The translations under genes and the position numbers were made by a program. Below the pieces are notes generated by a model. The model worked only from the letters and a program-made list of their open reading frames with translations, made no database searches and was not told the DNA's origin. From assembly GCA_016291435.1 (NCBI GenBank), contig JAEEXH010000003.1:1-64000 (forward strand): a DNA stretch of 64,000 nucleotides, written 5' to 3'. Shown here piece after piece: positions 1 through 64,000 of the stretch. Positions within the stretch are counted from its first letter, which is position 1, and every line of letters begins with the position of its first letter. Source of the DNA: Oscillospiraceae bacterium (GTDB lineage: Bacteria > Bacillota > Clostridia > Oscillospirales > Ruminococcaceae).

Positions 1-6
1 GTTCTA

Positions 7-161
7 TGTGGGGACTCTGTCCCCACACCCCTGCTGAGGGGATAGCGATCCCCTCAGACTCCCCTATCTCAAAATCCCCCCGCCCCCGCGGGGGCGGGGG
101 GATTTTGCAATGGGGTCCGGGGGCCGCTGCCCCCGGCGGGAGTTTGAGGGCAGAGCCCTCA
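7..161. repeat. Tandem array of five perfect hairpins
   Basis: TGTGGGGA/TCCCCACA (7-27), CTGAGGGGAT/ATCCCCTCAG (34-57), 38-nt perfect palindrome CAAAATCCCCCCGCCCCCG/CGGGGGCGGGGGGATTTTG (70-107), CCGGGGGC/GCCCCCGG (117-136), TGAGGGC/GCCCTCA (145-161). Confidence 0.9.
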
Positions 162-198
162 TTATAAATCCGCCGGAGGCACTTCTCCCCGGCAAACT

Positions 199-1356
199 CT
201 AATTGTCTGCGCGGCGGACCGCATCGGCGATGTCGCCTGCGATCTCCTGTGCAGCTTCCATTGTCGCCGCCTCGACCAGCATCGCGACGCTTCTGCCGCT
301 TGCCGAGGGGCAGAGCAAAGCCTGCCCGCGGCTGTCCCATGCGCGGAGACCGTCCGGCGTTTTCTGCGTCTGCATGAATGTGCCGCAGCCTGCCGCCGCG
401 TCGGTATTCTCCGCCTTGTGCAGCAGCCGGCGCACCGTGTAAACCGGCGGAAGACGGTCTGCCCAGGCGTGCAGGCTCGGCTCCTCCTCCGCATGAATGC
501 GCAGCACCTCCGCAAGCAGCAGTGTGCCGTCGAGCGTCCAGCCCTGCGCGGCGGCAAGCGCCCGCGCTTCTGTATCCGAGCCGTCAGAGCGTGCAGCATA
601 GCGGAGAATGCGTCCGCCGGAGCGCTCTGCCATCTGCTCCGCGATATGCGCCGCCCAGTAAGGGAGCGCTGCATCCTCTCCGCGTGAGAGCTTATGCTGT
701 GTGACCATCATCAGCAGCTTTTCATGAAAGAGCCAGCCGTCCTCCTCTGTATAGACAGATGCCTGCCGCCCGTCTGCGGAGAGCTGCACGGAAAGTGCAC
801 GGCGCCTTCTGCCGCGCTGTGCCTGCGGGAGCGTGCGCGAAAGCAGCGCATAGAGCCGCTTTGAGCCGGTGCTGATCTCCGGCGTGACCGTCATTGCGGC
901 GGGGAGACGGGCTGCGAGCTGCGCGGGATAGAGCATGCGCAGTGCGGCGCCGTCCGTGATGCTGCCGTATTCCGTGCGCCGCTGCCATATGCCGCCCTGA
1001 TGCAGCAGGCGCTCCTGCTCCGCTGTGACCGGCAGAAGCCCGCGTGCATAAAGCCGCAGCCGGGTCTCATCGGCAAAGAGGATCATGCCGCACTCCCCTG
1101 CCCCGGAAGCTGCTCCGAGCTCGACCGGCGTGCAGTCCGGCACCAGCACCGCATCACCCCCTGCCGCCGCAATCGCCCCGCAGACGGTCATCGCCGCGGC
1201 ACGGGCATAATCGCTGCCCTCCGCATAGCCGACCATTGTGCGCGCCGATGCCCCGGCAAGCCCCGCGCCCAGCGCCGCCAACAGCTCCGGCTGCGACGCA
1301 TCCGCCGTGCAGGTCTCATGCAGCAGCCAGTCGGCGCCCTCGTTCATCCATTGCAT
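199..1356 (-). CDS. Phosphohexomutase-like protein, probably catalytically degenerate
   Basis: ORF with AGGAGG RBS before ATG at 1356 (MQWMNEG...). C-terminal CPSASGRSVAMLVEA resembles the phosphate-binding RPSGTEP..RVYVEA motif; domain-1-like GDAVLVPDCTPVELGAAS...GMILF lacks the TASHNP catalytic loop. Confidence 0.55.
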   Translation of the reverse strand: MQWMNEGADWLLHETCTADASQPELLAALGAGLAGASARTMVGYAEGSDYARAAAMTVCGAIAAAGGDAVLVPDCTPVELGAASGAGECGMILFADETRLRLYARGLLPVTAEQERLLHQGGIWQRRTEYGSITDGAALRMLYPAQLAARLPAAMTVTPEISTGSKRLYALLSRTLPQAQRGRRRRALSVQLSADGRQASVYTEEDGWLFHEKLLMMVTQHKLSRGEDAALPYWAAHIAEQMAERSGGRILRYAARSDGSDTEARALAAAQGWTLDGTLLLAEVLRIHAEEEPSLHAWADRLPPVYTVRRLLHKAENTDAAAGCGTFMQTQKTPDGLRAWDSRGQALLCPSASGRSVAMLVEAATMEAAQEIAGDIADAVRRADN

Positions 1357-1491
1357 ATCACATGCCTCCTTTTCCGGGAGTATGCCCATTTTTTCCCGGA
1401 GTATACAGCCGATGCTGCCGCGCAAACTGTATACTTTCGGAATGCTTCGACAGCGTTTTTTCGGCACCGGAGGCAAAATCTGCTCCCTTGC

Positions 1492-1520
1492 TTGACATTT
1501 CAGGGAAAATGGCGTATACT
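1492..1520 (+). promoter_or_regulatory. Sigma-A promoter for rnj operon
   Basis: TTGACA-17 nt-TATACT. Confidence 0.75.
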
Positions 1521-1682
1521 TAATCTGTATGGCTATGCACGATTGCAGATCTGCCCGCTGCAACAGGATGACACGGGCATTCCGATACAGAACATACACG
1601 GCGCATTCACACAGCCGTGATTGATACAGCAAAACGCATATGCTGCGGATGTGGACCGCGCATATCAGAAAGAGAGGAACCA

Positions 1683-3659
1683 TTGAACCGAAACAACAAC
1701 AGCAACAGCAGAGGGAGCCGCGGCACCCGCCCGCCGAAGCGCGGCGCAGGTGTCCCGCTGAGTGCGTTCGGCAGAAAGATCCTGCCGACGGAGCTCGTCA
1801 GCGAGAAGCTCGAACACAAGAAGAAGACAGAACCCGCCGCAAAGGTACAGCCTGCGGCAAAGGCACAGGCCGCCTCTAAGGCAGCCCCGCAGAAGCAGAA
1901 CAAAACACAGAAGCAGCCGCAGAAAAAGCCGTTCCGCAGAGACGCTGCGCCTGTGCCGCAGAGCTTCCCGAAGAAGCGCCCGGAGCGTGCGCCGCGTGAC
2001 AAGACCCCCGTGCGCATCATCCCGCTCGGCGGCCTCGGCGAGATCGGCAAGAACATGACCGTAATCGAGTGCGCAAACGATATGTTCATCATCGACTGCG
2101 GACTCGCCTTCCCCGATGCCGAGATGCTCGGCGTCGATCTTGTCATCCCCGATTTCACCTATGTCGAGCAGAATGCCGATAAGCTCCGCGGCGTTGTCCT
2201 GACGCACGGGCACGAGGACCACATCGGCTCGCTCGCCTATCTCCTGAAGAAAATCAATACGCCGGTCTACGGCACGCGCCTGACACTTGCGCTGGTGGAA
2301 TCGAAGCTCAAGGAGCATCAGCTCAGCGGCGCCGTCGAGCTCAATGTCGTCGAGCCGCGCAAGACCATCCGCATGGGCTGCATGGCAGTCGAGCTCATTC
2401 ATGTCAATCACTCGATTCCGGATGCGGTCGCGCTCGCGATCCATACCCCGGCGGGCGTCATCGTTCACACCGGCGACTTCAAGGTCGATTATTCCCCGAT
2501 CAACGGCGGCATCATTGATCTTGCACGCTTCGGCGAGCTCGGCTCGAAGGGCGTGCTTGCGCTGCTCTCCGAATCGACGAATGCCGAGCGCCCGGGCTTT
2601 ACCCCGACAGAGCGCAAGGTCGGCGAATCCTTCGACAAGCTCTTTGCGGAGGCAGAGGGCAAGCGCATCATCATCGCGACCTTCTCCTCCAATATCCACC
2701 GCGTCCAGCAGATCATCAACTACGCGGAGCACTTCGGCAGAAAGGTCGCCGTCTTCGGCCGCTCGATGGTCAATGTCATCACCATCGCACGGGAGCTCGG
2801 CTATCTTGAGGTAAAGGAAGGCACAATCATCGACATCGACCTCATGAACCGTTACAGCGCCGATCAGATCGTGCTCATCACGACCGGCAGCCAGGGCGAG
2901 CCGATGTCTGCGCTCACCCGCATGGCGATGGGCGATCACAAGAAGGTCTCCATCACGCCGCAGGACTTCATCATCATCTCCGCAACGCCGATCCCCGGCA
3001 ACGAGAAATATGTCACCCGCGTGGTCAATGAGCTGATGAAATCCGGCGCGCATGTCGTCTACGAGAGAATGTATGAGGTGCATGTCTCCGGCCACGCCTG
3101 CCAGGAGGAACTGAAGCTCATGCTCGCGCTGACCAGACCGAAGTTCTTTATGCCGGTGCACGGCGAGTATAAGCATCTGAAAAAGCATTCCGAGCTCGCG
3201 ATGGCGATGGGCGTCCCGCGGGACAACATCATCATCGGGCAGATCGGCGATATCATCGAGACAAACGGCAATACCATCAGAATTGTCGGCGAAGCGCCTG
3301 CGGGCAGAGTGCTCGTGGACGGTCTCGGCGTCGGCGATGTCGGCTCTGTTGTGCTGCGCGACCGCCAGCGGCTCGCACAGGACGGCCTGATCATCGTCGT
3401 GCTCGGCATCGACCGCGCAGAGGATGAGATCGTCTCGGGACCGGAGCTCATTTCCAGAGGCTTTGTCTATGTCAAGGAATCTGAGGAAATGATGGTCGCT
3501 GCGAGAAGATGCCTTGAGGATGTCATCGACCGGCTCTCCCCCGCAGAAAAGCACGACTGGAACACGCTGAAGGGCAGACTCCGTGAGGCGCTCTCCGATT
3601 ATATCTTCCGCGAGACCAAGCGCTCCCCGATGATCCTGCCGATCATTCTCGACATCTGA
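1683..3659 (+). CDS. rnj: Ribonuclease J, with long basic N-terminal extension
   Basis: Metallo-beta-lactamase motif LTHGHEDHIGS, VPVHGEY-type MPVHGEYKHLKKH, TGSQGEPMSAL; TTG start (LNRNNNSN) proposed after AGAGAGGAA, ORF open from 1617. Confidence 0.9.
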   Translation: MNRNNNSNSRGSRGTRPPKRGAGVPLSAFGRKILPTELVSEKLEHKKKTEPAAKVQPAAKAQAASKAAPQKQNKTQKQPQKKPFRRDAAPVPQSFPKKRPERAPRDKTPVRIIPLGGLGEIGKNMTVIECANDMFIIDCGLAFPDAEMLGVDLVIPDFTYVEQNADKLRGVVLTHGHEDHIGSLAYLLKKINTPVYGTRLTLALVESKLKEHQLSGAVELNVVEPRKTIRMGCMAVELIHVNHSIPDAVALAIHTPAGVIVHTGDFKVDYSPINGGIIDLARFGELGSKGVLALLSESTNAERPGFTPTERKVGESFDKLFAEAEGKRIIIATFSSNIHRVQQIINYAEHFGRKVAVFGRSMVNVITIARELGYLEVKEGTIIDIDLMNRYSADQIVLITTGSQGEPMSALTRMAMGDHKKVSITPQDFIIISATPIPGNEKYVTRVVNELMKSGAHVVYERMYEVHVSGHACQEELKLMLALTRPKFFMPVHGEYKHLKKHSELAMAMGVPRDNIIIGQIGDIIETNGNTIRIVGEAPAGRVLVDGLGVGDVGSVVLRDRQRLAQDGLIIVVLGIDRAEDEIVSGPELISRGFVYVKESEEMMVAARRCLEDVIDRLSPAEKHDWNTLKGRLREALSDYIFRETKRSPMILPIILDI

Positions 3660-3702
3660 TGCACAAAGACTGAAACCGTTTTCCGGAAAGGAGGTACACC
3701 GT

Positions 3703-5688
3703 ATGCAGCGCAAGGTGCCGGCAAGATTTCTTGCCGCTGTCACACTGCTGATTCTCAGCGGCGCCCTCGCGCAGATCGCCGCAGCCGCCGGGAATTTCTC
3801 CTCCGCAGCAAAGCGCTGGATCCTCGCCGCTTTTGTCATCGGCGCACTCTGGTCCGTCGCGGAATATCTGCTGCTGCGCCGCAATCAGCTTCGCTATGCT
3901 TCCCGCATGAACAGAGCGCTCGGAACAATGCTCGAAACCGCGCCGGAGCATATGCGCGTGCCGATGGTGATCCTCAACCAGGCGCAGGAGATCATGTGGT
4001 ATAACGAGAGCTTTCTGGAACAGGTCGCCGGAGACGAAGACACCTACGGCAGACGCATCTATGAGGTGCTCCCGCTGCGGCCCGATACGCTGAAGGACGG
4101 CTCCAGCGCGGAGATCGACCTGCTCGGAAAACATTTCCACATCACACGCGACGACTACCGCATGAACGGGCAGCGCACGGCGCTGCTCTGCTTCCAGGAT
4201 ACAACAAACTATGTCGAGCTCAAGCGGCATTATATGGACAGCCGCCCCTGTGTGCTGCTGCTCGTCATCGACAATTTCGCCGACCTCATGAGCGGTGCGC
4301 GGCAGAGCGAGCGGGCGATGGTGCTCGCGGCGCTGGAGCTGCTCTTCGACCGCTTTTTGGACGGCACGGACAGCGTCTTCTGCCATCTTGACGAGGACAG
4401 ATTCCTCGTTGTGACAGAATCGCGGCACTGCCTTGAGATGGAGCGGGCACATTTCCCGCTGCTCGATGAGGCAAGACGCATCACCGTCGGCGAGAAGACC
4501 GCGCTGACCCTTTCGATCGGCGTCGGCAGAAGCGGCGAGACGCTTGCGCAGAACGAACGCTTTGCGCAGCAGTCGCTTGATATGGCGCTCGGACGCGGCG
4601 GCGATCAGGCTGCCGTCAAGACAAAGGAGGGCTTCTCCTTCTACGGCGGTGTCTCCAAGGGCATCGAGCACCGCAGCATGGCGAAGAACCGTGCCGCAGC
4701 GCGTGACCTGCAAAAGCTCATGCGCCGCTGCTCCCATGTCTACATCATGGGGCACCGTGCCAGCGATCTGGACGCCGTCGGCGCGGCTGTCGGCGTGGCG
4801 TTCATCGCAGAGGAGACCGAGATCCCGTATAACATCGTTGTGCGGCAGGACACCACGCTTGCAAAGGCGCTCACAGACCGCATCGCCCGCGAAATGCCCG
4901 GCTGCATGATCACGCCGGAGGAGGCAAGGGCGCAGTTCAGCGAGGAGGATCTTGTTGTCATCGTCGATACCTTCAGCAAGGATATCGTCGAGGATGCGGA
5001 GCTCTATAATATGGCAAAGCATGTGGTTGTCATCGACCACCACCGGCAGATGGTCAACTATCTCGACAACACGACCGTCAAGCTGCACGATCCGCACGCA
5101 TCCTCTGCGGCAGAGCTCGTCACGGGGATGATCCAGTATTTCGAGTGGCGCGACCAGATGCCGCAGTTCACGGCGGAGGCGCTGCTCTCGGGCATCATGC
5201 TCGATACAAAGAATTTTGTCATGCAGACCGGCGTACATACCTTTGAAGCGGCGGCATATCTCCGCGAGCGCGGCGCAGACCCGATCTCCGTCAAGACGCT
5301 CTTTGCGGCATCTATGGATGCCTACCGGCAGCGGTCGATGCTTGTGGCTTCCGCGGAGCTGCACGGCAGATTCGCGATCACCGCAGCAGAGGACCCGATG
5401 GACAATATCCAGATCGTTGCGGCACAGACCGCTGACGATCTGCTCGGCATCGAGGGCGTGGATGCGTCCTTTGTGCTCTATCCGCGGGGCAATCAGGCGT
5501 GTATCTCCGCCCGGTCGCTCGGCAAGATGAATGTGCAGGTCATCATGGAAGCGCTCGGCGGCGGCGGCCATCAGATCATGGCGGCGACCCAGCGCACAGA
5601 CTGCACCCTCACAGAACTCCGCGCCATGCTGATCGCAGTGCTGGATGAGCACGAAATGCAGAAGGCGGCGGAACAGGAATCCAACTGA
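3703..5688 (+). CDS. gdpP: GdpP-like cyclic-di-AMP phosphodiesterase (PAS, degenerate GGDEF, DHH/DHHA1)
   Basis: Two N-terminal TM segments, DHH-type motifs MGHRASDLDAVGAAVG and VVVIDHHR, C-terminal GGGGHQIMAA; RBS AAAGGAGG. Confidence 0.9.
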   Translation: MQRKVPARFLAAVTLLILSGALAQIAAAAGNFSSAAKRWILAAFVIGALWSVAEYLLLRRNQLRYASRMNRALGTMLETAPEHMRVPMVILNQAQEIMWYNESFLEQVAGDEDTYGRRIYEVLPLRPDTLKDGSSAEIDLLGKHFHITRDDYRMNGQRTALLCFQDTTNYVELKRHYMDSRPCVLLLVIDNFADLMSGARQSERAMVLAALELLFDRFLDGTDSVFCHLDEDRFLVVTESRHCLEMERAHFPLLDEARRITVGEKTALTLSIGVGRSGETLAQNERFAQQSLDMALGRGGDQAAVKTKEGFSFYGGVSKGIEHRSMAKNRAAARDLQKLMRRCSHVYIMGHRASDLDAVGAAVGVAFIAEETEIPYNIVVRQDTTLAKALTDRIAREMPGCMITPEEARAQFSEEDLVVIVDTFSKDIVEDAELYNMAKHVVVIDHHRQMVNYLDNTTVKLHDPHASSAAELVTGMIQYFEWRDQMPQFTAEALLSGIMLDTKNFVMQTGVHTFEAAAYLRERGADPISVKTLFAASMDAYRQRSMLVASAELHGRFAITAAEDPMDNIQIVAAQTADDLLGIEGVDASFVLYPRGNQACISARSLGKMNVQVIMEALGGGGHQIMAATQRTDCTLTELRAMLIAVLDEHEMQKAAEQESN

Positions 5689-5703
5689 AAGGAATGAAGC
5701 ATC

Positions 5704-6156
5704 ATGAAAGTTATCTTACTGGCTGATGTCAAGGGCACCGGCAAAAAGGGCGAGGTCAAGAATGTCTCTGACGGCTATGCCCGCAATTTTCTGATCGGCA
5801 AGGGGCTCGCGGTCGAAGCGACCAACGCCAACCTCAATAAGCTCGCCGGTCAGCAGGCTTCCGCACAGCACAAGGTCGATGTCGCTGTCGCTGAGGCAAA
5901 GGCACAGGCGGAGAAGCTCAGCGGCAAGACCGTCACTGTCCGCGCAAAGGCGGGTCAGGGCGGCAGACTCTTCGGCGCCGTCACGCTGAATGCCGTCGCG
6001 GATGCCATTGCGGAACAGTTCGGCTTCGCGCCCGATAAGCGCAAGCTCTCTGTCAGCAGCGAAATGAAGAACGAAGGCACTTACAGCGCCGAGGCAAAGC
6101 TCTATACCGGCGTCACGGCGAAGTTCACCGTAGAGGTCGTCGCAGACAATGGCTGA
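5704..6156 (+). CDS. rplI: 50S ribosomal protein L9
   Basis: [31 protein letters not shown] signature. Confidence 0.97.
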
Positions 6157-7528
6157 GCAGTATATTTCCGATTTGCAGGCAGGCTTCTCGGAATCGCAGA
6201 TGCCGCACAGCATCGAAGCGGAGCAGTCTGTGCTCGGCTCGATTCTGCTTGCCCCGGAAATGATCTCCACCGCGCTCGAATATGTCAAGCCCGAAGCGTT
6301 CTATCTTGAACAGCACAAGGAGCTCTTCCGGCTGATGCTCGCGATGTTCACCGGCGCCAATGCGTCCGGTATGGATATCATCGTCATCCTCAATGAAGCG
6401 CTGAAGCGCGGCATCTTCGAGAGCGAGGCAGAGGGCAAGCGCTATCTGTTCATGCTCGCCGAGACGGTTCCCTCCGCAGAGAATATCTCAAGCTACGCAA
6501 AGATCGTCGCGGAGAAATACTGCGCACGCATGCTCGCGAATGTCGCAAGGGATCTCCTCAGAGAGATTGCGGCAGGCTCGGAATCGCCGCAGGCTTTGCT
6601 CGATTCCGCAGAGCAGCGCATCTATGATATCCGGCAGGGCCGCGATGTCCGCGGGCTTGTGCCGATCGCAGATGTGGTCGTGCGTGCCTATCAGGGCATC
6701 GGTGACAGAGCAGGCCCCGACCGCGACCAGTTCATCGGTGCGCGCACGGGCTTCCCGAATCTCGATTCCGTCACGGGCGGCATGAACAACTCCGACCTTG
6801 TGATCCTCGCGGCGCGCCCCGGTATGGGCAAGACCTCCTTTGCGCTGAATCTCGCGATGAATGTCGCGCACAGCACCGGCAAGCAGATTGCCATTTTCTC
6901 GCTCGAAATGAGCACGGAGCAGCTGGTCTCCAGAATGCTCTCGACAAAGGCGAAGGTCGATTCCTATAAGCTCCGCACCGGGCGGCTTGATCCGAAGGAG
7001 TGGGCAAGTCTCGCAGAGAGCGCCGACCTGCTCTCGCAGCTCCCGATCATGCTTTCCGAAACGACCGGCATCACAGTCTCGCAGATGAAGGCGCAGCTGC
7101 GCCGCATCAAGAATCTCGGCATGGTCGTCATCGACTACCTCCAGCTCATGGATTCGCCCTCGAAATCCGACAACCGCGTGCAGGTCATCTCGGAGATCAC
7201 CCGAAGCCTGAAGCTGATGGCGAAGGAGCTGAATGTCCCGGTGCTGCTGCTCTCGCAGCTCAACCGCGGCGTCGAAAGCAGACCCGACAAGCGCCCGGTC
7301 ATGAGTGACCTCCGTGAATCCGGCTCGATCGAGCAGGACGCGGATATCATCATGTTCCTTTACAATGACTTCTACTATTACCGCGAAAAATCAGAGCGCC
7401 CGAATATCACCGAGTGCATCATCTCGAAAAACCGTCACGGCGAAACCGGCAAGATCGACCTGATCTGGGATGCGCAGTATACGCGCTTCACCTCGCCGGA
7501 GACCAAGCTCGAGGCACCCCCGGCATGA
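6149..7528 (+). CDS. dnaB: Replicative DNA helicase DnaB
   Basis: Walker [36 protein letters not shown]; overlaps rplI by 8 nt. Confidence 0.96.
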
Positions 7529-8916
7529 CGCTGCACCGCATTCTGCTGGAGAGCGGGCTGCTGCCGGAGGGCGGCATCCTGACGGCGGCATTCTCGGGCG
7601 GTGCGGATTCGACCGCGCTGCTGCTGGGGCTCCATACGCTGGCGGGGCAGTGCGGCTACTCGCTCCGTGCCGTGCATGTGCATCACGGCATCCGCGGCGC
7701 CGAAGCAGACCGCGACGCGGCGTTCTGCGAAGCGCTCTGCGCGCATCTCGGCATCCCGTATCAGTGCGTGCATGTCGATGCGCCGGCATACGCAAAAGCA
7801 CGGAAGCTCTCGCTTGAAACGGCAGCGCGTCTGCTGCGCTATGAAGCGCTCAGAGAAGCTGCTCCCGCGGGGCTCATCGCAACCGCACACCACGCAGAGG
7901 ACAACGCCGAGACCGTGCTCTTTCATCTGATCCGCGGGAGCGGCATGCGCGGGCTGCGGGGCATCCCGAAGCAGAACGGACGCATCATCCGCCCGCTGCT
8001 CGGCGCCTCAAAGGCAGAAATTCTCGCCTATCTCACAGAACGCGGGCAGCCGTTCGTCGAAGACAGCACAAACTTCACCGATGAGAGCACGCGGAGCCGC
8101 CTGAGACGGAAGCTCCTGCCTTTGCTCGAAGCGGAAAACAGCGCGTATCTTGCGCACATCTCCCGCACGGCAGCGCTTCTCACAGAGGACGATGCCTGCC
8201 TCACTGCGCTCGCTGCGGAAATGCTCGGCAGCGGCGCTGAGACCGGCAGGATCCCGGTTTCCGCAGAGACCGCAAAGCCGATCCGCATGCGCATGTATCT
8301 TCTGCGGCTTGACCGGCTGCGCACAGATGCCTCCTATGACATGCTCGAGGCAATCGACCGCATTGCGCTGGGCGGCGGCAGACAGATGCTCGCAAAGGAT
8401 GTTTATGCGGAGACTGCGCGGGGCATACTGTATCTGTACCGGCAGGCTGAGCCGCTTTCGGGAACACATCCGATGCAGCTCGGCGAAAACCGCATCTTCC
8501 GCGGAAAGGTCTGCCGCGCAGAGCTGACCGAGACGGCCGCACAGCCGGCGCTGTCACAGAATCATCACAAAAGTGACATGCAATATTCGCTTGACTTTGA
8601 TAAAATAACAGGGACGCCGTTTTTTCGGCGTCAGCAGCGGGAGGATCGCATGCAGCTTCCGGGCAGGGCGCACAGCAGCAGGCTCAGAACGCTCGTGCAG
8701 GCGGCTGTCCCCGCGCCGGAGCGGAAAGCGCTCCACATGCTCTTTGATGCAGAGGGCGTGATCTGGTGCGAGGGCATCGGGATCGCTGCGCGTGTGCAGC
8801 CGGACGGGGAAACCCGGCGGCGGCTCACACTGACAGTCTCCGCAGAACACTGCGGCACGAACGAAGACGAAGAACCGTTCGGGATCGGAGCACCGGTCCC
8901 GCAAGAAAAGGAGTGA
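7525..8916 (+). CDS. tilS: tRNA(Ile)-lysidine synthase TilS
   Basis: SGGADSTALLLGLH PP-loop, ATAHHAEDNAETVL; ATGA overlap with dnaB; C-terminal domain REDRMQLPGRAHSSRLRTLVQAAVPAPER. Confidence 0.92.
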   Translation: MTLHRILLESGLLPEGGILTAAFSGGADSTALLLGLHTLAGQCGYSLRAVHVHHGIRGAEADRDAAFCEALCAHLGIPYQCVHVDAPAYAKARKLSLETAARLLRYEALREAAPAGLIATAHHAEDNAETVLFHLIRGSGMRGLRGIPKQNGRIIRPLLGASKAEILAYLTERGQPFVEDSTNFTDESTRSRLRRKLLPLLEAENSAYLAHISRTAALLTEDDACLTALAAEMLGSGAETGRIPVSAETAKPIRMRMYLLRLDRLRTDASYDMLEAIDRIALGGGRQMLAKDVYAETARGILYLYRQAEPLSGTHPMQLGENRIFRGKVCRAELTETAAQPALSQNHHKSDMQYSLDFDKITGTPFFRRQQREDRMQLPGRAHSSRLRTLVQAAVPAPERKALHMLFDAEGVIWCEGIGIAARVQPDGETRRRLTLTVSAEHCGTNEDEEPFGIGAPVPQEKE

Positions 8917-8923
8917 ATGCGAC

Positions 8924-10897
8924 TTGGGCAAGAACCGTGGATTCCTGACATATCTGATTGTCGCTGTGCTGTTCATCGGCGCGACATGGGTGCTGCTCTC
9001 TTCACTGGGCGGCGCACAGCACACAGAGCAGTATTCCGACATTCTCGCGAAATTCGACAACTATGAGGTCACAGGCTATACACTGGATCTCGGCAGCGGC
9101 GAGCTGAAATATACGCTTGCGGACGGCGGCGACAAGACCTATACCTATGATGTGCCGAATGTCACGCTGTTCCTCAATGATGTGGAAGACTACCGCACCG
9201 AGTACAATGCGAAGCACCCGGATGCACCGCTCTCGCAGGATTACTTCAAGGTCACCGACAATTCGTGGCTGATCACCGTTGTGCCGACGCTCGTGCTGAT
9301 GGTCATGGCGATCGTACTCTTTGTCGTGATGTTCCGGCAGGCGAACGGCGGCGGAAAGATCAATTCCTTCGGCAAGGCGAATATCAAGGCGGCGACCGGT
9401 GCCGCGAAGAAAGCGACCTTCGCCGATGTTGCGGGCGCGGACGAGGAAAAGGCGGAAATGGCTGAGCTCGTGGACTTCCTCAAGAATCCGAAGAAGTTTG
9501 ACGAGATCGGCGCCCGGATCCCGCGCGGCGTGCTGCTGCTGGGTCCTCCCGGCACAGGTAAGACGCTGCTTGCAAGAGCAGTTGCGGGCGAGGCGGGTGT
9601 CCCGTTCTTCCCGATCTCCGGCTCCGATTTCGTCGAGATGTTCGTCGGTGTCGGCGCAAGCCGTGTGAGAGACCTCTTTGAGCAGGCGAAAAAGCACGCA
9701 CCGTCGATTATTTTCATCGACGAAATCGACGCTGTCGGCAGACACAGAGGCTCCGGTCTCGGCGGCGGTCACGATGAACGCGAGCAGACGCTGAACCAGC
9801 TCCTTGTCGAGATGGACGGCTTTGAGGAAAACGAAAGCGTCATCGTCATTGCGGCAACGAACCGCCGCGATATCCTTGACCCGGCACTGCTCCGTCCGGG
9901 GCGCTTCGACCGTCAGATCACGGTCAACTACCCTGATGTGAAGGGCAGAGAGGAGATTCTCAAGGTTCACAAGGGCAAAAAGCCGATCGGCCCCGACGTC
10001 GATCTGCATGAGATCGCGAAGGACACGCAGGGCTTCACCGGCGCAGACCTCGAGAATCTGCTGAACGAAGCTGCAATCCTCGCGGCACGCGCAAACCGCA
10101 AGGCGATCATCAGCGCGGACATTGAAGAAGCGACGATGAAGGTGCTCGCGGGTCCTGAGAAGAAGTCGCATATGCCGACTGCCCGCGACAAGAAGATCAC
10201 TGCGTATCACGAGGCAGGTCACGCTGTGGCTGCATATCACCTGGAGACGCAGGACCGTGTGCAGCAGGTCTCCGTCATCGCCCGCGGCATGGCTGCCGGC
10301 ATGACATGGACGCGCCCCGATACCGAAGACAACCACATGACCAAGACCAAGCTGCTTGAGACCATCGTCATGATGATGGGCGGCAGAGCGGGTGAGGCAG
10401 TCGCGCTGGATGACATCTGCACCGGCGCCTCCAACGACATTGAGCGTGCGACAAAGCTCGCGAAGAACATGGTCACGCGCTGGGGTCTCTCCGATGAGCT
10501 CGGCCCGGTCATGTACGGCTCTGAGAACAACGAGGTCTTCATCGGCAGAGATTACGGCCATGTCCGTGATTACTCCGAGGAGGTCGCAGCGCGCATCGAC
10601 AAGGAAGTGCGGCGCATTGTCGAGGACGGCTATGCACGGGCACTCTCCATCCTGCGCGAGCACAGGGATGAGCATGAGGCACTCGCACAGTTCCTGCTCG
10701 AATACGAGAAGGTCAATGAGGAGGAGTTCCTCGCGATCATGCACGGTGAGCTGACGGTTGACAGCCGCCGCGCAGAGGAGGCTGCAAAGAAGGCCGCCGC
10801 CGCTGAAACAATCGACATCCCGACGGAACCGGCTGCACCTGCCGAAGCGGAAGCACCTGCTCCCGATGAGACAGACGAAGGCATGCCGATGGAATAA
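8924..10897 (+). CDS. ftsH: ATP-dependent zinc metalloprotease FtsH
   Basis: [32 protein letters not shown] zinc site, two N-terminal TM segments; TTG start with AAGGAG. Confidence 0.97.
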
Positions 10898-10911
10898 GTC
10901 AATACAGGATT

Positions 10912-10942
10912 CGCCCCCGATACACGGACTGTACCGGGGGCG
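10912..10942 (+). terminator. Rho-independent terminator after ftsH
   Basis: CGCCCCCGATAC...GTACCGGGGGCG stem followed by T-rich run. Confidence 0.7.
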
Positions 10943-10948
10943 TTCGCT

Positions 10949-11542
10949 TTATTCTGCCGTATAGGGTGCAAGGCGCCGGCGGACGGCATAGCCCTGCACG
11001 GCGCCGCAGACGGGGCATTCCTTCGGCGGCTCTGTGCCGAAGTGCAGGTGTCCGCAGTGCATACATAGCCACATAGTCTGTGTCTCCTCGCGGAAGAGCG
11101 TGCCCTCGCGGAGCATCTGCCCGAACATCGCAAAGCGGTCTGCGTGGCTGCGCTCGATCTCCGCGATGCTGCGAAAGAGATTTGACTCATAGGCAAAGCC
11201 CTCGTTCTGCGCGGCTTCTGCAAAGGCAGGATAGACCGTGTCCGCCTCGTGATTCTCGTGCTGCACGGCGGCTTCGAGGATCGCGGCAAGGTCATCCTGC
11301 GGATCGACAGGATAGCTGCCGGTGATCTCGCGTGCGGTGAGACCGTGCTGCTGCATGGCTTTCATGAAGAGCTCTGCGTGGGTGCGCTCCTGCTTGGCGG
11401 TGAACTGAAACACCTTCTGAAGCAGCGGGAGCTGCTGCCGTTTGGCAAGGGCGGCGGCAAGGGTGTAGCGCATCTGCGCCTGACACTCGCCCGCGAAGGC
11501 ACGCATCAGTGCGGCGGCTGTTTCGGTATAACAAAAATCCAT
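10949..11542 (-). CDS. Rubrerythrin (ferritin-like plus rubredoxin-like domain)
   Basis: GECQAQMRYTLAA, TAKQERTHAELF, IAEIERSHADRF, C-terminal CMHCGHLHFG..CPVCGA. Confidence 0.92.
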   Translation of the reverse strand: MDFCYTETAAALMRAFAGECQAQMRYTLAAALAKRQQLPLLQKVFQFTAKQERTHAELFMKAMQQHGLTAREITGSYPVDPQDDLAAILEAAVQHENHEADTVYPAFAEAAQNEGFAYESNLFRSIAEIERSHADRFAMFGQMLREGTLFREETQTMWLCMHCGHLHFGTEPPKECPVCGAVQGYAVRRRLAPYTAE

Positions 11543-11674
11543 CGGAAATCCCTCCTGTGAAGATTTCGGCAGTGCCGTTAGTGATAGGATTCCCGGAATG
11601 CAGCGGAATTATGAATGCGGAATGCGCAATAGCGGTATCTTCTTGCGGCGATGATTGGGAACGGGGCTCTCCGC

Positions 11675-11704
11675 TGAAACCTTTTTGCGGAAAATCCTGT
11701 CATA
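11675..11704 (+). promoter_or_regulatory. Candidate ECF-type autoregulatory promoter
   Basis: TGAAACCTTTTT ... 17 nt ... TGTC upstream of the sigma factor gene. Confidence 0.4.
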
Positions 11705-11728
11705 ATATACAGAGGGAGGTGATACACC

Positions 11729-12295
11729 GTGCAGCGGATCCTGTCAGACAACGAAATCCTGTTTCTCTTTACGGAACGCGATGAACGCGCAATCGCGGAG
11801 ACTGCCCGTGCGTACGGCGGGCTGTGCAAAACCATCGCACGCAACATCCTCGGCAATGAGCAGGACGCGGAAGAATGCGTCAATGACATGCTGATGCAGG
11901 CTTGGCGGAGCATCCCGCCGGAGCCGCAGCATCTTGCAGCGTATCTCAGCACGATCACGCGGAATCTTGCGCTCAACCGGCGCGAACGGCAGCAGACACT
12001 CCGGCGCGGCGGCGGGGAGATTCCCGCGGCTCTCGACGAGCTCAGCGAACTGATTGCAGACAGGGAGACCGTCGAGCAGGTCAGCGACAGCCGTGCGCTC
12101 ACCGCTGCCATCGCGGAATTCCTGCGGGGAACCTCCGCGAAAAACCGGCGTGTCTTCCTCCTGCGGTATTATTCCGTGATGCCCGTGCAGGAGATCGCAG
12201 ATACGCTCGGCATCAGCAGCAATACCGTCAAAACAATCCTCAGACGCACCCGCGAGAAGCTGCGGGTTTACCTCGGGAAGGAGGGATTTCTATGA
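11729..12295 (+). CDS. ECF-type RNA polymerase sigma factor
   Basis: Region 2 AECVNDMLMQAWRSIPP and region 4 RVFLLRYYSVMPVQEIADTLGISSNTVKTILRRTREKL; GTG start after GGGAGGTG. Confidence 0.9.
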   Translation: MQRILSDNEILFLFTERDERAIAETARAYGGLCKTIARNILGNEQDAEECVNDMLMQAWRSIPPEPQHLAAYLSTITRNLALNRRERQQTLRRGGGEIPAALDELSELIADRETVEQVSDSRALTAAIAEFLRGTSAKNRRVFLLRYYSVMPVQEIADTLGISSNTVKTILRRTREKLRVYLGKEGFL

Positions 12296-14493
12296 ACGAA
12301 AAGCAGGTTTTCCGTGCGATCGGCGATCTGCCGCAGGATCTCCTTGCGGACGCGGCACTCCCGAAGCGCAGGGTCATCCGTGACAGCTTCATTTCGATGA
12401 CCGCCGGATACAAATGGATGTGGGCAGCAGCGGTCGCGCTCTGCATCGGGCTCAATATCTACGCCATCCGCGGCGTGGCGCAAAGCCTGCAAGCGGGCTG
12501 GGAGCACGGCGAACCGTCTGCCACCTCAGCGGGCAATGCGCCCATGACGACTTCCGCTTATACGGAAAAAGAGGGCCCGAAGATCTCCTTTGCCGGCATG
12601 CAGCTCGAGGAGGCAGAGCGGCTCGCGGCAGCCGAAGGCATCGCCATTGCGGCGGAGTATGCCGCATCGCTCGAACCGAAGGGCACAGTCATTGCCGAGC
12701 GGTCAAATTTCGACGGCTCCTATTGGCTCACGGTCAGCGACGGCGCAATCAGCGTCAAGCAAGTGAATACCATAGTCTCGCTGGAATTTGCCTGCGCGGA
12801 GGATCCCGGCATTGACAGCAGCACGGGGCTGATGCTGACAGATGATGCGCACAATTATATCTACGGCGTAACCCGCTGCACTGCGGAGGAAGGCAGCAAT
12901 CCGCACATGGGTTTCAATTATGAGATGCTGCGGTATATAAGCGGCAGGCTCTGCCTCTACCGCCTGCAATATGCCGGCAGAGACAATATTCCCTCTGTGA
13001 CGGGCTGCATCGGAACGATCAGCCTGGATCAGAGCGAGGGCAATCTCCGCGCCGAAGCAGACAGCGTGCTCAACTGGCAGGTGCAGGAGGAAAGCAGATA
13101 CCGCGTCGGTATCATTTCCGAATCGTTTGATTATGAAAACAGGAATCTCAGCTTCCTGCTGACGCACAGCGCCCCGAAGCAGTATCCTGTCAGCATTTAT
13201 ATCAATGACAATCCGCAGCCCGCAGAATTCTCGCAGAGCACAGAGAATTCGCCCGTCCGCTATACTGTCAGGATGCCGGACGAGTTCCGTTTCGATGACC
13301 GCATCCGGCTGACCTGCCGCGATGAGGTCGTCTGTCTGCTGAACCCGATGCTCGTGATGAGCTACAACTCGGTGCCGCAGTATTATCTGCTGGATGCAGA
13401 CGGCATTCCGACAGCGCTTTCGCATCTGGCGGAGCTCCCGCAGCCGGAAGCACCTGCGGAAAGCGCCGCACCCGCGGAAACTGCCGTGACGGCACCCGCT
13501 TCCGGCGGAAAGGAACGCACGGCGCTCACGGGGCTGACCGTCACACAGGCGGAAGCGCAGGCAAAGGCGCTTGGCTATACCGCGCTGGAATTCATCCCGA
13601 CGGCATCCTACCGCGCGAAGGACACAGTGCTTGAGACGGAAGAATACCCCGATGGCTCGCTGCATCTGACATACAGCGCAGGACCCGTGCGCGTCTGCCC
13701 GAACGGACTCATACAGGCGGCGCTCGCAGAAAACGGCATTCCGACCGGCCTGTACCTTGACAACGGTGATGTAACGGCTGCACCGATCGCAATCGAGCTT
13801 CAGGATCCCGCCACCGGCGAAACGCTCGGCAAGGGCGCTGTTGAGAAAGAACACTGCGGCGTACACAGCATCGGCGGCGTGAAGGAGCAGTATTGCTATA
13901 TCTCCGTCCCGGAGGCAGTGCGAAAGGATCTCAGCGGCACGATGCGCCTGATGCTCAATATCTACGCGCCGAAGATCGTCCTGGCCACAGCGCCGGACGG
14001 CACCTATTATCGAAAAAACGTTTCGGAGAGCACAACGCCACGGAAGAGCGCGCTCATCGGCAGCATTACCTTTTCGCAGGCAGGCGGCAGCCTTACGGCA
14101 GAAGCGAAGGACGATTTCAGCTTTGCGCGTGCGGTGCAGAATATCGGCGGATTTGCGCAGATCGACCCCGGGCCGAACGGAACGACCCTCTGGATCATGA
14201 TGCCGTTCAGCATCACAGCTTATGATCCCGTCTGGCAGACGCTCACCGTCACGGTCAACGATGTGGAGCTCGACATGCACCCCTTATTCGAGAACAAGAT
14301 CATGCTGGATCTGAATCTGATCCGGCAGGACAACCTCAAAAGCGAGATTGTGATTTCGCTCCGCGGAGAGGAACTCGTGAAGCTGTATCTCTGGCATGAT
14401 CCGAATGACGGCAGCTATTATCTGATAGATGAGAACCAAAGTAACCCAGCCGGGATCTTTGATTTCAGCGTGTCGGTGCCGCCGCTGGAATGA
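12292..14493 (+). CDS. Membrane anti-sigma-like protein with two PASTA-like domains in a duplicated ectodomain
   Basis: ATGA overlap with sigma gene; short cytoplasmic N-terminus, one TM (WMWAAAVALCIGLNIYAI); PASTA-like segments GMQLEEAERLAAAEGI.. and GLTVTQAEAQAKALGY.. Confidence 0.7.
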   Translation: MNEKQVFRAIGDLPQDLLADAALPKRRVIRDSFISMTAGYKWMWAAAVALCIGLNIYAIRGVAQSLQAGWEHGEPSATSAGNAPMTTSAYTEKEGPKISFAGMQLEEAERLAAAEGIAIAAEYAASLEPKGTVIAERSNFDGSYWLTVSDGAISVKQVNTIVSLEFACAEDPGIDSSTGLMLTDDAHNYIYGVTRCTAEEGSNPHMGFNYEMLRYISGRLCLYRLQYAGRDNIPSVTGCIGTISLDQSEGNLRAEADSVLNWQVQEESRYRVGIISESFDYENRNLSFLLTHSAPKQYPVSIYINDNPQPAEFSQSTENSPVRYTVRMPDEFRFDDRIRLTCRDEVVCLLNPMLVMSYNSVPQYYLLDADGIPTALSHLAELPQPEAPAESAAPAETAVTAPASGGKERTALTGLTVTQAEAQAKALGYTALEFIPTASYRAKDTVLETEEYPDGSLHLTYSAGPVRVCPNGLIQAALAENGIPTGLYLDNGDVTAAPIAIELQDPATGETLGKGAVEKEHCGVHSIGGVKEQYCYISVPEAVRKDLSGTMRLMLNIYAPKIVLATAPDGTYYRKNVSESTTPRKSALIGSITFSQAGGSLTAEAKDDFSFARAVQNIGGFAQIDPGPNGTTLWIMMPFSITAYDPVWQTLTVTVNDVELDMHPLFENKIMLDLNLIRQDNLKSEIVISLRGEELVKLYLWHDPNDGSYYLIDENQSNPAGIFDFSVSVPPLE

Positions 14494-14518
14494 AATCAGC
14501 CGCGAAGCATAAAAAATA

Positions 14519-14546
14519 CGCCCTCGGTATCAGAATACCGGGGGCG
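14519..14546 (-). terminator. Terminator after queF (also usable on + strand)
   Basis: GCCCTCGGTAT/ATACCGGGGGC stem with A-run/T-rich flanks. Confidence 0.65.
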
Positions 14547-14552
14547 TTCTCA

Positions 14553-15047
14553 TTATCTGTTGTCCACAGGCTCAGGGTAGAGATCGTGATGCGTCAGGCG
14601 CTCCCATGCGACCTGCTCCCATTTCGTCCCCGGCATGCCGTAATTGCAGTAGGGGTCGATCGAAATGCCCCCGCGCGGCAGGAATTTGCCCCACACCTCA
14701 ATATAGGCGGGCTCCATCAGCCGGATCAGATCGTTCATGATGATGTTCACGCAGTCTTCGTGGAAATCGCCGTGATTGCGGAAGCTGAACAGATACAGCT
14801 TCAGCGATTTGCTCTCGACCATCTTCACGCGCGGCACATAGGAAATGTAGATCGTCGCGAAATCGGGCTGCCCCGTAATCGGGCACAGGCTCGTGAACTC
14901 CGGGCAGTTGAATTTGACAAAGTAGTCGCGCCCCGGATGCTTGTTTTCAAAGGTCTCCAGCACGGAGGGGTCGTAGTCGGTCGGATATTTGACATGCTGA
15001 TTGCCGAGCAGCGTGATGCCCTCCTGCGTCTTGTCGCGTTCGCTCAT
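14553..15047 (-). CDS. queF: NADPH-dependent 7-cyano-7-deazaguanine reductase QueF
   Basis: [47 protein letters not shown]. Confidence 0.95.
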
Positions 15048-15062
15048 GATGTGCTCCTTTCG

Positions 15063-15506
15063 TTATGTCGTGCGGGTGTCAAGATATGCTTTCAGCGTGC
15101 GCATCGCTTCGAGATAGCCCGGGAGTCCCTTGCCCTTGACTGTCCCGATGCATGCCGCACGGATATACGAGATTTTGCGGAATTCGTCGCGTGTGTCGGG
15201 GTCGGAGATGTGTACCTCAACAGTCGGAATCTGCACCGCCTTCACCGCATCGAGAATCGCGACGCTCGTGTGCGTATACGCCGCGGGATTGATGACAATG
15301 CCGTCTGCGGTACCGCGTGCCTCCTGAATCCAGTCCACGAGCGTCCCCTCATGATTGGTCTGACGGCACTCCGCCGTGATGCCGAGCGATTCCGCTTCCT
15401 GCGCGATCATCGCCGTGAGATCCGCATAGGTCTGCGTGCCGTAATGCTCCGGCTCACGCACGCCCAGCAGATTCAAATTCGGTCCATTCAGCACGAGTAT
15501 ATGCAT
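15063..15506 (-). CDS. aroQ: 3-dehydroquinate dehydratase, type II
   Basis: MHILVLNGPNLNLLGVREPEHYG, NPAAYTHTSVAI, VEVHISD. Confidence 0.95.
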   Translation of the reverse strand: MHILVLNGPNLNLLGVREPEHYGTQTYADLTAMIAQEAESLGITAECRQTNHEGTLVDWIQEARGTADGIVINPAAYTHTSVAILDAVKAVQIPTVEVHISDPDTRDEFRKISYIRAACIGTVKGKGLPGYLEAMRTLKAYLDTRTT

Positions 15507-16743
15507 CAAAATCCCTCCGGATCTCCGCCGCCGCATCCTCGGGCGTGCGGTTATTTTCAATCGCGCGGTCGGCAAACTGCTCATAGAGCGGCATGCGCAC
15601 CGCCGCCATTTTGTCAAGGTCGGCGTTTAGCGAGAGCGGCCGCCCCTCGCGGCTGAGCTCTGCAGTCGGCCGGCAGATCTGATAAATACGGCCGTTGCTG
15701 CGAAGCGGCGCGTAATTCTCAGAGCGCGTCACAACGCCGCCGCCGGTCACGAGAATCACGCCGCGCATCGCACTGCATTCCGCCGTGACGAGGTGCTCGA
15801 CCTCGCGGAAGCCCGCTTCCCCGGATGCCGCAAAGATCTCCGGAATGCTCTTGCCCGTGCGCTGCACGATCTCCGCGTCAATGTCAACGACCGTTCTGCC
15901 GGTCAGCGTGCCGAGCGCTTCACCGATGGTCGTTTTGCCGCTGCCGGGCATTCCGATCAGCACAATGTTCTCTGCATCACGCTGCATCTTCGCGCCGATT
16001 TCCGCGATCTTGCTGTCTGGAATCGGCTGCCCGAAGAAATGCTCCGCTGCCTGCTTTGCCTGTGCAACGAGCATCGTGAGACCGCCGGCATAGGGGATGC
16101 CGAGCTGCTCTGCCTGCAAGAGCATGGCCGTGCGCTGCGGATTATAGATGACATCCGCGACACCTTTGAGGTGCGGGAATTTCGTGAGATCGACCAGCGA
16201 CTTGCCCGCCTTCGGATACATGCCGACGGGCGTTGCATTGACGATCAGCGTGGTGCTGTCATAGAAAAGCGGCAGATCATCGTAATTATGCGCGGTGCCG
16301 GAAATGTCGAGCACATCAAGCGATGCACAGCCGTCCAGCCGTGCAACCGCCTGAATGGTCTGCGACACGCCGCCGTTGCCGAGCACCAGCACATGCTGCC
16401 CGTCAAATGAGATGCCCGCCGCACGCATCATGCAGCGGAAGCCGTAAGCATCGGTGTTATAGCCCTTCCAGCCGCCGTCTTGCTGCCGTACAAGCGTATT
16501 GACGCTGCCGATCTCCTTTGCAAGCGGATCAAGCTCCGCACAGAGCGGAATGACATCAATTTTATATGGAATTGTGACATTGAGCGCTTTCAGGCGGGTA
16601 TCCGCAAGAAATGCAGACAGCTCCTCCGGCTCAAGCTCATAGAGCGAATAGTGCGGATTGCCGAGCGCTGCGTGAATCTCAGGCGAGATACTGTGCCCGA
16701 GCTTTCGCCCGATCAAGCCGTATGGCGTTTTGAATCCGGTCAT
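15454..16743 (-). CDS. aroE-aroK: Fused shikimate dehydrogenase - shikimate kinase
   Basis: AroE YGLIGRKLGHSISPEIHAAL and VLGNGGVSQTIQA, then AroK IVLIGMPGSGKTTIGEALG, DIDAEI, VTGGGVV in one frame. Confidence 0.93.
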   Translation of the reverse strand: MTGFKTPYGLIGRKLGHSISPEIHAALGNPHYSLYELEPEELSAFLADTRLKALNVTIPYKIDVIPLCAELDPLAKEIGSVNTLVRQQDGGWKGYNTDAYGFRCMMRAAGISFDGQHVLVLGNGGVSQTIQAVARLDGCASLDVLDISGTAHNYDDLPLFYDSTTLIVNATPVGMYPKAGKSLVDLTKFPHLKGVADVIYNPQRTAMLLQAEQLGIPYAGGLTMLVAQAKQAAEHFFGQPIPDSKIAEIGAKMQRDAENIVLIGMPGSGKTTIGEALGTLTGRTVVDIDAEIVQRTGKSIPEIFAASGEAGFREVEHLVTAECSAMRGVILVTGGGVVTRSENYAPLRSNGRIYQICRPTAELSREGRPLSLNADLDKMAAVRMPLYEQFADRAIENNRTPEDAAAEIRRDFDAYTRAEWTEFESAGRA

Positions 16744-16858
16744 AATGTGCCTCCGTACAAATCAGGTTCATTTATGTGACAAATTATTCGATATTTTCGT
16801 ATCATCGCAGAATACAGTAACGCAAACAATCACATTGCAATATGAATATGATTACAAA

Positions 16859-18007
16859 TCATCCCGTGATCTCAGAGTAGTTGCCGAGCAGAATGAGCGA
16901 GTCGCAGGAGCGTTCCAGCTCACAGAGCAGCCCGAGCACACCCTCCTGATGCAGATTGCATTCAAGATCCATGAAGAAGCGGTAAGAGAAATTTGTGCCC
17001 GGAATCGGGATACTCTCCAGCTTGCACATATTGATGCCGACAGCCGAAATTTTTGCAATCATATGATAGAGCGCACCGGGGGAGTTCGCGCAGTTGACCA
17101 TCAGGCTCAGGCGCACCGCACCCGCGAAGCATTTTGCGCCCTTCCGGATACAGAGAAAGCGCGTATCGTTCACATCCTGATTCATGATCGACTCGCCGAC
17201 CACGGTGAGACCGTAGAGCTTCGCGCAGCTTTCGCCCGCAATCGCTGCAACAGTCGGGTCATGTGCTTCTGCCGCACGCTGCGCCGCATGCGCTGTGCTC
17301 GTGCAGGGAATCACATCGACGCTGCCGAGCGAAGCAATGAATTTGCTGCACTGTCCCGCCGCCTGCTCATGCGTATAAATTGTGCGTATCTGCGAAATAT
17401 CCGCGTCACTTTGCCCGAGCAATACATGACGGATCAGGAGCCGGACGGAGCGGACAATGGTAATATCCGGCTCACGAAGCAGGTCATACACCGCACGGAC
17501 AGATCCGTATGAGCTGTTCTCGACGGGCAGAATGCCGTACTGACAAAGCCCAGCCTGCACCGCCTGCACGACTGCGCGAAATCCGTCCAGGAAGACGACA
17601 TTGCCGCGCGGGAACAGCCTGTCTGCCGCCGCACCTGCGTGGCAGCCCTCCACGCCCGAGACCGCAATGCGCCCTGTCTGCGGGAAAACGGCTTCCTCCT
17701 GCGCACACATCGCAGCCACACGCGCCGCAACATTTGTCGCGGGAATGAGCTGTGCCGCCTGCCGCGCACGGGAAAGCTCCAGCATCGTGCGCCAGAGCTG
17801 GTGTGCATAGTCACCGTACTCCGTGCCTGCATTTTCGCGCACGCGCATCAGAATCTCACGCTCGCGTGCAGGGTCATAGAGGGGACGCGAAGGATCGCGC
17901 TTTTTCACATCGGCGACTTGGTCAATCAGCGCCATGCGCTGCAAAAACAGCTCGAGGAGCTGACGGTCAACGCCGTCGAGCTGTTCTCTGATCTCTGGTA
18001 AATTCAT
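16859..18007 (-). CDS. pheA: Bifunctional chorismate mutase / prephenate dehydratase
   Basis: N-terminal chorismate mutase (IREQLDGVDRQLLELFLQRM), prephenate dehydratase VENSSYGSVRAVYDLL, C-terminal ACT domain NSPGALYHM..LESIPIPG. Confidence 0.93.
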   Translation of the reverse strand: MNLPEIREQLDGVDRQLLELFLQRMALIDQVADVKKRDPSRPLYDPAREREILMRVRENAGTEYGDYAHQLWRTMLELSRARQAAQLIPATNVAARVAAMCAQEEAVFPQTGRIAVSGVEGCHAGAAADRLFPRGNVVFLDGFRAVVQAVQAGLCQYGILPVENSSYGSVRAVYDLLREPDITIVRSVRLLIRHVLLGQSDADISQIRTIYTHEQAAGQCSKFIASLGSVDVIPCTSTAHAAQRAAEAHDPTVAAIAGESCAKLYGLTVVGESIMNQDVNDTRFLCIRKGAKCFAGAVRLSLMVNCANSPGALYHMIAKISAVGINMCKLESIPIPGTNFSYRFFMDLECNLHQEGVLGLLCELERSCDSLILLGNYSEITG

Positions 18008-18107
18008 ATGGTTTCTCCTTTATTTGTAAGCCGTTAAGGTTCATGCGTGATGAGGTTCCGGACGGAACAAACGCATTACAATCGCTGCACAAATATGCGC
18101 ACAAAAA

Positions 18108-18662
18108 TCATAACAATATTGCTTCTTCTCTCAGAATGCAGAAGCATTTTTCACCTTCCGGCAAAGCGCCCGCTCTGCGAAAGCGCTCCACCGTATCAGT
18201 CGGATGCAGCAGGGATTTCTCAAGTACGCGAACCGATTTCGTATTCTCTTCGCGTGCATATGCTTCGAGCCTCACAAAGTCGGTCTCCGCAAATGTCCAG
18301 CGGATTACGCCGCGGAGCGCTTCTCCGGCAAAGCCTTTGCCCCAATGGTTTTGTGCAATGCAATATTCGATTTCCGCTGTGCGAATATCATCGTAAACGC
18401 GGCAGAATCCGATCTGACCGATACCCTCTCCCGTGTCACGGAGATGAATCGCCCAGCGGTAATAATCGGGGTCGGCATACGCTGCAAGATACTTGTGCAG
18501 CAGCTCCCTGACCGCTTCTTTGTCAGGATAAACAGGCTCACCGTATTCCGTCTGCACCGCAGGATCCGATGCCCACTGCACCATATCCGAAAGATCATTC
18601 TCATTGAACGGGCGAAGAATCAGGCGCTCTGTTATAATGACAGATGTTGTTTTGCAGCGCAT
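18108..18662 (-). CDS. GNAT family N-acetyltransferase (RimJ-like)
   Basis: TERLILRPFNENDLSDM, IGFCRVYDDIRTAEIEYCIAQNHWGKGFAGEAL. Confidence 0.85.
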   Translation of the reverse strand: MRCKTTSVIITERLILRPFNENDLSDMVQWASDPAVQTEYGEPVYPDKEAVRELLHKYLAAYADPDYYRWAIHLRDTGEGIGQIGFCRVYDDIRTAEIEYCIAQNHWGKGFAGEALRGVIRWTFAETDFVRLEAYAREENTKSVRVLEKSLLHPTDTVERFRRAGALPEGEKCFCILREEAILL

Positions 18663-18663
18663 T

Positions 18664-19770
18664 TCAATCCTCCGCAATATCAGACAAATCATACCCGCTG
18701 CAAAGCAGCACATCAAGCATTACAAGCGCAGCACAAGCCTCGATCACCGGGACGGCGCGTTGTGCAATACACGGGTCATGTCTGCCGTGAATTTCAAGCT
18801 CCGCATTCTGAAGAGAAGAAAGCGAAACGGAGCGCTGTTTCTGCGATATGGAGGGCGTCGGTTTGATGCCGACCGTGAAGCGCACAGGCATCCCGGTCGT
18901 GATTCCGCCGAGAATTCCGCCGTTTCGGTTCGTCTCAGCGGCAACCTTGCCCGCATCCATGCAGAACGGATCATTTGCCGCAGAACCGCGCATATCAGAA
19001 AGTGCAAAACCGTCGCCGAATTCGACGCCTTTCACCGCCGGTATTCCGAACAGCACACGCGCAAGCCGGTTTTCGATCCCGTCAAACATCGGGTCACCGA
19101 GCCCCGCAGGGACGCCTGTTACGGCGCATTCAATCCTGCCGCCGACGGAATCCTGCGCCTCACGCGCCGCAAGAATCGCCTGCTGCATCGCACGCCCGGC
19201 ATCGTCCGAGATCACAGGAAACATTTTCCCGGCAATCTGTGCAAACAGCGCAGCGTCGGGAGACAGCGAAAATCGCTCATCCTGTACGCCTTCGACGGAC
19301 AGAAGATGCGCACCGACATGGATATTGCACTTTGCAAGCATCTGTTTTGCGATGCCGCCGGCAGCACAAATCGGGGCAGTCAGCCGCCCGGAGAAGTGCC
19401 CGCCGCCGCGCATATCCGCGTTGCCATGCCACTTGACATAGGCAGAGTAATCTGCATGCGACGGCCGCGGTATATCCACAAGATTCTTATAATCCGAAGA
19501 TTTTGTATTTGTGTTCGCAATCTGAATGCACAACGGGAAGCCGTTTGTTTTGCCGTCGGTCACACCTGATACAAACACCGGGACATCCGGCTCTTTGCGC
19601 GAGGTTGACAGCGCGTTTCTGCCGCCCTGCCGCCGCTCCATAAAGCGCATCAGTGCATCCGTATCAATCGGAAATCCGGCGGGAAATCCGTCCGCCAATG
19701 CGCCGATTCCTGCCCCGTGTGATTCGCCGAAAACGGATATTTTCAGACGCTCTCCAAATGCTGACGCCAT
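18664..19770 (-). CDS. aroC: Chorismate synthase
   Basis: FGESHGAGIGALADGFPAG, RPSHADYSAYVKWHGNADMRGGGHFSGR. Confidence 0.97.
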   Translation of the reverse strand: MASAFGERLKISVFGESHGAGIGALADGFPAGFPIDTDALMRFMERRQGGRNALSTSRKEPDVPVFVSGVTDGKTNGFPLCIQIANTNTKSSDYKNLVDIPRPSHADYSAYVKWHGNADMRGGGHFSGRLTAPICAAGGIAKQMLAKCNIHVGAHLLSVEGVQDERFSLSPDAALFAQIAGKMFPVISDDAGRAMQQAILAAREAQDSVGGRIECAVTGVPAGLGDPMFDGIENRLARVLFGIPAVKGVEFGDGFALSDMRGSAANDPFCMDAGKVAAETNRNGGILGGITTGMPVRFTVGIKPTPSISQKQRSVSLSSLQNAELEIHGRHDPCIAQRAVPVIEACAALVMLDVLLCSGYDLSDIAED

Positions 19771-19781
19771 CGTTTCACCTC

Positions 19782-20225
19782 TCAGAATTGTTTTACGAGT
19801 GATACATGATTTTGCAGTACATCAAAGCCGTTCCGCAGATAGAATTTGTACGCAGGCATGTCCCGGTCAGTTGCAAGGAAAATATGTGTAACACCGATAG
19901 ATTTCACATGATCTACGATCTGCTTTATAAAATCTGAACCGATGCCTGCACCCTGCATGCCGCGGCGAACAAAAAGCTCAAAAATGTAGTATTCCGTTCC
20001 GCTGCACCAATGGATCATCGAGCCGAGCGACACTGCGAGCAGTTCATCGTTTTCATACAATCCGATGCAGCAGGAATTTCGGTTCAGCATGAGATCTTCA
20101 ATATAAGCGGTGAGCTGTTTTTCATCGCTCCAGTCATCGTTCCACGGCGGGGCTGTGAATACATCGCGGAACATGGTTCTCACCGTTTCAAATTCCGTAT
20201 CGGAAAGCCTCGCAATGTGACGCAT
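19782..20225 (-). CDS. GNAT family N-acetyltransferase
   Basis: YIFELFVRRGMQGAGIGSDFIKQI acetyl-CoA motif. Confidence 0.85.
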   Translation of the reverse strand: MRHIARLSDTEFETVRTMFRDVFTAPPWNDDWSDEKQLTAYIEDLMLNRNSCCIGLYENDELLAVSLGSMIHWCSGTEYYIFELFVRRGMQGAGIGSDFIKQIVDHVKSIGVTHIFLATDRDMPAYKFYLRNGFDVLQNHVSLVKQF

Positions 20226-20227
20226 TG

Positions 20228-21517
20228 TTATGCTCCTCCCTCAGGAATTGTAATTATCCCGCCGAGTGCAATATAATCATCAAAAAACTGCGGATAGGAT
20301 TTATTTACGGCTTCCGCACCGAGAATCGTAACCGGTTCCCGGCAGCAAAGCGCAGCAATCGCCGCAGCCATCACCAGGCGGTGATCGTTTTGCGCATCGA
20401 CTGTGCCGCCGCGAAGCTGTCCGCCGTACACGGTCAGTCCGTCGGCATACTCATCCACATTTCCGCCGAGATCACGGAGCATCTGTGCAGTTGACTGCAA
20501 TCGGTCGGACTCCTTCAGCCGGAGACGCTCAGCTTTCACAAATTCGCTGTTTCCTTCCGATACAGCCGCTTTCACTGCAAGGATCGGCAGCAGGTCGGGG
20601 ATCGCGTCCATCGCTTCCGTAATGTAGCGATTCTGTCCTCTCGCAGCGGACAATCCCGCAGCGTTTTCCTGCACAGCCGCGCCGCTCTCACGCAGAATCC
20701 GAAGGATGGCCCGGTCCCCCTGTGTCGATGCGGTATCGAGTCCTGTGACGCAAACCGCTGCATTTTCCGCCTGCTGTACCGCTCCGGCTGTGAGCCAAAA
20801 TGCTGCGTTCGACCAGTCTGCGTCTACGGAAAGTCCTTCCGGCATATGCAGTCTCTGTTTCCCCCGAATGTGATAGCACAAACGTGAATCTTTTGTTGAT
20901 ACGTATATTTCCGCACCAAACTCACGCAGAACGCGCAGCGTCAGATCTACATAGGCCGCAGATTGCAGCGCGGTTGTCAGCCGGATTTCGCTGTCCTCCC
21001 GACACAGCGGAAGCGCCATCAGCAGCCCGCTTAAAAATTGCGAGCTGACATTTCCTTCGATTTCATACACTCCGCCGCGCAGATTCCCATTTGCGTGCAG
21101 CGGCAGATGTGTCTCGTCAAAATGTACGCCATGTACGGACATTGCATCCGTCAGCGTTCCGATCGGGCGCTCCGGCAGTCTGCCGTGCCCTGTCACAGCA
21201 ATGTCGCCGCATACCGCCATCGCAACCGGCAGCAGGAAGCGAAGCGTCGAGCCGCTTTCTCCGCAGTCCATGTCTGCATGCGGCTGCTGTTTGATCGGCG
21301 TAATGAGGATGCGGTCCGTTGTCTGCTGAAATACTGCGCCGAGCGCTTGCAGGCATCGAACCGTCGCCGCAATATCGTCGCAATACGGTTCCCGAAGCGG
21401 AAGTGCGCCGCCGTTTTCCGAGAGTGCCGCACAGATCAGCTTTCTGTGCAGATCAGATTTGGACGGAATCGCCGCGACTGTTCCTGAGAGCACGGACGGA
21501 TAACAAGTGACGTTCAT
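20228..21517 (-). CDS. aroA: 3-phosphoshikimate 1-carboxyvinyltransferase (EPSP synthase)
   Basis: IPSKSDLHRKLICAAL, DCGESGSTLRFLLPV, VKAERLRLKESDRLQ; ATGA overlap with aroB. Confidence 0.95.
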   Translation of the reverse strand: MNVTCYPSVLSGTVAAIPSKSDLHRKLICAALSENGGALPLREPYCDDIAATVRCLQALGAVFQQTTDRILITPIKQQPHADMDCGESGSTLRFLLPVAMAVCGDIAVTGHGRLPERPIGTLTDAMSVHGVHFDETHLPLHANGNLRGGVYEIEGNVSSQFLSGLLMALPLCREDSEIRLTTALQSAAYVDLTLRVLREFGAEIYVSTKDSRLCYHIRGKQRLHMPEGLSVDADWSNAAFWLTAGAVQQAENAAVCVTGLDTASTQGDRAILRILRESGAAVQENAAGLSAARGQNRYITEAMDAIPDLLPILAVKAAVSEGNSEFVKAERLRLKESDRLQSTAQMLRDLGGNVDEYADGLTVYGGQLRGGTVDAQNDHRLVMAAAIAALCCREPVTILGAEAVNKSYPQFFDDYIALGGIITIPEGGA

Positions 21518-22584
21518 GCCTGCCCCTCCAGCCCGTCTGCGAACAGCGCTTCCAGATCGGAAAGCGCGATCTTCTCCATGCGGCATCTGCCGATCATCTC
21601 CGGCAAAATCACTGTGATTCCGCTGCCTGCCGCCTTCTTATCCAGCGCTGCGATCTCCGCCATTTCATGTGCTTTATATGGGCAAACGGTTGGCAGATCC
21701 GCACGCTCGAGTGCATGCAGAATTCTCGTAAGTTCGCTTTTTTGAAGGATTCCGCGCTTCACGGCTGCGCGTGACATCATTGCAATGCCGATGCCGACTG
21801 CATGCCCGTGTGAGATGCCGAAATCGCTGAGCCGCTCGATCGCGTGCGCCGGTGTGTGACCGAAATTCAGCAGCTTCCGCACGCCTTTTTCCGTCGGATC
21901 CTCCATGACAATTTTCGATTTGTAGATCACAGAGCGCACGATGATCTCCTCATAGCTCGATGCCGGATCTCCGGTCTCGTAGATTGAAAACAGTGCCGGA
22001 TCATCCAGAACGCCGTGCTTGATCGCTTCCGCACCGCCGTCTGCAATCTCATGCGCGGGGAGCGTTTTCAGCGTATCCACATCGCAATATACTCCAATCG
22101 GCTGATGAAAGAGCCCAGCCAGATTCTTGCCGTGTGCAAGGTTCACTGCGGTCTTGCCGCCGACAGACGCATCGACTGCCGCAAGCAGCGTGGTCGGGAT
22201 CTGCACGAATCGGATCCCGCGCAGATAGCAGCCCGCCGCAAAGCCGGTCAGGTCGCCGATGACACCGCCGCCGAGCGCAACCGCCAGGTCCGTGCGCGTC
22301 ATGTGCGCCTCACAGAACGCTTCCAGCAGCGCGCCGAAGGTCGAAACGGATTTGCTCTCCTCGCCCGCCGCGACAACATGCGTATATACCGAAAAGCCCG
22401 CATCTGCGAGTGATTTCTGCACGCGGCCGAGATAGAGCGGCGCGACATTCGTATCCGAGACGATCATCACGCGGCAGGGCTTCATCTCCGCTGCAAGCGT
22501 TTCACCGACGGTATCCAGCAGCCCTGCGCCTGTCACGATCGGGTAGGTCTCGCCCTCCGGCGTAGTCAAAATCTGTTTATTCAT
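21514..22584 (-). CDS. aroB: 3-dehydroquinate synthase
   Basis: ALGGGVIGDLTGFAAGCYLRGIRFVQIPTTLLAAVDASVGGKTAVN. Confidence 0.97.
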   Translation of the reverse strand: MNKQILTTPEGETYPIVTGAGLLDTVGETLAAEMKPCRVMIVSDTNVAPLYLGRVQKSLADAGFSVYTHVVAAGEESKSVSTFGALLEAFCEAHMTRTDLAVALGGGVIGDLTGFAAGCYLRGIRFVQIPTTLLAAVDASVGGKTAVNLAHGKNLAGLFHQPIGVYCDVDTLKTLPAHEIADGGAEAIKHGVLDDPALFSIYETGDPASSYEEIIVRSVIYKSKIVMEDPTEKGVRKLLNFGHTPAHAIERLSDFGISHGHAVGIGIAMMSRAAVKRGILQKSELTRILHALERADLPTVCPYKAHEMAEIAALDKKAAGSGITVILPEMIGRCRMEKIALSDLEALFADGLEGQA

Positions 22585-23347
22585 CCTTATCCTCCGGCTG
22601 ATAATCCCGTTCAAAATCTGCGGAATTCGCTATGCGGACTGCGTCTTCCAGCGTGCCTGCACTGATGATTGCGCTTGCACAGCGGTTTTTGTCTTCCTTA
22701 TCGTAGAGCTCCACCAGAATGCGGTAATCCTTTCGGGTTCCGTTCGACTCGCCGTAGAGGGTATAATACCCGATGCCGTGCGCTGTTTCGAGCGGATAGC
22801 CCTCTCTGCCCATCGACGTCCAGAGCTGCTCCTTGCTGTTCATCATCTGGAGGATCGGCCGCCAGGAGCCGTGTTTTGTCAGCTTGATGTCCTTCGGCGT
22901 GAGGTTCAGGATCAGATTATACATGTCATAATTCGTGACTGGCTTTTCCCGTTTGATCGCGCTGACAAAGCGGTCATAATCCTTCTGCGACAGGCCGTCG
23001 CCGCCGATGAACTGGAACCCCTCGGGATCATCGTCGTGATTGATAAAGATAATGGCCCAGCCCGCGTCGGATCTGTACGCGCGCAGGGATTTCGACTCCG
23101 TTTCCTTCGGCTTCATATCTGCCGGCAAGGAGATGCTCAGACCGCGCTCCGAGATCCGCTGATAATCAGACGGGATCTCCAGATCCGTATACGGCGCTGC
23201 GATCAGCGTCTTGTTCAGAATCTCCGGGTCGATCTTATGCTTGATGAGCAGATAGACCGGCAGTGTCGGGACGATTGCCCAGAGCAGCAGCACGGCGGCG
23301 AGCACTCCGCCGACGATGCCGAGAAACACTTTCGTTCCTGTTTTCAT
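22577..23347 (-). CDS. Membrane-anchored hypothetical protein inside the shikimate operon
   Basis: N-terminal TM MKTGTKVFLGIVGGVLAAVLLLWAIVPTLP then ~220 aa soluble domain; 8-nt overlap with aroB; TM start with upstream GGAGGAAAG. Confidence 0.75.
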   Translation of the reverse strand: MKTGTKVFLGIVGGVLAAVLLLWAIVPTLPVYLLIKHKIDPEILNKTLIAAPYTDLEIPSDYQRISERGLSISLPADMKPKETESKSLRAYRSDAGWAIIFINHDDDPEGFQFIGGDGLSQKDYDRFVSAIKREKPVTNYDMYNLILNLTPKDIKLTKHGSWRPILQMMNSKEQLWTSMGREGYPLETAHGIGYYTLYGESNGTRKDYRILVELYDKEDKNRCASAIISAGTLEDAVRIANSADFERDYQPEDKDE

Positions 23348-23358
23348 CTTTCCTCCGA

Positions 23359-24198
23359 TCAGTTGCCGCCCGCCGATGCCTTTGCGATTCTGCCTTCCTT
23401 CAGGCATTCGCGCAGCGCATCCGCGTCGTTGTTTTCGAGTGCTTCGAGATATGGCTTCAGGTTGTCGATCAGGATGCGGAGCTCCTCCGCAAGATATTCC
23501 CGGTTGTCGAGCATCAGCTCTGTCCACATATTTTCGTCCAGGCGTGCCACGCGGGTCAGGTCGCGGAAGCTGCCCGCCGAGAATCCGCGGCGCTTCTGTG
23601 CGGTCGGCGACTTGACATAGGCGCCCGAGACAATGTGCGCAAGCTGCGAGGTATAGGCGATGATGCGGTCGTGCTCGTCGGGCGTTGAAAAGGTGAGATG
23701 CGCAAAGCCGATGTCGGTGAAATAGTTTTTCAGCAGCTCCAGCATATTGAGATCTGTCCGCGCATCGGGCGTCAGGATCATCGAAGCACCGTCAAACAGC
23801 GAATCCGTTGAGTTGACAAATCCGCCGGTCTCCTTACCCGCCATCGGATGCCCGCCGATGTAATAGTAGCCGTACTGCTCCGCGAGTGCGCCCATCTCCG
23901 TGCAGACTGCACGCTTGACGCCGCAGATGTCCACAACCGTGCATTTTCCGCGCCCGAGCACCTCCGCATGCGCCTTTGTCCACGCGATCGCTGCGCCCGG
24001 TCTGAGCGCCACAATCACAAGGTCACAGGTTTCGAGCAGCTCATCCGTGAGCGCCTTGTCCATTGCGCCGGTCATGCGTGCAAACATCATGACCTCCTGG
24101 TCAAGGTCATAGCCGTAGACCGTATGTAATGTGCGTGATTTCGTTGATTTTGCATAGGAACCGCCGATCAGTCCCAAGCCGATGACTGCAATATTCAT
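23359..24198 (-). CDS. tyrA: Prephenate dehydrogenase
   Basis: MNIAVIGLGLIGGSYAKS Rossmann, GGHPMAGKETGG. Confidence 0.92.
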   Translation of the reverse strand: MNIAVIGLGLIGGSYAKSTKSRTLHTVYGYDLDQEVMMFARMTGAMDKALTDELLETCDLVIVALRPGAAIAWTKAHAEVLGRGKCTVVDICGVKRAVCTEMGALAEQYGYYYIGGHPMAGKETGGFVNSTDSLFDGASMILTPDARTDLNMLELLKNYFTDIGFAHLTFSTPDEHDRIIAYTSQLAHIVSGAYVKSPTAQKRRGFSAGSFRDLTRVARLDENMWTELMLDNREYLAEELRILIDNLKPYLEALENNDADALRECLKEGRIAKASAGGN

Positions 24199-24980
24199 CC
24201 TTCCGCTCCTATCTGTATGTCGAACGCAATATTGTCCGATTTCTCCGCGTGCAGCTCTGTCCACGCAGGACTGAATCCGCTCCGCACCGCATTCCGCGCC
24301 GATGCCAGATTGCACCACGCGCAGCAGTAGAACGGAACTTTTCCGCGTTTCAGGATCTCTGCCGCAAGCTGTGAGGTCAGTGCCGCAGCGATGTATTTTC
24401 TGCGGTATTCCGGCAGCACATCCACGCCGATCTGCCACATCTCACCGCAGTCTGCCGAGCAGCCCGCAAGTCCGATCAGCCTGCCGCCGTCATAAGCACC
24501 GACGCCGAGCACATCGAGCTCCCGGCGCTTTTCGCAGAGCGCGTTCGACCACTCCGGCCGGTAGAGCTCCGCGAAATCCGCCTGCGTGAGCAATTTCGTT
24601 TCATAAATTGAGGGCAGCGCTTCAAGCCTTGTGAGGTCAGGCAGCCAGTATTCCGCCGTCCGCGAGACCGATAAGCCGTGCGCATGCAGGCGCTTTTCCA
24701 GCGCATGGATATACGGCGCATCCAGCCAGTATTCCAGCGGAACCTTCGCCGCATATTCCCGCGCAAGCTCCGCATATGCTTCAGCGGTCGCCGCGACAAT
24801 GTTGTGCCCGTAGCTGACCATGCTGAATTCCGCCGGCTGCGGCAGATATTTCCTCGCGCCGTCCGATTTCTGCGCACGCACGGTCACCGGCGTCTCCCGC
24901 AGGAAATCCTCTGGTGCACAGCACATGTCGATCGCCGACTGCCTGAGCGCAGTGTCAAGCAGCTGTCTGTTTGTCATCAT
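24195..24980 (-). CDS. GNAT family N-acetyltransferase
   Basis: GVGAYDGGRLIGLAGCSADCGEMWQIGVDVLPEYRRKYIAAALTSQLA; ATGA-type overlap with tyrA. Confidence 0.8.
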   Translation of the reverse strand: MMTNRQLLDTALRQSAIDMCCAPEDFLRETPVTVRAQKSDGARKYLPQPAEFSMVSYGHNIVAATAEAYAELAREYAAKVPLEYWLDAPYIHALEKRLHAHGLSVSRTAEYWLPDLTRLEALPSIYETKLLTQADFAELYRPEWSNALCEKRRELDVLGVGAYDGGRLIGLAGCSADCGEMWQIGVDVLPEYRRKYIAAALTSQLAAEILKRGKVPFYCCAWCNLASARNAVRSGFSPAWTELHAEKSDNIAFDIQIGAEG

Positions 24981-24989
24981 ATCGGATTC

Positions 24990-25997
24990 TTACGCATCTG
25001 CGAGATATGCGTGCAGTGCGCGTGCCCGCTTTGCAATCGCCGCAAAGGTCTCCGGGTTCACCGACTGCGGCCCGTCCATGACCGCATGCTCCGGGTCGTG
25101 ATGCACCTCCAGGCTCAGACCGTCGGCACCCGCTGCAACTGCCGCCGGTGCGATCTGCGGCACCAGCCAGGCACGGCTGACCGCGTGGCTCGGGTCCGCG
25201 ATGATCGGCAGATGCGTGAGCCGCCGCAGAATCGGAATCGCCGTGAGGTCGAGCAGATTGCGCGCAGAGGGCTCAAAGGTGCGGATGCCGCCCTCGCAGA
25301 GAATCACATTCGGATTGCCGGAGGACATGATATATTCCGCCGACATGAGCCATTCCTCATAGCTTGCGTCACGCCCGCGCAGCAGCATAACCGGCTTTTC
25401 CTGTGTGCCGAGCGCCTTCAGCAGCGCAAAATTCTGCATATTGCGTGCACCGATCTGAATCAGATCGACGTCGGCAAAGAGCGGAAGCTGTGCCGTTTCG
25501 GTGATCTCCGCCGCGATCGGCAGACCCGTCTCCTGCCGTGCGGCCTTCAGCAGCGCGATGCCTTCCGCGCCGAGTCCCTGATAAGCATAGGGGGAGGTAC
25601 GCGGCTTGAATGCGCCGCCGCGGAGAATATCCGCGCCGGTTTCCTTCACCTGCCGTGCGATGGCAATGATCTGCGCCTCGCTTTCGACCGTGCAGGGGCC
25701 TGCGATCATCGCGAAGCTGCCGCCGCCGATCTGCACGCCGCCGACCGATACGACGGTATCCTCGGGGTGAAACTCCCGGTTTGCATGCTTATAGGGCTCC
25801 TGCACGCGCTTGACATCCTCCACGATATCGAGCGCATTGATCAGATTCGCGTCGATGGCTGCCGTGTCGCCGACCAGCCCGAGGATCGTTCTGCTCGTGC
25901 CCACGCTCTTGTGAATCTGAATCTGCTTTTCCTCAAGCCAGGCGATCAGGCTGTCGAGCTGCGCCTGATTCGGATTCGGCTTCAAAATGACGATCAT
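24990..25997 (-). CDS. aroF: 3-deoxy-7-phosphoheptulonate synthase (DAHP synthase, N-terminal ferredoxin-like/ACT-like type)
   Basis: MIVILKPNPNQAQLDSLI, MIAGPCTVESEAQI, LRGGAFKPRTSPYAYQGLG, LCEGGIRTFE. Confidence 0.95.
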   Translation of the reverse strand: MIVILKPNPNQAQLDSLIAWLEEKQIQIHKSVGTSRTILGLVGDTAAIDANLINALDIVEDVKRVQEPYKHANREFHPEDTVVSVGGVQIGGGSFAMIAGPCTVESEAQIIAIARQVKETGADILRGGAFKPRTSPYAYQGLGAEGIALLKAARQETGLPIAAEITETAQLPLFADVDLIQIGARNMQNFALLKALGTQEKPVMLLRGRDASYEEWLMSAEYIMSSGNPNVILCEGGIRTFEPSARNLLDLTAIPILRRLTHLPIIADPSHAVSRAWLVPQIAPAAVAAGADGLSLEVHHDPEHAVMDGPQSVNPETFAAIAKRARALHAYLADA

Positions 25998-26021
25998 TGC
26001 TGTTCCTCCTGCAATAAAAAT

Positions 26022-26052
26022 CGCGCTGCCAGCCGGTTTGACTGTCAGCGCG
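26022..26052 (-). terminator. Intrinsic terminator / attenuator in aroF leader
   Basis: minus strand CGCGCTGACAG-tcaaaccgg-CTGGCAGCGCG followed by ATTTTTATT, 25 nt before aroF ATG. Confidence 0.8.
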
Positions 26053-26098
26053 TCGTTGTCATAGATCGGATCGTGGCGTGCGCACCAGCGATCTCATC

Positions 26099-26200
26099 TT
26101 ATGCCGCACAAATTTCAGCCAAGCCAAAGGAGACCTTATCTGCATCATAGATAAAGCCGTAAAATCGATAGCTGAAATAAGAAGCAGCTTTGCGGTTCAT
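26099..26200 (-). CDS. Tyr/Phe-rich leader peptide MNRKAASYFSYRFYGFIYDADKVSFGLAEICAA
   Basis: 33 codons between a consensus promoter and a terminator upstream of aroF; 7 of 11 consecutive residues (Y8-Y18) are Tyr/Phe. Confidence 0.7.
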   Translation of the reverse strand: MNRKAASYFSYRFYGFIYDADKVSFGLAEICAA

Positions 26201-26233
26201 TTGCTTACGCACCCTTTCCCAGTGATTAGCTAT

Positions 26234-26262
26234 ATTATAACACATATGCGGCAAAAATGCAA
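26234..26262 (-). promoter_or_regulatory. Sigma-A promoter of the shikimate operon
   Basis: minus strand TTGCAT-17 nt-TATAAT. Confidence 0.75.
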
Positions 26263-26328
26263 GAGGTAAACTGCACAAAGGTTTCACGATGTAACGCTTT
26301 AACGCTGTGAATCGTAACGAAAGCAATC

Positions 26329-26460
26329 GCGCCCCCGCTTTTCTGATCCCCCATCCCCTGTCAGTGTCATTTATATTGACGGGGTACCGAAACGGAGAGA
26401 GAAGAGATAGGGAAAGGGTATTATAGGATGTATGTCGAGGTGATTCTGCAAAATGCCGCT
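26329..26460. repeat. Imperfect direct repeat, copy 1
   Basis: cgcgcccccgctt..tgtcagtgtcatttatattgacggggtaccga..ggaaagggtattataggat..tgattctgcaaaatgccgct, matches copy 2 at 26561-26694. Confidence 0.85.
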
Positions 26461-26485
26461 GAACCGCGCAGCGGAGCGCCGGAAT

Positions 26486-26562
26486 CGGGGGTGACAACCC
26501 AAGGAGAAAGGGGGAGATTCGCTACGCTCACATCCCCCTTCCCCCTTAGGTTTTCGCCCCCG
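26486..26562. repeat. Long imperfect inverted repeat between the direct repeats
   Basis: CGGGGGtgacAACC..AAGGaGaAAGGGGG ... CCCCCTTcCcCCTT..GGTTttcgCCCCCG. Confidence 0.7.
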
Positions 26563-26694
26563 CGCCCCCGCTTTCCTGATCTCCCATCCCCCTGTCAGTG
26601 ACATTTACATTGACGGAGTACCGATACAGAGAAAGGAAAGATAAGGAAAGGGTATTGTAGGATATATGTCGCGGAGATTCTGCAAAATGCCGCT
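26561..26694. repeat. Imperfect direct repeat, copy 2
   Basis: cgcgcccccgctttcctgatctcccatccccctgtcagtgacatttacattgacggagtaccga..gattctgcaaaatgccgct. Confidence 0.85.
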
Positions 26695-26750
26695 GAGCGC
26701 TGAAATCTGCTCTGCGCAATTATGATTTCCTTCACAGTCAAATCGAAAAA

Positions 26751-26782
26751 TGCCCCGAAGCGCTTTCAAATGCTTCGGGGCA
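26751..26782 (-). terminator. Terminator after polysaccharide deacetylase
   Basis: TGCCCCGAAGC/GCTTCGGGGCA stem; minus-strand T-run ATTTTTCGATTT. Confidence 0.8.
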
Positions 26783-26826
26783 AAACTTCTGTATGGGTAT
26801 CTGTATGAAAAGTTGCTTGCTGATTC

Positions 26827-27702
26827 CTATGTCCCCGGCGTTTCCCAGCTCGGGTGCTGATCCAGCGTGCGAAATACATATCCGCGCGCTTTCAGATCCT
26901 CAAGGATCTCCGGCAGAATCTGCACCGTGCCGTCCTCTGTCTCGTGCAGCAGCAGAATGACCGGCTCCTCCGGCATATCGTCAAACCATTTCATACATGC
27001 GCGGTAAGACTGCCGAAAATACTCCGTTTTCGGGAGCTCCTGCGTATTGCCCGCGAGCCACTTGTCATTGTCGCCGGCATTCCAGTCGTACCAGTGAATG
27101 CCCCTCTGCCGCAAGCCGTCCTTGATGCCGTCACGCACATTGTCCGCGTAATGCGTCCGCGAGCCGCCGGGGAAGCGCAGGCATTCCCGCTCCGGCACCG
27201 CGCCGCACGCCGCAGTGACCGCCTGCTCCCAGCGCGTAACCTCGTTCAGAAACGCATCCGCCGAGGCATAGCACTGCGCATAGTCATGCGTGTAGGAGTG
27301 GCAGCCAATCGTCTCGCCGCGCCGCACGATCTCCGCCGCATGCTCCGGGTATTTCTCCACATAACAGCCGACAGTGAAAAATGTCGCCTTCACGCCGTAT
27401 CGGTCGAGAATATCAAGCACCTGCGGCGTGTGAGTGCACGGCCCGTCATCGAAGGTCACATATACAACGCGCAGCGGCTCCTTTTCTGCGGGAGGCTGCA
27501 CCGCAGAATCCGGAATCACCGCTTCTGTGATGCTGCTTTCCTGCGAAACCGACGCCGCAGCATCCTTCTGCACGGGTCCGGCGGGCTGCGGCTGTTCGGC
27601 TTTCACATTTTTCAATGCGATCACCAGTGCGAACAAAACCAGCATTGCTGCACCGACCCGCAAAGGTCTGATTTGTCTTTTCTTGCGTTTTCCTTTTGCC
27701 AT
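26827..27702 (-). CDS. Polysaccharide deacetylase (NodB homology domain), membrane-anchored
   Basis: VTFDDGPCTHTPQVLDIL, GCHSYTHDY, FPGGSRTHY; N-terminal TM. Confidence 0.92.
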   Translation of the reverse strand: MAKGKRKKRQIRPLRVGAAMLVLFALVIALKNVKAEQPQPAGPVQKDAAASVSQESSITEAVIPDSAVQPPAEKEPLRVVYVTFDDGPCTHTPQVLDILDRYGVKATFFTVGCYVEKYPEHAAEIVRRGETIGCHSYTHDYAQCYASADAFLNEVTRWEQAVTAACGAVPERECLRFPGGSRTHYADNVRDGIKDGLRQRGIHWYDWNAGDNDKWLAGNTQELPKTEYFRQSYRACMKWFDDMPEEPVILLLHETEDGTVQILPEILEDLKARGYVFRTLDQHPSWETPGT

Positions 27703-27739
27703 CCTTGAATGTCAAGCTCCTTTATGTTGCTATATGTCT

Positions 27740-27768
27740 ATTATAACACCCGGAGCCGTGCATGTCAA
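27740..27768 (-). promoter_or_regulatory. Perfect consensus sigma-A promoter for the deacetylase
   Basis: minus strand TTGACA-17 nt-TATAAT. Confidence 0.85.
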
Positions 27769-27811
27769 TCAAATCGGCATATTATTAGATGAAAATACGC
27801 CGAAACTGCGC

Positions 27812-28783
27812 TTAGACTGTTTTGAGCCAGCCGTTCAGACTGCCCTTCTCAATATGGCTGTGCAGCTCATCGGCAAGGAAGGGCAGTGCGTCATGCACAT
27901 ACATCTGCATCCCGCCGTCCCCGGGGGTGCCGGGAAGCGCGGCAGCCGCGTCAAGCATCGCGCTGTGCAGATCGTTCACAGACCGCCCGGCATACTGCGC
28001 CGTCAGGATCTCTGCCGCCTCCTGCGGGATCGCCAGCGGATCCTCCCCTGCCGTCCCGGTCAGCGCGCCGGTGATCCAGTGCCGGAAGACCAGCTCTGCG
28101 ATGTTTTCCGCGATCATCTCCGGCGTTGTGAGAAACCGCGCCGCATAGCGCTTCATAAGCCCCTGCACTGCCGTAATCGGGAATATCCGCAGAAATTCGC
28201 CTTCCAGCCGCAGCGCACGGTAATAGGCATGCACCGCGATGAGACCGTCTTCATCGGGCATCTGACCGCCCAGCAGCGGGTAGCAGAATTCGACATATTC
28301 CCGCACCTCCTTCGCATGGAAGCGCGCATCGTATTTCGTAGTGAAGCGCTGAAATCCCGAGAGCAGATCGTGGAAAAAGGAGGTCTGGAAGGGCGATGTC
28401 AGCGTATACGCCTCACGGAAATCCGCTTTCGCTTCCTCATAGAGCGTCAGGATGCGCTGTGCGCCCGCTTCCATCAGCTTCGGGACCGGCGTAACGCGGA
28501 GGGCATTGCGCGCCGCATCGTCATTCCCGTAAGCAAGCAGTGCGGCATCCAGCTGAAAAAGCACCGCCGCATAGAATTTCTCCGCCTGCCTGCGGCTGAC
28601 AGTTGTGCTGCGCCCGCCTGTAAACTGCGCGGCACGTTCCGCGGCAGCCTCCGTGAGCACAGTGCGCAGCTCCGTCTGGCGCGCTTCGCTGAGCGTCCCC
28701 TGCTGCATCTCATGCTGCACAAGCTGCATCGTGTAATCATGATGCGAAAACGCCGGCTTCTCATTTCTGATTGTCAGATCCAT
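27812..28783 (-). CDS. Hypothetical protein (possibly DUF6179-like)
   Basis: Long ORF overlapping upstream gene by 23 nt; family assignment from memory only. Confidence 0.65.
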   Translation of the reverse strand: MDLTIRNEKPAFSHHDYTMQLVQHEMQQGTLSEARQTELRTVLTEAAAERAAQFTGGRSTTVSRRQAEKFYAAVLFQLDAALLAYGNDDAARNALRVTPVPKLMEAGAQRILTLYEEAKADFREAYTLTSPFQTSFFHDLLSGFQRFTTKYDARFHAKEVREYVEFCYPLLGGQMPDEDGLIAVHAYYRALRLEGEFLRIFPITAVQGLMKRYAARFLTTPEMIAENIAELVFRHWITGALTGTAGEDPLAIPQEAAEILTAQYAGRSVNDLHSAMLDAAAALPGTPGDGGMQMYVHDALPFLADELHSHIEKGSLNGWLKTV

Positions 28784-29660
28784 GCTTCGGCTCCTCTCTC
28801 AATCTGCGCAGTGCAGCTTCCGCAGCCTTCGCAGCCGCTTCGTCCGCTTCCTCCCATTCCTCCGCCATGCTGTCCCACTCAGCCTCCCGCTGCGGCGCAG
28901 GAATCAGCAATGCCGGATTCCGCTGGAACGCCGCCTCGAGCTCCTCCGCGAAGGTGCCGTGTGTATACGCATCCATTTCGCCGCCGTCATCATCCTCTCC
29001 CGGGTCGCACAGATACATCAGCGATTCGATCGCCGTGCTGTAAATATCCGCATAGCGCTCATCGGCAGAGCGGCGCTCCAGATCGCTTTCGCCGAATTCA
29101 TCCTCCAGCAGATCCGCGTAGAGCGCATTCTGATCCCTGTCACCCGCCAGCACATTACGCTTCGCCTTGCGCTGCTTTGCACGCAGATTCAGCAGGCGCT
29201 GCATCGTCCCGCAGACAATCTGCTCCGCCTGCTCCGCCATCATGTCAATATCTCCGGCGCAGTTCGGGCTCACAAAGAGGATATACATGTAATAAATGAT
29301 CGCATTGTCAGAGAGCATGATGCCTGTTTCTCCGGCATTTTCGCAGATCGCATGCAGCCTGCCCTTGAGGTGATAGAAGGCTTCGGAGATTGCGGCGAGC
29401 TTTTCTGCGTAGTGATATCCGAGATAGCCCGTCGGCAGGAACCAGTGCACCAGCCGCGGCACGATTCCGCTGCCGAATTCCGCGAGTTCCTCCTCGTCCA
29501 TCGCATGATTGCCCGCCTCGACAATCATTTCCGCTTCCTCCTCCGTGAGCTGCATACCGTAGAGGGTGAAGGCGAGATGATTCGTCGCAAGGATGGCATT
29601 GCGGTTTTCGGCGAGCTGAAGCTCATTTTTCTGCGGGGTGAGCATGAGAGAAAAGTCCAT
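28761..29660 (-). CDS. Hypothetical protein (possibly DUF6323-like)
   Basis: MDFSLMLTPQKNELQLAENRNAILATNHLAFTLYGMQLTEEEAEMIVEAG; paired with 27812-28783. Confidence 0.65.
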   Translation of the reverse strand: MDFSLMLTPQKNELQLAENRNAILATNHLAFTLYGMQLTEEEAEMIVEAGNHAMDEEELAEFGSGIVPRLVHWFLPTGYLGYHYAEKLAAISEAFYHLKGRLHAICENAGETGIMLSDNAIIYYMYILFVSPNCAGDIDMMAEQAEQIVCGTMQRLLNLRAKQRKAKRNVLAGDRDQNALYADLLEDEFGESDLERRSADERYADIYSTAIESLMYLCDPGEDDDGGEMDAYTHGTFAEELEAAFQRNPALLIPAPQREAEWDSMAEEWEEADEAAAKAAEAALRRLREEPKHGSDNQK

Positions 29661-29707
29661 GCGGATCGCGCTCCTTTCTGTTTTTCCATAAATATCGGCG
29701 GGCGGGC

Positions 29708-29736
29708 TTGACAAGCGGAGAAAAGTATGATATAAT
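29708..29736 (+). promoter_or_regulatory. Perfect consensus sigma-A promoter, plus strand
   Basis: TTGACA-17 nt-TATAAT. Confidence 0.8.
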
Positions 29737-29785
29737 ATATATTGTGGGATAGTGTTTCGATTGCAGGCATCCCGTGCAATATATC

Positions 29786-29814
29786 ATTATACCATTTTCA
29801 GCAAGAATTGTCAA
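29786..29814 (-). promoter_or_regulatory. Perfect consensus sigma-A promoter, minus strand (convergent with 29708-29736)
   Basis: minus strand TTGACA-17 nt-TATAAT. Confidence 0.8.
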
Positions 29815-29848
29815 GCCCTTCCGGAAATTTTTTCGGAAGGGCTTTTTC
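29813..29848 (+). terminator. Intrinsic terminator
   Basis: AAGCCCTTCCG / CGGAAGGGCTT then TTTTTC. Confidence 0.75.
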
Positions 29849-29865
29849 GGTCTCCATATGCAAAA

Positions 29866-29891
29866 ACGCACCGAAGTTTCCCTCGGTGCGT
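29866..29891 (-). terminator. Terminator of the ribosomal protein operon
   Basis: ACGCACCGA/TCGGTGCGT; minus-strand continuation GTGCGTTTTTGC. Confidence 0.85.
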
Positions 29892-29908
29892 TTCTTATTC
29901 AGCATGAA

Positions 29909-30271
29909 TCAGACGAGCTGAATCAGTGCCATCTCTGCTGCGTCGCCGCGGCGCGGTCCGATCTTCACGATACGGGTGTAACCGCCGCTGCGCTCAGCGT
30001 AACGCGGTGCGATCTCGTCAAAGAGCTTCTTCGCAACGCTCTCCTTGGTGACGTAAGCAAAAACCTGACGCTTGTTGTGCAGGTCGGCAGCTGCGTCGCC
30101 GCTCTGTGCGCCCTTCGCAATGGTAATCATCTTCTCCGCCATCGAACGGACTTCCTTTGCTCTCGAAACCGTGGTCTCGATCTGCCCGTTCTCCAGCAGA
30201 TAGGTTACCATGCCGCGAAGCATCGCCTTTCTGTGATCCGTAGCTCTGCCGAGCTTTCTGGAACCTGCCAT
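29909..30271 (-). CDS. rplQ: 50S ribosomal protein L17
   Basis: [30 protein letters not shown]. Confidence 0.97.
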
Positions 30272-30332
30272 TGTGTTTCACTCCTTTGTAAATCCATCCG
30301 GCACTCGAACCTGTGAACGCCGAAATCGGGAA

Positions 30333-31289
30333 TTATTCGTTGTCGTCAGAGCTCAGGTCAAAGCCGAGCGATCTCAGCTTCTCCTTGACCTCTTCAAACG
30401 ATTTTCTGCCGAGATTTCTGACCTTCATCATCTCGTCCTCAGACCGGCTGATCAGATCAGCAACGGTGTTGATGCCGGCACGCTTCAGGCAGTTGAAGGA
30501 ACGAACCGACAGCTCCAGCTCCTCGATGGTCGTCTCGAGCTTCTTCTCCTGACCGCCGTCGCTTGCATCCTGCAAGACGGGCTCAGAGATCTTCTCATCA
30601 GAGAGATTGATAAAGAGCTGGAGATATTCCGTCAGAAGACTTGCTGCCTGAGACAGTGCATCGTTCGCAAAGATCGTGCCGTCTGTCCAGACATCAATCG
30701 TCAGCTTGTCGTAATCCGTGACCTGACCGAGGCGTGTATCCTCGACTTTATAATTGACCTTCAAAACCGGCGTGTAGATACTGTCAACCGTGATCACATC
30801 AAGCGGCAGATTCTGTCTGTTCTGCTTGTTGCGCTCCGCGGAGACATAACCTCTGCCCTTATCCAGCATGATCTGCATTTCGAGCTTCGCGCCCTTGCCG
30901 ACCGTCGCGATGTGCGGATACGGCGGCAGGATCTCGACCTCGGAATCCGTGCGGATATCAGCAGCGGTGACCTCACATTCACCCTGGGCGTCAATATAGA
31001 TGGTCTTGGGACTGTCTCCCTGCAGCTTCGCTGTCAGACCCTTGATTGCAAGGATGATTTCAGTGACATCCTCCTTGACACCGGGGATGGTTGAGAGCTC
31101 GGGATGAACACCCTCGATTTTGACGGCATAGACTGCCACACCGGGCAGAGAGGAGAGCAGAATTCTTCTGAGACTGTTGCCGATGGTGATGCCGTAGCCT
31201 CTGGGGAGCGGAGAGATCACGAATCTTCCGTACTTGCCGTCGGCATGCATTTCCTCGGTAACGATTTCCGGCTTATCGATTTTCAGCAT
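30333..31289 (-). CDS. rpoA: RNA polymerase subunit alpha
   Basis: PLPRGYGITIGNSLRRILLSSLPG, C-terminal LGRKSFEEVKEKL. Confidence 0.97.
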   Translation of the reverse strand: MLKIDKPEIVTEEMHADGKYGRFVISPLPRGYGITIGNSLRRILLSSLPGVAVYAVKIEGVHPELSTIPGVKEDVTEIILAIKGLTAKLQGDSPKTIYIDAQGECEVTAADIRTDSEVEILPPYPHIATVGKGAKLEMQIMLDKGRGYVSAERNKQNRQNLPLDVITVDSIYTPVLKVNYKVEDTRLGQVTDYDKLTIDVWTDGTIFANDALSQAASLLTEYLQLFINLSDEKISEPVLQDASDGGQEKKLETTIEELELSVRSFNCLKRAGINTVADLISRSEDEMMKVRNLGRKSFEEVKEKLRSLGFDLSSDDNE

Positions 31290-31364
31290 ATATACCCTCC
31301 TGTTGTGCAATCTTCAGTAGTGGAACGGGATCGCGGCAGTATCGCCGCGTATGCCGTTATGCGA

Positions 31365-31964
31365 TTACTTCGAGTACAACTCAACGATGAGGTGCGTCTG
31401 TGCTTCGTATTCGATGTCCTCAGCAGCGGGCATACGAACAACAGTCGCCGAGAAATCGTCCTTCTTAGCTTCGAGCCAGAGCGGTACCACTCTGTCTGCG
31501 GTTGCCTCGACAGTCGCCTTGAACTTCTCAGAGGTTCTGTCCTTCTCGCGCAGTGCGATCACATCGCCGACCTTGACACGGTAAGAAGCGATATTGACCT
31601 TCTGACCGTTGACGGTGAAGTGTGCGTGCGCAACGAGCTGTCTTGCCTCGCGTCTGGTGAGTGCCAGACCCATACGGAAGACAACATTATCGAGTCTGGA
31701 CTCGAGCAGGGTGATGAGGTTATCACCGGTCTTGCCCTCCATCTTGTTTGCGAGCTCGAAGTAGTGTCTGAACTGCTTCTCGAGCATGCCGTAGATGAAC
31801 TTCAGCTTCTGCTTCTCGCGGAGCTGGAGACCGTACTCAGAGATCTTCTTGCGGTTGTTTGCATTCTTGAAACGGTTAGATTCCTTCTTGGAGACGCCCA
31901 TCACGCCCGGGCTGATGCCCAGCGTTCTGCACTTCTTCATGATCGGTTCTTTCTGTAACGCCAT
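31365..31964 (-). CDS. rpsD: 30S ribosomal protein S4
   Basis: LESRLDNVVFRMGLALTRREARQLVAHAHFTVNGQKVNI. Confidence 0.97.
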   Translation of the reverse strand: MALQKEPIMKKCRTLGISPGVMGVSKKESNRFKNANNRKKISEYGLQLREKQKLKFIYGMLEKQFRHYFELANKMEGKTGDNLITLLESRLDNVVFRMGLALTRREARQLVAHAHFTVNGQKVNIASYRVKVGDVIALREKDRTSEKFKATVEATADRVVPLWLEAKKDDFSATVVRMPAAEDIEYEAQTHLIVELYSK

Positions 31965-31984
31965 CTTCATTCACCTCCAGATGA

Positions 31985-32386
31985 TTATACACGTCTTCTC
32001 TTCGGAGGACGGCAGCCGTTGTGCGGGATCGGGGTCACATCCTTGATCATGCGAACCTCGAGGCCGACAGTCTGAAGCGCACGGATTGCAGCCTCTCTGC
32101 CGGAGCCGGGACCGTTGACATAGACCTCGACGGACTTGAGACCGTGCTCCATTGCCGCTCTCGCAGCGGTCTCAGCAGCGCTCTGTGCTGCGAACGGAGT
32201 CGACTTCTTCGAGCCGCGGAAGCCCAGCTCACCAGCGGATGCCCAAGAGATCGCATTGCCCTGCGTATCGGTGATGGTCACGATGGTGTTATTGAACGTA
32301 GACTGAATATGCACTGCGCCGTTTTCGATGTTCTTGCGCTCTCTGCGGCGTCTGATCGTGCTGACTTTCTTCTTCTGCTGTGCCAA
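31985..32386 (-). CDS. rpsK: 30S ribosomal protein S11
   Basis: [47 protein letters not shown]. Confidence 0.97.
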
Positions 32387-32400
32387 AATGCAGCCCCTCC

Positions 32401-32769
32401 TTACTTCTTCTTATTCGCAATGGTCTTTGCCGGACCCTTGCGCGTTCTGGCGTTGGTCTTTGTGCGCTGTCCTCTGACAGGCAGACCCTTACGGTGGCGA
32501 ACACCGCGGTAGCAGCCGATATCGACAAGGCGCTTGATGTCCATCGCGACCTGGCGGCGCTTGTCGCCCTCGACGATGCAGTTTGCGTCAATGTACGCAC
32601 GGAGTGCTGCGACATCGGTTTCGGTGAGATCCTTGACTCTGGTATCCGGATTGATGCCGGTTTCCTTCAGAATCTTGGTAGCCGTTGTACGGCCGATACC
32701 GAAGATATACGTGAGACCGATCTCAACGCGCTTATTCTTCGGGAGGTCCACACCAGCGATTCTAGCCAT
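32401..32769 (-). CDS. rpsM: 30S ribosomal protein S13
   Basis: [26 protein letters not shown]. Confidence 0.97.
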
Positions 32770-32802
32770 ATTCCTTATTACACCTCCATATGCTCAGGGT
32801 TA

Positions 32803-32934
<132 letters not shown>

Positions 32935-32947
32935 TCAGGGAACGAAA

Positions 32948-33166
32948 TTATTTCGCTCTCCATGTGATTCTGCCCTTTGTCAGATCGTAGGGCGACATCT
33001 CGACGGTTACGCGGTCACCGGGGACGATTCGGATATAGTTCGTTCTCAGCTTGCCGGAAATATGCGCAAGGATCACATGGTTGTTCTGGAGTTCGACCTT
33101 GAACATTGCATTCGGCAGGGCATCAATGACCACGCCTTCTACTTCAATTACATCCTGCTTCGACAT
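32948..33166 (-). CDS. infA: Translation initiation factor IF-1
   Basis: [41 protein letters not shown]. Confidence 0.97.
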
Positions 33167-33179
33167 CGTCGATGACCTC

Positions 33180-33464
33180 CTAGCGGATTTGATTGTGTTT
33201 CGATTGCGGAGCGGACACTGCATCGTTCAAAGGCTTCAGCGCCGTGCGGAGCGCACGGTCCGTGAGACCTTCGAGCGGGAGTGTCTGCCTGGTGGGGTGC
33301 ACGTGGGCGGGATTCTTGCGCTTCGGGCGGCTGAGCGTCCGCCGCTCACCGTCTGCGAGCCAGAGATCTGCGCCGCAAAGTGCCGTGACGAGGAAGAATC
33401 TGCCGGCATCTCTGCCTGCGGATGCACGAACGATCATGCCGGGCTGGCACTGCCATCTCTCCAT
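33180..33464 (-). CDS. KOW / L14e-like RNA-binding protein
   Basis: [29 protein letters not shown] between map and infA, the usual Clostridia position. Confidence 0.75.
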
Positions 33465-33479
33465 GGCGCTCGCCTCCTG

Positions 33480-34226
33480 TCAGCGTTTTGTGAGGATCAC
33501 AGGACCGTTTTCGGTAATAAGGATCTCGTGCTCGAAGTGTGCAGCCCAGCAGCCGTTGTCTGTGACAACCGTCCACTGGTTCGGCATGGTGTGAACACCG
33601 TCGCCGTGCATATTGATCATCGGCTCAATGCAGATCGTCATGCCCTCAACGAGGCGCATGCCGTGGCCTGCTCTGCCGTGATTCGGCACTTCCGGATCCT
33701 CATGAACCTCCCTGCCGATGCCGTGACCGCAGTAATTCTGGACAATGCCGTAACCGCGCTCGCGGCAGTAAGCCTCGACCGTGTGGGAAACATCGCCCAG
33801 CCGCGCTCCGACCTGTGCAGCGTTTATGGCTTCGTAAAGGCTCGCGTTTGTATCCTCGAGCAGCTTCTTTACGTCATCCGCGACCTGCCCGACCGGGAAG
33901 GTGAAGCAGGTATCGGAATGAAAGCCCTTGTAAAACGCGCCCAGATCGACGCTGACGATGTCACCCTCCTCGACCCGACGGCTGCCGGGGATCCCGTGGA
34001 TGACCTCCTCATTCACCGACACACAGGCGCTGCCGGGGAATCCGTAAAGGCCCAGAAAGCTCGGCTTTGCGCCGTGTGAGGTAATCACCTGGTGAACGAT
34101 TTTATCAATTTCCTTTGTTGTCATGCCGGGGCGGAGCTTTGTCTCGACGACATTGAGCGCTTCCGCAGCGATCTTTGCCGCCTCCAGCATTTTCTGAATG
34201 TCAGATGCGCTTTTAATAGATACCAT
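33480..34226 (-). CDS. map: Type I methionine aminopeptidase
   Basis: CVSVNEEVIHGIPG, YCGHGIGREVHEDPEVPN. Confidence 0.97.
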   Translation of the reverse strand: MVSIKSASDIQKMLEAAKIAAEALNVVETKLRPGMTTKEIDKIVHQVITSHGAKPSFLGLYGFPGSACVSVNEEVIHGIPGSRRVEEGDIVSVDLGAFYKGFHSDTCFTFPVGQVADDVKKLLEDTNASLYEAINAAQVGARLGDVSHTVEAYCRERGYGIVQNYCGHGIGREVHEDPEVPNHGRAGHGMRLVEGMTICIEPMINMHGDGVHTMPNQWTVVTDNGCWAAHFEHEILITENGPVILTKR

Positions 34227-34234
34227 CTTGCGCC

Positions 34235-34873
34235 TCAGCCTTCAATGCCGAGGGTCTCGAATACGAGTTTTCTGGTATCCGCGACCTCCTCCTGACCTGT
34301 GACGGTCACGAGCTTGCCGGTCTTTTCGTAGTAGCCCTTGAGCGGAGCGGTCTTCTCCTCGTAGACGCTGAGTCTCTCGAGAACCGTCTCCGGCGCATCG
34401 TCCTTGCGCTGGACGGTCTTGCCGCCGCAGGCATCGCAGACGCCCTCGACAGCAGTGGGCTTATACTCCACATGATAGGAAGCGCCGCAGCCTTCGCAGA
34501 CACGTCTGCCGGACATTCTGGCGATGATGCGCTCGTTCGGCACATAGATCTCCAGCACCTTGTCGATCTGAACGCCCATTGCATCGAGCGCCTCAGCCTG
34601 TGCGACCGTGCGGGGGAAGCCGTCGAGGATAAAGCCGTTTGCGGCATCGGGCTCAGCGATGCGGTCCTTGAGGATGCCGATGACGATCTCGTCAGAGACG
34701 AGTGCGCCGCTCTCCATCGCCGCCTTTGCCTTGAGACCCAGCTCCGTGCCGTTCTTCACAGCCTCACGGAGCATATTGCCGGTCGAGATCTGCGGGATCC
34801 CGAGCTTCGCGGAGATTGCCTCCGCCTGTGTGCCCTTTCCGGCGCCGGGTGCGCCCAAAAGAATCAGGTTCAT
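34235..34873 (-). CDS. adk: Adenylate kinase, zinc-binding lid
   Basis: LLGAPGAGKGTQAEAI, DGFPRTVAQAEAL, CEGCGASYH..CDACGG. Confidence 0.97.
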   Translation of the reverse strand: MNLILLGAPGAGKGTQAEAISAKLGIPQISTGNMLREAVKNGTELGLKAKAAMESGALVSDEIVIGILKDRIAEPDAANGFILDGFPRTVAQAEALDAMGVQIDKVLEIYVPNERIIARMSGRRVCEGCGASYHVEYKPTAVEGVCDACGGKTVQRKDDAPETVLERLSVYEEKTAPLKGYYEKTGKLVTVTGQEEVADTRKLVFETLGIEG

Positions 34874-34907
34874 ACTGCTGGCCTCCTTCTGTAACTGTTG
34901 ATTCGGA

Positions 34908-36242
34908 TTATCTCAGGAATCCCGGATGATGACGCATCATCAGCTGAGATTCGAGTGTTCTGACCGTTTCGATCGCGACGCTGACAACGATCAGGATCGA
35001 GGTACCGCCCATCGACGAGACGTCGATCTTGGTGATATTCAGGAAGATGATCGGGAAGATCGCGACGACACCGAGGAACACTGCACCGACCAGAGAGATC
35101 TTGGAGAGGACTCTCTGAATGTAGTCGGAGGTCGGCTTGCCCGGACGGATGCCGGGGATACCGCCGTTCGACTGACGCAGGTTATTTGCCATTTCGACCG
35201 GATTGTACGAGATCTGAACATAGAACCAGTTGAACAGGAGAATCAGGACGAAATAGATCGCTGCGTAGGAATAGCTGCGGGTGCTGAAGAAGTTGACGAA
35301 GTAGTAGTAGAACTTTTCGCCGCCCGTGGTCTCTTCGGTGATCTGCTTGACCGGCTCCTTGAAGATGGTGAACATCGACGGGAGCGACATGAAGCTCATT
35401 GCGAAGATGATGGGCATAACGCCGGACATGCAGACCTTGATCGGAATATGCGTATTCTGACCGCCGTACTGCTTTCTGCCGACGACGCGCTTTGCGTACT
35501 GCACCGGGATGCGGCGCTCTGCTTCGTTGAAGAAGACGATCGCAATGACCATTGCAACAAAGATCAGCAGATAAATGACGATCTTGATGAAGTTCTGGTT
35601 TGCGCCTTCCTTTGTCTTGATGAGCTCATACATCTGTCCGAGGTCCACCGGGATACGGGCGACGATACCTGCAAAGAGGATCATCGAGACGCCGTTGCCG
35701 ATGCCCTTTTCATTGATGCGGTTGCCCAGCCAGATGACGAGCGAGGAGCCCGCCATAAAGGAGATAACGATGACGAACATTGCGAACACGCCTGCTGCGC
35801 CGGAGGTGTACTTCACCGCACCGGCACTGCCCTTCAGCGTGAGGTAATAAGCCACTGCCATGAAGGCGGACAGACCGAGCGCTACAAACGATGTGATCTG
35901 ATTGAGCTTCTTTCTGCCGTCCTCGCCCTCCTGCTGGAGACGTTCCAGCGGCGGGAGTGCGTAGGTCAGGAGCTGGATGATAATGCTTGCGTTGATGAAC
36001 GGTGTGACGCCGAGGGAGAACATGGTCGCCTTGGAAAGCGCGCCGCCCGAGAGGATATTCAGGTACTCAAGGAAGTTACCGTTGCTTGCCTTCTCGCTCA
36101 TCCACTGGCTGATCACCGTTGTATCGAGGAACGGGACCGTGATTGCGGAACCAAGACGGAAGATGACGATGATGAACAGTGTAAAAAGCATCTTTTTGCG
36201 GATCTCTGGGATACCCCAAGCCGTTTTCAGTGTTTTGAACAC
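34908..36242 (-). CDS. secY: Preprotein translocase subunit SecY
   Basis: LNILSGGALSKATMFSLGVTPFINASIIIQLL. Confidence 0.97.
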   Translation of the reverse strand: MFKTLKTAWGIPEIRKKMLFTLFIIVIFRLGSAITVPFLDTTVISQWMSEKASNGNFLEYLNILSGGALSKATMFSLGVTPFINASIIIQLLTYALPPLERLQQEGEDGRKKLNQITSFVALGLSAFMAVAYYLTLKGSAGAVKYTSGAAGVFAMFVIVISFMAGSSLVIWLGNRINEKGIGNGVSMILFAGIVARIPVDLGQMYELIKTKEGANQNFIKIVIYLLIFVAMVIAIVFFNEAERRIPVQYAKRVVGRKQYGGQNTHIPIKVCMSGVMPIIFAMSFMSLPSMFTIFKEPVKQITEETTGGEKFYYYFVNFFSTRSYSYAAIYFVLILLFNWFYVQISYNPVEMANNLRQSNGGIPGIRPGKPTSDYIQRVLSKISLVGAVFLGVVAIFPIIFLNITKIDVSSMGGTSILIVVSVAIETVRTLESQLMMRHHPGFLR

Positions 36243-36244
36243 GA

Positions 36245-36700
36245 TTACATCACCTCAGCCTTCCCGCCTGCTTTCTCGATTTTCTCCTGTGCGGAGGCTG
36301 TGATCTTCGCTGCCTGAACGGTCAGCGCGATGCTGAGCTCGCCGTCGCCGAGGACCTTGATACCGCCGTTCTCGATCTTCTTGACAAGACCTGCTGCGAT
36401 GAGGGTCTCCTCGTTGACAGTTGCGCCTGCGACGAACTTCTCATTGAGGTCGCCGACATTGACGATGGTGTAGCGGACTGCGAAGTGGTTGTTGAAGCCG
36501 CGCTTCGGGATGCGTCTTGCAAGGGGCATCTGGCCGCCTTCAAAGCCGATTCTGACGCCGCCGCCGGAACGGGCATTCTGACCCTTGTGGCCCTTGCCTG
36601 CGGTCTTGCCGCTGCCGGAGCCGTGGCCTCTGCCGATGCGCTTCACAGGACGGTTGGAATCTGCTGCGGGTGTCAATTCATGAAGCTTCAATTGTTGCAC
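36245..36700 (-). CDS. rplO: 50S ribosomal protein L15
   Basis: MQQLKLHELTPAADSNRPVKRIGRGHGSGSGKTAGKGHKGQ. Confidence 0.97.
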   Translation of the reverse strand: MQQLKLHELTPAADSNRPVKRIGRGHGSGSGKTAGKGHKGQNARSGGGVRIGFEGGQMPLARRIPKRGFNNHFAVRYTIVNVGDLNEKFVAGATVNEETLIAAGLVKKIENGGIKVLGDGELSIALTVQAAKITASAQEKIEKAGGKAEVM

Positions 36701-36713
36701 CTCCTTGCTTCAA

Positions 36714-36890
36714 TTATGCTTCCGTCACCTTCACGAGGTGGGAAATTTTCTGGATCTTACCCTGAGTTGCCGCATTATCGGGCTGTACGGTGACATCGCC
36801 GATCTTGCGGAGCCCAAGCGAATGAGCGGTTGCGATCTGATCCTGCTTTCTGCCGATCAGGCTCTTTGCGAGCTCTACTTTCTTAGCCAT
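36714..36890 (-). CDS. rpmD: 50S ribosomal protein L30
   Basis: [58 protein letters not shown]; not in supplied ORF track. Confidence 0.95.
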
Positions 36891-36915
36891 GCGGGCTCAC
36901 TCCTAACTACTATAA

Positions 36916-37419
36916 TTATTTGCCGAAGATCTCAGCAGTGGACTTGCCGCGCTTTGCAGCAACTGCCTTTGCATCGGTGCACTCGCAGAGACCTGCGATG
37001 GTTGCACGGACGACGTTGCAGGGGTTATTGGAACGCTGGCTCTTGGTACGGATATCCTGAATACCAGCCATCTCAATGACCGCACGGACAGGGCCGCCTG
37101 CGATCACACCGGTACCGGGAGCTGCCGGCATCATGAGCACTCTGCCCGCGCCGAACTTGCCGATGACCTCATGCGGAATGGTAGTGCCGCGGAGGGTGAC
37201 CTTGACGAGATTCTTCTTTGCGTCCTCAATACCCTTGCGGATCGCATCCGGCACTTCGCCGGACTTGCCAAGACCGAAGCCGACAGTGCCGTTACCGTCG
37301 CCCACGACAACGAGTGCCGAGAACTTCATGATACGGCCGCCCTTGACGGTCTTGCTGACACGGTTGATGGAGACGACACGCTCCATCAGCTCCATGTTGG
37401 TTGCATCAATCAGTGCCAA
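36916..37419 (-). CDS. rpsE: 30S ribosomal protein S5
   Basis: [37 protein letters not shown]. Confidence 0.97.
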
Positions 37420-37437
37420 TGAAAGTCCCTCCTTTAT

Positions 37438-37797
37438 TTAGAACTGCAGCCCGTTCTCGCGGGCGGCGTCTGCGAGCTCAGAGATTCTGCCGTGATAGAG
37501 GTAGCCTCCGCGGTCAAAGACGACCGTGGTGATGCCCTTGTCAGCTGCCTTCTTTGCGATAGCAGCGCCGACTGCACGGGCGCCCTCCTTATTGCCGCCG
37601 TTCTCAGCAAAGCCCTTGTCCTGGCTGGACGCTGCTGCGAGGGTCACACCTGCAACATCGTCGATCAGCTGTGCATAGATATGCTTGGTCGAGCGATAGA
37701 CGCTCAGTCTCGGACGCTGGGCAGTACCGGAGATCTTCGCACGGACTCTTGCGTGTCTCTTGAGGCGGGCTTTGTTGCTGTCAATTTTCTTTACCAT
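37438..37797 (-). CDS. rplR: 50S ribosomal protein L18
   Basis: [33 protein letters not shown]. Confidence 0.97.
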
Positions 37798-37814
37798 AGC
37801 AATTCACCTTTCCC

Positions 37815-38363
37815 TTACTTCTTGCCCTTACCGGCCTTGCCTTCCTTGCGGATGATGTGCTCGCCGTCATAGCGGATACCCTTGCCCTTGTAAGGCTCAG
37901 GCGGACGCTTCTCGCGGACTTCTGCCGCGAACTGACCGACCTTCTGCTTGTCGCAGCCGTTCACGATGACAGTGTTCGGGTTCGGCACATCAATGGTAAT
38001 GCCGTCAATCTCAGGCATGACAACATCGTGCGAATAGCCAAGGTTCATGACGAGCTTCTTGCCGTCCTTCTTGGCACGGTAGCCGACGCCCTCGATGACG
38101 AGGGTCTTGCTGAAACCGGTATTCACGCCGAAGATCATGTTTGCGATCAGTGTTCTGGTGAGACCGTGGAGCGCACGGTTCTCCTTGCTGTCGTCGGGAC
38201 GTGCGACCTTGACGACGCCGTCCTCAACGGTAACCTGCATGGTTGCATTTGCGCGATACTGATTCTCGCCCTTCGGACCCTTCACGGTCACGAGGTTGGT
38301 ATCGTCAACCGTAACGGTGACGCCGGCAGGAATCGCGATCGGCATTCTTCCGATTCTAGACAT
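37815..38363 (-). CDS. rplF: 50S ribosomal protein L6
   Basis: MSRIGRMPIAIPAGVTV, C-terminal PEPYKGKGIRYDGE. Confidence 0.97.
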   Translation of the reverse strand: MSRIGRMPIAIPAGVTVTVDDTNLVTVKGPKGENQYRANATMQVTVEDGVVKVARPDDSKENRALHGLTRTLIANMIFGVNTGFSKTLVIEGVGYRAKKDGKKLVMNLGYSHDVVMPEIDGITIDVPNPNTVIVNGCDKQKVGQFAAEVREKRPPEPYKGKGIRYDGEHIIRKEGKAGKGKK

Positions 38364-38381
38364 TTGCGTTTCCTCCTTTAA

Positions 38382-38780
38382 TTACCAAACGTATGCGAGA
38401 ACCTCGCCGCCGACATTGAGCTCTCTTGCCTTCTTGTCGGTCATGACGCCCTTGGAAGTCGAAACGATCACGATGCCGAGACCCTTTCTGACCTTCGGCA
38501 TATCCTCGCAGGAGCTGTAAATACGCAGACCCGGCTTGGAGATGCGGCGGAGGCCGCTGATCACGGGAGTTCTGTTCTCGTCATACTTCAGGGTGATACG
38601 GATAATGCCCTGCTTGCCGTCCTCGATGATCTGAAAGCTCTTGACATAGCCCTCATCGGTAAGGATCTGAGTGATCGCCTTCTTCATGTTGGAAGCAGGA
38701 ACGTCAACAGTGGCGTGCTTTGCGGTATTCGCGTTGCGGATGCGCGTGAGCAGATCCGCAATGGTATCGGAAATTTGCAT
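38382..38780 (-). CDS. rpsH: 30S ribosomal protein S8
   Basis: [26 protein letters not shown]. Confidence 0.97.
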
Positions 38781-38805
38781 ACCGATGACCTCCTTTTCTC
38801 TGAGT

Positions 38806-38991
38806 TTACCAGCTTGCTTTCTTCACACCGGGGATCTGACCGTCATGCGCAAGCTCACGGAAGCAGATACGGCAGATGCCGAACTTTCTGAGATATGCAT
38901 GAGGTCTGCCGCAGATCTTGCATCTGTTATATGCTCTCGTAGAGAACTTTGCAGGCTTCTGCTGCTTCAAGATCATAGATTTCTTTGCCAT
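38806..38991 (-). CDS. rpsN: 30S ribosomal protein S14 type Z
   Basis: 61 aa with CKIC..CRIC zinc pairs. Confidence 0.96.
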
Positions 38992-39003
38992 CTTTGCCTC
39001 CTA

Positions 39004-39546
39004 TTACTTCGCGAACGGTGCGCCGAGCAGCGTCAGCAGCTCTTTTGCCTCTTCGTCGGTGGCAGCCGTGGTGATGAAGTTGATGTCCATGCCGCGGACC
39101 TTGTCGATCTTATCGTACTCGATCTCCGGGAAGATGAGCTGCTCCTTGATGCCGGTGGAGTAGTTGCCCTTGCCGTCGAAGGAGTTGGGATTGATGCCGC
39201 GGAAGTCGCGGACGCGCGGGAAAGCGATGTTGAAGAGCTTATCGACGAAGTCCCACATCTTCTCGCCGCGGAGCGTGACCTTGACGCCGATCGGCATGCC
39301 CTCGCGGAGCTTGAAGTTCGCAACGGACTTCTTCGCGCGGCAGACGACCGGACGCTGACCGGTGATCAGGGAAAGATCTCCCATGATCGCGTCGATTGCC
39401 TTTGCATTCTCCTTTGCCTCGCCGGCGCCGACATTGATGACGACCTTATCGAGACGCGGGATCTGCATGACATTCTTGTAACCGAACTTGCTCATCAGCG
39501 CCGGAGCGACGGTGCTGACATAGTAATCTTTCATTCTAGCCATCAT
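39004..39546 (-). CDS. rplE: 50S ribosomal protein L5
   Basis: [31 protein letters not shown]. Confidence 0.97.
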
Positions 39547-39555
39547 CGTTCTCCT

Positions 39556-39915
39556 TTACTCAAATGTTGCGTTGCACTTCTTGCAGACGCGGACCTTGAC
39601 CTTCTTGTCGCCCTTCTGCTCAAATGCGTGACCCACTCTGGTGGGCTTGCCGCACTTCGGGCAGATGAGCTGCACCTTGCAGGCGTAGATCGGGGACTCA
39701 GCCTTCACGATACCGCCCTGCTGACCGACTCTGGTCGGCTTGACGTGCTTGGTGATCATGTTGATGCCCTCAACGATGACCTTGCCCTCAGACGGGCTGA
39801 CCTCCAGCACCTTGCCGGTACGGATGGTCTTCTTCTCGGGATCGGTGTACTTGTCAACCGGATCGCCGACCAGCAGGCGAACGGTGTCGCCCTTCTTTAC
39901 GTGTACCTTGCTCAC
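39556..39915 (-). CDS. rplX: 50S ribosomal protein L24
   Basis: [17 protein letters not shown]...[26 protein letters not shown] pair; GTG start after GGAGGT. Confidence 0.93.
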
Positions 39916-39930
39916 TGTCAGCACCTCCGA

Positions 39931-40299
39931 TCAAAGAACTTCCGGTGCGAGGGAGAGGATCTTGACATAGTCATGCTCTCTCAGCTCTCTTGCGACCGGT
40001 CCGAAAATACGGGTACCGCGCGGGGTCTTATCTTCCTTGATAATGACCGCTGCGTTCTCGTCAAAGCGGATATAGGTGCCGTCATCTCTGCGGATCCCCT
40101 TAGCGGAGCGCACGATGACAGCCTTGACGACGTCGCCCTTTTTCACAACGCCGCCGGGTGTTGCTTTCTTAACGGAAGCGACAACGACATCGCCGATGTT
40201 TGCATAACGTCTGCGGGTGCCGCCCAGCACGCGGATGCACATAAGCTCCTTTGCGCCGGTGTTGTCTGCAACCTTTAAGTAAGACTGCATTTGGATCAC
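39931..40299 (-). CDS. rplN: 50S ribosomal protein L14
   Basis: [27 protein letters not shown]. Confidence 0.97.
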
Positions 40300-40401
40300 A
40301 GCAGGTTCCTCCTATCTGTTACGGCTCTGCGCCGCAGCCCACGGTTTCCGGCCGTGAAGCTCTGCGCGGGCGCAGTGCCATGATTTCAGTTTCAGGCTGA
40401 A

Positions 40402-40668
40402 TTACTTCGCCTTTTCGATGATCTCGACCACGCGCCATCTCTTATCCTTGGAGAGCGGTCTGGTCTCCATCACGAGAACGCGGTCGCCGACTCTGCACTC
40501 GTTCTTCTCGTCATGTGCCTTCAGCTTGACAGTGCGCTTCACGATCTTCTTGTAGAGCGGATGCTGCACATGGTCAGCGATAGCGACGACAACGGTCTTA
40601 TCCATCTTGTCGCTGACGACCTTACCTGTGCGGGTCTTTCTCAGGTTTCTTTCGGTTGCTTCACTCAC
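40402..40668 (-). CDS. rpsQ: 30S ribosomal protein S17
   Basis: [20 protein letters not shown]. Confidence 0.97.
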
Positions 40669-40685
40669 GACTGTGTCCTCCTCTC

Positions 40686-40880
40686 TTACGCCTCGGTCTC
40701 AGCAGCGCGGATGCAAGTCTTGACTCTTGCGATATCCTTCTTGACTGCCTTCAGACGGGCTGTATTCTCAAGCTGGTTTGCTGCGAGCTGGAAGCGGAGG
40801 TTGAAGAGCTCCTCCTTGAGGGCGGTGAGCTGGGACTCCATCTCCTCGCGGCTCATCTGACGAATATCGGCTGCTTTCAT
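40686..40880 (-). CDS. rpmC: 50S ribosomal protein L29
   Basis: [43 protein letters not shown]. Confidence 0.97.
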
Positions 40881-41323
40881 GCCTCAGCACCTCCATCCTG
40901 ATCTGCCTTTGCAACGATCTTGCACTTGATCGGCAGCTTGTGCATTGCGAGGCGAAGTGCCTCCTTGAGGTCATCCTGGGAGATCGGCTTATCCTTATCG
41001 GCACCGATCTCGAACATCACTCTGCCCGGCTTGACAACGGCAACCCAGTACTCAGGGGAGCCCTTACCGGAACCCATTCGGGTCTCTGCCGGCTTCTCAG
41101 TGATCGGCTTGTCGGGGAAGATCTTGATCCAGACCTTACCGCCTCTCTTGATGTGACGGGTCATGGCAACACGGGCAGCCTCGATCTGATTGGAGGTGAT
41201 CCAGGACGGCTCGAGTGCGACGAGACCGAAATCACCGTAGGTGACGCGGTTGCCGCGGTATGCCTTACCGGTCAGGCGTCCTCTGTGGACGCGGCGATAC
41301 TTAACTCTCTTTGGAAGCAGCAT
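40877..41323 (-). CDS. rplP: 50S ribosomal protein L16
   Basis: [37 protein letters not shown]. Confidence 0.97.
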
Positions 41324-42161
41324 TTGCTTGACCTCCTTCTCTTCTGGTCTGAGGTGCGCCCTGCGGACGGTCGCCTCTCGGTCTGCGGTCGCCGCTGCGG
41401 TCGCCGTTAAAATCGCGGCGCGGTCTGCGGTCACCGCCGTTGCGGTCTTCTCTGCGGCGTCTGTCGTCGCGTCTGTTGCGGTTGTCCTTGCGCTCATAGC
41501 GCTCGCGGTTCGCAGCAGCCTTTGCAGCGTCGCCCTTCAGGATCTCGCCCTTGTAGATCCACACCTTGACGCCGATTCTGCCGTAGGTGGTGTTCGCCTC
41601 AGCAAAGCCGTAGTCGATGTCAGCGCGGATGGTCTGCAGCGGGATGGTACCCTCATGGTAGCACTCGGAGCGGGCGATTTCAGCGCCGCCGAGTCTGCCG
41701 CCGCACTTGATCTTGATGCCCTTCGCGCCGGACTTCATCGTTCTGCCGATGGAGCCCTTCATTGCACGGCGGAAGGAAACACGGTTCTCGAGATCGGAAG
41801 CGATCTTCTCAGCGACGAGCTGAGCGGACATATCCATGTTCTTGATCTCGATGATGTTGATGGCAACGGACTTGCCGATGCGCTTCTCAATGTTTGCGCG
41901 GAGCTTGTCGATCTCCGTACCGCCTCTGCCGATGATGAGACCCGGCTTTGCGCAGTGGATGTGGATGCGGACCTTCTCCGGAATGCGCTCGATCTCGATG
42001 CGTGCGATGCCCGCAGCGTAGAGCGCCTTCTTGATATACTCGCGCAGGTTGTAGTCCTCAACGAGGAGGTCGCCGTACTCCTTCTTGCCGGCGAACCAGC
42101 GGGAATCCCAATCCTTGAAGATACCTACGCGGAAGCCATGCGGATTAACTTTCTGTCCCAT
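41301..42161 (-). CDS. rpsC: 30S ribosomal protein S3 with Arg/Asp-rich C-terminal tail
   Basis: [33 protein letters not shown]; tail [39 protein letters not shown]. Confidence 0.96.
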
Positions 42162-42166
42162 ACGGA

Positions 42167-42535
42167 TTAAACCTCCCTTTCCTTGAGAATGACGGTGATA
42201 TTGGATGTGCGCTTGTTGATGCGGAATGCTCTGCCCTGTGCACGCGGCTGGATTCTCTTGAGGATCGGGCCGGGGCCGACATATGCAGCTGCAACATAAA
42301 GTGCATCCTTGTTCATCGCGTGGTTGTTATCTGCGTTCGCGGCAGCAGACTTGATAAGCTTGCTGACGATCGGAGCCGCAGCCTTCGGGGTCAGATCGAG
42401 AATTGCGAGCGCCTTATCGACCGGCTGATTGCGGACGAGGTCAAGCACGATCTGCACCTTTCTGGGGGAGATACGCTCGCCGCGGAGAATTGCCTTTGCC
42501 TCCGGCTCGCGCACTGTTTCAGTATTGTTGGCCAT
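42167..42535 (-). CDS. rplV: 50S ribosomal protein L22
   Basis: [32 protein letters not shown]. Confidence 0.97.
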
Positions 42536-42553
42536 GTGAATTCCTCCTTCCGA

Positions 42554-42838
42554 TTACTTCTTGCCGTTGTTCGATGTCTTGGAACCGGCATGGCCCTTGA
42601 AGGTTCTGGTCGGGGCAAACTCGCCGAGCTTGTGACCGATCATTTCCTCCGTGACGAAGACCGGAATGTGCTTGCGGCCGTCATGCACAAGGAAGGTATG
42701 GCCGACAAACTCCGGGAAAATCGTAGAAGAGCGGCTCCATGTCTTGAGAACCTTCTTCTCGCCGGTCTCATTCATAGCGGCAACGCGCTTATAGAGGGCT
42801 TCCTGTACGTAAGGGCCCTTCTTAATGCTTCTGCTCAT
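42554..42838 (-). CDS. rpsS: 30S ribosomal protein S19
   Basis: [19 protein letters not shown]. Confidence 0.97.
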
Positions 42839-42855
42839 GGTGTCAGCCTCCTTTC

Positions 42856-43689
42856 TTATTTACCGTTTCTGCGCTTCACGATGAGCTTATCGGAAGCCTT
42901 GTGATGCTTACGGGTCTTATAACCGAGCGCCGGCTTACCCCACGGGGTAACAGGACCCGGACGTCCGATCGGAGACTTACCCTCACCGCCGCCGTGCGGA
43001 TGGTCATTCGGGTTCATAACAGAACCGCGGACGGTCGGGCGGATGCCCATGTGACGGGTTCTGCCCGCCTTGCCGAGGTGGACGTTCTCATGGTCGATGT
43101 TGGAGACCTGACCGATGGTCGCTCTGCCGATGACCGGAACCTTTCTCATCTCGCCGCTGGGCAGGCGGATCAGTGCGTATGCACCCTCCTTGCCCATGAG
43201 CTGTGCCTGGTTGCCGGCGGAACGGACGAGCTGACCGCCCTTGCCGGGGTAAAGCTCAATGTTGTGGATGAAGGTACCGACCGGGATGTGGGTGAGGGGC
43301 AGTGCGTTGCCCGGCTTGATGTCGCAGTCCTCGCCGCTGCGAACGGTGTCGCCGACGGAGAGACCGTGCGGAGCGAGGATGTAGCGCTTCTCGCCGTCCT
43401 CATACTGCACGAGCGCGATGAATGCGCTGCGGTTCGGATCGTACTCCAGGGAAATGACGGTTGCGTTGATGCCGTCCTTGTTGCGCTTGAAGTCAATGAT
43501 TCTGTACTTCGGGCGCACGCCGCCGCCGTGATGACGGACGGTGATTCTGCCGTAGTTGTTTCTGCCGGACTTCTTCTTGAGCGTCACGCACAGAGACTTC
43601 TCAGGGCCGTTCTTGGAGAGACCGGAATAATCGGTCACAGTCATGCCGCGGCGGCCCGGAGTTGTCGGCTTATAGGCTTTGATTGCCAT
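42856..43689 (-). CDS. rplB: 50S ribosomal protein L2
   Basis: [22 protein letters not shown]...[26 protein letters not shown]. Confidence 0.97.
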
Positions 43690-43774
43690 TTGTTTCACTC
43701 CTTAAATGCTGTGTTATCGGGAGCATAACTCCCATATTCGCGGCGTTTCGTCACGCCGCTCTTTGCCTGAAAGA

Positions 43775-44098
43775 TCAGAACATGCCGTCGAAGAACTCGA
43801 TGGTGCCGTTGCGCTTCTTGCCGTTCTTATCGGCGGAAGGCTCCGGGTTGACGGTGACGACTGCCTTCTTCCAGCTCGAGGTGGTGCCGGTGTATCTGCC
43901 GACACGCTTCTGTCTGCCGCGCACGTTGACGGTGTTGACCTTGATGACCTCGACATTGAAGAGCTGCTCGACCGCGTCAGCGATCTCGAGCTTGTTTGCG
44001 CTCTTTGCGACCTTGAAGGTGTACTTGCCTTCAGGGAGAAGATCGGTGCTCTGCTCGGTGATGACCGGCTTCAGAATGATATCCTGCGGTGCTTTCAT
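43775..44098 (-). CDS. rplW: 50S ribosomal protein L23
   Basis: DIILKPVITEQSTDLLPEGKYTFKVAKSANKLEIADAVEQLFNVEV. Confidence 0.96.
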   Translation of the reverse strand: MKAPQDIILKPVITEQSTDLLPEGKYTFKVAKSANKLEIADAVEQLFNVEVIKVNTVNVRGRQKRVGRYTGTTSSWKKAVVTVNPEPSADKNGKKRNGTIEFFDGMF

Positions 44099-44103
44099 TC
44101 AGC

Positions 44104-44742
44104 TCACACCCCCTCTTTCTTCTGGTAGATCTCCTCGATCTTGGTGACGGCACCCTTGCTGAGGATGAACGCATCATGATTGAGGATGTCATAAACATTC
44201 AGTGTGTTGACAGCAGCGGTCTTGACGCCCGGGATGTTTGCCGCGCTCTTGTAGACCTTCTTGTCTGCCTCCTGTGTGACGATCAGAGCCTTGCCGCTGA
44301 CCTTCAGAGCCTCGAGCATCTTGACGATGGTCTTGGTCTTGAACTCTGCGACTGCGAGGTTGTCGATCACGAGCAGGTTCTGGTCGATGACCTTCTGCGA
44401 GAATGCAGAGAGCATTGCCAGTCTGCGGAGCTTCTTGTTCAGGGAGTAGCGGTAGCTTCTGGGCTTCGGGCCGAGTGCAACACCGCCGTGATACCACTGC
44501 GGCGCACGGATGGAGCCCTGACGCGCATGGCCGGTACCCTTCTGGCGATACGGCTTCTTGCCGCCGCCTCTGACCTCAGTGCGGGTCAGTGTGGACTGTG
44601 TGCCCTGACGCTGATTTGCGAGGTAGTTGACCACGCAGGCGTGCATGGCTGCTTCGTTCGGAGTAATCCCGAATACAGCATCACTCAGTTCAGTCTCAGC
44701 GACCTGAGCGCCGTCCATATTATAAACCGGAACTTTTGCCAT
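44104..44742 (-). CDS. rplD: 50S ribosomal protein L4
   Basis: QRQGTQSTLTRTEVRGGGKKPYRQKGTGHARQGSIRAPQW. Confidence 0.97.
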   Translation of the reverse strand: MAKVPVYNMDGAQVAETELSDAVFGITPNEAAMHACVVNYLANQRQGTQSTLTRTEVRGGGKKPYRQKGTGHARQGSIRAPQWYHGGVALGPKPRSYRYSLNKKLRRLAMLSAFSQKVIDQNLLVIDNLAVAEFKTKTIVKMLEALKVSGKALIVTQEADKKVYKSAANIPGVKTAAVNTLNVYDILNHDAFILSKGAVTKIEEIYQKKEGV

Positions 44743-44760
44743 TTTCGTTTTCCTCCTTCC

Positions 44761-45396
44761 TTATGCCTTCTTCACGCTGTTGCTGATGGTGACGAGGCTG
44801 CCCTTCGGGCCCGGAATCGCGCCGCGCACAGCGATCAGATGATTTTCAACATCGACGCTGACGATGCGGAGATTCTGGACTGTGACGGTCTCAGCACCCA
44901 TATGGCCTGCAAGACCCTTGCCCTTGTAGATACGGGACGGAGAGGAGCAGGCGCCCATCGAACCAGCCTGACGGTGGACAGGACCGGTACCGTGGGTTTC
45001 CTTCAGTCTGTGCTGACCGAGGCGCTTGATCGGGCCTGCATAGCCCTTACCCTTGCTGGTGCCCTTGACATCGACGATGTCGCCCTCAGCAAAGATATCC
45101 GGCTGGATCGCGTCGCCGACATTGTAAGCGTCGCAGTCCTCGAGGCGGAACTCTCTGAGCACGCGGAGCGCGCCGGTGTTCGCCTTTGCGAAGTGACCCT
45201 TCATCGGCTTGTTGACCTTGTCCGCCTTCGCGGTGCCGAAGCCGACCTGGATCGCGTTGTAGCCGTCATTTTCCACAGTCTTCTTCTGAACGACGAAGCA
45301 GGGACCTGCCTCGACAACTGTGACCGGAACGACCTTTCCGGCTGCGTCGAAGATCTGCGTCATGCCGATCTTCCTGCCAAGAATGGCTTTCTTCAT
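44761..45396 (-). CDS. rplC: 50S ribosomal protein L3
   Basis: MKKAILGRKIGMTQIFDAAGKVVPVTVVEAGPCFVVQKK. Confidence 0.97.
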   Translation of the reverse strand: MKKAILGRKIGMTQIFDAAGKVVPVTVVEAGPCFVVQKKTVENDGYNAIQVGFGTAKADKVNKPMKGHFAKANTGALRVLREFRLEDCDAYNVGDAIQPDIFAEGDIVDVKGTSKGKGYAGPIKRLGQHRLKETHGTGPVHRQAGSMGACSSPSRIYKGKGLAGHMGAETVTVQNLRIVSVDVENHLIAVRGAIPGPKGSLVTISNSVKKA

Positions 45397-45516
45397 GTTG
45401 GTGTCCTCCTTTGGTTATTGGTTGGTGCGCGTTCCGCGCAGCAACATGACCGACGGCTGAAGAAGTGCCGTCATTGTTCGTGCAGCAATCCGCTGCACAT
45501 TCTCGCTGCGATGAAA

Positions 45517-45834
45517 TTACTTCATCTCGATGTTGATCTCAACACCTGCGGGAATCTCGAGTCTGGTGAGTGCGTCCATCGTTGCCTTTGCGGGGCGGAT
45601 GACGTCGATCAGGCGCTTGTGCGTCCGGAGCTCAAACTGCTCACGGCTGTCCTTGTACTTGTGGACTGCGCGGAGGATCGTCACGACCTCCTTGTCAGTC
45701 GGGAGCGGGATCGGACCGGAGACCTTCTGTGCGCCGTTGCGCTTTGCGGTCTCGATGATCTTCGCTGCCGCTGCATCCACAGTTGCATGCTCATAGCCCT
45801 TGATTCTGATTCTCACTTTTTCGCTGCCTGCCAC
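45517..45834 (-). CDS. rpsJ: 30S ribosomal protein S10
   Basis: [35 protein letters not shown]-type sequence; GTG start after AGGAGG. Confidence 0.96.
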
Positions 45835-45955
45835 TTGATAAACCCTCCTAGTAAATTTTTGTTTGCTAAGGGGCTGAAGTGAGCGCATATGTGTTTCGTC
45901 CGGCGCTCCGCGGTTTTGCTCTTACAACTCTGCCGCGTGTTTCACAGATTCACAT

Positions 45956-45996
45956 CTATAAAAAATCCCGCTGCAAGGCTCATTCCCTGCATCGGG
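45956..45996 (-). terminator. Intrinsic terminator inside the S10 operon leader (candidate attenuator)
   Basis: minus strand CCCGATGCAGGG-aatgag-CCTTGCAGCGGG then ATTTTTTAT, ~120 nt upstream of rpsJ. Confidence 0.6.
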
Positions 45997-46253
45997 GCGC
46001 TTTTCGAGATCGCGGGGATGCCCCGCCTTTGTACGGAAAAGTGGTGCGACCTTCACAAACCTGCTTTCCTTGCAGCAGAGCCCGTAAGATGGCTCAGCGG
46101 CAGCCTTCAGCGAGGTTTCCGCGGTTTCGCAGCTTTTCACACACACAGTGCCTATCTCAATTCGCCCGTCTAGCGGACATGCTCCGCGTCAAATTACCGG
46201 CACACAGCCGCAACCTTGACGCCTCAGCGCATATCTTGTGCATCAGCCTTTCA

Positions 46254-46282
46254 AGTATAACACAAATCGGGCAGGATTGCAA
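46254..46282 (-). promoter_or_regulatory. Sigma-A promoter of the S10 operon
   Basis: minus strand TTGCAA-17 nt-TATACT. Confidence 0.65.
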
Positions 46283-46362
46283 GCATTTTCCCGCATTTCC
46301 TGCCCGGTTCCAATTGAGAACTTTAACGATTTTTTGCTTTCAATTTTGTATATTTTGCCTAG

Positions 46363-47637
46363 TCATCTGTTTTCAGTGATCTTCCAGAGCGTGCAGCCGT
46401 GTGCCGGAATCGGATCCGTCACGAGCACAGTGCCGTGCTGATGCTTCCCGCTCCAAAGTTCCGCGGCTGCCAGATCGTCCAATTCCAGCTCATTTGCATC
46501 AATGCACAAGCCGTCCGCATCCGTATCGCTCAGATTGAACACGCCAATGTAACAGGTACCGCCCGCATCTGCCGCCAGCCAGACCGCATATTCCGTTCCA
46601 TTGATCCGGCGTCTGAACACAGGCTTTGTAAAGCGCACAGATGCGTGCATTTTCAGCAGTTCTTCGTTTGTCAGCAGCGTCAGCTCATCCGCAGTCAGCT
46701 TTGTCAGGTCGCCGCCGATCATCAGCGGGGAGCGGATCATGCACCAGAGCGTCAGCATCGTCTCCAGCTCAGCCCGGGTGAACTTCGAGCGGTTCTCTTT
46801 GCCGTAATCCTGCAAAATCGCGCCGACCGGCAGCATGTCCGCATCGGGATAGCGCCCGGCGCCCGCGTGCATGCACCACTTCTCCGCGAAGCCGAACATC
46901 TCATAGAGCGCATCCCACCTGTCCCAGAAGTCATCGCTCATGCGCCACATGTTCGCGGTCTCCTTGTAGAGCTCCGCGTATTCCGGCAGCGATGCGCCCG
47001 GCGAAAGCGAAAGCACCATCGGTCTGCTGCACGCTGCAAGACAGTCGCTCAGCAGCCGCAGCTCCGCCGCACATGCGGGCATCTCGCGGGCAATGTCATC
47101 GCACTTGATGAAGTCCACGCCCCATTCCGCATAGAGTGCGAATATACTATTATAATATGCGCGTGCGCCGTCCTTCTCCGGGTCAATGCCGTACATATCG
47201 GTATTCCATGTGCAGATCGACGCAGTTTTCGCGATCTGCCGCGCAGTCTTGCCGGAGCCGAGCACCGGCAGGTCACGGTGCACCGCCTGCCGCGGAATCC
47301 CGCGCATGATGTGAATGCCGAATTTCAGCCCGAGAGAATGCACATAGTCCGCGAGGGGCTTGAATCCCCTGCCGCCCGCCGCCGAGGGAAAGCGGTTCTC
47401 CGCGGGCAGCAGCCGCCCGTATGCGTCCATGCAAAGCGGCGCAAATGCGTGATATTCGTGATTCTCCGCCGTTGGCTCGCTCCACTGAATATCGACAACA
47501 ACATATTCATAGCCGGCCGGTTTCAGATGCGCCGCCATATATTCCGCATTGGCACGCACAGTCGCTTCATCGACCGCCGCGCCGTAACAGTCCCAGCTGT
47601 TCCAGCCCATCGGGGCACGCCTCGGATAGATCCGCAT
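46363..47637 (-). CDS. GH27-type alpha-galactosidase
   Basis: APMGWNSWDCYGAAVDEATV, FIKCDDIA catalytic region, RMSDDFWDRWD. Confidence 0.9.
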   Translation of the reverse strand: MRIYPRRAPMGWNSWDCYGAAVDEATVRANAEYMAAHLKPAGYEYVVVDIQWSEPTAENHEYHAFAPLCMDAYGRLLPAENRFPSAAGGRGFKPLADYVHSLGLKFGIHIMRGIPRQAVHRDLPVLGSGKTARQIAKTASICTWNTDMYGIDPEKDGARAYYNSIFALYAEWGVDFIKCDDIAREMPACAAELRLLSDCLAACSRPMVLSLSPGASLPEYAELYKETANMWRMSDDFWDRWDALYEMFGFAEKWCMHAGAGRYPDADMLPVGAILQDYGKENRSKFTRAELETMLTLWCMIRSPLMIGGDLTKLTADELTLLTNEELLKMHASVRFTKPVFRRRINGTEYAVWLAADAGGTCYIGVFNLSDTDADGLCIDANELELDDLAAAELWSGKHQHGTVLVTDPIPAHGCTLWKITENR

Positions 47638-47640
47638 GGT

Positions 47641-48474
47641 TCAGGCTCTCCTCTCGTGTTCCGCTTCCGCGATATAGTGCAGACAGTCGCGCACAGGGTC
47701 GCAGCCGCCCGCCTGATACAGCATCCGGCAGCCGACCGCATCCTCGATCTCGCCGATCACATAGCCGCCCTCCGGGTGCCGCAGCAGGTCGATGCCCGCA
47801 AAATCGAGCGGAAGCACCCGCTGCACCGCATCTGCCAGCGCACACATGTCAGCATCCGGCTGACAGGGCGCCGCACTGCCGCCGAGCGAGAAATTGCTCC
47901 GCAGCCCCGCAGATGTGCGCAGCATTGCGCGGTAGATCTTCCCGCCGAGCATATAGATGCGCACATCCCAGCCAGTGCGCATCGGCTTTTGCAGCAGAAA
48001 CGGCAGCGGCTTTTCCCGCAGGATGCGTTCCAGCGCATCCGCATCGCCGACCCACTCCACGCCCGCGCCGCCGTGTCCGTCCGTCGGCTTTGCGACAAGC
48101 GGCAGCGGCATCTCCGGGTATACGCCGCGCTGCGCGATCAGCTCCGTATCGGCAGTCGGGAGACCGTGTGCCCGCAGAAAGCGGTGTGTCTCCCATTTGT
48201 CGTTCGTGACCGCCGTGACACACGCGCTGTTGTAAACGCGGATATGCAGCATCTCCTCGCAGAACGCCGAGATCTCTGCGATCCGGCTGCGGTTGATCAC
48301 CAGCTCCGGCTGCATTTCCGCGATCTCCGGGAGCGTCGTCTCCTCAGAAATGCAGAGCCGAAGGTCAATCCCCTCCGGCTCTGCGGCTTTGCGTAATTCG
48401 TCGATGAACCACCGGTTGCGTGCGGCATCGCCGGCGGTATAGATGAGGAGCCCGCGCAGCGGCTTATGCCTCAC
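47641..48474 (-). CDS. ATP-grasp ligase (RimK-like)
   Basis: PLVAKPTDGHGGAGVEWV, LQKPMRTGWDVRIYMLGGKIYRAMLR, GYVIGEIEDAVG. Confidence 0.82.
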   Translation of the reverse strand: MRHKPLRGLLIYTAGDAARNRWFIDELRKAAEPEGIDLRLCISEETTLPEIAEMQPELVINRSRIAEISAFCEEMLHIRVYNSACVTAVTNDKWETHRFLRAHGLPTADTELIAQRGVYPEMPLPLVAKPTDGHGGAGVEWVGDADALERILREKPLPFLLQKPMRTGWDVRIYMLGGKIYRAMLRTSAGLRSNFSLGGSAAPCQPDADMCALADAVQRVLPLDFAGIDLLRHPEGGYVIGEIEDAVGCRMLYQAGGCDPVRDCLHYIAEAEHERRA

Positions 48475-49363
48475 CGTTTGCTTCCTTCAACTTGCTGCGG
48501 ATATGCCACATGATGTTGGTCGCCGGATTGATGCCACAGCAGTCAATCGTGCTCTGGAGCTGCGGGTTCGAGTTGACCTCGCAGACATAGCGCTCGTTTT
48601 CTTCCCTGCCCATGAGGATATCGACACCCGCGAAATCAAGGCCGAGTGCATTCGCTGCATCAACAGCGAGCTTTGCCTCATAATCGGTGATGGTGCGTGC
48701 CGTTGCCGTGCCGCCTGCACCGATATTGGAGCGGAATTCATCCTTTGTTGCCGCCTGACGCTCCATCGCGCAGATGACCTTGCCGCCGACAACAGTCACA
48801 CGGAGGTCTCTGCCCTTGCTCTCTGCGATGAACCGCTGGAAGATGCAGTCATGCTCGCCGATATGCGTCAGGATGCGCTCCGCCTCGCGGATGTTGTTCG
48901 CAAGATAGACCTGTGCGCCGAAGCTGCCCTTGTTTTCCTTGATGACGAGCGGCCAGCCGAGGATGCGTGCAGCCTCCTCCGCAGTTGCCGGATTGCGTCT
49001 GCATCCCGGGAAGCAGGTCGGTGCAGGGATGGTGTCCACCGTCGGGACGCCTGCCTCCGCGAGCTTCAGTGCGGTCTCCGCCTTATCATCGGCAAGCTGG
49101 ATGGCGCGTGCGCCGTTGAACAGCTTGAGCCCCGAGAGTTCCATCGCACGGGCGAGCAGCACATCCTTGTCCCAGAAGAGGACAAAGCTCGGCTTCGGTT
49201 CACGCGCCTCGCTGCCGATCACGGTCGGGCGCTTATCGGAGGTCCACTTGGAAAAGCGCAGACCCGCCTTCTCCGCAGATTCCTCCAGCAGCTTATAGAG
49301 CGAATTGAACTTTGCGGGATTGTAGTAGCTGTTGACGATCAGCCAGCCATTGTAAAAATCCAT
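48464..49363 (-). CDS. ATP-grasp ligase (RimK-like)
   Basis: PLVIKENKGSFGAQVYLA, FIAESKGRDLRVTVVGGKVICAMER, LDFAGVDILMGRE..YVCEVNSNPQ; AGGAGG RBS. Confidence 0.87.
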   Translation of the reverse strand: MDFYNGWLIVNSYYNPAKFNSLYKLLEESAEKAGLRFSKWTSDKRPTVIGSEAREPKPSFVLFWDKDVLLARAMELSGLKLFNGARAIQLADDKAETALKLAEAGVPTVDTIPAPTCFPGCRRNPATAEEAARILGWPLVIKENKGSFGAQVYLANNIREAERILTHIGEHDCIFQRFIAESKGRDLRVTVVGGKVICAMERQAATKDEFRSNIGAGGTATARTITDYEAKLAVDAANALGLDFAGVDILMGREENERYVCEVNSNPQLQSTIDCCGINPATNIMWHIRSKLKEANGEA

Positions 49364-49562
49364 TGCATGTACCTCCTGAAAATACAGAAAAATATCAGAT
49401 ACTATTATTGTACTACAAAACCGTTGAAAAGTCAACCGAAAATGCGGGCGGGAGAGGATTTTTTTCAAACAGCATTTCAGAGGAAGAAGCGCGGTCGGAT
49501 GCCCCGGGAACCCGCGCGGCAAAACAAAAGCGCAGGCTCCGCTCCGAAGCCCGCGCTTTCGC

Positions 49563-49721
49563 TCAGTATCTCTTGTCGTATTCGCTCAGGATAAAGTTCA
49601 GATCCGGCGACTGCTCCTTGAGATCGCCGTTGATGTAAAGCCCGTACCAGCCGTCAGACTGCTCGTAGACCTCGATCAGACCGTAGCTGACCGTCTTGGA
49701 TTTCAAAAGCCGCACTTTCAT
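49563..49721 (-). CDS. Small hypothetical protein (52 aa)
   Basis: MKVRLLKSKTVSYGLIEVYEQSDGWYGLYINGDLKEQSPDLNFILSEYDKRY with GGAGGATCACAGCA before ATG. Confidence 0.65.
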   Translation of the reverse strand: MKVRLLKSKTVSYGLIEVYEQSDGWYGLYINGDLKEQSPDLNFILSEYDKRY

Positions 49722-49867
49722 TGCTGTGATCCTCCTTTTTTCATGGGTAAACAGCCGCATGCAGCAGCTCCGCATGCCGGTCTGTCACACTATTATTATA
49801 ACATATTACCGAATCGAATTTGTTTCAAATGCGTGAAACTTCTGTTTCGGATATGTGAATGCAGCGC

Positions 49868-50410
49868 TTATGCGATCCCGGCGGTGAATGCCGCTTTGAC
49901 CGCGTCCGCATTGTCGCAGATGATCAGCACCGCATAGTGTCCCTCTGAGAAGACAACCGCCTTCTCCGCACGCGGCACCTGTGTCGCATCGTATTCACGG
50001 TACATGCGCACGCGGGACTCCGCATGCTTTTTGAGCTCTGCCTCCGCTTCGGCAGCGTCCGCTTTGTCCTTCACCGCGATCACGCAGATCTCGTCCGCCT
50101 TGCCCGCCAAGGAATACACCAGCAGGTAATGCGCAATTTTGTCATATTCCATATCGCTGACTGACGCAAAGCTCACATCCGCATCGCTGTCTGCATCCGT
50201 CACGATCAGCATATCGGGCAATGTGCTGTCCGCCGCCACCATATCCGTGACAAGCTGCTTCATATCGGGATAGGTCACTTCCGCTTCCGATTCCGCGGCG
50301 CTGCTGACCGGCGCCGTCTCCGCCGTGCTGCCCGCCTCGCCGCAGCCGCAGAGCATGCAGCCCGCAAGCAGAAGCGCAGCACCTGCGCAATATAATCTGT
50401 TTTTTCTCAT
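49868..50410 (-). CDS. DUF4358-like lipoprotein
   Basis: Signal peptide with lipobox-like LLLAGCMLCGCG; YDKIAHYLLVYSLAGKADEICVIAVKD. Confidence 0.75.
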   Translation of the reverse strand: MRKNRLYCAGAALLLAGCMLCGCGEAGSTAETAPVSSAAESEAEVTYPDMKQLVTDMVAADSTLPDMLIVTDADSDADVSFASVSDMEYDKIAHYLLVYSLAGKADEICVIAVKDKADAAEAEAELKKHAESRVRMYREYDATQVPRAEKAVVFSEGHYAVLIICDNADAVKAAFTAGIA

Positions 50411-50431
50411 GCTTCCGCCTCCGTTCCGCGG

Positions 50432-51628
50432 TCAGTAGATCATCACGCTGCCGAGGTCGCCGAACGCATCGTTCAGCGCTTCGTTCGCCTTCTCCGCTTC
50501 CTCATCGCTGATATCATAGGACTGGCCGCCTTCCTGCGTCTCGACATAGAAGTAAACGAACAGCATATCCCTGTGTGTTTCCGGATCCTCAAAAACGCAG
50601 TGCGACATCGGCTTGGAGACCGCGTCACTGGAATAAAACGCATCGCCGGAATCGTCGATCGCGCTGAACATATTTTCGATCACGCCGATCTGCGCCTCGC
50701 TGAGCTTATTGTCAGCAAACTCGACAACAAGGCTGCCGCCCATTTCATCCATAACAGCGCGCATTGCCGCCGGGATGCCGTACACATCGTCTGCCTTCAC
50801 ACGCGCCATGTATGCGGGATTGTATTCCAGCGAATCAGCCGTCGGGAAGAACTCCTGATCCCAGTCGTGATCGGTCGAGAAGAGTGCGCTTGTGAGATTG
50901 AAGTGCGCATAGTTGCCGGAGCCGATGTCGCTGTAAATATCCACAAAATACCAGTGCTCGCCGATCTTCACGCAGTCCCAGGAATGCCCGCGGTAGCGGT
51001 CGTGAACGACCTTGCAGTCAATATCCATCATCTGCATGAGCAGGCGGAAGGTGGTCGCAAAGCCGACGCAGACCGCCTGATGGCTGCGGAGCACACCATG
51101 CGGATGATCGACCTCTGCGCCCGCCGTGCTGATGACAGTCAGGCTGCCCTGGTCAAAGCTGAGATTTGCGGTCATCCAGTCATAGACCGCCTTTTCCTTT
51201 TCGTAGTCGGTCATGCCGTCAGTAATGATCTCACTGAGCAGCTTCGATGCCATGTCATAGGTCTCCCTGTCGGCATCGGAGAGTCCCGAGGGGTCGCCCG
51301 CCTTGTAAGCGTCGGAGATTTCCAGCGTCGAGCGGATCTGATACTGCCCGCCGATCGTGACGCCGTCCTCTCTGCTGGCATGCTCCTCGTATTCGCCTTC
51401 CTCAAGCTCCTCGTCCTCCGGCACATCCTCCGGATCTTCGATGCCGCCGTCTAGCGCAGAGCTTTCCTCCGTCCCGCTGACCTCTGCCGTCTGCGCACTC
51501 TCCTCTGCGGCTGCCGCAGGAACGCCTTTTTTCAGCAGATAGATCGAGCTGCCCGCCGCAAGTCCGAGCGTTGCGATGTTCAGGCTGACCAGCGCGATCA
51601 GCAATGCTGTTTTGACCTGTGGTTTCAT
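50432..51628 (-). CDS. Membrane-anchored transglutaminase-like domain protein
   Basis: Catalytic-like Cys/His/Asp context QAVCVGFATTFRLLM, GHSWDCVKI, YFVDIYSD; N-terminal TM. Confidence 0.85.
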   Translation of the reverse strand: MKPQVKTALLIALVSLNIATLGLAAGSSIYLLKKGVPAAAAEESAQTAEVSGTEESSALDGGIEDPEDVPEDEELEEGEYEEHASREDGVTIGGQYQIRSTLEISDAYKAGDPSGLSDADRETYDMASKLLSEIITDGMTDYEKEKAVYDWMTANLSFDQGSLTVISTAGAEVDHPHGVLRSHQAVCVGFATTFRLLMQMMDIDCKVVHDRYRGHSWDCVKIGEHWYFVDIYSDIGSGNYAHFNLTSALFSTDHDWDQEFFPTADSLEYNPAYMARVKADDVYGIPAAMRAVMDEMGGSLVVEFADNKLSEAQIGVIENMFSAIDDSGDAFYSSDAVSKPMSHCVFEDPETHRDMLFVYFYVETQEGGQSYDISDEEAEKANEALNDAFGDLGSVMIY

Positions 51629-51805
51629 ATATGTCCTCCTTCTGTCAGATGCGGTTATTCTGTTGTACCATTATAACGCCGCGCACGGGAAAAATCAAGC
51701 AGCGGCGCCTAAAATTAAGAGAAAATTCATTTATCGCAGGCAAACGCCGAAAAAAAGGGAGACCGATCACGCCGGATCAGTCCCCCCGACTGTTTTGCAG
51801 ACAGA

Positions 51806-52495
51806 TCAGCCTCTCACAATCAGGAACGCGACCGCCGCAAATGCCGCGATCAGCAGCGCCTTGTTGATCTTGCCGAGAATCCCGCAGGTCTTCGCGATCT
51901 CCGGGCGGCGCGTCTGATACATCTCATAGACCTTCCTGCCGTGCCCCGGGATCAGCAGGCTGCGGATCACATCGCCCGCCGTGAGCTTCGCATTGCGGTC
52001 GGCAACGACCATCTGCGCATGTGCGACTGCTGCCGGGTTGATCACATAGCCGCAGTGGACGCAGACCACGGCGCCCTCCTCGACCTCCCGGCCGCACCCG
52101 CTGCAATAGCAGGCACCCTCCGTGTGATACATATACCGCTGACGGGGCGCTCTCTGCACAGGCTGCTGCACCGGGCGTGCCGCGCTCTCGCCGACCAGCA
52201 CGCGGTTCAGCACATCGGAGATCGCCCCCAGCAGACCGCGGTTGCGCATCGCCTGCCGCTGCGCCTGCTCATGCCGCACGCGCACCATGCGCTGTGCCCG
52301 CTGCAAAGTCTGCACATCGAGCACATAGTTGCAGTGCACGCAGACACTCGCACCCGGCTCGACCTTCGCGCCGCAGTTGCGGCAATAGCGCACAAAGGGC
52401 TCGCTGTTGATCGGATGCTCCGCCGCAAAGGGGTCGATGACGCCGCCGTCATCCGTCTGCGGTGCTTCCATGTACTGATATTCACGATCATCCAT
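51806..52495 (-). CDS. Double zinc-ribbon protein with C-terminal TM
   Basis: YCRNCGAKVEPGASVCVHCNYVLD and YCSGCGREVEEGAVVCVHCGYVIN. Confidence 0.8.
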   Translation of the reverse strand: MDDREYQYMEAPQTDDGGVIDPFAAEHPINSEPFVRYCRNCGAKVEPGASVCVHCNYVLDVQTLQRAQRMVRVRHEQAQRQAMRNRGLLGAISDVLNRVLVGESAARPVQQPVQRAPRQRYMYHTEGACYCSGCGREVEEGAVVCVHCGYVINPAAVAHAQMVVADRNAKLTAGDVIRSLLIPGHGRKVYEMYQTRRPEIAKTCGILGKINKALLIAAFAAVAFLIVRG

Positions 52496-52578
52496 TCTGT
52501 TCTCCTCCTGCGACCGAAGTCTGTTCTGTGTTGCCTTTGCCGTCCGCGGCGGCTCTCTCTGCGGAATCTCTTATAATT

Positions 52579-53520
52579 TTATTCTGCGCGATAGTAACCG
52601 ATCACTTCATCCTTGTGTGTGAAGGATGCCATGAGCCTGCGCTGTTCCTGCACATCTATCGGCTGAAGCTCCGATTCGGTGAGCGGCTGCTTCGAGACCC
52701 ACGCCGCCGTCACATTGCAGTTTCCGTCAATTTCCAGCGCATACCAATAGCCGGTTCTGCGCAGATCGGGGAAATACTGCTCGATATACGCCTCCAGCGA
52801 ATCCGCTTCAAAGGTATCGCTCGCATGCGCAATATAATACCCCGCAGGCGGCAGCGGAAGCGACTTTTCGCCCATCTCGTCAGCAGCACTGTTTGCCGCA
52901 TTCACAACAAAGTGCGCTCCGGTGTTGATCGCAGACACCTTGCCATTCGCCACAAACTGATTCATCGCCTCAAACATCATGCACGCCCCCGCAAGGCATA
53001 GGAGCAGAAATCCGCCGCACCCAAGCGACCGCGCATGACTGTCGGATGCACGGGAAAGCGCTTCGCCCGCCGTCAGGATCTGTACGGCGTTTTCGCGGCG
53101 CCGTCTGTCATAGATCAGAATCACCAGAATGCCGACGGGGAAGCAGATCAGGCAGAGCAGCACCATCATCACGATCTGCCCCGCGTCAAACGGCTTCACC
53201 GGCACACTGCCCGGCGCATCCGCGGGGAGCGCATATTGCAGCTCCGGAATCGACGAGACCTGCTTCACAAACTGCTTCTGCTGCACAGAGAGCACAATCA
53301 CAAAGATCAGCGAGGCCGGCGGCATAAACATTGCGATCATCGAAAAGAGCCCGTAGCCCCATTGCTCCTGCGTGCCCGTCACAAGCACGCCGAGCGTCAC
53401 CAGCGAGAGCAGAATCGCTGCGGCAAGCCATGTGCGCTGCTTCCAGCGCCGCAGAAGCTCCTCGCATTCCATGCGCTGCGCATCGCTGAGCTTTTGCAGA
53501 GCAGCTTTCTCAGGGCTCAC
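52579..53520 (-). CDS. Hypothetical multi-pass membrane protein
   Basis: Several hydrophobic segments; overlaps the 3'/5' junction with 53517. Confidence 0.7.
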   Translation of the reverse strand: MSPEKAALQKLSDAQRMECEELLRRWKQRTWLAAAILLSLVTLGVLVTGTQEQWGYGLFSMIAMFMPPASLIFVIVLSVQQKQFVKQVSSIPELQYALPADAPGSVPVKPFDAGQIVMMVLLCLICFPVGILVILIYDRRRRENAVQILTAGEALSRASDSHARSLGCGGFLLLCLAGACMMFEAMNQFVANGKVSAINTGAHFVVNAANSAADEMGEKSLPLPPAGYYIAHASDTFEADSLEAYIEQYFPDLRRTGYWYALEIDGNCNVTAAWVSKQPLTESELQPIDVQEQRRLMASFTHKDEVIGYYRAE

Positions 53521-54932
53521 GGCTCCTCGCCCCCGTTTTCGGGCGCCGTGTCGGTGTCCGCTTCGGGCGCTGCATCTTTGTCCGCGTCTGCTGCCTCGTC
53601 CTCCGCAGAGGGCGCCTCAACCTTTGCCGCGCCTGCATCCGGCTTCGGCTCAAGGAATTCCGGCTCCTCCGTCTCCGCTGCATCCTCCGGCGGCGATGGC
53701 TTGTCCGCCCGCTGCAATTCATTGGTCATATAGTGCTTCGTTTCTCCGGGGAGCCCCTTCTTTTTCAGACGGGCTGCAAACACATCGGAGAGGAAGGTAT
53801 AAAGCGCCGCAAAGAGCGGGATAAACGCGACCATGCCGATGAATCCGAAGAGTCCGCCGCCGACCGAGATCGCGAAGAGCACCCAGAACATCGGAAGGCC
53901 CAGCGTGTCGCCGAGGATCTTCGGTCCGAGGATATTGCCGTCAAACTGCTGCAGCGCAAAAATGAAGATCGCGAACGGAATCGCCTTGCGCGGCTCGGAG
54001 AGCAGGATCAGCAGTCCGCTCGGCACCGCGCCGATGATCGGGCCGAAAAACGGGATGATATTCGTCACGCCGACAAAGATCGAAATGAGCGCCGCATAGG
54101 GCATGCCGAGGATCGTCATGCCGATAAAGCAGAGCAGGCCCATGATGAAGGAGTCGATGGTCTTGCCGGAGAGGAAGTGCATGAAAGTATAGCTGACATG
54201 CGAGCCGGCATTCAGGAAGGTGTGGACATGCTCCTCCGGCAGCAGCGCATAGAGCACCTTGCGTGCCTGCGCGAGATAGCGTTCCTTCTGCGAGAGCAGA
54301 TAGATCGCCAGCACCACGCCGAGCAGGAAATCGAGCACGGCACTGACGACCGACACGGCGCCGCTGGTCAGGGTCGTGATCAAGTTTGCGCCGCCGCCCG
54401 CAAGACTGTCGAGCTTCGGCTGGAACTGCGTCGCGAAGTTGTTGATGGAATCTGTCGCGGAGACCCAGAAGGAATTGAGCGATTCATAGAGCTGCGGCTG
54501 CGTCTCCTCAAGGATGCCGAGCCTCGTCTCGAACCAGTTGCTGATGCTTGCGAGATATTCCGGCAGATTGGTAAAGAGGTTCTTGATGCTGGAATAGAGC
54601 TCCGGCAGGATCGTTGCGATCAGGCCGACGAGCGCAAACACGAGGATCAGCACCGTGCCCGTCACGGAGAGCACGCGCGCGAGCTTCGGGTGCGGCGATT
54701 TGCGGTCGGTGAGCTTCTTGAATTTCTTTTCGAGCCACTCCTGCAGCGGGTTCAGCAGATAGGCGAGCACCAGGCCCCAGATGACCGGCGCAAACACGGA
54801 TATCAGCTTTTGCAGAACACCGAGCAGATCGGTGAAGCGCCAGACCGCGATCGCAATCAGCATACAGATTGTAAAGACAAGGATTGCCGTCCTTGCTGTG
54901 GCGCGGTGTTTTTCGTCAATGCGTACTCTCAT
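53517..54932 (-). CDS. AI-2E family transporter / permease with acidic C-terminal tail
   Basis: PVIWGLVLAYLLNPLQEWLEKKF, IPFFGPIIGAVPSGLLILL, ILGDTLGLPMFWVLFAISVGGGLFGFIG. Confidence 0.9.
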   Translation of the reverse strand: MRVRIDEKHRATARTAILVFTICMLIAIAVWRFTDLLGVLQKLISVFAPVIWGLVLAYLLNPLQEWLEKKFKKLTDRKSPHPKLARVLSVTGTVLILVFALVGLIATILPELYSSIKNLFTNLPEYLASISNWFETRLGILEETQPQLYESLNSFWVSATDSINNFATQFQPKLDSLAGGGANLITTLTSGAVSVVSAVLDFLLGVVLAIYLLSQKERYLAQARKVLYALLPEEHVHTFLNAGSHVSYTFMHFLSGKTIDSFIMGLLCFIGMTILGMPYAALISIFVGVTNIIPFFGPIIGAVPSGLLILLSEPRKAIPFAIFIFALQQFDGNILGPKILGDTLGLPMFWVLFAISVGGGLFGFIGMVAFIPLFAALYTFLSDVFAARLKKKGLPGETKHYMTNELQRADKPSPPEDAAETEEPEFLEPKPDAGAAKVEAPSAEDEAADADKDAAPEADTDTAPENGGEEP

Positions 54933-55137
54933 GGGTACACATGCCCCCTCTCATGTCACAGTCATATCAGGATACTCTCTTTTATTATACATGAAAACCG
55001 CAAAAAAAGAAAGTCTTTTCATAAAAATTTAATCTGCACTTTGAAATTGCGGCGAACATACGTTTATAATTGAAATATCCGGCAGGAAGAACGCAATATT
55101 TCGGCAGTTTCACATGATGAAATTTCCGTTTCAGCCA

Positions 55138-55166
55138 TTGCATTTTCCGGCATTATATGATATAAT
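55138..55166 (+). promoter_or_regulatory. Sigma-A promoter for pcrA
   Basis: TTGCAT-17 nt-TATAAT. Confidence 0.7.
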
Positions 55167-55246
55167 AGATGTGTGTTGCCAAACGGCAGACACGAGAAAT
55201 CAGAGATCCGCTCTTTTTGACAGAAGCAAAGGAGTTTTCCGTACCC

Positions 55247-57622
55247 ATGCAAAGCATGACCGAACTGAAACAGGCGGCGCTGACACGGCTGCTCACACAG
55301 AAGGGGCTCAATCCCCCGCAGCAGGAAGCCGTGCGCACCGTGAAGGGACCCGTGAGCGTGCTGGCGGGCGCAGGCAGCGGCAAGACCACTGCCATCGTCA
55401 ACCGCATCGCGTTCATGATCCGATTCGGCGACGCCTATTACGGCGAAACGCCGTCCCTGCCGCCCGACGCAGAAAGCCGGCTCCGCGCCGTCGCAGAGGG
55501 CACCGAGCCCCCCGACGAGCTCCGTCTCGCCGAGCTGCTCGGCTTCGCGCCCATCGAGGGCTGGCGCATCCTCGCCATCACCTTCACCAACAAGGCAGCC
55601 GCAGAGCTCAAAACGCGCCTTGCCGCCATGCTCGGCGACGACGCCTCCGAGATCTGGGCGGCAACCTTCCACAGCGCATGCGTGCGCATCCTGCGGCAGC
55701 ATATCGACCGCCTCGGCTATGACAAGGGCTTTACAATCTACGACGCGGACGATGCGCTGAAAACCGTCACCGCCGTAATCTCCGAGCTCTCCGGGCAGGA
55801 CAGGACACGCGGCGTGCCGCTTGAAAAGGCATTCCCGCCGAAAATCGTCATCCGTGAAATCGGCAGGGCGAAGGACCGCCTCCGCACACCTGAGGATCTG
55901 CTCGCGGACGCCGAGGGCGACTACCGTTTGCAGAAGACCGCACAGATTTACGCCGCCTATCAGAAGCGGCTCCGCGAATCGAATGCCCTTGATTTCGACG
56001 ACATCATCATGCTGACGGTGCAGCTCTTCAAAGAGTGCCCCGATGTGCTGCAAAAGTATCAGAACCGCTGCCGCTATCTGCTCGTGGACGAGTATCAGGA
56101 CACGAACCCTGCGCAGTATGAGCTGATCCGTCTGCTTTCCGAAACGCATCACAATCTCTGCGTCGTCGGCGACGATGACCAGAGCATCTATAAATTCCGC
56201 GGCGCAACGATCGAGAATATCCTCTCCTTCGATGCGCAGTTTCCCGAGGCAAAGGTCATCCGGCTGGAGCAGAATTACCGCTCGACCGGCAGGATCCTTT
56301 CCGCCGCGAACTCCGTCATCCGCCACAACGAGCAGCGCAAGGACAAGACGCTCTGGACGGCTGCCGGCGACGGCGACAAGGTTCAGTGGGTGCGCGTGCA
56401 GGATCAGAATGACGAAGCGCGCTTTGTCACGGACACCGTGCTGGAGGGCATCCGGAAGGGCGGCAATTACCGCGACTTCGCCGTACTCTACCGCACACAT
56501 GCGCTCTCGAATACGCTGGAGCGGCATCTCGCGCAGGCGGGCATTCCCTACCGCATCTACGGCGGGCTCCGCTTCTTCGACCGCAAGGAGATCAAGGATA
56601 TCGTTGCCTATCTCTGCGTGATCAACAATCCCTTTGATATTCTCCGCTTTTCGCGCATCATCAATGAGCCGAAGCGCAAGATCGGCGCCGCGACCGTGCA
56701 GCATATCACGGATATTGCGCTCGACCTCGGCATCTCGCCGCTCGAGGTGCTGAAAACCTGCGGGGAATTCCCCGTGCTCGCAAGAAGCGCTGCCGCACTG
56801 ACAGCAGCCTCCGAGATGTTCGATGAGCTCCGCGAGGGCGCCGACACGCTCCCGCTCGACGAGCTCTATGATCTCGTGCTCCGCCGCACCGGCTACCTCA
56901 ACATGCTGGCCGCCGAGGGCGAGGAAGGCGAGGGACGCCTTGAGAACATCCGCGAGCTGAAAACCAGCGTACTTTCCTATATCTCCGCCGCCGAAAACGA
57001 GGGCGAGGATCCGACGCTTGAGGGCTTCCTGGAGGAGATCTCGCTCTACACCGATCAGGACAGAGCCGATGAATCCGCCGACGCGATGACGCTGATGACG
57101 ATTCATGCGGCAAAGGGTCTCGAATTTGAGAAGGTCTTTCTGATCGGCATGGAGGACGGCATCTTCCCAGGGCGCCGCAGCATGGATTCCCCCGAGGAGA
57201 TCGAGGAGGAGCGCCGCCTTGCCTATGTCGCGATCACCCGCGCAAAGCGCGAGCTTTACATCACGACGACCGCCTGGCGCATGCTCTACGGCGCAACCAA
57301 CTCCAACGGCGCCTCCCGCTTCTTAAAGGAGATGGATCCCGACGCCGTCGAAAAACAGGATCGCACCGCCGTCCGCCGTCCAGCGGCAGGCTCCGGCAGC
57401 AGCTTCACGGCAGCAGCGCCGCGCACAGCTTCCGCCGCAGAGTCCCCCGCAGCAGTCGATTTTGCCCCCGGAGACCGTGTGAAGCACAGCACCTTCGGCG
57501 AGGGCACTGTCTTAAGCTCCGTCAGCATGGCGGGCGATGCAATGCTGGAAATTGCCTTTGACAAATCCGGCACCAAGAAAATCATGGCGAAATACGCCAG
57601 AATCCGAAAGGTAACAACATGA
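55247..57622 (+). CDS. pcrA: UvrD/PcrA-family DNA helicase
   Basis: VLAGAGSGKTTAIVNRIA, ILAITFTNKAA, LLVDEYQDTN, TIHAAKGLEFEKVFLIGMEDGIFP, C-terminal G.RVKHSTFGEGTV. Confidence 0.95.
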   Translation: MQSMTELKQAALTRLLTQKGLNPPQQEAVRTVKGPVSVLAGAGSGKTTAIVNRIAFMIRFGDAYYGETPSLPPDAESRLRAVAEGTEPPDELRLAELLGFAPIEGWRILAITFTNKAAAELKTRLAAMLGDDASEIWAATFHSACVRILRQHIDRLGYDKGFTIYDADDALKTVTAVISELSGQDRTRGVPLEKAFPPKIVIREIGRAKDRLRTPEDLLADAEGDYRLQKTAQIYAAYQKRLRESNALDFDDIIMLTVQLFKECPDVLQKYQNRCRYLLVDEYQDTNPAQYELIRLLSETHHNLCVVGDDDQSIYKFRGATIENILSFDAQFPEAKVIRLEQNYRSTGRILSAANSVIRHNEQRKDKTLWTAAGDGDKVQWVRVQDQNDEARFVTDTVLEGIRKGGNYRDFAVLYRTHALSNTLERHLAQAGIPYRIYGGLRFFDRKEIKDIVAYLCVINNPFDILRFSRIINEPKRKIGAATVQHITDIALDLGISPLEVLKTCGEFPVLARSAAALTAASEMFDELREGADTLPLDELYDLVLRRTGYLNMLAAEGEEGEGRLENIRELKTSVLSYISAAENEGEDPTLEGFLEEISLYTDQDRADESADAMTLMTIHAAKGLEFEKVFLIGMEDGIFPGRRSMDSPEEIEEERRLAYVAITRAKRELYITTTAWRMLYGATNSNGASRFLKEMDPDAVEKQDRTAVRRPAAGSGSSFTAAAPRTASAAESPAAVDFAPGDRVKHSTFGEGTVLSSVSMAGDAMLEIAFDKSGTKKIMAKYARIRKVTT

Positions 57623-59019
57623 GTACGACTACGATCAATCAGCCGGCAAAGACCGGCGGCGCAAAGACGCAGGGCAATCAGCCCATCACGATCGCGCTGA
57701 TCCGCGAAAAGCTCACCACGAGCCCCGGAAAGTACATCCTCTTCGGCGTGCAGTTTCTGCTCTCGCTCTTTACGGTGTTCTATCTGCGCGGCATCATCCT
57801 GTTTGCCTATAACAGCATCTTCTACCGGCTCGAAATCCCGGAGCTGACGGCAAAGAGCTACTGCTTCTCTGTCTCCGTCACCTGCTTTGAGTATGCACTG
57901 CTGATGCTGTTCACCCGAAGGCAGATTGTCACGCGGCTGGTCATCCTCTGTGCGATGCCGTTCTACTTCCCGATCTTCCTCTTCAATTATCAGCGGCTCG
58001 AGCTGGTCATCCCGCTCGGCATCCTGATCGTCGTGACCTATATTGCAAGCGGCACGAGCGAGGGCCCGAAAACGATCCTCGGCGCCGTGTTCCTGATGTT
58101 CTATATCATCGGTGCCGTCGTATTCTTCGTTGTGCAGAGCATCCTGACGCCGACTGTGTCCGACACGGTCATCAAGCGCGATGTCTCCCCGCTCGGCAAT
58201 TACCGCTATGAGGTCGTGCAGGAGATCGACCGCGCAGACGGCAACACCTATATTGCGATCGAGCCGAACGATGCCGACATCAAATACGAGCGCTCGGTCT
58301 GGCATGTCAAGGGCTTCAAGCAGACAATCTATCATGCACGCCCGCTCGACACCTGCACCTATGAATGGAGCACACAGGAACGCAGCCTGATCACCCAGAC
58401 GCTGCTCGCGATCAATCCCGACACAACCTTCACGCTGAATGCCGACCAGATGCGCATTCTCGGGCTCGATGCAGGCTTCACCAAGGAATACGAAGCCGAT
58501 GACCTCACCCGCATGCAGCTCCGCAAGCTCGGCTATCAGCTCAAGGGCGACAAGATCATTCAGCTTCTCGAAAAGGTGCTCCGCGATGATCTCATTGAGA
58601 TCGACAAGGACCGCATCCTCCGCTTCAACTTCGACCAGATGGTCTCGCTCGGGCTCAATCCGACCTATGATATGAAGCTCGCAGACCTCACCGACGAGGA
58701 TCTCGAAAAGCTCGGCGTGCCCGAGGAGACGGAGATCCTGCGCATGAACGGCAAGGTCGTTTTCCGGCAGTATATCGCTGTGCTGGAGGACACCTTCGAT
58801 GCCTCGAACCGCGAGCTGACTGCGCTGGTGCAGAGCAATGAGCTCCCCGAGGTCGATCCGGCGGGCGTGGATCTCGAGGAGATCCGCAGAAAGCGTGAGG
58901 AGGCTGCCAAGGCGACCGAAACCACGACCACCGCGACGGAAACCACAACCGAAAATACCGATACGACTGACATCACCGGCGGCGACACCACCGAGACCAC
59001 TGCTGCCGCTGCGCAGTAA
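57619..59019 (+). CDS. Membrane protein, N-terminal TM block and Thr-rich C-terminus
   Basis: ATGA overlap with pcrA; multiple TM helices then soluble domain; tail TTTATETTTENTDTTDITGGDTTETT. Confidence 0.75.
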   Translation: MSTTTINQPAKTGGAKTQGNQPITIALIREKLTTSPGKYILFGVQFLLSLFTVFYLRGIILFAYNSIFYRLEIPELTAKSYCFSVSVTCFEYALLMLFTRRQIVTRLVILCAMPFYFPIFLFNYQRLELVIPLGILIVVTYIASGTSEGPKTILGAVFLMFYIIGAVVFFVVQSILTPTVSDTVIKRDVSPLGNYRYEVVQEIDRADGNTYIAIEPNDADIKYERSVWHVKGFKQTIYHARPLDTCTYEWSTQERSLITQTLLAINPDTTFTLNADQMRILGLDAGFTKEYEADDLTRMQLRKLGYQLKGDKIIQLLEKVLRDDLIEIDKDRILRFNFDQMVSLGLNPTYDMKLADLTDEDLEKLGVPEETEILRMNGKVVFRQYIAVLEDTFDASNRELTALVQSNELPEVDPAGVDLEEIRRKREEAAKATETTTTATETTTENTDTTDITGGDTTETTAAAAQ

Positions 59020-59104
59020 TCCCCCACCGTGCATCCGGCGCAGACTGTGCGCCTGCAAATAAAAATAACCGGAGCGGCAAGACTCCGGCAAGGAGGTTAC
59101 CATC

Positions 59105-60430
59105 ATGAGCGAATTTTTCCCGACAATCGGCAAGATCCCCTATGAGGGCAAGGATTCCAAGACCCCGCTGGCATTCAAGTATTACAATCCCGATGAGATC
59201 ATCGACGGCAAGCCCATGCGCGAGCACCTGAAGTTTGCGCTGAGCTGGTGGCACACGATGGGCGGCGACGGCACCGATATGTTCGGCGTCGGCACTGCGG
59301 ACAAGACCTGGGGCGAGTCGGCTCCCGAAGCGCGTGCAAAGGCAAAGGTCGATGCCGCGTTCGAGATCATGACAAAGCTCTCCATCGACTACTTCTGCTT
59401 CCATGACCGCGACCTCTCGCCGGAATACGGCACGCTCGCAGAGACCAACGCAAAGCTCGACGAGATCGTGGACTACATCGCAGAGAAGATGAAGGCGGAT
59501 CCCTCGAAGAAGCTGCTCTGGGGCACCGCAAAGGCGTTCGATCACCCGCGCTACATGCACGGTGCAGGCACCTCCCCCTCCGCAGATGTCTTTGCCTATG
59601 CAGCCGCACAGATCAAGAAGGCGATCGACGCAACCATCAAGCTCGGCGGCAAGGGCTATGTCTTCTGGGGCGGCAGAGAGGGCTATGAGACCCTGCTGAA
59701 CACCAACTACGCACTCGAGCAGGACAACATGGCAAGACTGCTCAAAATGGCAGTTGCCTACGCACGCTCGAAGGGCTATGACGGCGACTTCTACATCGAG
59801 CCGAAGCCGAAGGAGCCGACCAAGCATCAGTATGACTTCGACACCGCGACCGTGCTCGGCTTCCTTCAGAAGTACGGCCTCTGGGACGATTTCTTCATGA
59901 ACATCGAGGCAAACCACGCAACCCTCGCACAGCACACCTTCCAGCATGAGCTCAGAGTCGCACGCGAAAACGGCAAGTTCGGCTCCATCGACGCGAACCA
60001 GGGCGATGCGCTGCTCGGATGGGACACCGACCAGTTCCCGACCAACATCTATGATGCGACCCTCTGCATGTATGAGGTCATCAAGGCGGGCGGCTTCACG
60101 AACGGCGGCCTGAACTTCGACGCAAAGGCACGCCGCGGCTCCTTCACCCCGGAGGATATCTTCCTCAGCTACATCGCCGGTATGGATACCTTCGCACTCG
60201 GCTTCAAGGCTGCGCGTGCGCTCATCGCAGACGGCAGACTCGATCAGTTCGTCGCAGACCGCTACAAGAGCTGGACGACCGGCATCGGCAAGGATATCAT
60301 CGACGGCAAGGCAGACTTTGAGTCCCTCGAGAAGTATGCGCTCGAGAAGGGCGAGGTCACCGATTCGCTCACGAGCGGCAGACAGGAAATGCTCGAGGCG
60401 ATCATCAACAACGTGCTTTTTACACTGTAA
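59105..60430 (+). CDS. xylA: Xylose isomerase
   Basis: [74 protein letters not shown]. Confidence 0.98.
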
Positions 60431-60443
60431 GATTATGATGCGG

Positions 60444-60486
60444 ATGCAGGCGGAGAGCGATCTCCGTCTGCATGTCGCGGTTTTTT
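60444..60486 (+). terminator. Terminator-like hairpin after xylA
   Basis: ATGCAGGCGGAGA-gcga-TCTCCGTCTGCAT then gtcgcggTTTTTT. Confidence 0.7.
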
Positions 60487-60509
60487 GAGATCTACGCGGG
60501 AGGCGCTGT

Positions 60510-61040
60510 ATGTCTGAGGAAAGGGAAATCATCCGCGAGGCGCAGCGGCAGATCCGCGAACAGCTCCGCGCAGAATCGAAACTGCGTGCGCGGCAGTATA
60601 CACCGCAGCAGATCCGCGCCGTGCGCCGGCTGTTTCTCTTTACGGTGCTCTTTGCGCTCGTCTTCGCGGCCGTGGAATTCGGGCAGTATCTCCCGTTTTA
60701 TCCGAAGGGCGCCTATCTGAAGCAGCAGTGCACAATCGTCTCGATTGAGCCGCGCAGCGTGTCCCGTTCGTATGATAATGTCGGCATCTGGCAGGCAGCG
60801 GACGGCACACAGTACAGACTCACCGAGAGCCGGCAGGATTATGTCGGCAGAACCGAAATGCTGTATACATTCCGCAGCGATGCGATCCGCATGCAGTATG
60901 AGATCCCGCGTGCATGGTTTCTCTGGTGCCTGACAATCCTTGTAATCCTCACGCTGTTTGCACTGGAGCTATGGTGGTATATCAAATATAAACAGAACCG
61001 CAGCCTGACAGAAGGTGCGGCGAAAGGGGTAGAACCATGA
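60510..61040 (+). CDS. Hypothetical membrane protein between xylA and xylB
   Basis: Two TM segments flanking an extracytoplasmic domain; ATGA overlap with xylB. Confidence 0.75.
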   Translation: MSEEREIIREAQRQIREQLRAESKLRARQYTPQQIRAVRRLFLFTVLFALVFAAVEFGQYLPFYPKGAYLKQQCTIVSIEPRSVSRSYDNVGIWQAADGTQYRLTESRQDYVGRTEMLYTFRSDAIRMQYEIPRAWFLWCLTILVILTLFALELWWYIKYKQNRSLTEGAAKGVEP

Positions 61041-62560
61041 CCTATTATCTCGGCGTGGATATCGGTACCAGCGGCACGAAGACCGTGCTGTTTGATGTGC
61101 AGGGTACCGCAATCGCTTCTGAAACCGAAGAATATCCGCTCTATCAGCCGCAGAACGGCTACGCAGAGCAGGAGCCCGCAGACTGGGCAAATGCTGTGCT
61201 GCACACCATCGCGGCGGTGATGAAAAAGAGCGGTGTCGATAAAAATGATGTGAAGGGCATCGGTCTCTCCGGGCAAATGCACGGACTTGTGATGCTCGAC
61301 GGGGAAAACAATGTCATCCGGCGCTCAATCATCTGGTGCGACCAGAGAACCGCGAAGGAATGCGAAGAGATCACGGAGAAGGTGGGCGCAGAGCGTCTCA
61401 TCGAGATCACCGCGAACCCGGCACTCACAGGCTTCACGGCTTCCAAGATCCTCTGGGTGCGGAATCACGAGCCGGAAAATTACGCAAAATGTGCACATAT
61501 CCTGCTGCCGAAGGACTATATCCGCTTCATCCTCACCGGCGAATACGCCACCGAGGTCTCGGATGCGTCCGGCATGCAGCTTCTCGATATCCCGAACCGC
61601 TGCTGGTCGGATGAAGTGCTCCGGAAGCTCGGCATCGACAAGGCGCTGCTCGGCAAGGTCTATGAGTCGCCGGAGATCACCGGCACGCTCACCGCAGAAG
61701 CCGCCGCAAAGACGGGTCTCTGCGCAGGCACGCCGGTTGTCGGCGGTGCGGGCGACAATGCTGCCGCTGCGATCGGAACGGGCGTTGCCGAGGACGGCAG
61801 GGCATTCACGACCATCGGCACCAGCGGCGTGGTCTTCGCGCACAGCTCGCAGATCTCCATTGATCCGAAGGGCAGAGTGCATACCTTCTGCTGTGCCGTG
61901 CCCGGCTGCTGGCATGTGATGGGCGTCACGCAGGGCGCGGGGCTCTCGCTCAAGTGGTTCCGCGATCAGTTCTGTGATGCCGAAAAGCAGACCGCAAAGG
62001 GCATGGGCGTCGATGAATACTATTTAATGGACAAGGAAGCTGAGCAGTCGCCGATCGGCGCAAACCGCCTGCTCTATCTCCCCTATCTCATGGGCGAGCG
62101 CACCCCGCATCTCGATGCGAACGCACGCGGCGTCTTCTTCGGGCTCTCTGCGATGCACGAGAAGCGCGACCTGCTCAGAGCCGTCATGGAGGGCGTCACC
62201 TACTCCCTGCGCGACTGCCTGGAGGTCTTCCGCGAAATGAAAATTGATGTGGACAGCATGATGGCATGCGGCGGCGGCGGCTCCTCTCCGCTCTGGAGAC
62301 AGATGCTCGCCGACCTCTTCGGCTGCACGATCGGCACGACAAAATCGAAGGAGGGTCCGGCGCTGGGCGTCGCCATCCTCGCGATGGTCGGCACAGGTGC
62401 ATATGCCTCTGTCCCGGAAGCCTGCCGCGCAATCGTCGGCACCGACAAGACCTGCGCGCCGAACGCCGACGCAATGCCGGTCTATGAGCAATACTATCAG
62501 CTTTACCGCAAGATCTATCCGCAGCTGAAAACACAGTTCGCGGAGCTGGCGGCGCTGTGA
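61037..62560 (+). CDS. xylB: Xylulokinase
   Basis: YLGVDIGTSGTKTVLFD, GLSGQMHGLVMLD, GGAGDNAAAAIGTG, GGGGSSPLWRQMLADLFG. Confidence 0.97.
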   Translation: MTYYLGVDIGTSGTKTVLFDVQGTAIASETEEYPLYQPQNGYAEQEPADWANAVLHTIAAVMKKSGVDKNDVKGIGLSGQMHGLVMLDGENNVIRRSIIWCDQRTAKECEEITEKVGAERLIEITANPALTGFTASKILWVRNHEPENYAKCAHILLPKDYIRFILTGEYATEVSDASGMQLLDIPNRCWSDEVLRKLGIDKALLGKVYESPEITGTLTAEAAAKTGLCAGTPVVGGAGDNAAAAIGTGVAEDGRAFTTIGTSGVVFAHSSQISIDPKGRVHTFCCAVPGCWHVMGVTQGAGLSLKWFRDQFCDAEKQTAKGMGVDEYYLMDKEAEQSPIGANRLLYLPYLMGERTPHLDANARGVFFGLSAMHEKRDLLRAVMEGVTYSLRDCLEVFREMKIDVDSMMACGGGGSSPLWRQMLADLFGCTIGTTKSKEGPALGVAILAMVGTGAYASVPEACRAIVGTDKTCAPNADAMPVYEQYYQLYRKIYPQLKTQFAELAAL

Positions 62561-62823
62561 TGCGGCGCGACATCATCACCCTCACGGACGAAACGGGCGC
62601 ACCCGTGCGCTTTGAGCTGCTCGATGTGATTGAGCACCAGAGCGCCGATTACGCCGTGCTGCTCCCCGCCGATGAGGATGCCGATTCCTATATTCTCCTG
62701 CGCGCCGATGCAGATCCTGCAAATCCGGACGACTACATCTTCGAGGGCGGTGTACCGCAGAAAACCGTGGACGCTGTCTTCGCGAAATTTCAGAAGCGGC
62801 ACCCGGAGCTCTTTGAGGGATGA
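62560..62823 (+). CDS. DUF1292-like protein
   Basis: ITLTDETGAPVRFELLDVIEHQSADYAVLLP; TGATG overlap with xylB. Confidence 0.75.
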   Translation: MRRDIITLTDETGAPVRFELLDVIEHQSADYAVLLPADEDADSYILLRADADPANPDDYIFEGGVPQKTVDAVFAKFQKRHPELFEG

Positions 62824-63608
62824 CAATGGAAACCAATACAGCTGCGCCGAAGTATAAGATCTTCAACCGCGACGCCTGCAAGTATCTGGCGATCTTCTTC
62901 ATGTTCTGGGGACATCTTGCGTGGATCGGCTCTATGCGGCAAGGCAATGCCTTCGACACGACCGCGATGCCGGTCTGGCAGCAGGTGTTCATTCATCTCT
63001 CGCTTTTCTGCCCGCCGGTGATGTTTTTCTTCATCGCGGACGGATACAAATACACCCGCGACCGCAAAAAATACGCGCTGCGTCTGGGGCTTTTTGCGCT
63101 GATCACGCAGCCGTTTCACTGGCTCATCTTTCAGCCGCAGCAGGGCTGGTGGACATCGAGCGTCATGGTCGATCTGTTCTTCGGTCTGCTCGTGCTCTGT
63201 GCATGGGAAACCGAATGGCCGAAGCCGAAGCGCATTGCGGCGGTCATCGGTCTGCTCCTGCTCAATGTCGCGTGCAATTCTCCGTGGGAGCTCGGCGGAC
63301 CGCTGTTCATCCTGTTTCTGCATGTCTATCGTGACCGCCCGAAGCCGCGATTCATCGCATATCTCACGCTGACACTATTATATAAGGTGCTCGAATGCTT
63401 CTGGCTCAGCCCGAACGCCTCGCGTCCGGCGCTGCAATATGTCGGCGTGGCGATTGAATTTCTCGCGGCTATGGCAGCTTACGCCTGCATGACCGTGTTC
63501 TACAACGGCAAAAAGGGCAGACATCCGGCCTTTGCCAAGTGGTTTTTCTATGCGTTTTATCCCGCACATTATCTGCTCATCTTTCTGATCGAGCGGTTCA
63601 CCCGATAA
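62820..63608 (+). CDS. TraX-like membrane protein
   Basis: FNRDACKYLAIFFMFWGHLAWIG, multi-TM, C-terminal KWFFYAFYPAHYLLIFLI. Confidence 0.8.
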   Translation: MTMETNTAAPKYKIFNRDACKYLAIFFMFWGHLAWIGSMRQGNAFDTTAMPVWQQVFIHLSLFCPPVMFFFIADGYKYTRDRKKYALRLGLFALITQPFHWLIFQPQQGWWTSSVMVDLFFGLLVLCAWETEWPKPKRIAAVIGLLLLNVACNSPWELGGPLFILFLHVYRDRPKPRFIAYLTLTLLYKVLECFWLSPNASRPALQYVGVAIEFLAAMAAYACMTVFYNGKKGRHPAFAKWFFYAFYPAHYLLIFLIERFTR

Positions 63609-63623
63609 CAATGGAGGCATATC

Positions 63624-64000
63624 ATGCGTGAAGCAACAGTCACCCGCAACACAAAGGAAACAAAGATCACCGTCACCGTGCGGCTCGACGGCAAAGGCGA
63701 GAATGACATCTCGACCGGCATCGGCTTCTTTGACCACATGCTCACCGCGCTCTCGAAGCACAGCGGCATCAGCATGGTGATCAAGGCAGACGGCGACCTG
63801 CATGTGGACGGTCACCACACCGTCGAGGATACCGGCATTGTGCTCGGGCAGGCGCTCATGCAGGCGCTCGGCGACAAATCCGGCATCGCGCGCTACGGCA
63901 GCGCCTATATCCCGATGGACGAGGCGCTCTCCTTCTGCTCGCTTGACCTCTCGAACCGCCCGTTCCTTGTGTTCCGCGGCGAGTTTACGAATCAGATGAT
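63624..64000 (+). CDS. hisB: Imidazoleglycerol-phosphate dehydratase, truncated by window end
   Basis: [35 protein letters not shown]. Confidence 0.95.

Follow-up and report, generated by a model that had tools for sequence, protein, structure and literature searches.

A candidate Tyr/Phe leader-peptide attenuator in front of the shikimate operon of a Ruminococcus-like bacterium and its relatives

What controls entry into the shikimate operon of a Ruminococcus-like member of the Bacillota from gut or rumen, and has the short, Tyr- and Phe-dense open reading frame in front of its first gene, aroF, a part in that control? We examined the locus on the minus strand of a 64,000-nt stretch of contig JAEEXH010000003.1, referred to below as the window. 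Direct reading of that strand gave, in order, an extended -10 promoter, a 33-codon ORF, a hairpin, an intrinsic terminator, a ribosome-binding site, and aroF. Comparative sequence analysis and modeling of ribosome stalling make it very probable that this leader is a classical ribosome-mediated transcription attenuator.

Layout of the leader and its operon

The leader promoter, which the initial annotation had read as TTGCAT-17-TATAAT, is present at 26234 to 26262 (minus strand), with TTGCAT at 26262-26257, a 17-nt spacer, and TATAAT at 26239-26234; the -10 element is TG-extended (TGT-TATAAT). Relatives within the genus carry the same layout before the leader, TTGCAA/T, about 17 nt, and TGTGCTATAAT. 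A simple consensus scan listed neither the promoter nor the terminator of the window. The promoter escaped it because of its poor -35, since TTGCAT shares three of six positions with TTGACA; the terminator escaped it because its tail, ATTTTTATT, follows a mismatched stem, and was detected by folding. Just upstream of the promoter lies a 108-nt direct repeat with G-rich flanks (26355-26462 and 26589-26696, 88% identical and 234 nt apart). Peptides from DNA resembling it also occur near a T-box locus of the same genome (L172, see below), so the repeat may be a dispersed one.

The leader ORF, MNRKAASYFSYRFYGFIYDADKVSFGLAEICAA, spans 26099 to 26200 (minus strand), from an ATG at 26200 to a TAA ending at 26099. 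A Shine-Dalgarno (SD) sequence, AAAGGG, precedes the ATG by about 11 nt and is weaker than that of the relatives. Residues 8 to 18, YFSYRFYGFIY, contain the seven Tyr or Phe residues in 11 for which the ORF was first singled out (Y8, F9, Y11, F13, Y14, F16, and Y18). The same kind of ORF is found in 56 leaders, with a mean of 9.1 Tyr/Phe per 33 amino acids; Phe makes up 15.7% and Tyr 12.0% of their residues, and both occur in nearly all. A model-free scan of 59 other aroF upstream regions, from samples of the order and the phylum, found in 22 of them an ORF that follows an SD and has six or more Tyr/Phe within 11 residues; in 18 of the 22 a terminator comes after it. Such an ORF appeared in only 1 of 590 dinucleotide shuffles and in none of the 59 reverse complements. 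Tyr/Phe-dense ORFs before aroF thus exceed chance.

Alignment of the relatives gave the pattern that the initial annotation had proposed to look for: the Tyr/Phe positions are kept, with Tyr and Phe interchanging, while the N- and C-terminal residues drift. Within the genus the peptide core is strongly conserved (EYRFYGFIYY..DKV); across the order, the forms EYRFYGF, EYFYYGF, EYRYFSF, and YYYYFSF illustrate the interchange. In four leaders (L009, L028, L035, and L036) a stop codon directly follows DKV, and nucleotides resembling GGTTTGGCTGAA are still present beyond it. Because these nucleotides, the segment called 2 below, persist where translation stops before them, the apparent conservation of FGLAE near the C terminus lies at the level of the RNA.

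Downstream of the leader, aroF (24990 to 25997, minus strand, ATG at 25997) encodes a 3-deoxy-D-arabino-heptulosonate-7-phosphate (DAHP) synthase with an N-terminal ferredoxin-like domain; it matches Pfam PF00793 and PF18152, and NCBIfam PRK08673 above cut-off. The rest of the operon (14553 to 24980, minus strand) follows in the order GNAT, tyrA, unknown, aroB, aroA, GNAT, aroC, GNAT-like, pheA, aroE-aroK, aroQ, queF-like. The product of tyrA is a prephenate dehydrogenase, pheA combines chorismate mutase with prephenate dehydratase, and aroE-aroK is a fusion. Every shikimate step is covered, which bears out the original description of a complete shikimate operon, and tyrA and pheA add the Tyr and Phe branches; the operon makes both amino acids whose codons are clustered in the leader. 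Three GNAT acetyltransferase-like genes are interspersed (24195-24980, 19782-20225, and 18108-18716), the first of which adjoins aroF in some relatives too. Between tyrA and aroB, the protein encoded at 22577-23527 (minus strand) probably has an N-terminal membrane segment and gave no Pfam match.

Alternative folds of the leader RNA and the proposed switch

The leader has a fold z-score of -3.2. In minimum-energy folds, segment 1 (ATTTCAGCTATCGA, 26164 to 26177, minus strand, as for all that follow), overlapping the run of Tyr/Phe codons, forms a stem with segment 2 (TTTGGCTTGGCTGAAATTTG, 26109 to 26128), which corresponds to codons FGLAE and after and lies inside the ORF; the counterpart of segment 1 in relatives is CAGC.GAAUACCGA. 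Within this 1:2 stem, and likewise within the ORF, is an inner hairpin, GGCTTTATC/GATAAGGTC (26132 to 26158). The intrinsic terminator extends from 26013 to 26052, just before the aroF ribosome-binding site, where it had first been noticed: a stem-loop at 26052-26022, of 12 pairs with one A.G mismatch and -19.3 kcal/mol, followed by ATTTTTATT. A strong intrinsic terminator occurs at the same place, between ORF and first gene, in 56 of 58 leaders. Its 5' arm and loop contain segment 3 (CAGTCAAACC, 26035 to 26044), the 3' arm of a candidate antiterminator whose 5' arm, GGCTTGGCTG (26125-26116), is part of segment 2. Two alternative partners are therefore open to segment 2: segment 1, in the 5' portion of the Tyr/Phe run, and segment 3. 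The hairpin just past the leader stop codon, GATCG.TGG/CCA.CGATC (26069 to 26093), exists as initially annotated, and by eye most relatives have one there, of unrelated sequence. We rejected it as a key element, its sequence not being conserved, and treat it as a spacer hairpin; the decisive element appears to be segment 2, inside the ORF.

That mutually exclusive folds connect the ORF with the terminator, a possibility raised at the outset, was supported by covariation. In the 54 leaders where a terminator had been located, the mean energy of the 2:3 duplex was -17.9 kcal/mol with the leader's own partner and -13.5 kcal/mol (standard deviation, 0.37) with partners swapped between species, a difference reached in 0 of 5,000 permutations. 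Eighteen leaders outside the range of the covariance model, among them leaders from Lentisphaeria, Lachnospiraceae, Acholeplasmataceae, and a Spirochaete, gave -16.0 kcal/mol against -11.4 kcal/mol, again with 0 of 5,000 permutations. Relatedness of the sequences can inflate such tests; yet the changes are many and mutually compensating, as in L050 (CGTTTGACTG:CAGTCcAAACG), L051 (TTGGCTTTGGCTG:CAGCTGAAAGTCAA), L055 (TCGTTTGGCTG:CAGTCAAACGG), and L114 (GGTTAATTTG:CAGATTAACC). The inner hairpin, found independently by RNAalifold, has 97.8% of its cells paired in the alignment and three pairs changed on both sides. Covariation of the outer 1:2 stem is weak, with one changed pair in helix 1 and none in helix 2; our claim of covariation is limited to the inner hairpin and the 2:3 antiterminator, and excludes the outer 1:2 pairs. 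The window's own antiterminator, which has a C.A mismatch and an energy of -12.4 kcal/mol, is weaker than any other in the genus.

We propose the following sequence of events. Transcription would start near 26227, and a ribosome would translate the leader ORF of 33 codons. Under a shortage of charged tRNA-Tyr or tRNA-Phe, the ribosome would stall on the Tyr/Phe run and cover segment 1; segment 2, so freed, would pair with segment 3 before segment 4 is made, and with this antiterminator formed the polymerase would continue into aroF and the shikimate/Phe/Tyr operon. With both amino acids plentiful, the ribosome would move over segment 2, or depart and allow 1:2 to re-form, and 3:4 pairing would end transcription at about 26013-26020. 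What we infer in this scheme is that the ORF is translated, that transcription does terminate there, and that the switch responds to Tyr and Phe.

A stall model was applied to 53 leaders, each folded as far as the end of the terminator loop, with segment 4 not yet made, and with a ribosome footprint set on each codon in turn. From the start of the A-site codon the footprint extended 18 nt upstream and 14 nt downstream, and folding was taken to be at equilibrium; these are simple assumptions. The window leader without a ribosome gave 0.0 expected 2:3 pairs in this model. With the A site at codons 6 to 17 (A6 to I17) it gave 6.3 to 10.6, apart from a dip to 1.7 at R12; the value fell to 0.1 at Y18 and was zero thereafter. 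The ON codons of this leader include Y8, F9, Y11, F13, Y14, and F16. Forty-five of the 53 leaders switch likewise, and the other 8 form the antiterminator even without a ribosome. Tyr and Phe account for 37% of ON and 23% of OFF codons over the 53 leaders, a disparity that none of 2,000 circular shifts reached. In silico, then, a stall at the aromatic sensor codons is what would open the antiterminator by freeing segment 2.

Other readings of the leader were weighed against this evidence. The same RNA switch might be thrown by nascent-peptide arrest of the TnaC kind, in which a specific peptide stalls the ribosome upon free Tyr, free Phe, or another ligand. The strong conservation of the core EYRFYGFIYY..DKV within the genus is what such a peptide would leave; across the order, however, Tyr and Phe swap freely and spacing and length vary, and RNA pairing explains much of the remaining conservation (the codons for G15, F16, and I17 pair with those for D21 to V23, and FGLAE is segment 2), so that we consider arrest improbable. 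A less remote reading, though still an unlikely one, is that the switch senses Tyr alone or Phe alone, the codons of the other being incidental. Skewed relatives point that way, such as MFNSKNAVYYYYYRR in an Acholeplasmataceae leader (L163) and the Phe-heavy MKRYRLFTAEYFFFGFAFFF in L066, against which stand the presence of both residues among the ON codons of the window leader and in nearly all of the 56 leaders; that Tyr and Phe are both sensed is, in our judgment, probable.

Two further readings would make the ORF a bystander, and both we regard as very improbable. An ordinary 5' untranslated region might combine an unrelated small ORF, of which intergenic regions hold many, with a terminator that acts constitutively on a transcript from upstream; but the ORF has a promoter immediately before it, the order promoter, ORF, terminator, aroF is kept across many families, and the antiterminator covaries in a manner specific to each leader. 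Least probable of all is a T-box, or another leader that binds a ligand or tRNA, in which the ORF arose by chance. Bacillota commonly have T-boxes, and this genome has them elsewhere, but the leader locus gave neither a match to RF00230 nor an TGGNACCGCG bulge, in agreement with the initial annotation, and relatives keep the ORF as a reading frame, complete with SD and Tyr/Phe codons. Against Rfam (release 15) at the gathering score, no leader family (Phe, Trp, His, and others) matched anywhere in the window and no entry matched the leader; at E values up to 1 the search of the locus returned nothing but one irrelevant weak match. By direct reading, the leader contains isolated GAG/TAG triplets but no TRAP-type array of (G/U)AG repeats. 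A ribosome-mediated attenuator thus remains our preferred reading.

Occurrence among relatives and an antisense transporter layout

AroF relatives were collected from 61 genomes and the DNA upstream was read. The same kind of leader stands directly before aroF at 15 loci of the genus, the window included, and at two loci elsewhere in the order, in other families. With R1, a covariance model built on the leader core, matches were obtained in 27 of 30 genus genomes and, across the order, in 47 of 394 genomes (25 of 169 genera); the ORF and terminator are thus conserved in close relatives, as the initial annotation required of a real attenuator, and also well beyond the genus. Nearly all matches outside the genus whose loci were examined lie immediately upstream of aroF, and the gene after aroF in these loci is often tyrA or aroB. 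At one locus (L078) the same Tyr/Phe leader precedes tyrA rather than aroF. A broader model, R2, gave a few matches in other families of the class, and further leader loci were found in Lachnospiraceae, Anaerosphaera multitolerans (Tissierellia), Lentisphaeria, Acholeplasmataceae, and Spirochaetes. Three Lentisphaeria loci (L111-L113) pair an AroF 59 to 60% identical to that of the window with a Tyr/Phe leader and terminator; possibly, AroF and leader were acquired together by horizontal transfer. The window leader is among the more divergent of the genus and scores 63.8 bits, below most relatives (up to 92.5 bits). A relative such as L033 or L040 would be a better subject for the bench, because the window leader is divergent and its antiterminator the weakest of the genus.

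Twelve genomes of the genus carry, upstream of aroF on the opposite strand, a gene for an SNF-family Na+ symporter (PF00209; about 457 amino acids) that points away from aroF and towards the leader (loci L240-L250 and L252). In the 10 of these where leader and aroF share a contig, leader and terminator stand just past the 3' end of the SNF gene, 1.6 to 1.9 kb from aroF; in the other two, G005 and G011, they fall on separate contigs. At L241, for example, numbered in the orientation from leader to aroF, the leader core is at about 200, the antisense SNF gene at 361-1735, and aroF at 1870. By eye, a probable SNF promoter, TTGACG-17-TATGAT, lies about 50 to 60 nt from aroF in most, and no obvious promoter was seen for aroF itself. 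A single gain of this layout was unsupported on the AroF tree, which gave six changes, at least two of them forced by well-supported branches.

Direct control of aroF by the attenuator is not obvious in these genomes. Their attenuators seem to be functional still, as suggested by the compensating changes retained in L038, L048, L051, L055, and L056. The layout is possibly a noncontiguous operon; if so, the attenuator would drive the operon by letting transcription run on for about 1.5 kb, antisense to the SNF transporter gene, and one amino acid sensor could influence synthesis and transport together. We offer only tentatively, and as one joint proposal that we think less probable than not to hold in full, that Tyr/Phe leader-peptide attenuation is a widespread but little-described default for such aroF genes (in Oscillospirales, other Bacillota, Acholeplasmataceae, Lentisphaeria, and some Spirochaetes) and that the subset with the antisense transporter reads through to aroF.

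Relation to known attenuators and T-boxes

T-boxes occur elsewhere in the genome of the window: a match before an XRE-like gene (L169) reaches the cut-off, and T-box-like leaders before valS (L170) and trpE (L171, motif near 1711, trpE from 1865) score 86 to 87 bits, just under it. A partial T-box precedes a gene that by eye resembles an aspartyl-tRNA synthetase gene (aspS-like; L172). A single cell thus seems to employ two kinds of RNA sensor, a T-box-like leader for trpE, of the Trp branch, and a leader peptide for the Phe/Tyr operon. The leaders described here provide a testable, mapped candidate switch for Phe and Tyr synthesis in gut and rumen Bacillota, and an RNA family, unmatched in Rfam release 15, for which a sequence model and evidence of covariation are now at hand. 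The family is also a good natural test of attenuator evolution, because codons, antiterminator, and terminator evolve semi-independently over many species.

The closest mechanistic counterparts are the pheL/pheA and trpL leaders of Proteobacteria, in which the first gene is preceded by a leader peptide dense in end-product codons, alternative 1:2, 2:3, and 3:4 pairings, and an intrinsic terminator. The leader before aroF shares the product-rich codons, the three alternative pairings, and the intrinsic terminator. It differs in standing before a whole shikimate, Phe, and Tyr operon, in its mixed Tyr/Phe codons, in its Bacillota host, in a segment 2 that lies inside an ORF with a drifting stop codon, and in having no Rfam sequence match.

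The initial annotation had set this mechanism, as one of Proteobacteria, against T-box or TRAP control in Bacillota. Leaders of this kind are indeed described mainly in Proteobacteria; that Bacillota lack them is too strong, because there are precedents at ilv in Staphylococcus aureus, at hisS/hisZ in Bacilli, and at aroF in Acholeplasma. Outside Proteobacteria and Actinobacteria, leader-peptide attenuation of S. aureus ilv-leu is supported genetically (PMC5794164), and that of hisS/hisZ in Bacilli is predicted (PMC2965389); in both, the same mechanism replaces T-boxes in the same phylum, for other amino acids and genes. The tyrosine biosynthesis operon of the Bacillus cereus group is under T-box control (PMC2494555): the pathway is the same, and read-through occurs with uncharged cognate tRNA, but the leader there binds tRNA and has no ORF, and its like is absent before aroF in the window.

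Nearest by gene is uORFC-13-1, before aroF of Acholeplasma, for which attenuation was proposed by its authors; its 24 sequences come only from Acholeplasma and from unassigned environmental DNA (PMC8632094). Compared by gene and layout only, it shares with our leaders a promoter, an SD, and a short ORF that contains one Phe codon or more and is followed directly by an intrinsic terminator, and differs in having a run of Phe only, where ours are mixed Tyr and Phe, Clostridia-wide, and of other sequence and structure. The Acholeplasmataceae aroF leaders that we examined read AVYYYYYRR and similar. Our literature search, which covered few subscription journals, found no account of a Tyr/Phe leader of aroF in Clostridia. 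Given the published precedents, we class the leader under a known mechanism, not a new one; what is new is its breadth and its mixed Tyr/Phe codon content.
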